Under the pieces are notes generated by a model. The model did no database searches and had not been told where the DNA came from. It worked only from the letters and a program-made list of their open reading frames with translations. DNA of 24,072 bases from positions 1 to 24,072 of IMG/VR virus record IMGVR_UViG_3300046734_000005; one strand, 5' to 3'. Both the position numbers and the translations under genes were made by a program. Each line of letters begins with the position of its first letter. Positions within the stretch are counted from its first letter, which is position 1. The stretch is from a virus. Below, one piece after another: positions 1-24,072 of the stretch.

Positions 1-2018
1 CTGGTGGGGAAGTAGATATACAAACACTTTCTTTTAGTCCTAAAGATTTAGAGATAGGCAAACTTAGATATATTAATGAAGAGAGAATATCTGCTGTGCT
101 TGGTGTTCCTGCAATCTTAGCAGGACTAGGAGCAGGACTAGAGAGAGCAACATACTCTAATGCTAAAGAATTAAGAGAGTTTTTTACTGAGCAGAAGTTA
201 ATTCCTATGTGGAATCACTTTGCTAATGAGTTCACTAAACAACTTTTATTAGAAGATTTTGAGAGTAATCCTGCTTACTGCTTTAAGTATGATTTATCCA
301 ATGTCAGGGCTTTAAGCCAGGATGAGGATGCAACTATGGCAAGAATAGTACAGGGTTACAATGCAGGGTTTATAACTGTTAATGAAGCAAGACAAGCTAA
401 TCAGCTACCTGCTTTAGACAATGGAGATTACTTTGTTAGAAATATGACTGTTGCAGAAGTTCCTGTAGATGGATCAGAAGTAACAATGTATCATGGCACA
501 GAGTTTGCATCAGATGAAACTGTTGAGGAAAAGGGCAAAGATGCTCATGTTATAACCTCAGATGGAGAGAGAGTTCATACTTCTTGGCTAGAAACAGAAG
601 AAGAGGATGAGGAAAAGGCTTTAGAAACTAAGGTTGATAATGTTCCAACTTACATACAGAAAAATGCTCAAAGAGGTCTAGATCTACTTGAATTTGCAGG
701 AGATGGCTTAACTGATAAAACAAAGAGAGAGGCTAGGGCTATGGCTAATGGCACTATCTCAGATAGTAAAGTAGTCAGAATGGCAGCTTGGTTTAGTAGG
801 CATGAGGGAGATTTAGACTCAGAGGATGCCAATGCTTATCTTTCAGGAGATAGAGAGAATCCAACTAAAGGGCAAGTAGCTTGGTTGTTATGGGGTGGAG
901 ATATCTCTAAGAGCAACAAGATGAGGGCTTATAATTGGGCAACTAAAGAAGCTGAAAAAGTTAAAGAAGAGAAATCAGAAAAGTTTGATCTATATGGTTG
1001 GGAAGAGCCAACAACTAAATTTATTGGTTTACCTACTGTAAAAGCTATGCAAACAGATGAAGAGAAAGCTGCATATTGGAAGTCTATAGATAGCCTAAGA
1101 CAAAAATGGGAAGATACTTTCCAGACTGTATATGCTAAAGAACTTAATAGACAAAGAAGAGCAATCTCTAAAGCTATTGCAGGTAGTTCAACATTAGATG
1201 CTATGCAAACAAATATAGATATTGTTATTGAAGATACTAAGTTTGATAAAGAGTTATTACCATTGTTTTATTCACTAACAGATGATTTCTCAGTTAGAAC
1301 TTATGATAACCTCTTTCCTAAGAATGATGCTTTTAAGGCAGCAGATCCTGTTGATTTAGGTGTAACTGTTACAGAGGAACAAGCTATAAGAACAGTATTT
1401 GATACATTAGCTGAGTTACTTCCTGCAGGTAGAACACTTAAAAAGATAGTCAATGATGGTTTCTATAGAGGACAAAGAGAAGTTCCACCTGCTGTTGGCT
1501 CAGTATTTCAAGATGGGCAGTCAGCTAGTTTCTTACAAGAGAATGCAAAGTCTGTAATGAAAGATCTAAATGATACAACAAAGAAAAGAGTATCTACCAT
1601 AGTTGCTAAAGCACTTAAAGAATTTGAGGATTTAGGAATAGTTAATCCTGTTGCAGGTACACCAGAGGGAGATAAGTTCTTTAATCAATTAGCTAAAAAT
1701 ATTAATACAGTTTTAGGTGGGCAATCACTAAACAGAGCTAAGACTATTGCAAGAACAGAGGTTGTTAAGGCAAGTTCTTGGAGTCAGCAAAGAGCTGCTA
1801 AGTCCACAGGTAAAACATTAGAGAAAGAGTGGGTATCACAAAGAGATGGTGTTGTTAGAGAGGCTCATTTTATATTAGACAATCAAAGAGTTCCTGCTGA
1901 TAGCTTTTATCTGTATAATGGAATCAAGTTAGATTTTCCTGCAGATCCTAAAGCTCCTGCAGCTTTAACTGTGAATTGCAGGTGTACAGAAGCATATATT
2001 GAGGTAATTGATGAGTGA
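1..2018 (+). CDS. Portal protein C-terminal part fused to MuF-like head morphogenesis domain (5' partial)
   Basis: The reading frame is open from base 3, upstream of the first GTG at 96, so this is the 3' part of a longer gene and not a 640-residue protein. Bases 3-455 encode the end of an HK97-type portal: the segment containing SFSPKDLEIGK, then RYINEERISAVLGVPAIL and the following helix are the usual portal C-terminal landmarks. The portal forms the dodecameric DNA gate at the capsid vertex. Bases about 642-902 encode a separate conserved-looking module (AMANGTISDSK, RMAAWFSRHEGD, AWLLWGGD). Bases about 1680-2010 encode a MuF/SPP1-gp7-type domain, with ARTEV, a later H and the terminal NCRC motif. 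Many phages keep portal and MuF protein as two genes; here they are one polypeptide. The stop overlaps the protease start. The portal N-terminus lies at the other end of the window. Confidence 0.9.
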   Translation, partial: GGEVDIQTLSFSPKDLEIGKLRYINEERISAVLGVPAILAGLGAGLERATYSNAKELREFFTEQKLIPMWNHFANEFTKQLLLEDFESNPAYCFKYDLSNVRALSQDEDATMARIVQGYNAGFITVNEARQANQLPALDNGDYFVRNMTVAEVPVDGSEVTMYHGTEFASDETVEEKGKDAHVITSDGERVHTSWLETEEEDEEKALETKVDNVPTYIQKNAQRGLDLLEFAGDGLTDKTKREARAMANGTISDSKVVRMAAWFSRHEGDLDSEDANAYLSGDRENPTKGQVAWLLWGGDISKSNKMRAYNWATKEAEKVKEEKSEKFDLYGWEEPTTKFIGLPTVKAMQTDEEKAAYWKSIDSLRQKWEDTFQTVYAKELNRQRRAISKAIAGSSTLDAMQTNIDIVIEDTKFDKELLPLFYSLTDDFSVRTYDNLFPKNDAFKAADPVDLGVTVTEEQAIRTVFDTLAELLPAGRTLKKIVNDGFYRGQREVPPAVGSVFQDGQSASFLQENAKSVMKDLNDTTKKRVSTIVAKALKEFEDLGIVNPVAGTPEGDKFFNQLAKNINTVLGGQSLNRAKTIARTEVVKASSWSQQRAAKSTGKTLEKEWVSQRDGVVREAHFILDNQRVPADSFYLYNGIKLDFPADPKAPAALTVNCRCTEAYIEVIDE

Positions 2019-2931
2019 AGAGTTAAAAAGACCAGATAATCTTTCTTTTAAGAATGCTCCTATTGAGCTAAAAGAAGATGGAGATACAAGATACATAGAG
2101 GCAGTTTTTTCATTATTTGACACTATAGATAGTGATAATGATGTAACCAAAGCTAACTCATTAAGATCAGGCTACACAGGGAACAAAGTTCCTTTAGTGT
2201 GGAATCATGATTGGAGTAAGGTAATTGGTAGAGGCATTATAGAAACAGATAATCAAAAAGCAGTATTTAAAGGTTATTTCTTAAACACAGAAGCAGGAAA
2301 AGAAGCTTATGAAACTGTTAAGGCTATGCAAGATATGCAGCAATTCAGTTATGGCTTTCAAGTGCTTAAATCATCTAAAGGAACACACATTGACTCTAAA
2401 GGAGAGGAAGTTCCTGTAAGAGTGCTAGAAGATGTTAAAGTCTGGGAAGTTTCTCCTGTACTTGTAGGAGCACAACAGAACAGCTTTGTACAAGCTCTTA
2501 AATCAGGTTTACAAACTTATGATGATGTAGATACTGAATTTGAAGAAGTCAAAGAGGAAGAATCTAAGTATGGAAAATGTACTTATGAAAAAGATGGCAA
2601 GTGTGCCAAAGAAAAAGATTTAAAGATTTCAAGTGCTACTGATGCAAGTATCAGTTCATCCCAACAGGGTATGAGGCTTGGAGAACATGCTGTAGCTTCT
2701 CTTGAGGAGTTAAAGGCATTCACAGAGAGAATAGAGGATCTAGCTTCTCTAAGAAACTCTGAAAAAAAGACACTTAGCTCAAAATCTACAGAGCTTATAG
2801 CTAAATATCTACAGGGTGTTAGTTCAATCTATAACAGGTTGGATGATGCTCTTGCTGATTATGGTTATGATCCTGTTAAAGATAATGAGTTATTTCTAGA
2901 AGTTCAACAGAACTTAATGGAAAATAATTAA
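2011..2931 (+). CDS. HK97-family prohead protease, with C-terminal extension
   Basis: The protein has 306 residues. I prefer ATG 2011 over the TTG codon just before it because GAGGT at 2001-2005 is well placed for it. The first ~170 residues fit the U35 prohead protease fold: the catalytic His is in VWNHDW (about residue 66) and the Ser is in FSYGF (about residue 113), followed by the usual VKVWEVSPVLVGAQ segment. It cleaves the capsid delta domain during head maturation. The C-terminal ~130 residues are extra: a Cys pair (GKCTYEKDGKC), a Ser-rich linker and a helical Lys/Glu-rich tail that may act as scaffold. The 5' end overlaps the portal-MuF stop by 8 bases, and the gene directly precedes the capsid gene, the canonical order. 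Confidence 0.92.
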   Translation: MSEELKRPDNLSFKNAPIELKEDGDTRYIEAVFSLFDTIDSDNDVTKANSLRSGYTGNKVPLVWNHDWSKVIGRGIIETDNQKAVFKGYFLNTEAGKEAYETVKAMQDMQQFSYGFQVLKSSKGTHIDSKGEEVPVRVLEDVKVWEVSPVLVGAQQNSFVQALKSGLQTYDDVDTEFEEVKEEESKYGKCTYEKDGKCAKEKDLKISSATDASISSSQQGMRLGEHAVASLEELKAFTERIEDLASLRNSEKKTLSSKSTELIAKYLQGVSSIYNRLDDALADYGYDPVKDNELFLEVQQNLMENN

Positions 2932-2947
2932 TAAGGAGAAAGATATA

Positions 2948-4177
2948 ATGGCAACATTAAAAGAACTAAGAGCAGAAAAAGCTCAAAAGTCAGAAGATTT
3001 AGCTAAGATATTTGACTCTGTAAAAGATATGTCTGAACTTTCCTCAGATCAAAAAGAGGAAATCAAGAGAAGAAATCAAGAGTTAGCAGAACTTGGAGAT
3101 TCAATTACTGAACTACAAGATCTAGAGGGAATGAAATCCCAAAACTCTGATATGATGGAAGCTTCTAAAAAAGTTTCTGGAATGCCTGTTTATGGAGAAC
3201 CAGAAGTAGAAGAAGCAAAATCTCTTGGGGCACAATTTATAGATTCAGATGCTTATAAATCTTTTGTTGATCATGGTATTAAGAATGTTCCTTTTGAAGC
3301 AAAAACTGATGTAACAACCTCAGTTTGGACTAGAGATACAGTCTATCAGCAAGTTATTCCTGCTATAGAGCCTAATCCTAATCCTGCTTTGGACTTGGTA
3401 GATTCTATCAATACAGATCAAACAACATATTACTTCTTGCAAGAATCAGCAACCAACAATGCAGCAGAAACTGCAGAAGCTGGTGCTGCTCCAGAAGATG
3501 CTTTCAGCTACACAGCTGTAACAGCTCCTGTTAGAAAATTCATTACAACTTTGCCTATCACAGCAGAGTTGCTTGAAGATCAAGCAGGTGCAAGAGCATA
3601 TTTTGATGGCAGACTTGCAAATCATGTAATGCAAAGATTAGAAAAACAATTCCTAATTGGTGGTGGAGTAGCTCCAGATGTTAAAGGACTTACTCAACAA
3701 GCAGGAATCAACACAATCACTTACACAGCAGGGGCATTCCCTGACACTGCAGGTGGCAAGTTAAGAACAATTCTTGATGGTATCAAAGATGTAGAAATCA
3801 ATGGAGAATTAGCTCCAGATGCTGTTTTGATGAGTCCTGCTGCTTACAATGCTTTAGTAAGTCAGGTTGATGGAAACAATAACTTCATGTTAGGTGCTTC
3901 TGCTTTGGCAGGATCTCCAACTATTTGGGGTTTACCTGTTGTTAAATCATCACAAATTGGTGGTGCTGTATCTACAACTATTGATGTAGTTGTTGGTAAA
4001 TTTGGTGGCTCTTTAGCAGTTAACCATGTATTTAGAAGAGGAATGGAATTACAGATTTCAGACTCAGCTAAAGATGGTGACTTTGGTAAAGATATACTTA
4101 CAGTCAAAGCTTCCCTAAGGTATGCTCTAGCTGTGTATAAACCACAAGCATTCACAAGAATTAATGATATTGAATAA
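2948..4177 (+). CDS. Major capsid protein (HK97 gp5-like)
   Basis: The protein has 409 residues, the normal size for an HK97-fold capsid precursor. Residues 1 to about 100 are charged and predicted coiled coil (KELRAEKAQKSEDLAKIFD onward). This is the delta/scaffold domain removed by the protease encoded just upstream. The rest has the hallmarks of the fold: an N-arm/E-loop region, the RKFITTLPITAELLEDQAG helix region, a Gly-rich insertion segment with IGGG, and the DAVLMSPAAYNAL and SPTIWGLPVVKS strands near the end of the P/A domain. The ribosome site AAGGAG at 2933-2938 sets the start. A long hairpin follows the gene at 4201-4245. Confidence 0.95.
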   Translation: MATLKELRAEKAQKSEDLAKIFDSVKDMSELSSDQKEEIKRRNQELAELGDSITELQDLEGMKSQNSDMMEASKKVSGMPVYGEPEVEEAKSLGAQFIDSDAYKSFVDHGIKNVPFEAKTDVTTSVWTRDTVYQQVIPAIEPNPNPALDLVDSINTDQTTYYFLQESATNNAAETAEAGAAPEDAFSYTAVTAPVRKFITTLPITAELLEDQAGARAYFDGRLANHVMQRLEKQFLIGGGVAPDVKGLTQQAGINTITYTAGAFPDTAGGKLRTILDGIKDVEINGELAPDAVLMSPAAYNALVSQVDGNNNFMLGASALAGSPTIWGLPVVKSSQIGGAVSTTIDVVVGKFGGSLAVNHVFRRGMELQISDSAKDGDFGKDILTVKASLRYALAVYKPQAFTRINDIE

Positions 4178-4200
4178 TAGTTAATTAATATGGAAAAAAT

Positions 4201-4245
4201 ACAGAGCCATAGTTTTGTTCTAAAGAATGAAATTATTGGCTCTGT
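4201..4245 (+). other. Long RNA hairpin after the capsid gene
   Basis: ACAGAGCC (4201-4208) pairs perfectly with GGCTCTGT (4238-4245). After a one-base bulge the stem continues for 12 pairs, three of them G-U (4209-4220 with 4225-4236), closing on a TAAA loop. There is no T-run after it, so a simple intrinsic terminator is unlikely. It sits between the capsid stop and the next ribosome site, a place where phages often put processing, stability or attenuation structures. Pairing was worked out by eye. Confidence 0.6.
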
Positions 4246-4267
4246 GTTCCATGAGGAGAACAAAAAT

Positions 4268-4474
4268 ATGAAATTTATAGAAAAAGAAGCAGATTTTGTG
4301 TGGAAAGATAATGAAACAGGTAAATTTGCTAAAGGTAAGGATTGTCCTTATTTAAGTGGTGTTCTTGTTGCAAGTATGGGAGATCCTATGCCTGATGTTA
4401 AATTAGAAACACCTAAGAAAAAAGCAGCTAAAAAAGTAGAAAATAAAGCTGTTAAACCTAAAGAGGATAAGTAA
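4268..4474 (+). CDS. Small Lys-rich structural-region protein, unknown function
   Basis: The protein has 68 residues. ATG 4268 is chosen because AGGAG at 4254-4258 lies upstream at usable spacing. The frame is also open from ATG 4190, but that start has no ribosome site and its first codons lie inside the hairpin at 4201-4245. The N-terminal half is a compact acidic/aromatic segment (EKEADFVWKDNETGKF), and the C-terminal ~25 residues are Lys/Ala-rich and probably disordered. The position between capsid and head-tail adaptor is where many siphoviruses carry a small head-associated protein. I do not recognise the family. Confidence 0.65.
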   Translation: MKFIEKEADFVWKDNETGKFAKGKDCPYLSGVLVASMGDPMPDVKLETPKKKAAKKVENKAVKPKEDK

Positions 4475-4478
4475 TTAA

Positions 4479-5180
4479 ATGGCTCATACTCAGTATGTAG
4501 ATAAAGCAGATGTTAAGACTTGGCTTGGTATTACAGGCACAGGGCAAGATGCTAATCTTGATATTGCTATTGATGCTGCTTGTAGAGCCATTGATGACTT
4601 TGTAGGAAGAGAGTTTATACAAAGTGAAACAGTAGAAACTAGATATTATGACTGTGAGTTTATGGATTATGCTTTTATTGATGATATAGCTACAACTACA
4701 GGTTTAGTAGTTAAAACACTTAATCAAGATGGCACAGATGATCAGACTTTAGTTTTAGACACAGATTATTATTTATATCCACTCAATGCAGATAAACTAA
4801 CACCTACAATGCCTTTTGATAAAATAGTTATGGCTATAGAGAATGGTGGAAAAATACTTCCAACTAGCCATCCTAAAGGCTTAAAAATTACTGCTAAGTT
4901 TGGGTTTCCAGATCAACACAATGCAGGAGGTTATATTCCAGAAGCTATAACACAAGCTGCACTAATACAAGCTAGTAGATTTTGGCAAAGAAAAAACAGT
5001 CCAATGGGATTTAGTGGTAATCCAGAAACAGGACAAGCTCCAATTATATTTCTTTCTGAGCTTGATCCAGATGTAAAAACTTTATGTAAAAGATTTAAAA
5101 AATCAACAATTACTCTTGCATCAGGTAGACCTTATGTTGGCTTAACAGCTATAAACAACAACAGGCTATATGGTGTATGA
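4479..5180 (+). CDS. Head-tail adaptor (connector), gp6-like
   Basis: The protein has 233 residues. The helical N-terminus (YVDKADVKTWLGITG, then DANLDIAIDAACRAIDDFVGREF) matches the pattern of phage head-tail connector proteins of the HK97 gp6/SPP1 gp15 type, which bind as a ring under the portal. The middle has a beta-rich insertion with DTDYYLYP, and the C-terminal helix (EAITQAALIQASRFWQRKNSP) is also typical. It follows the capsid and overlaps the next gene by 4 bases (ATGA), indicating translational coupling. The family call rests on pattern and synteny, not on a search. Confidence 0.8.
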   Translation: MAHTQYVDKADVKTWLGITGTGQDANLDIAIDAACRAIDDFVGREFIQSETVETRYYDCEFMDYAFIDDIATTTGLVVKTLNQDGTDDQTLVLDTDYYLYPLNADKLTPTMPFDKIVMAIENGGKILPTSHPKGLKITAKFGFPDQHNAGGYIPEAITQAALIQASRFWQRKNSPMGFSGNPETGQAPIIFLSELDPDVKTLCKRFKKSTITLASGRPYVGLTAINNNRLYGV

Positions 5181-5740
5181 AACTAACTCTAAATGGAGCT
5201 TTAGACTTATCTAAAGCAATCAATTCACAGACTATCTGGAATAAAAGAAGTAATGATTTCTTTAATAAACTTGCACTAGAACTAAAAGAAGATTCTCTTA
5301 ATGCTTTAGAAAATCAACCATCTCCTAGATCACAAGCAGGTAGAGGCAATAAAAACACAGGTAATACTAGGAGAAGTGTGTTTACTGCTAAATTAGGCAA
5401 CACTAACAGACTAAGGATGTCAGAGGGCTTTAAATTAGCTTCTAGTAGTCCTACAGCTCCTTTTATTCATGGTAAACCAATCTTTAGAGGGTTTAGTCCT
5501 GTAAAGAGAACAAAGCCATTCTTTCCACCTTATAAAGAGGGATCTAGTCTTGCTAAGTGGGCAAAGAGAGGACAACCTAAACTAAATCCATTCTTAGTTG
5601 CTAGAGCAATATCTAAGAGAGGTTTAAAAATGAAACCTTTTGTTGGTGGTGTTGTGTATGAAAAGCAAAAAGAAATAAAAGCAGGAGCAGAGGATATGTT
5701 AGAATCTATAGCAAGAGATATAGCTAGGAGTGTAAAGTAA
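5177..5740 (+). CDS. Probable tail-completion/neck protein (gp10-like)
   Basis: The protein has 187 residues and is strongly basic (many Lys/Arg). The N-terminus reads as a helix (ALDLSKAINSQTIWNKRSNDFFNKLALELKED split by turns), the middle is Gly/Arg-rich, and the C-terminus contains NPFLVARAISKRG, KPFVGG and a last helix. This layout, between the gp6-like adaptor and the tail terminator, fits the HK97 gp10-like neck protein. No catalytic motif is visible. It overlaps both neighbours by 1-4 bases, so it sits inside one tightly coupled operon. The function is inferred mainly from gene order. Confidence 0.6.
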   Translation: MKLTLNGALDLSKAINSQTIWNKRSNDFFNKLALELKEDSLNALENQPSPRSQAGRGNKNTGNTRRSVFTAKLGNTNRLRMSEGFKLASSSPTAPFIHGKPIFRGFSPVKRTKPFFPPYKEGSSLAKWAKRGQPKLNPFLVARAISKRGLKMKPFVGGVVYEKQKEIKAGAEDMLESIARDIARSVK

Positions 5741-6150
5741 TGGCTACCTTAACAGCAATAAGAGATGGTCTAAAAACAAATTTAGAAACAATTACAGGTT
5801 TAACTGCTTATGAGTATGTGCCAGACTGGATTGAGCCACCTATAGCATTAGTAGCTCCATTGAATAGTTTAAATTATGATTCAACAATGGCTAGAGGCTC
5901 AGATACCTATGAGATACCTATAGTGGTGTATATATCAAGAGTAGATGCACAGACTGCACAAGATGGTGTAGATGCTTACTTAGCCTCTTCTGGAGCAACC
6001 TCAGTTAAAGCAGCTATAGAGAGTGATCCAACTTTGGGAGGTGCTGCTATGTCTGTTAGAGTTATATCAGCAACAGATTATGGAGAGTATGAAGTTACAC
6101 AGGGAACTAGCTTTCTAGGTGTAACATTCAATATAGAGGTAATAGCATAA
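5740..6150 (+). CDS. Probable tail terminator protein
   Basis: The protein has 136 residues. An N-terminal helix (LTAIRDGLKTNLETITGLTAYEYVP) is followed by alternating strands and a helix (AQDGVDAYLASSGATSVKAAIES), ending in strands (GTSFLGVTFNIEVIA). This matches the general layout of siphovirus tail terminator (gpU-like) proteins, which cap the tail tube and join it to the head. The position immediately before the major tail proteins supports this. It overlaps the preceding stop and the following ATG by one base each. Confidence 0.7.
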   Translation: MATLTAIRDGLKTNLETITGLTAYEYVPDWIEPPIALVAPLNSLNYDSTMARGSDTYEIPIVVYISRVDAQTAQDGVDAYLASSGATSVKAAIESDPTLGGAAMSVRVISATDYGEYEVTQGTSFLGVTFNIEVIA

Positions 6151-6320
6151 TGAAAATAAGAATATTAATTGGAAGTAACTATCCAGATAAGGATGGTAAA
6201 GAAATCAGGTGTGAAGCAGGAGAGATCTGTGAAGTGCCAGACAAGATTGCTAAAAGTTTGATAAAGAATAAAGCTGCAGTAAAATTTAATAGTAAAATGG
6301 CTAAAGAGGAAGAGGAATAA
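6150..6320 (+). CDS. Small hypothetical protein between tail terminator and tail tube genes
   Basis: The 56-residue protein starts at ATG 6150, sharing the last A of the upstream TAA stop (TAATG overlap). It reads MKIRILIGSNYPDKDGKEI, then a Cys pair (RCEAGEICEVP), a basic helix (KIAKSLIKNKAAVKF) and an acidic KEEEE end. It resembles small modules often found in head-tail regions, but I cannot name a family. Tight coupling on both sides and the CpG-free AGA/AGG usage typical of the window support it as a real gene. Confidence 0.65.
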   Translation: MKIRILIGSNYPDKDGKEIRCEAGEICEVPDKIAKSLIKNKAAVKFNSKMAKEEEE

Positions 6321-7031
6321 ATGCCAACATTTAATCATGGTAAAAATGCTGTTGTACTATTAGATAATACAAATCTATCTACAACTTTAACTGATGCAAG
6401 TGTATCTTTAACAGCAGATGTAGCTGAAACTTCAACATTCACAGCAAGTTCTAAAACTTATGTTTCAGGATTAAAAGATGGAACTGCAACTCTTTCAGGT
6501 TATTTTGAGAGTTCAAGTCCAGATGCAGATGCAGAGTTTTTATCACAACTAGGAAGCTCAGGTAGTGCTTTTACTATTGCTCCTATTGGACATACAAGAG
6601 GCAATCCTACAGAGTTTGGTAATGTCATTGAAACTTCTTATGATAGATCAGCAGACATTGGCTCAGTTGTTGCAGTAGCTGTAGCATTCCAATTTGATGG
6701 AGATGCTTATAATGGTAAAAGCTTATTAGCTCCAACAGCTATAACAAGTTCATCTAATGAAGTAGGAGTAGATTATGGTGCTGCAGGTACTAATGGTGGT
6801 GCAGGAGTGCTACATTGTACTGTAAGTAGTGGATCTCCAACATTAGATGTTAAAATACAAACAAGTGCTGATAATGTAACTTTTTCTGATTATATAACTT
6901 TTACTCAGGCAACAGGTACAACATCAGAATTAATAACAAGTGATACTAATCCTGCAAGATATGCAAGAGCTGTTCTAACTTTTGGTGGATCAGGTAGCAT
7001 AACAGCAGCAGTTAGTTTTGCACAGAAATAA
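6321..7031 (+). CDS. Major tail protein paralogue 1 with C-terminal extension
   Basis: The protein has 236 residues. The first ~130 align by eye with the next gene: MPTFNHGKNA, a TADVAE element, SSKTYVSGLKDGTATLSG, then PIGHTRGNP and TSYDRSADIG. These are tail-tube type sequences. The C-terminal ~100 residues form an additional domain (from about SLLAPTAITSSSN to the end), rich in Gly/Ser/Thr with a strand pattern like the surface-exposed Ig-like or carbohydrate-binding decorations of phage tails. The next gene lacks it. It may be a second tube subunit, a decorated minor form, or the main tube protein. Confidence 0.8.
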   Translation: MPTFNHGKNAVVLLDNTNLSTTLTDASVSLTADVAETSTFTASSKTYVSGLKDGTATLSGYFESSSPDADAEFLSQLGSSGSAFTIAPIGHTRGNPTEFGNVIETSYDRSADIGSVVAVAVAFQFDGDAYNGKSLLAPTAITSSSNEVGVDYGAAGTNGGAGVLHCTVSSGSPTLDVKIQTSADNVTFSDYITFTQATGTTSELITSDTNPARYARAVLTFGGSGSITAAVSFAQK

Positions 7032-7050
7032 ATATAGAGGAGAAAGATAA

Positions 7051-7458
7051 ATGCCAACATTTACACATGGAAAGAATGCAGCATTCAAGATTGATGATTC
7101 TGGTGGAACTTTAAGAGATATCTCTGATGTTCTTACTGATGTTTCTATTTCAAGAACTGCTGATGTAGCTGAGGTTTCAGCATTTAGTAATAGTTCTAAA
7201 GCTTTTGTAGCAGGACTTAAAGATGCAACTTTAACAATCTCAGGCTCTTTTGATGCAACTGTTGATGGTTACTTATCTGGAATACTTGGAGCAGAGGGAT
7301 CTTTTGAGTTCTATCCAATTGGAACTACAGGAGGAAATCCTAAAGCATCAGGAGAAGCAATAATGACTTCTTATGATAGAACACCTGATATTGGTGGAGC
7401 TGTTACTTTTACAGCTGCTTTTCAAGTTTCTGGAGATGTAACTGAGGGAACTGCTTAA
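7051..7458 (+). CDS. Major tail protein paralogue 2 (core form)
   Basis: The 135-residue protein starts at ATG 7051 after GAGGAGA at 7036-7042. It shares its start (MPTFTHGKNA), the TADVAE element, the SSKAFVAGLKDATLTISG segment and the PIGTTGGNP and TSYDRTPDIGG motifs with the upstream gene, but ends after the tube domain. It would form the helical tail tube around the tape measure. Conserved 5' DNA between the two genes suggests tandem duplication. The next gene is the tail chaperone, which normally follows the major tail protein. Confidence 0.82.
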   Translation: MPTFTHGKNAAFKIDDSGGTLRDISDVLTDVSISRTADVAEVSAFSNSSKAFVAGLKDATLTISGSFDATVDGYLSGILGAEGSFEFYPIGTTGGNPKASGEAIMTSYDRTPDIGGAVTFTAAFQVSGDVTEGTA

Positions 7459-7496
7459 AATAAAACTTAAGTAATTCACAACAGAAAGAGGTTATC

Positions 7497-7847
7497 ATGA
7501 AGAGGCTTAAACTAGATGATATTTCTAATGCTCCTGCACTTCCTACCAAAGAAATAGAGATTTCTGAATGGGATGCAACAGTTATTGTTACAGGCTTAAC
7601 TAAAGCAGATGCAGTAAAAATAAATCAACTATCAGAAGTTGATGGAGTTAGAGATGAAGTCCTTTTTGAAAAACACTTATTGCTAACAGGATTGAAAGAT
7701 CCTGAGTTTGATTCATTAGAACAAGTAGAAGAATTTTATTCTAAAGCAACACCAAATATAGTAGATAAAATCCTAATGGGGATTTATAGGTGCATGGCTT
7801 GGACTAAGGAGGATCAAGCTACTATAGCTGATCAGTTTCCAGAATAA
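7497..7847 (+). CDS. Tail assembly chaperone, G-like short form
   Basis: The protein has 116 residues; the start follows AGAGG at 7485-7489. It is acidic and helical with a beta start (EIEISEWDATVIVTGLTKADAV), followed by the helical segment SLEQVEEFYSKATPNIVDKILMGIYR. This is the expected content of the G-type chaperone upstream of the tape measure, which holds the tape measure soluble during tail assembly. The 3' end runs into a second frame open from 7828 to 8025, so a longer G-T product is likely (next entry). Confidence 0.82.
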   Translation: MKRLKLDDISNAPALPTKEIEISEWDATVIVTGLTKADAVKINQLSEVDGVRDEVLFEKHLLLTGLKDPEFDSLEQVEEFYSKATPNIVDKILMGIYRCMAWTKEDQATIADQFPE

Positions 7848-8025
7848 TACAGAACTAGCTTTTGAATTTAGATTAGCTTTAGATTTAGGAATGACTGTTG
7901 ATACTCTTAGAAAAAGTATGAGTGTTGAGGAATTTGAGTCTTGGAAGTTATACTACATAGATAAGAATAAAAAAGAGCAGAAAGCTATTACAGAGGCTAA
8001 AGCTCAATCTAAATTGAGGAGATAA
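7828..8025 (+). CDS. Tail assembly chaperone T-like extension, made by probable +1 frameshift
   Basis: This frame is open after a TAG at 7825-7827 and ends at TAA 8023-8025. From base 7840 it encodes QNNTELAFEFRLALDLG, then MTVDTLRKSMSVEEFESW and KLYYIDKNKKEQ, the typical T-domain pattern (EF..W..Y) of tail chaperones. It lies +1 relative to the G frame. The overlap contains CAG TTT CCA GAA TAA (7833-7847). A +1 slip of the Phe tRNA from TTT to TTC at 7836-7839 would give a fusion of about 175 residues. The first ATG in this frame is only at 7891 and has no clear ribosome site, so separate initiation is less likely. A -2 slip would also connect the frames. Confidence 0.75.
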   Translation: MISFQNNTELAFEFRLALDLGMTVDTLRKSMSVEEFESWKLYYIDKNKKEQKAITEAKAQSKLRR

Positions 8026-8027
8026 GA

Positions 8028-10019
8028 ATGGCAAGAGCCACTTTAGAGATGTTTTTAAAGCTTACAGGAGCTAACAAAACTTCACAGGGTTTAGAGAAAG
8101 TTTCTAAATCAACTAAAGAATTAGATAAAGATGTAGATAATGCTTCTAAAGCTAATGCACAATTTGCTGCAGGTATGTCTGGACTTTCTAAAACAGCTAT
8201 TGCAGGTGCAGCAGCTTTTGCAGCTAAACAACTTGTTGACTTTGCAATCTCTTCAATTCAAGCTGCATCAGCAGCACAAGAAGCTGCAGGGGCTTTTGGT
8301 ACTACTTTTGGGGGAGCTGCAGAAAAACTAAGTTTAGAACTTGAAAAAAATGCCAATATGTTTGGTTTAACAACATCAGAGGCTAAACAATTAGTAGGTG
8401 TATTTGGTGCTGTTGCTCAGGGTTTAGGATTTACACAAAATGAATCAGCAGATCTATCAGCTAGATTATTTTCACTAGCAGGAGATATTGCTTCATTCAA
8501 TAATATAACAGCAGGTGCAACACCTGTTCTACAGGCTTTTAGATCAGCTATTGTTGGAGAAAGAGAAGCACTAAAAACTTATGGTATTTCTGTACAGGAA
8601 GCTGAGGTACAAACTAAAGCATTTTCAATGACTGGTAAAAGAAGTGCTGATGAACTTACTAAACAAGAGAAAGCCTTAGCAACAACTGAATTAATATTTG
8701 AAAGAGCTGCAGTACAGATTGGTAATGCTGAGAGAGAAGCAGGTGGATTTGCTGCTCAGATGTTATTAACTAGATCAGCAACACAAGAGCTAAGAGAGGA
8801 AGTAGGTGCAGAATTATTACCTGCTGCAGGAGAACTTTTAGGAGTATTTAATAACTTTGTTGATAATATATCTCCTGCTGTTGTTTCAGGCTTTGGATTA
8901 ATTAATGATGCTATTGTAGCTACAGTTGATTCAACACAAAAAGGCACAACACAACTTAACAAATATTTTAGAACATTCATACTAGGGCAAAATGCACTCA
9001 GAGGAGATTCTGATGCTTTAGAAACTCTAAACAAAGAGATGCAAAAAGAAACTGAGATACTTAATGAAAACTCTGTGCAAATAATAACAAATACAGGGCT
9101 TTCCTTAGATTTCTTAGATGTAATTAACAAGATGAACAATGCTTATGCACAGGAGTTCACTAACTTACAGAAAACTAGACTTGGTTTACTTACTAATGAA
9201 ACACAGACTAAAAAGCTATCAGACACTATAAGAACTAAACTTAATCCAATATTTGGAGAACAAAATAGCTTAATTATGTCAAATATTAACTTAGAGCTAG
9301 AAAGATCTAAGATAATGGATCTAATTAGTTCAGCTAATGATGATGTAGCTAGAGCAACTAGAAACAGAAATCAAGCAGCTAAAGACTTAGAGAGATTACA
9401 AATAGATGAAAATGTTAGAGATGCAGAAGCAGCAATTAGAAAAAATGAATTAACAACACAAATTGCACTCCTTACACAAGCTAAACTAAATGGCAAAGAT
9501 GTTACAGCAGAACTTGCTTTAGCTGAGGCAGAGTTAGCTGAGGCAGAGTTTGAACTATCTAATGATTCAGATGCACTTAGACTTGCAAGAGAGAGATTAG
9601 ATTTAGCTGAACAAAATTTACAAAAATCAATAGATAATCAAAATAAAGCACAAGAAAAAAGAAAAGATTTACTTTATGAAATTATAGATATAACAGAGGA
9701 TAGTGAAAAAGCAACAGATAAATATACAAGTGCTTTAGAAAGAAACTTAGAGGCTTATAGAAAATTTAGAGCTTTTGAAACAGCTCCAGATTTAGGTTTT
9801 CCACCACCATCAGATGATGATGATAATGGAATGCCTCCCCCAACACCTGAGCCAGAAATTAGTCCTATACCTACTGTTAGTGATAATAGTAATGTGGACA
9901 CAGGTTTAAAAAATGCTGCAACTGATGTAACAGTCAAAGTTGAGCTTTCAGACAATGCAGAGGATTTTTTACAAGTAACACAAGAGAGATTAGCCAAAAA
10001 AGGTTATGCTATTAGATAA
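8028..10019 (+). CDS. Tape measure protein
   Basis: The protein has 663 residues. It is the longest complete gene and directly follows the tail chaperones. The N-terminus is helical (MARATLEMFLKLTGANKTSQG), followed by an Ala-rich hydrophobic stretch around residues 45-75 (KTAIAGAAAFAAKQL). Long coiled-coil segments follow, notably the Ala/Glu/Leu-rich one at about residues 485-550. A Pro/Asp-rich linker near residues 590-620 (FPPPSDDDDNG) precedes a short C-terminal domain. Using the usual rule of about 0.15 nm per residue, the tail would be about 100 nm long. No lysozyme or peptidase motif is apparent. The ribosome site GAGGAGA lies at 8016-8022, and the stop overlaps the next ATG (TAATG). 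Confidence 0.9.
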   Translation: MARATLEMFLKLTGANKTSQGLEKVSKSTKELDKDVDNASKANAQFAAGMSGLSKTAIAGAAAFAAKQLVDFAISSIQAASAAQEAAGAFGTTFGGAAEKLSLELEKNANMFGLTTSEAKQLVGVFGAVAQGLGFTQNESADLSARLFSLAGDIASFNNITAGATPVLQAFRSAIVGEREALKTYGISVQEAEVQTKAFSMTGKRSADELTKQEKALATTELIFERAAVQIGNAEREAGGFAAQMLLTRSATQELREEVGAELLPAAGELLGVFNNFVDNISPAVVSGFGLINDAIVATVDSTQKGTTQLNKYFRTFILGQNALRGDSDALETLNKEMQKETEILNENSVQIITNTGLSLDFLDVINKMNNAYAQEFTNLQKTRLGLLTNETQTKKLSDTIRTKLNPIFGEQNSLIMSNINLELERSKIMDLISSANDDVARATRNRNQAAKDLERLQIDENVRDAEAAIRKNELTTQIALLTQAKLNGKDVTAELALAEAELAEAEFELSNDSDALRLARERLDLAEQNLQKSIDNQNKAQEKRKDLLYEIIDITEDSEKATDKYTSALERNLEAYRKFRAFETAPDLGFPPPSDDDDNGMPPPTPEPEISPIPTVSDNSNVDTGLKNAATDVTVKVELSDNAEDFLQVTQERLAKKGYAIR

Positions 10020-11263
10020 TGAGTGTTCCTTTTGATTCTAATGTTGATTTAACAGTAGAGATTGCTTTTGACTCTAATCCACTAGATAGCACACAAACTT
10101 TTACTGATGTTTCTCCTTATCTTAGGAGATTTAGTATAAACAGAGGTAGAGCAACAAACTTATCTGATTTTAATCCTGCTGCAGTTACAGTTGTGCTTAC
10201 TAATACAGATAACAGGTTTTCTCCTAATCAAACAACACATTATTATGATGCAGTAAATAACAGAACTAAGGTGCAACCATTAAAAAGAATAAGAATAAAA
10301 GCTGATTATGGTGGCTCTACATATACTCTTTTTCATGGTTTTGTTGAGAGCTTTCCTGTTAATTATCCTGCTCAGGGATCTGATTCAGAAACTAAATTAC
10401 AATGTGTAGATGCTTTTAAACTGTTCAACAATGCTACTTTAAATGGTTTTGGGTGGCAGTTAGGTATCTCTAAGCTAGGAACTACAACTAGGCTTACACT
10501 TACACAAGCACAAGAATTAAGCTCTGTAAGGGCTAAAAACATACTTGATAGCTTTGGTTATACAAATCAGGCAATATCTACAGGACAACTAGAAGTTCAG
10601 GTACAACCAGAAACAGATACTGTATTAGCTGCACTAAGAGCTATTGAATTAGCAGAGAATGGCACATTCTTTATTGCTGCTAATGGAGATGCAACTTTTA
10701 GAGATAGAAACTACAGATTGACTAATACAACAACACCAGAGGCAAATTTTGGGCAGGGTGTAGGAGAGCTTAACTATGTAGATATAAAAAGCTCTTATGA
10801 TGATGAAAAGATAATTAATACAGTTCAGAGAACTAGAACAGGTGGAACAACACAGATTGCAGTAAGTTCTGATTCAGTAGATAGATTTGGCTCTAATGTT
10901 TTAGTACAGTCAGGCACTTTAAATACACAGGATTCAGATGTTTTATCTATTGCAGAGCAGATAACTGTAGCTAATGACATCCCACAGACACAGATTGAAT
11001 CATTATCTTTTGCTCCTAGAGAAAATGTTAATTTATGGGCTAAGGCACTAGGATTAGATTTAGGAAGCTTTGTTCAGGCAAGTGTTACCACTACAGCAGC
11101 TACAACAGAAACTTATGAATTGTTTATTGAAAGAATTAAACATACAGTAGATGCTAGAAATAAAACTTGGAATTGGCAGATTGGGTTATCCCCTGCTGAA
11201 ACAGGAGCTTGGATACTAGGTATAAACAAGTTAGGAATTGATACTAATTTAAGTTATACTTAA
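10019..11263 (+). CDS. Minor tail protein, probable tail-tip hub
   Basis: The protein has 414 residues. The N-terminal ~120 residues carry DVSPYLRRFSINRGRATN, VVLTNTDNRFSPN, then KVQPLKRIRIKADYGG and LFHGFVESFPVNYP. This set closely resembles minor tail proteins of actinobacteriophages (strand, N-D-x-R-F-S-P, then R-I-x-A, then F-x-G). The rest (FGYTNQAIS, ATFRDRNYR, WAKALGLDLGSF) is consistent with a baseplate hub-like arrangement. It follows the tape measure directly, where the distal tail and hub genes are expected. The resemblance is from memory of the family pattern, so the exact hub role is inferred. Confidence 0.7.
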   Translation: MSVPFDSNVDLTVEIAFDSNPLDSTQTFTDVSPYLRRFSINRGRATNLSDFNPAAVTVVLTNTDNRFSPNQTTHYYDAVNNRTKVQPLKRIRIKADYGGSTYTLFHGFVESFPVNYPAQGSDSETKLQCVDAFKLFNNATLNGFGWQLGISKLGTTTRLTLTQAQELSSVRAKNILDSFGYTNQAISTGQLEVQVQPETDTVLAALRAIELAENGTFFIAANGDATFRDRNYRLTNTTTPEANFGQGVGELNYVDIKSSYDDEKIINTVQRTRTGGTTQIAVSSDSVDRFGSNVLVQSGTLNTQDSDVLSIAEQITVANDIPQTQIESLSFAPRENVNLWAKALGLDLGSFVQASVTTTAATTETYELFIERIKHTVDARNKTWNWQIGLSPAETGAWILGINKLGIDTNLSYT

Positions 11264-11285
11264 ATTGAAATTAAGGAGATAATAC

Positions 11286-11957
11286 ATGGCAGCAGGTGCA
11301 TGGTTTGATTGGACAACAGGAGATCTAGTAACAGAAGCTAGGTTTCAAGACATTCAGGATTCAATAGTCTTTATTTATGATGATGAAACAGCAGCTAATG
11401 CAGCTCTAACAAATAAAGTTGAGGGAACTATATTTTATGATAAATCAGTTGATCAGCTTAAAGCATGGAATGGCTCAGCTTGGATAGGGGCAGAAGCAGG
11501 AGATATTGAGGGAGTAACAGCAGGAACTAACCTAAATGGAGGTGGTACTTCTGGAACAGTCACAGTTAATCTTGATTCAACAGTAACCTCAGTAGCTTTA
11601 CAAGATTATTCAGAGGTAGATGTTGCAGTAACAAGCTCATCAGGTGTTATAGCAATAGATATGGATAATGGAAACACAGGATCTATAACTCTAACTGAGA
11701 ATATTGTTGATATTGACTTTACTAATGTTCCAACTTCAGGAGTTTCTACATTTACTTTACAAATTACACAAGATAGCACAGATAGAACAGTTGCAATCAA
11801 TGCAGTAACTGTTAATGGTGGTGGAGATGTAACTGCAAAAACAGCAGGTGGAGCAGGGTATACAATGTCAACAGGATCAGGTGCAATAGACTTAGTAACA
11901 TTTTTATTTTTAGATGCAGGTACACCATTACTTAATGCACTACAAAATTTTAGTTAG
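11286..11957 (+). CDS. Tail fibre/tip structural protein
   Basis: The protein has 223 residues, starting after AAGGAGAT at 11273-11280. An N-terminal segment (AGAWFDWTTGDLVTEARFQD) precedes a short YDKSVDQLKAWNGSAW element, a type of short repeat often found in phage fibre proteins. After that comes a Gly/Ser/Thr/Val-rich repetitive beta region (TAGTNLNGGGTSGTVTVNLD, FTLQITQDSTDRTVAI) with few charged residues. This composition is typical of tail fibres of environmental phages. It lies between the hub-like gene and three receptor-binding-type paralogues. I cannot name the family. Confidence 0.7.
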   Translation: MAAGAWFDWTTGDLVTEARFQDIQDSIVFIYDDETAANAALTNKVEGTIFYDKSVDQLKAWNGSAWIGAEAGDIEGVTAGTNLNGGGTSGTVTVNLDSTVTSVALQDYSEVDVAVTSSSGVIAIDMDNGNTGSITLTENIVDIDFTNVPTSGVSTFTLQITQDSTDRTVAINAVTVNGGGDVTAKTAGGAGYTMSTGSGAIDLVTFLFLDAGTPLLNALQNFS

Positions 11958-11967
11958 GAGTTAGCTT

Positions 11968-12534
11968 ATGCCACTAGGTGCAGGAAGATTTGGACTTCTT
12001 GGAGGAGTTGCAGATTTAGGTAAATTAGAATTAATTGAAACTGTTAATGCAAGTGCAGTATCATCTTTTGATTTCAGTACTTTAGGAACTTATAATGTTC
12101 ATTTTTTAACTTATAATGATTTGTTCAATTCTAATAATGATAAAGGTTTTGGAATTAGATTATATGAAAGTGGAGTGTTAGAAACTGCTAGTGTTTATCA
12201 AATTGCAAGTCAATATTGTGATACTGCAGGACTTTTTTTTGGGAATAGAAGTACAGGGATTGCTCAATGGCAGTTTGCTAATAATACAGCAATAGGAACT
12301 TATGCAAGAAGTAGAGCAAATGGTTATTTTTACTTTTACAATTTAGGAGATAGTTCAAAGTACAGTTTTGCAACAGACCATTCAACAGGACTTAATAATT
12401 CAAATAATGGAGATAGCAGGTTTGGTAGTTGGGTTTTACCACAAGCAACCACAGTTGATGGAATACAAATTTTTGGTTTTGATACAGGAAATATTACAGG
12501 CACATTTAGTCTATATGGAATTGCAGAAAGTTAG
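11968..12534 (+). CDS. Tail-tip/receptor-binding-type protein, paralogue A
   Basis: The 188-residue protein starts after TAGGAG at 11955-11960. It begins with a short Gly-rich linker (LGAGRFGLLGGVADLG), then LELIETVNASAVSSFDFSTLG and TYNVHFLTYNDL, and ends in TTVDGIQIFGFD and TFSLYGIAES. This begin-and-end pattern is shared with the next two genes and is frequent in structural proteins of marine phages. The middle (Tyr/Asn-rich) differs between the copies. It is likely a beta-sandwich at the tail tip that touches the host. The role is inferred from position and pattern. Confidence 0.6.
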   Translation: MPLGAGRFGLLGGVADLGKLELIETVNASAVSSFDFSTLGTYNVHFLTYNDLFNSNNDKGFGIRLYESGVLETASVYQIASQYCDTAGLFFGNRSTGIAQWQFANNTAIGTYARSRANGYFYFYNLGDSSKYSFATDHSTGLNNSNNGDSRFGSWVLPQATTVDGIQIFGFDTGNITGTFSLYGIAES

Positions 12535-12537
12535 ATT

Positions 12538-13041
12538 ATGGCAGTAGGTAATTTAGAATTTATAAAATCTGCTAGTGGAACTTCTGTTAGTTCATTAGAT
12601 GTTACAGATTGTTTTAGTGCTGATTATGATGTGTATCAAGTATTAGTTAGTAATATAGACCAAGCAACAGCACAATATTTTTGGGTTAGATTAATTGATA
12701 GTGGTGGTGTAGATAGCACTTCAAATTATGATGATGCAACTTTAATAATGAAACCAAGTACAACCTTTTCAGAGCAAAGAAATGCAAATCAAAATGCTTT
12801 TAGTAGGTTTTTATATAATAGTACAGGTACAACAGGGGGAAATCTTAACTTGTATGTTTACAATCCTTATGACAGTAGTTCTTATACATTTTTAGGAGTA
12901 CAAGGCATTGGACAAGGTTTATATTGGGGCAGTAAGGGAATTGGAGTACATACAGTTGCTGAACAAATAACAGGGATACATTTTTTAGCAGGGGCAGGTA
13001 ATTTAGATAATATTGATGTATCAGTATATGGAGTTAAATAA
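12538..13041 (+). CDS. Tail-tip/receptor-binding-type protein, paralogue B
   Basis: The protein has 167 residues. It shares the order of elements with its neighbours: LEFIKSASGTSVSSLDVTD, then DYDVYQVLVSN, a variable middle rich in Tyr/Asn/Ser, the GVHTV element, and a final ITGIHFLAGAG...VSVYGVK. It starts three bases after the stop of paralogue A and its stop overlaps the start of paralogue C (TAATG), so the three are co-translated. The exact function is not shown by the sequence. Confidence 0.6.
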   Translation: MAVGNLEFIKSASGTSVSSLDVTDCFSADYDVYQVLVSNIDQATAQYFWVRLIDSGGVDSTSNYDDATLIMKPSTTFSEQRNANQNAFSRFLYNSTGTTGGNLNLYVYNPYDSSSYTFLGVQGIGQGLYWGSKGIGVHTVAEQITGIHFLAGAGNLDNIDVSVYGVK

Positions 13042-13562
13042 TGGCAGGTAGCTTAATAAAAATAGATGAAGAAATAGTTACATCAGCAGTAGCAAGTGTT
13101 TCACTTCTTGGGATTGACAGCACTTATGATGTGTATATGGTTAAGTATAATAATGCTATTCCTAACACAGATAGTTCTGGTTTTAGATTTAGAGTAACTG
13201 TTTCTGGAACTGCTGATACTACTGCTAATTATGATATAGCTAATAAACAACTTGCTTCAGATACAACTTTTGTTAATAACTCTGGTACTAATGCAACAGA
13301 ATTTGGCATAATTAGTTTAGGAACAGCAGGTAATGAAAGTTCCAATGGAGTAATATACCTTTTTAATTTTAATAATGCAAGTGAATATAGTTTTGTAACT
13401 TATGAAACAACAGATAGAAATACTAATGGTGCTTTAAGAGGTTCACAAGGTGGTGGAGTTCATACAGTTACACAGGCTTGTGATGGTTTAGAGTTCTTTT
13501 TTAGTAATAGTAGTACTTTTGCAAGTGGCTCAACATTCACTTTGTATGGTTTAAAGAAGTAA
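13041..13562 (+). CDS. Tail-tip/receptor-binding-type protein, paralogue C
   Basis: The protein has 173 residues. It opens with LIKIDEEIVTSAVASVSLLG and TYDVYMVKYNN, has a variable centre with FRFRVTVSGTADTTANYDIA, then GGGVHTVTQACDGLEFFF and ends TFTLYGLKK. The GVHTV and xLYGx elements match paralogue B and, in part, A. This is the third copy of a tandem array, consistent with duplication and divergence of receptor-contacting proteins. No glycosidase motif is evident. Confidence 0.6.
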   Translation: MAGSLIKIDEEIVTSAVASVSLLGIDSTYDVYMVKYNNAIPNTDSSGFRFRVTVSGTADTTANYDIANKQLASDTTFVNNSGTNATEFGIISLGTAGNESSNGVIYLFNFNNASEYSFVTYETTDRNTNGALRGSQGGGVHTVTQACDGLEFFFSNSSTFASGSTFTLYGLKK

Positions 13563-13592
13563 TTAAATAAAGTATGATAAGATAGGAGAGAT

Positions 13593-13901
13593 ATGACATT
13601 AGAAGAATTTAAAACAGAATGTAGATCAGAACTTCAAGCTCTTAGAGATGGAGATGGTATTTACAAGCAGGTTAATAATGAAAGATTGCCAATATCAGAT
13701 GATGATTTTGAGCAGATGATTATTGATTGTGCTAATAGTAAGTTTGATGAGCAAGAAAATGGCTATAAAACTGCTAGACAAGAAGCTTATGGATCTGTGC
13801 AAGACCAACTAGATATGCAATATTGGGATAGTGTTAATGGCACTACTCTTTGGGCAGATCATATAGCACAAGTTAAAGCAGATAATCCAAAACCTGAATA
13901 A
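13593..13901 (+). CDS. Small tail-fibre-associated protein
   Basis: The 102-residue protein starts after TAGGAGAG at 13583-13590. The C-terminal part, ARQEAYGSVQDQLDMQYWD, then VNGTTLWADHIAQVKADNPKP, is a short module often seen at the end of tail-fibre genes of marine phages (R-x-x-x-Y, DQLD, then a W-x-x-x-I-x-x-V-K end). The N-terminal half (TLEEFKTECRSELQALRDGD) is acidic and helical. It may be a fibre-assembly factor or a small structural part. It closes the tail operon just before the promoter/palindrome at 13903-13930. Confidence 0.6.
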   Translation: MTLEEFKTECRSELQALRDGDGIYKQVNNERLPISDDDFEQMIIDCANSKFDEQENGYKTARQEAYGSVQDQLDMQYWDSVNGTTLWADHIAQVKADNPKPE

Positions 13902-13902
13902 A

Positions 13903-13930
13903 TTGTCATAGATTACAGCTAATCTATAAT
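13903..13930 (+). promoter_or_regulatory. Candidate promoter with an overlapping perfect palindrome (operator-like)
   Basis: TTGTCA (13903-13908) and TATAAT (13925-13930) are separated by 16 bases, a near-consensus sigma70-type pair. The spacer is filled by the perfect inverted repeat ATAGATTA-CAGC-TAATCTAT (13908-13927). A repressor bound there would block the promoter; alternatively it is an RNA hairpin at the end of the tail operon, although no T-run follows. The predicted transcript start lies about at the AGGAGGT ribosome site (13934-13940), so the mRNA leader would be extremely short. Confidence 0.5.
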
Positions 13931-13945
13931 TATAGGAGGTTGGCT

Positions 13946-14197
13946 ATGGATTTAGAACAATTTTCACAACAACAGGGATATAAACACACAGGGCAGTTCT
14001 CACATAGGAATTTTATTCTTAAAGATGATAAAGCTAAAGAGATATTCCTTAAAATAGCTAAAGAAGCAGAAGAGAAACACATATCTGATACTGTTGCAGC
14101 TCAATATTTAGTATTTAATCATAAAGAGTTTGAACATCTTAGTTACAATACAGTAAGAAGATATTTTAAGGATTATAGGTATGGACTCTTTAGATAA
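13946..14197 (+). CDS. Small protein, possible helix-turn-helix regulator
   Basis: The 83-residue protein starts at ATG 13946, five bases after a strong AGGAGGT. An in-frame TTG at 13940 overlaps that site and is less likely. The protein is charged and helical. The C-terminal half (KHISDTVAAQYLVFN, then LSYNTVRRYFKDYR) reads like a helix-turn-helix with a recognition helix around NTVRRYF. The gene lies right behind a promoter carrying a palindrome, so autoregulation is a reasonable guess, not a demonstrated one. It overlaps the next gene by 17 bases. No named family is recognised. Confidence 0.6.
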   Translation: MDLEQFSQQQGYKHTGQFSHRNFILKDDKAKEIFLKIAKEAEEKHISDTVAAQYLVFNHKEFEHLSYNTVRRYFKDYRYGLFR

Positions 14198-15386
14198 GTT
14201 TGCACAAACAAGATCCACAAAGCCTACACATAATAAAACTAAGGTAAATCATCCTAAAGGCTTTGAGCCTAGTGTCTATTATTCAGAAAAGACTAAATCA
14301 GGAGAGATAGTATCTAAACCACAACCAACTAACAATGTTGATTGGCAGGAGCAGTTAGAATCTTATTTTGGTGTTGATGCAGGTAACTATAGAGTTGTAG
14401 AGAATACAGCAGAGATAAGGTTTTGGGATGTCAATGCAGGAATGGGGCAGATAGAAAGACTGTATTACTTTAAAGCTAAGATAGTATCTAATGAAGTCTA
14501 TATGCCAGATGAGGACTTTAAAAAGCTTTTACAGTTAGCTAGTAAGAAAAAGCCACTACCTAAACAAAAAGTAACTAAAAACACTAAAACATTTACTATT
14601 GCTCTTGCAGATTTTCAGATTGGTAAGGGTGGCACAGAGGAATCTATAGAGAGATTTATGAGCTATATACCTAAGATAAAAAAGCAGGTTAAAGAGTTAC
14701 AGAAGCATGAAACTATAGATCAGGTGCTGTTTGCAGGGCTAGGAGATCTAGTTGAGGGATGTAGTGGACATTATGCCATGCAAGAGTTTCAGACTGAGTT
14801 AGATGATAGACAACAGCAAAAAGTAGCTAGGAGAATGATTTACACCTTAATTAAAGAGATAATGCCTTTATTTAAAAGAGGTTTAGTAGCTTTTGCAGGT
14901 GGTAATCATGGAGAGAAAAGACAAAATGGCAAAGCTTATACTACTTTTGGAGATAATAAAGATGTTATGTTGGCAGAAGAGTTACAAGAGATATTTAAAG
15001 AAGCTCCTGCATATAAAGATATATTAGATTTTATTATTCCAGAGAATGAACTATCTTTAACTTTTGATGTATCTGGTGTTGTTTTATCTATATTACATGG
15101 GCATCAGATGAGATCAGGTGCAAATTCACAAGCTAAATCAAGAAAATGGCTATCAGATCAAGCTTTTGCAAGAAACTCTATTGCTGATTCAGATATTTTA
15201 TTGCATGGACATTATCACTACTTTTTAGCTTATGAGAGTTCAGATAGGCTTATAGTACAAGCTCCAACACTAGATTCAGGCTCTGAGTGGTTTGAAAACA
15301 CTAAAGGAGATAAATCTAGGGCAGGAATGTTAACTCTGGTAATTGGAGGAGATGAAAAATGGGATTATATTAAGGTTATAAGGTAA
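14181..15386 (+). CDS. Calcineurin-like metallophosphoesterase
   Basis: The protein has 401 residues. The metal-binding motifs come in order: ALADFQIG (Asp 144, where family members usually have DxH but this has DxQ), GLGDLVEG (GD, residue 189), GGNHGE (GNHG/E, about residues 241-245), LHGHQ (about 305-309) and LHGHYH (GHxH, 343-346). This makes it a two-metal phosphoesterase that could cut DNA, RNA or a nucleotide, as do related phage proteins. The N-terminal ~130 residues are a separate region without a motif I know. It lies between the palindrome-controlled gene and the lysis genes; the phage substrate is unknown. Confidence 0.85.
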   Translation: MDSLDKFAQTRSTKPTHNKTKVNHPKGFEPSVYYSEKTKSGEIVSKPQPTNNVDWQEQLESYFGVDAGNYRVVENTAEIRFWDVNAGMGQIERLYYFKAKIVSNEVYMPDEDFKKLLQLASKKKPLPKQKVTKNTKTFTIALADFQIGKGGTEESIERFMSYIPKIKKQVKELQKHETIDQVLFAGLGDLVEGCSGHYAMQEFQTELDDRQQQKVARRMIYTLIKEIMPLFKRGLVAFAGGNHGEKRQNGKAYTTFGDNKDVMLAEELQEIFKEAPAYKDILDFIIPENELSLTFDVSGVVLSILHGHQMRSGANSQAKSRKWLSDQAFARNSIADSDILLHGHYHYFLAYESSDRLIVQAPTLDSGSEWFENTKGDKSRAGMLTLVIGGDEKWDYIKVIR

Positions 15387-15388
15387 AT

Positions 15389-16003
15389 ATGAATAAAATT
15401 AGTAGAGATCAATGGGGTGCTTATCCACCTAAGAAAAATTACTCTCACAACATAGACATAAAAGGACTTGCAGTTCATTATTCAGCTATTGCAGCTCCTA
15501 AAAATGAATTAGAGGAAATTCAACAACTACAAAACATACAAAAATTTCATCAAGTAGATAGAGGATGGAATGATATTGGTTATAGTTTCTTGGTTGGAGA
15601 TTCAGGTAATCTTTATATTGGCAGGGGCTTTGGTAATAGACCTGCATCACAGGGAACTAATGATGGAAATAAGCAATATTATTCTGTTTGTTGGCTAGGT
15701 GGAGTAAATGATAAACCTAGTAGCAAAGCACTAAAAACAATTAAAAATTTATGGAAAGAGATAGGAGGAGAGCTAAAGCCACACAGTTTCTTTAAAGCAA
15801 CTAAATGTCCAGATGATTTTCTCAGAGATTGGATTATTAATATACAAAAACCTCAGACTGATAACAAAGATAAAGAACATCTTGTGTTAGTAGATCCCTT
15901 AAAAAAAGATTTAGAAGATATTAAAGATGAGATTAAACATCTAAAAGCAGAAGTAAAAGCTCTTAGAGAAACTTGGATTCTAAAAGGTTTCAAAGCTCAA
16001 TAA
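15389..16003 (+). CDS. Endolysin: N-acetylmuramoyl-L-alanine amidase (amidase_2/PGRP type)
   Basis: The protein has 204 residues. The zinc-site pattern is clear: His 30 in AVHYSA, His 132 in KPHSFF and Cys 140 in TKCPDDFL. Other family landmarks are WNDIGYSFLVG and GNLYIGRGF. The enzyme cuts the amide bond between N-acetylmuramic acid and L-Ala in peptidoglycan. The C-terminal ~45 residues are a Lys/Glu-rich coiled coil (KKDLEDIKDEIKHLKAEVKA) rather than a known wall-binding domain. No signal peptide is seen, so release would depend on the holin encoded shortly downstream. Confidence 0.92.
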   Translation: MNKISRDQWGAYPPKKNYSHNIDIKGLAVHYSAIAAPKNELEEIQQLQNIQKFHQVDRGWNDIGYSFLVGDSGNLYIGRGFGNRPASQGTNDGNKQYYSVCWLGGVNDKPSSKALKTIKNLWKEIGGELKPHSFFKATKCPDDFLRDWIINIQKPQTDNKDKEHLVLVDPLKKDLEDIKDEIKHLKAEVKALRETWILKGFKAQ

Positions 16004-16009
16004 TCAAAA

Positions 16010-16132
16010 ATGAAATTACAATGTAATCACTGTATGGATAAACTAGAATTAATTAATAATGCTTTTGTCTGCATTAATAAACAATGCACACAGTTTAAAA
16101 AAGTACAAACAAAGATGAAAGAAGAGGAATAG
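16010..16132 (+). CDS. Cys-pair miniprotein (zinc-ribbon-like)
   Basis: The 40-residue protein starts six bases after the endolysin stop. It has CNHC near the N-terminus and a later pair (FVCINKQC), so a four-Cys zinc ribbon is possible, followed by a Lys/Glu-rich end. It ends one base before the holin ATG. Its tight packing between endolysin and holin supports a real gene. Function unknown. Confidence 0.55.
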   Translation: MKLQCNHCMDKLELINNAFVCINKQCTQFKKVQTKMKEEE

Positions 16133-16133
16133 T

Positions 16134-16319
16134 ATGTCAGATGAACTAAAAGACTTATTAGAGAGATGTATATGGACTTTTGTGGAAGCAGCAACTTCTG
16201 CATTAGTTATAACACCTGCATTAGGTATTGATATTTCTAATTTAGAAATAGCTGCATTGTCAGGTGGAGCTGCAGTAATGTCTGTATTAAAAACTTTTGC
16301 AAAGAAAAAAATAAGCTAA
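16134..16319 (+). CDS. Holin, r1t-like
   Basis: The 61-residue protein follows AGAGGA (16123-16128). The sequence LLERCIWTFVEAATSALVI, then LEIAALSGGAAVMSVLKTFA and a basic end, matches the pattern of r1t-type holins: an N-terminal helix with ER..WTFVEA, two short membrane segments and a Lys-rich C-terminus. It would open the membrane to let the amidase reach the wall. r1t-type holins are frequent in phages of Actinobacteria and lactococci. It is the last gene before the terminator. Confidence 0.82.
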   Translation: MSDELKDLLERCIWTFVEAATSALVITPALGIDISNLEIAALSGGAAVMSVLKTFAKKKIS

Positions 16320-16397
16320 ACTAAAAGTAGATTGTTATCATTCAATAACTAGAACTTGAGGGATTACTAGCAATAGCATCTTTCAGGATCTGAAAAT

Positions 16398-16430
16398 AAA
16401 AAAGAGGAGATTTGTATCTCCTCTTTTTTT
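16398..16430 (+). terminator. Strong intrinsic terminator after the lysis genes
   Basis: A perfect 11-bp stem, AAAGAGGAGAT (16401-16411) and ATCTCCTCTTT (16416-16426), with a TTGT loop, ends in a T-run (to 16430) and is preceded by an A-tract. This is the clearest terminator in the window and closes the late operon. An A-tract/T-run layout can also act for the opposite strand, but no - strand genes are present. Confidence 0.92.
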
Positions 16431-16440
16431 GTTTAAAAGA

Positions 16441-16508
16441 TGGCTCTAGTAAGGGCTACATACATAATATACAAAGGGGAGTATATTTTAATTAATCTAC
16501 TAGAGCCA
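16441..16508. repeat. Nested inverted repeat (possible structured RNA)
   Basis: The outer arms TGGCTCTAGTA (16441-16451) and TACTAGAGCCA (16498-16508) are perfect over 11 bp. Inside, AATATAC and GTATATT form a second 7-bp stem with an AAAGGGGA loop. The total of 68 bases is tRNA-sized, but there is no T-arm or anticodon arm, so it is not called a tRNA. It may be a small RNA or a DNA cruciform element. Confidence 0.6.
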
Positions 16509-16795
16509 ATTCCATTATAACCAATGCAGGTAACACAAAATAATTTATATTTGTTTTTCAACTTATTGTCCTAGTAGTTGTTTATAGTGTTCAATACATA
16601 CAAAATATTTTTCTAGCTCTTAGGAAAAGAATATTTGATAAGAATCAAACAAAGTGGATTAGCTAGACCATCTTAACTAGGGTTAGAGCCTATTACTTCA
16701 CATATTTAAATGTCACTAAATTTAGACATTCTGGTTTTTGGGAGGGAGTGACACAGGGTTAGCACTAGCCACACCTTACTTAAGATCAACTGATA

Positions 16796-16825
16796 GCTCT
16801 TGAGCTTTTTAGGTAGCTCAAGAGC
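16796..16825. repeat. Perfect 11-bp inverted repeat upstream of the early promoter
   Basis: GCTCTTGAGCT, an 8-base loop (TTTTAGGT), then AGCTCAAGAGC. It ends 22 bases before the TTGACA box. No T-run follows, so a protein-binding operator is at least as likely as a terminator. Confidence 0.65.
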
Positions 16826-16847
16826 AATCTATTATTCATTTAGATGC

Positions 16848-16876
16848 TTGACAGTATGACAAATATTTATTAGATT
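16848..16876 (+). promoter_or_regulatory. Early promoter
   Basis: A perfect TTGACA (16848-16853), a 17-base spacer and TAGATT (16871-16876) lie just upstream of the first early gene, whose AAAGGGGA ribosome site follows at 16888-16895. Alternative -10 boxes (TATATA at 16880-16885) are possible. It would drive the co-directional gene block beginning at 16903. Confidence 0.65.
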
Positions 16877-16902
16877 GGTTATATAAGAAAGGGGAATTAA
16901 TT

Positions 16903-17190
16903 ATGTTAATTCAAGAAATAATCTATCTAGGCTTTGTAGTCTATGGAGTAATATCTCTAATAGTTACATTGGCTTATATAAGCTTAAAACTAGATGATAA
17001 AAGACTAAAAGAAAATAAAAAAGATCTGTATGATGTTACAGATTTTGAGTCAAGACTAAAAGAGGGGGAAGTTCTAAATTGGTGCAACTTGTTTACAGGT
17101 ACTCATCACTTTGATGCTCCTGCAGATGATGGAAACTTTGTCTGCTTAAAATGTTGGACTTATGAGGGTTATGAAATGGAGGGAGTATAA
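16903..17190 (+). CDS. Small membrane protein with a Cys/His cluster
   Basis: The 95-residue protein is the first gene after the early promoter. Residues ~5-27 (IIYLGFVVYGVISLIVTLAYI) form one membrane helix. A charged segment follows, then a Cys/His-rich part: NWCNLF, GTHHFD and FVCLKCW, which could bind zinc. The charged residues after the helix (KLDDKRLKENKKD) suggest a cytoplasmic C-terminus. The family is unknown; a host-takeover role is conceivable from position only. Confidence 0.65.
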   Translation: MLIQEIIYLGFVVYGVISLIVTLAYISLKLDDKRLKENKKDLYDVTDFESRLKEGEVLNWCNLFTGTHHFDAPADDGNFVCLKCWTYEGYEMEGV

Positions 17191-17778
17191 ATGGCTATGC
17201 CTAAATTCTTAGAGGACTACACAACTGTTGATGAACTCATCAGCAAAATGAATAAAGAATATCCAGAATGCAGACTTGTTGCAGAGATGGTTGATAATGG
17301 AGATGATTGGGTTATCTTTAAATCATCTTTCTATGAGAACAAAGAAGATACTGAGCCTAAAGCTACAGGCTATGCTAGACAAACTAAAGCTGATCACAAT
17401 TCTTGGTTTGAGATGGCAAGTACTAAAGCTAATGGCAGATGTTTAAGAGTTGTATTTTCTGAGTCAACAACAGCAGAAGAGATGATTGGAATAGCTCCTA
17501 GCAAAGAAGCTGCTCCAAAAAAATCTGTTGAGAAAGAGTTAGATAAAGCAGGAATAGAGTTTGAAGATGTTTCTGTTAGTCAATCTCATGTTATAAACAA
17601 TATAAAATCTTTTGCTATGGATGTTGCTAGTGAGAATAAAACTAATGCAGCTAACTGGTATGCACAGGCTTTAGGGCAACTTGGCATTAATGAAAAACAA
17701 TTAGATATTAATAATATGCAAACTGTTAAAAATAAAATACAAGATATTGCAACAGAACTACAGGTAGGTGGTGCATAA
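17191..17778 (+). CDS. Possible ssDNA-annealing/recombination protein
   Basis: The 195-residue protein starts at the base after the previous stop. The first ~95 residues (CRLVAEMVDNGDDWVIFKSSFY, then ATGYARQ, SWFEMASTKANGRCLRVVF) follow the pattern of phage single-strand annealing proteins of the Rad52/Erf-like type: a strand, the ATG.A element, then E.A.T.A.GR. After an Ala/Lys/Pro-rich linker at about residues 105-115, the C-terminal part is helical. If correct, it would promote annealing during genome replication or packaging, and it is the only candidate replication or recombination gene. This is a weak pattern match, not a firm call. Confidence 0.45.
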   Translation: MAMPKFLEDYTTVDELISKMNKEYPECRLVAEMVDNGDDWVIFKSSFYENKEDTEPKATGYARQTKADHNSWFEMASTKANGRCLRVVFSESTTAEEMIGIAPSKEAAPKKSVEKELDKAGIEFEDVSVSQSHVINNIKSFAMDVASENKTNAANWYAQALGQLGINEKQLDINNMQTVKNKIQDIATELQVGGA

Positions 17779-18080
17779 TGTTAGGGCTATTTGGTAGAAA
17801 TAAACCTTTATCAGTTGTTGAAGATATACAGTTAGACAAAGAGCCATCAGAATTTAGAAAGGTGCAATATATTTTGGAACTAGAGGGCTTTATATGCTCT
17901 CTAGATCCAGAATTTAACTCTAATGGCAATCTCAGAAAAGCTGTGAACAGACTAAGGACTCAATATAATGCTTTAATTTATACTGAGATTTGCAACTGTG
18001 ACAACAAGCAATATGCAAAGCTTAAAAAGAATGGCTCTCCTTATATGCACAAAGCATATATTAAGGATTGGGCATTATGA
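17778..18080 (+). CDS. Hypothetical early protein
   Basis: The 100-residue protein has an ATG sharing one base with the upstream TAA. It is charged and mostly helical (LRKAVNRLRTQYNALIYTEI), with four Cys scattered (FICSLD, EICNCDN) and a basic end (YAKLKKNGSPYMHKAYIKDW). A winged-helix shape is possible but not demonstrated. Its stop overlaps the methyltransferase start (ATGA). Function unknown. Confidence 0.6.
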   Translation: MLGLFGRNKPLSVVEDIQLDKEPSEFRKVQYILELEGFICSLDPEFNSNGNLRKAVNRLRTQYNALIYTEICNCDNKQYAKLKKNGSPYMHKAYIKDWAL

Positions 18081-18583
18081 GTGATAAATATAGTTCTACT
18101 GTTTTTGGTCATGCTAAAGGAGGTGCAACTAAAATTCAGTCTGTTGATTGGTGGACACCTCCATCAGTTTTTGAAAAGCTAGATATAGAATTTGATATTG
18201 ATGTAGCTTCTCCTATTGGTGGAGTTGATTGGATTCCTGCTAAGAAATATTACACTAAAGAGGATGATGGATTAAGTAAAGATTGGGAGGGTACAGTCTG
18301 GATGAATCCTCCTTATGGGATAGCTACAGGCTCTTGGCTTGATAAATTTGTAAAACATGGAGATGGAATTGCACTTGTTTTTGCTAGAACAGATACAAGA
18401 TGGTTTCATAACTATGCTTTGAATGCTGATGCTTTGTTGTTTACTAAAGGGAGATTAGCTTTTATTAATCCAGAAAGAAGTGATACTTCTACTCCTGCTG
18501 TAGGCTCTTTATTTGCTGCTTGTGGAGAGAAGTCTGTAAAAGCATTAGAGCAATCAAAGTTAGGATGGTTTGTAAGACTATGA
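18077..18583 (+). CDS. DNA adenine N6-methyltransferase (phage Dam-type)
   Basis: The 168-residue protein starts at ATG 18077, overlapping the upstream stop as ATGA; the in-frame TTG at 18068 is less likely. It carries DWWTPPSVFEKLDIEFDIDV near the N-terminus and WMNPPYG with the NPPY catalytic motif (residues 77-80), followed by LVFARTDTRWFH. These are the signatures of the phage N6-adenine methyltransferase family (Pfam phage Dam type). It would modify adenine in the phage DNA, often at GATC, which is frequent in this window. It is not a cytosine methylase and so cannot itself explain the missing CpG. Confidence 0.88.
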   Translation: MSDKYSSTVFGHAKGGATKIQSVDWWTPPSVFEKLDIEFDIDVASPIGGVDWIPAKKYYTKEDDGLSKDWEGTVWMNPPYGIATGSWLDKFVKHGDGIALVFARTDTRWFHNYALNADALLFTKGRLAFINPERSDTSTPAVGSLFAACGEKSVKALEQSKLGWFVRL

Positions 18584-18759
18584 AAAAAGTTATTGTGAAA
18601 TTTATTGGAGTTAAGAAATATCTAGTTAGAGATGATGCTGATCCTGAAAAAATTAAGAGTATGTTTAAAAAGGATTTAGAGTTATTGCCTCCTGTTTGGG
18701 CTAACAACATTGAAGCAGTTATGTATGCTAAGGATGTACCAGAGGCAGAACAAGAATGA
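18580..18759 (+). CDS. Small hypothetical protein
   Basis: The 59-residue protein has its ATG at 18580 overlapping the methyltransferase stop as ATGA; the frame is open further upstream, but that part only shadows the methyltransferase. It reads MKKVIVKFIGVKKYLV, then KIKSMFKKDLELLPPVW and an acidic end. It is a short mixed alpha/beta protein of unknown function. Confidence 0.6.
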   Translation: MKKVIVKFIGVKKYLVRDDADPEKIKSMFKKDLELLPPVWANNIEAVMYAKDVPEAEQE

Positions 18760-18923
18760 TAGGTAACATTCTTTTCTATGTAAAAAATTTAATTTTTAAA
18801 TGGAATCAAACACCTAAAGAATTTAGATCTTTTATGTGCTTTTTATGTAAGGATGTTTATAAGTTTCCAACACAAAGTAAAGACTATATTATCTGTAATG
18901 ATTGCTTTGATATTTTAAAATGA
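18756..18923 (+). CDS. Zinc-ribbon-like miniprotein
   Basis: The 55-residue protein starts at ATG 18756 inside the previous stop (ATGA) and ends in ATGA with the lysozyme gene. Two Cys pairs, FMCFLCK and IICNDCF, about 19 residues apart form a probable zinc ribbon. The hydrophobic N-terminus (IGNILFYVKNLIF) may be a membrane or amphipathic helix. Tight overlap on both sides supports it as a coding gene. Function unknown. Confidence 0.6.
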   Translation: MIGNILFYVKNLIFKWNQTPKEFRSFMCFLCKDVYKFPTQSKDYIICNDCFDILK

Positions 18924-19327
18924 TAGAACTATTTATAGGTTGCTCTTTATTTCTGCAAACAGTTATAACTGAGCAATCTATAGATGACTACTTTCTGTGT
19001 AATCACTTACAAGATGTTAAACAATGGTATTACAAAACAGAACAGCATTTTGGAGATGAAACTTTGTTTGCTTTAGCTGTTATGTCTTGTGAATCAGATG
19101 GCAGGGCTAAGGCTACAGGATATAACACAGATGGCACTTTTGATCAGGGCTTATTTCAATTTAATTCTAAAACTGAAAGATGGCTAGAAAAAGATATCTA
19201 TAATAAAGAACTAGATATGTATGATGTAGAAACCAACATTAAAACTGCTAGGTGGCTTTCTTTTTATGATGGTTGGCACCATTGGAACAGTAGTAAACAT
19301 TGTTGGGATAAATATGCCAGAAGTTAA
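18920..19327 (+). CDS. Lysozyme/transglycosylase-like muralytic protein
   Basis: The 135-residue protein shows the usual pattern of SLT-like lysozyme domains: FALAVMSCESDGRAKATGYN with the likely catalytic Glu at residue 58, then TDGTFDQGLFQFN, and a C-terminal WLSFYDGWHHWNSSKHCW. The N-terminus (MIELFIGCSLFLQTVI) is hydrophobic and could be an export or signal-arrest helix. It lies in the early region, away from the amidase/holin genes. Possible roles are a second lysin, superinfection control, or a virion muralytic enzyme. Its stop overlaps the next gene by 14 bases. Confidence 0.75.
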   Translation: MIELFIGCSLFLQTVITEQSIDDYFLCNHLQDVKQWYYKTEQHFGDETLFALAVMSCESDGRAKATGYNTDGTFDQGLFQFNSKTERWLEKDIYNKELDMYDVETNIKTARWLSFYDGWHHWNSSKHCWDKYARS

Positions 19328-19871
19328 TAAAAACAATAGAAGATTTTTTGTAGAGGATGAATATAATTTATATGATGTTAAAAAGGCTAGACCATTTTGG
19401 CAGGATATATGCACAGTTAATGGATGGGATATTGTTAAAGATGATGAAGATTTTAAGGAGGACTTTGTTTGCCAGATCAATAATGAATTATATTATATGG
19501 AGTTACAGGTTGTTGGTTATTGGCATAATTTTGACTTATCTTATATCTCTAATGTAAGAATTTCAGCAAGTAAAGTTAAATTACTAAGAGAAAAAAAGAA
19601 TGGTGGATTAGTATTTTTAAACTGTGTTCCTAATAGATTTTTTGCTATTCATGTAGATCAAGTGACTGAAAATATGAAAAAAGACTCAGTAAGAGAACAA
19701 TTTTATGAAATACCACTAAGAAGCATTAATGTTAATGAAGTTAATGTATTAGATACAGATTTATGTGATTGCTTAGAAAATCATTTACCAATTATGAAGA
19801 GAAGTGATGGCAGAATGGCTTTTGCACAAAAAGATTACAACATAAGGGGGGCTAATGGAATATGCTGCTGA
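19314..19871 (+). CDS. Hypothetical protein, PD-(D/E)XK-like pattern
   Basis: The 185-residue protein starts at ATG 19314; an in-frame start at 19266 lies within the lysozyme gene and is unlikely. The segment ending EDFVCQINN followed by ELYYMELQVVGYW has the spacing of a nuclease-like strand-turn-strand (D...E-x-Q, where a usual PD-(D/E)XK core has E-x-K), followed by ISASKVKLL and GLVFLNCVPNRFFAI. It could be a nuclease-fold protein, but the Gln in place of Lys weakens this. Its stop lies within a 19-base direct repeat (19853-19871) that recurs at 20698. Confidence 0.55.
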   Translation: MPEVNKNNRRFFVEDEYNLYDVKKARPFWQDICTVNGWDIVKDDEDFKEDFVCQINNELYYMELQVVGYWHNFDLSYISNVRISASKVKLLREKKNGGLVFLNCVPNRFFAIHVDQVTENMKKDSVREQFYEIPLRSINVNEVNVLDTDLCDCLENHLPIMKRSDGRMAFAQKDYNIRGANGICC

Positions 19872-20700
19872 ACTAAAATTAGGATCAGAACAAACTATTG
19901 CTAAAAAGAAAGATTTAAGAGTTTTATCTTTAGGAGCAGGAGTACAAAGCTCAACTTTATTCTATAAAATTCTTAATAATGAAATTAAGCCTGTTGATTG
20001 TGCTATTTTTGCAGATACAGGTAATGAGCCTAAAGATGTTTATAATTATTTAAATCATCTTACAAAATTAGCTAATTTTCCTATTTATATAGTTTCTAAA
20101 GGAAATATTATAAATGATTCTTTAGCTATTGCAGAAAAAGGAACTAATAAAGGTTTTTTAACTATGCCTGTAAAAGGTGTTGATGCTAATGGCAAACAAG
20201 TTATGGGCAGGAGGCAATGCACAAATGATTATAAAATTCAGCCAATCAATAAAAAAATAAGGCAATTATTAGGAGTAAAAAGATTAACAGGAATGGCTGT
20301 TGAAGTTGTTATGGGAATCTCTTTAGATGAAATACAAAGAGCTAAAGAGCCAATAAACAAATGGCAAATTAATTGTTATCCATTAATAGAAAATAAAATT
20401 ACAAGACACCAATGCTTAGAGTATATAAAAAAACATAAATATAAAACACCTCCTAGAAGTGCTTGTATAGTTTGTCCATATCATAGCAATAAAGAGTGGT
20501 TAGAGATGAAAGAGAATAATCCTGATGAATTTAAATTTGCTGTAAATTTTGATCTAAAAATAAGAACTACTAGCTCTAATAATGTTAAAAATTATTTACA
20601 TTCTAGCATGAAGCCATTAGGAGAAATAGATTTTGATAAATACAAAGAAACTCAGTACTCATTATTTGATGATGAGTGTGAGGGAATGTGTGGTGTTTAA
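19855..20700 (+). CDS. PP-loop ATPase / PAPS-reductase-like protein
   Basis: The protein has 281 residues. SLGAGVQSSTL (about residues 25-35) is the PP-loop, FADTGNEPKDVY follows, then RRQCTNDYKIQPI and later PRSACIVCPYHS with a CxxC pair. This combination is typical of phage and bacterial proteins of the adenine-nucleotide alpha hydrolase/PAPS-reductase type. Such proteins activate a substrate with ATP and may move sulfur. Whether this one acts in sulfur assimilation, tRNA or DNA modification is not shown by sequence. The gene is bounded on both sides by the same 19-base sequence including the ATG, suggesting cassette insertion. Confidence 0.82.
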   Translation: MEYAAELKLGSEQTIAKKKDLRVLSLGAGVQSSTLFYKILNNEIKPVDCAIFADTGNEPKDVYNYLNHLTKLANFPIYIVSKGNIINDSLAIAEKGTNKGFLTMPVKGVDANGKQVMGRRQCTNDYKIQPINKKIRQLLGVKRLTGMAVEVVMGISLDEIQRAKEPINKWQINCYPLIENKITRHQCLEYIKKHKYKTPPRSACIVCPYHSNKEWLEMKENNPDEFKFAVNFDLKIRTTSSNNVKNYLHSSMKPLGEIDFDKYKETQYSLFDDECEGMCGV

Positions 20701-21116
20701 TGGAATATGCTGCTGATGATATAAATTATGGGTATATGAGCATCCTTATGCACATTAATTCAGAATATACCTTAATTGACAAGATAGAGAACATAAGAGA
20801 GATAGATGGAACTATAGTACATCCTATTTTTGGTACTAATAATGGTGGAGTTACCTTTACTTTATTTCTTAGAGGGTTTTATACAGTTTTTGAAGCAGTT
20901 ATGAACTTTGGAAATAGGTTTGATGTTTATGTAGTTAATGAACAGGGCAACACAACTATGATTGATGAGGATTTAGATCATTTAATTTCTCTACTGCATA
21001 TACTTTATATAAACAAGAAAGCAGAGGAGGATGAATTGCTTAACAGGGCTTTAAATCCACACACTTATAGAAAAGTTGCAAAAAAGATGTTCTACAATGA
21101 AGATCCCCCATTTTAA
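20700..21116 (+). CDS. Hypothetical protein sharing its 5' end with the PP-loop gene
   Basis: The 138-residue protein uses ATG 20700, which shares the A of the upstream TAA stop and begins with ATGGAATATGCTGCTGA, the same sequence as the start of the PP-loop gene. The rest is unrelated: HINSEYTLIDKIENIREIDG, FTLFLRGFYTVFEAV and a helical acidic end. Function unknown. Confidence 0.6.
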   Translation: MEYAADDINYGYMSILMHINSEYTLIDKIENIREIDGTIVHPIFGTNNGGVTFTLFLRGFYTVFEAVMNFGNRFDVYVVNEQGNTTMIDEDLDHLISLLHILYINKKAEEDELLNRALNPHTYRKVAKKMFYNEDPPF

Positions 21117-21306
21117 AAAGAATTTAGAAGTTAAATTTGTAGAAGCTGCAACAGATTTTATTGATCCACCAACACAAGAAATTCTATGGAGATATGGTAA
21201 GATTCTATTTCAAGTTAAGTCTGAGCATGGTGCTATTTCTTACTATATAGAGGAAAATAAAAAGAAAGTAAAAATTTCAAGATATTTGATTTTTCCTGTA
21301 AATTAG
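21097..21306 (+). CDS. Small hypothetical basic protein
   Basis: The protein has 69 residues from ATG 21097 (an in-frame ATG at 21076 is also possible). The frame overlaps the end of the preceding gene. It contains KNLEVKFVEAATDFIDPPT, then ILWRYGKILFQVKSE and a Lys-rich end (IEENKKKVKISRYLIF). The alternating strands suggest a small beta protein. Unrecognised. Confidence 0.55.
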   Translation: MKIPHFKKNLEVKFVEAATDFIDPPTQEILWRYGKILFQVKSEHGAISYYIEENKKKVKISRYLIFPVN

Positions 21307-21310
21307 AACT

Positions 21311-21475
21311 ATGGCAGACAATGGTTTCACACAGAAAGAGATGCTCCAATTAGTGCTAAATAAATTAGATGATCTAGAAGATAAACTAGAAAACAAATTG
21401 GACAAATCAGAGTTCTATAAGGTGTTAGGGATAGTAGCTACTTTTATATTAGTTATTGGCTCTTTAATGATGTAA
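21311..21475 (+). CDS. Small coiled-coil membrane protein (XhlA/holin-like)
   Basis: The 54-residue protein has a Leu-zipper-like helix (LQLVLNKLDDLEDKLENKL) leading into a C-terminal membrane helix (VLGIVATFILVIGSLMM). This helix-then-membrane layout resembles XhlA-type haemolysin/holin accessory proteins. Its TAATG overlap couples it to the next small gene. Function inferred from topology only. Confidence 0.55.
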   Translation: MADNGFTQKEMLQLVLNKLDDLEDKLENKLDKSEFYKVLGIVATFILVIGSLMM

Positions 21476-21687
21476 TGAAAGCAACAGTAAATCTTAATCA
21501 AGTCTTACAGGGTGGATTAGCTGCTCTTGTAGCTTGGTTGTTTCAAACAGTTAATCAATTACAGTCACAAGTTGCTGTATATATGGTACAAATACAAAAA
21601 CTAGAAGAAAATATTGTTGGTTTAGCTATGAGAGAAAGAGAACTAAACTCTGCTTTAACAGATGTTCTTATTAAGCTTGGTGGCTAA
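21475..21687 (+). CDS. Small hydrophobic/coiled-coil protein
   Basis: The 70-residue protein has a helical N-terminal half that is hydrophobic (LQGGLAALVAWLFQTV) and a C-terminal half forming a coiled coil (YMVQIQKLEENIVGLAMRE). With the preceding gene it makes a pair of membrane-interacting miniproteins just before the terminase genes. A holin/antiholin-like or injection-related role is conceivable; no family is recognised. Confidence 0.55.
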   Translation: MKATVNLNQVLQGGLAALVAWLFQTVNQLQSQVAVYMVQIQKLEENIVGLAMRERELNSALTDVLIKLGG

Positions 21688-21738
21688 TGATTGAATTTTT
21701 AGTTGTACTCTGGTTAAGTCTTAGAAAGAATAAAAAAA

Positions 21739-21795
21739 ATGTGTAAATGCACAATACTTTGCTGTGGTTGCTCTTTGCATTGTAAAAATAAATAA
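21739..21795 (+). CDS. Cys-rich micropeptide (uncertain)
   Basis: An 18-codon frame, MCKCTILCCGCSLHCKNK, has six Cys. It could be a metal-binding micropeptide or chance. There is no clear ribosome site (an A-run precedes it). A 19-codon frame at 21687-21746 overlaps it and is weaker still. Confidence 0.25.
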   Translation: MCKCTILCCGCSLHCKNK

Positions 21796-21804
21796 TATTT
21801 AAGT

Positions 21805-21810
21805 TATACT
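21805..21810 (+). promoter_or_regulatory. Candidate -10 box giving a leaderless terS transcript
   Basis: TATACT lies six bases before the TerS ATG (21817) and no ribosome site is present between them. The spacing would start the mRNA at or next to the ATG. No -35 box is at the right distance (TTGCAT at 21775-21780 is 24 bases away). Confidence 0.35.
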
Positions 21811-21816
21811 GCTTTT

Positions 21817-22317
21817 ATGGATTATATAGATGATATGTCTTTAGCTCTACCTAATCAACAACAGGTAGGGGAATCTAATATAGATTTTAAGAGATTTCAG
21901 TATTATTTAGGTTTAGGTGCATCTAGATCCTATGAAAAAGTTTCCAATAATTTCACTATTACAGATAGAAGAGTTAAGCAAATAGCTGTTAAACATCAAT
22001 GGCAAGATAGGATAAAAGCTATCAATAGAATGCTAAATGAGCAGATAATTAATGAAGTTTTAGCTCAGGTTGGAGAAACTGCAAGAGATTTAGCTGATGA
22101 ACTTAAACCACTTGTTTTTAAGATTATTAATGAAATAAATGAAAGAGATTTAGCTTCTATGAATCCTACTGAACTTAAAGGAATATTAGATGTTTGCTAC
22201 AAGATGGTTAGTCAGATTTATGGCTTAGGAAGTCCACAAGTACAAGTAACACAAGTTGAATATCCACAAATTAAGTTTAAGTGGGATTGGGAGCAGGATG
22301 ATGAGCCAGACTATTGA
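21817..22317 (+). CDS. terS: Terminase small subunit
   Basis: The protein has 166 residues. Residues ~25-65 (FKRFQYYLGLGASRSYEKVS, then ITDRRVKQIAVKHQW) read as a helix-turn-helix of the kind that binds the packaging site. A helical middle for oligomerisation (LADELKPLVFKIINEINE) and a C-terminal acidic end follow. It lies directly upstream of, and overlaps by 20 bases, the large subunit, as expected. It would recognise pac/cos and recruit TerL. Confidence 0.85.
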   Translation: MDYIDDMSLALPNQQQVGESNIDFKRFQYYLGLGASRSYEKVSNNFTITDRRVKQIAVKHQWQDRIKAINRMLNEQIINEVLAQVGETARDLADELKPLVFKIINEINERDLASMNPTELKGILDVCYKMVSQIYGLGSPQVQVTQVEYPQIKFKWDWEQDDEPDY

Positions 22318-23530
22318 GGCAACTCCACCAGATCTACATTCTGGGCAAATAGAAGTAATACAGGCACTAGAAGAGAAAAGGTTTATTATTGCTGTTTGTG
22401 GCAGGAGGTGGGGTAAAACTACTCTTTCCTTAGTTGCTGCTGTAGATCAGTCTCTTAAAGGACTTAAAGTATGGGTAATCTTTCCTGTATATCCACAAGC
22501 ATTAGAAAGTTGGCTAAATCTTAAAAGTTTAGTTAGGCAACTACCAGAAGAATATGCAGAGATAAGAGAAGTAGAGAAAAGAATAGTTTTAAAGAATGGT
22601 GGATCTATACAGATTAAATCAGCTAATAAGCCAGAAACTCTTAGAGGTGCAGGTGGTATTAGCTTAATAATCTTTGATGAGGTTGCTTATCAAGAAAAAG
22701 AAACTTGGGAAACAGTTAGACCAATATTGTCTGATAGCTTAGGTAAGGCTTTATTTATATCTACTCCTAATGGTATGAATTGGTTTTATGAGCTGTTTGA
22801 TAATGCTAAGAGGAGGAAAGATTGGGCAGTCTTTCATTATCCTACTGAGAACAGTCCTAGAATTAATAAAGATGAGTTAGCACAAGCCAAAGAAGAGTTA
22901 GGCTCTTTAGTTTATGCACAAGAGTTTTTAGCAGAGTTTACAGAGGTTGGACACATGTTTAAGAGAGAGTGGTTTGCTTATTATGATGTTTTAAATGGAG
23001 AAGATCCAGAATATGTACTTGAAGATGAAGTAGTCAAACATAGTGAGCTATCTATCTTTGGAACAATGGACACAGCTCTTAGTATTAAGGAAACAGCAGA
23101 TTATTCAGTAATAATGGCAGTAGGAAGTACTCCTAGTGGTAAGCTTTTAGTATTGGATATATTCAGAGATAGACTAGAAGCTCCAGAGCTACTACCTAAA
23201 ATAGAATCAATGATTAGTAAATGGAACATGGCTTGGCTAGGTGTAGAGGATTCTAGTTTTGGTTTGGGTATTATTCAGATGGCTAGGAGGCAGGGTTTAC
23301 CTATTAGAAACCTAAAAGCAGATAAGTCTAAGACTGCAAGAGCAGTTCCTGCAGCAGCAGGGTGTGAAAATGGCACTATCTACTTTTTGAAAAATGCTAA
23401 ATGGTTAGTAGAATTTGAAAGAGAATTAACTAGCTTTCCATCTTCTGGATCTCATGATGATCAAGTAGATGCTCTAGCTTATGCAGCTAGATTTGGTATA
23501 GTTAGAAAAACAACATGGAGTGTAACCTAA
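22298..23530 (+). CDS. terL: Terminase large subunit
   Basis: About 410 residues from ATG 22298; ATG 22301 is equally possible, with GGGAG at 22289-22293. The ATPase has Walker A (CGRRWGKTT, residues 34-42), Walker B (LIIFDEVAY, about 123-131) and motif III (FISTPNG). The nuclease domain has the acidic residues in FGTMDTALS, GVEDSSFG and the SGSHDDQVDALAYA helix. It is a complete packaging motor that translocates and cuts the concatemer. The previous gene is TerS and the next base after its stop begins the portal, the canonical order. Confidence 0.96.
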   Translation: MMSQTIEATPPDLHSGQIEVIQALEEKRFIIAVCGRRWGKTTLSLVAAVDQSLKGLKVWVIFPVYPQALESWLNLKSLVRQLPEEYAEIREVEKRIVLKNGGSIQIKSANKPETLRGAGGISLIIFDEVAYQEKETWETVRPILSDSLGKALFISTPNGMNWFYELFDNAKRRKDWAVFHYPTENSPRINKDELAQAKEELGSLVYAQEFLAEFTEVGHMFKREWFAYYDVLNGEDPEYVLEDEVVKHSELSIFGTMDTALSIKETADYSVIMAVGSTPSGKLLVLDIFRDRLEAPELLPKIESMISKWNMAWLGVEDSSFGLGIIQMARRQGLPIRNLKADKSKTARAVPAAAGCENGTIYFLKNAKWLVEFERELTSFPSSGSHDDQVDALAYAARFGIVRKTTWSVT

Positions 23531-24072
23531 TTGGGAATAGCAGATAACATTAGAGGCTTTTTTAATAGTCAAGAAGTCAATTCAGAAAAAAAGACATATA
23601 ACAACTTTCCAACATCTCAAGTAGTATTTCCTTTTAATACTGATGCAGGTTTCTTTAGTGGCACTAATCAGATGAGTCCAGAGGGCAACTCAGCAGCATT
23701 AGCCTGTTTAAATGTTCTTGGTACAGCATTTAGTGAGCCACCACTTAAAGTTTATTTAAAGACACAAGAGGGAGAAGAGTATGTAGAGAATCATCCTGCT
23801 CAAATCTTGTTAGACAATCCTAATCCAAATATGACTGCTAATTTAATGAATAACTATATTGTTACTTCTGTTGCTGTTTATGGGGATGCTTTTATCTTAA
23901 AACTTAGGAATGATGCAGGTGCAGTTGTTCAGCTTATTCCTTTATTACCAGAGATGGTTGAGGTTAAAGGTAATGATGAGAAATTAATTACTAAGTATCA
24001 ATATAAACAAAAAGGCAACACCTTAGACATAATGCCAGAGGATATGATACATCTTAGAGAGAGAATAGATCC
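23531..24072 (+). CDS. Portal protein N-terminal part (3' partial, cut by window end)
   Basis: The frame begins at TTG 23531 immediately after the TerL stop and stays open to the last base (180 complete codons). Portal landmarks are visible: SGTNQMSPEGNSAALACLNVLG, the NHPAQILLDNPNPNMTA element, VTSVAVYGDAFILKLR and MPEDMIHLRERID. It is the N-terminal half of the portal whose C-terminal half is at 1-455. The frames do not join directly when the window ends are put together. A TTG start is plausible by position, since no ATG precedes MSPEG. Confidence 0.9.
   Translation, partial: MGIADNIRGFFNSQEVNSEKKTYNNFPTSQVVFPFNTDAGFFSGTNQMSPEGNSAALACLNVLGTAFSEPPLKVYLKTQEGEEYVENHPAQILLDNPNPNMTANLMNNYIVTSVAVYGDAFILKLRNDAGAVVQLIPLLPEMVEVKGNDEKLITKYQYKQKGNTLDIMPEDMIHLRERID

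Follow-up and report, generated by a model that had tools for sequence, protein, structure and literature searches.

A pair of overlapping reading frames in the tail gene region of a marine phage raises the question of how the second frame, which lacks a conserved start codon, comes to be translated. The window analysed here is the 24,072-nucleotide stretch spanning positions 1 to 24,072 of the IMG/VR record IMGVR_UViG_3300046734_000005. Its gene for a tail assembly chaperone, G (7497..7847, plus strand), is an ORF that yields a 116-aa product by standard translation and ends with the stop codon TAA at 7845-7847. The second frame, T, is +1 relative to G; it opens with CTG at 7828, because TAG at 7825-7827 closes it upstream, and stops at 8023-8025. 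Counted from the slip-site TTC, T covers 7837..8025 on the plus strand, as supported by its match to phrog_337 and by its dN/dS ratio. The G/T overlap on this strand (7828..7847) is 20 nt long and contains the 0-frame codons GAT CAG TTT CCA GAA TAA. The first-pass annotation had described the same G stop, a T-like frame open from 7828 and a short overlap, and these coordinates were confirmed.

The G/T pair sits between the gene of a major tail (tube) protein (7051..7458, plus strand; phrog_10528, E 1.9e-33) and a long ORF of 663 aa (8028..10019, plus strand) in the tape measure position, which is named by position because its sole family match, phrog_28918, is of unknown function. The products of 6321-7031 and 7051-7458 both match major tail protein families (phrog_9522 and phrog_10528, respectively) and have the common start MPTF.HGKNA, thus forming a tandem pair of tail tube-like proteins. 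Elsewhere in the window, three adjoining ORFs of 167-188 aa (11968-13562) are alike by eye and are possibly tandem tail or fibre protein paralogues, and a DNA adenine methylase-like ORF with a WMNPPYG motif (18068-18583) and a PAPS-reductase-like ORF (19855-20700) were likewise recognized by eye. The portal gene is split over the record ends (1-2018 and 23531-24072); since there is no exact terminal repeat and the join is out of frame, this probably reflects a permuted record in which a small gap is left.

The family assignments are consistent with this gene order. G alone matches the tail assembly chaperone family phrog_344 weakly (E 0.005), and 21 of 25 G homologues match the same family, with a best E of 1.9e-34. 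G was modelled (mean pLDDT 86.5) from an alignment that omitted one row belonging to an annotated phage record together with a few further rows. In the PDB the model best matches 2ob9, the tail assembly chaperone of HK97 (probability 0.99, E 0.02, TM ~0.5), and the predicted fold is like that of the HK97 protein. T matches the tail protein family phrog_337 (E 3.8e-07), as do all 13 of the T homologues compared. A tblastn search among annotated cultured phages did not find a G homologue. The pair resembles lambda gpG/gpGT and the HK97-type systems in its place between the tail tube and tape measure genes, in its two-product design, in the 2ob9-like fold of G and in the homology of T to the T domains of phages with −1 shifts. 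In contrast to lambda and HK97, in which a −1 shift occurs on an X_XXY_YYZ heptamer, the frames here call for a +1 shift on UUU_C. By analogy with lambda, many copies of G and few of G-T would be made, with G binding the tape measure protein and T recruiting the tail tube subunit.

The arrangement of the frames and the conservation described below suggest that the G-T fusion is very probably the minority product of a programmed +1 ribosomal frameshift, in which the P-site tRNA-Phe would slip from UUU to UUC. The candidate slip site, UUU_C, lies at 7836..7839 on the plus strand and is marked by the conserved TTT in relatives and by UUU plus a pyrimidine in distant +1 loci; TTT 7836-7838 is the single codon of the overlap that is able to re-pair after a +1 step, onto TTC 7837-7839. 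Ribosomes translating G would arrive at CAG UUU CCA, where in a small fraction of cases the P-site peptidyl-tRNA-Phe (anticodon GAA) could leave UUU and re-pair one base forward on UUC, which pairs better than UUU with this anticodon. The remaining ribosomes would stop at UAA and release G alone. A +1 slip after UUU would give the junction ADQFQNN (ADQ-F-QNN), and the fusion peptide across this junction would run through ...ADQFQNNTELAFEFR. We infer that the shift occurs, how efficient it is and which roles G and G-T play.

Comparison with close relatives bears directly on this proposal. An initial scan of genome contigs for relatives found none. The +1 phase occurs in all of the 147 loci (the window among them; 77 distinct sequences) that carry both G and T, no −1 heptamer of the form X_XXY_YYZ is present in the G/T overlap, and T lies in the +1 frame in every close relative. 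TTT occupies the slip codon in 80 of 80 distinct full-length relatives and is followed by C in 79 and by T in one (L042, TTT TCA), where the +1 frame still reads a Phe codon. The 0-frame stop varies: TAA ends G in the window, and L008, L041, L077 and L081 have TGA or TAG, placed one codon further on. When 25 divergent G proteins, a partly selected set of rows, are aligned, no residue other than the start and the slip-site Phe is invariant. Of the codons in the ORFs of the record, 0.38% are in-frame TTT|C, and the chance that one occurs in an overlap of five to six codons is about 2%, conservation left aside. On the other hand, the conservation of TTT inside the clade is weak on its own because TTT is the usual Phe codon of this AT-rich phage (170 TTT, 29 TTC); its force comes from the distant GC-rich lineages considered below. 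The A-site codon, CCA, is also a usual Pro codon of the phage (66 CCA, 79 CCT). These comparisons bear out the earlier proposal of a TTT-to-TTC slip at a site devoid of a −1 heptamer.

The same data speak to two explanations that do not involve the ribosome. Apart from the break itself, nothing was found that favours an indel introduced by sequencing or assembly, or the decay of the gene; the phase is common to 80 distinct sequences from many metagenomes, and both frames are under purifying selection, with dN/dS at about 0.17 in T (read in the +1 frame) and at 0.11 in G. An indel artefact, which the first-pass annotation had named together with a continuous gene in relatives as a possible refutation, is therefore excluded, because all distinct relatives keep the +1 phase, and decay is likewise given practically no credence; no close relative with one continuous gene was found. 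Alternatively, slippage of RNA polymerase on the U run would yield the same protein frame. Such slippage normally needs a longer homopolymer than the three U that are conserved here, and the C after UUU would play no role in it, which makes an origin during transcription very improbable.

A ribosomal +1 slip at UUU_C is further supported by distant lineages. IMG/VR and GTDB genomes were scanned with a nucleotide pattern that describes the T core motif and takes no account of the slip site, and 143 distinct loci among the matches listed were judged to be genuine T domains. Among these listed matches, 127 of the 143 loci are in the −1 phase, 122 of the 127 with an X_XXY_YYZ heptamer (AAAAAAC in 73, GGGAAAC in 30) and none of the 127 with TTTC at the matching place; ten are in the +1 phase, with UUU plus a pyrimidine in all ten; and six have no assignable phase. 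The P-site codon and its neighbours in the ten +1 loci read ACC UUU CGA (L312), GAG UUU CCA (L336), AUG UUU CCU (L338), GCG UUU CAC (L362), ACC UUU CCG (L376), ACG UUU UGA (L404, 2262-2784 in reverse-complement coordinates, where the UGA stop of G occupies the A site), UCC UUU CGU (L427, Carboxydocella), UCC UUU CUG (L465, Thiobacillus), ACC UUU CAC (L482, Dethiobacter) and UCC UUU CGU (L487, Uliginosibacterium). In these loci the FR motif of the T core lies exactly 30 nt downstream of the +1 Phe codon, except in an insert-bearing subgroup, where the two are 60 nt apart. Three more loci were identified by homology rather than by the motif: the distant, GC-rich Mae-JY09 (L219) with CGA UUU CCU, the +1 locus L504 with UCC UUU CGU, and the +1 G-T pair of L294 (2167-2677) with CUU CGA, the sole exception to UUU. 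The +1 loci with UUU range from about 35% to 73% GC, and between 0 and 0.2% of the codons of the GC-rich ones are in-frame TTT|C. UUU plus a pyrimidine is thus a feature that the window has in common with distant lineages.

A second scan, in which TTTC was required, recovered 32 loci, and each of them has its G ORF in the phase expected; because of that requirement it provides no independent evidence for the site. The A-site codons found elsewhere are CCN, CGN, CAN, CTN or UGA, and since the A site of the TTTC-required loci can be any codon starting with C, the signal that these loci have in common is the tetranucleotide rather than a single rare codon. Mae-JY09 is the only +1 case among the annotated records examined, and the homologues from Streptomyces, Psychrobacter, Moraxella and Thermobifida are −1; the bacterial genome samples contained few further +1 loci. 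In a tree of the T core domain, 30 of 31 +1 rows and six −1 rows fall in one supported group, and the tree, which has few columns and low resolution, needs three phase changes. L537 (G at 3185-3604, minus strand) has a long T like that of the −1 group, yet reads CAG UUU CCG and is +1, and therefore looks like an independent switch of direction.

The frame by itself cannot separate a +1 from a −2 shift, which would give a product differing by one residue, and phage Mu is a known case of a −2 tail chaperone (PMC5009743). The surrounding bases make a Mu-like shift very improbable here. A step of two bases back from UUU leads to AGU in the window and, in other lineages, to AAU, GAU, CCU or UGU, and tRNA-Phe pairs with none of these codons; the conserved pyrimidine after UUU matters for a +1 slip and has no role in a −2 slip.

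Upstream of the proposed +1 site, the clade carries two further elements that the first-pass annotation had overlooked, a Shine-Dalgarno (SD)-like sequence and a hairpin. The SD-like UAAGGAGGA (7805..7813, plus strand), a candidate stimulator, shows no synonymous change; within it, UAAGGAGG (7805-7812) is invariant in the clade, shortly upstream of the slip site. The codons ACT AAG GAG GAT (UAAGGAGGAU, 7805-7814) have zero synonymous change over 80 sequences, the lowest of 98 four-codon windows, and AAG, which makes up 24% of Lys codons, is yet fixed among them. A strong invariant sequence of this kind upstream of T could mean that T is a separate gene with its own start served by UAAGGAGG at 7805-7812, making a frameshift unnecessary. 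This reading is very unlikely, however, because the T frame has no ATG, GTG or TTG over 7828-7890 and its first candidate, ATG 7891, lies inside the conserved LGMTV core. No start codon was found at a usable distance from UAAGGAGGA, and the CTG at 7828 is not conserved. Before the T core, 20 of 54 distinct sequences have no start at all, and the other 34 have only a TTG that codes for the Leu of ELA. A separate start would also leave UUU plus a pyrimidine unneeded in every lineage. T, having no conserved start codon, is thus expected only as part of the G-T fusion made by the +1 shift.

The hairpin, also a candidate stimulator (7812..7833, plus strand), lies between the SD-like sequence and UUU and ends 2 nt before the UUU codon. 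It can form in every clade variant although the sequences differ: a double change, G-C to A-U, separates L264 from L043, and the stems of L126 and L531 are of different sequence. Against codon-randomised controls, p is 0.1 for the window alone and 0.002-0.04 for L126, L531, L514 and L521, of which L514 (p 0.002) and L521 (p 0.004) are two other AT-rich lineages with strong hairpins at the same place. The combined p over the lineages tested, several of which show nothing, is 5e-7, which is no true probability because some lineages are related. Fixed-column covariation in the hairpin is modest to weak, and no signal of RNA structure was detected downstream of the slip site. Tentatively, the SD-like UAAGGAGG and the hairpin of this clade may raise the efficiency of the shift. 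The linear spacing from the SD to UUU is 23 nt (G7812 to U7836). The hairpin could loop out this spacer and bring the SD to a distance like that in prfB; alternatively, its refolding behind the ribosome could favour forward movement.

Bacterial prfB (release factor 2) is alike in combining a +1 P-site slip with an upstream SD-like sequence, and CUU_C of L294 resembles its P-site codon; its SD lies about 3 nt upstream, whereas the 23 nt found here would be too far unless the hairpin loops out the spacer. The closest known counterpart of the site itself is influenza PA-X, for which a UUU_C slip has been proven by mass spectrometry and whose authors predicted a wider UUU_C class (PMC3498833); UUU_C has also been proposed for amalgaviruses (PMC5052127). 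The P-site slip from UUU to UUC is the same in PA-X, and precisely UCC UUU CGU is present in the prophages L427, L487 and L504. The present case differs in involving bacterial ribosomes and tail genes, with CCA in the A site and elsewhere any codon starting with C or UGA/UCA; because the gene is unrelated, the likeness is a convergence of the site only. It is possible, albeit rather doubtful, that UUU_C forms a general +1 class of bacterial tailed phages converging on the PA-X site, and that the hairpin of the marine clade loops out the spacer to leave the invariant SD at about 3 nt from UUU, or at up to 8 nt in some relatives, as a split prfB-like stimulator.

Forward shifts in phage tail genes have been described before. 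Tail chaperones with −1, −2 or +1 shifts, including lambda G-T, are on record (PMC5009743). Other +1 cases, according to PMC5009743 and PMC3498833, are the tail chaperone of haloarchaeal HSTV-2 and a tail protein of Listeria PSA/A118/A500 and of SPP1. These share with the present locus a +1 shift in the tail genes of tailed phages, and the Listeria sites differ in that they read CCC_U and belong to the gene of the tail shaft (major tail) protein instead of the chaperone. The first-pass annotation had set a +1 shift against the usual −1: the direction is upheld by 80 close relatives and the distant lineages, and as a novelty the direction alone does not stand, because +1 tail-chaperone shifts were already on record. 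The PRFect SEA-PHAGES training set contains 350 forward sites, mostly in chaperone genes, and no general forward-shift motif is known, as stated in the same paper (PMC10885494). A full-text literature search, with most subscription journals outside its reach, met no report of a UUU_C site in a phage tail gene; +1 shifts in tail chaperones and UUU_C shifts are thus each known, and the absence of their combination in bacterial phages from the partly accessible literature searched is weak evidence.

Judged from sequence comparison, the marine phage appears to make two versions of its tail chaperone by a forward slip at UUU_C. UUU plus a pyrimidine marks all ten +1 tail chaperones of the T-domain family among the matches listed, which provides an annotation rule for G-T fusions that gene finders miss. 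The site class whose wider occurrence had been predicted from the influenza case (PMC3498833) would thereby be extended to bacteria. One homologous gene family appears to use both the −1 and the +1 solution, and the forward slip, which differs from the backward one that is the usual description for this gene, would recur in many distantly related phages and prophages.
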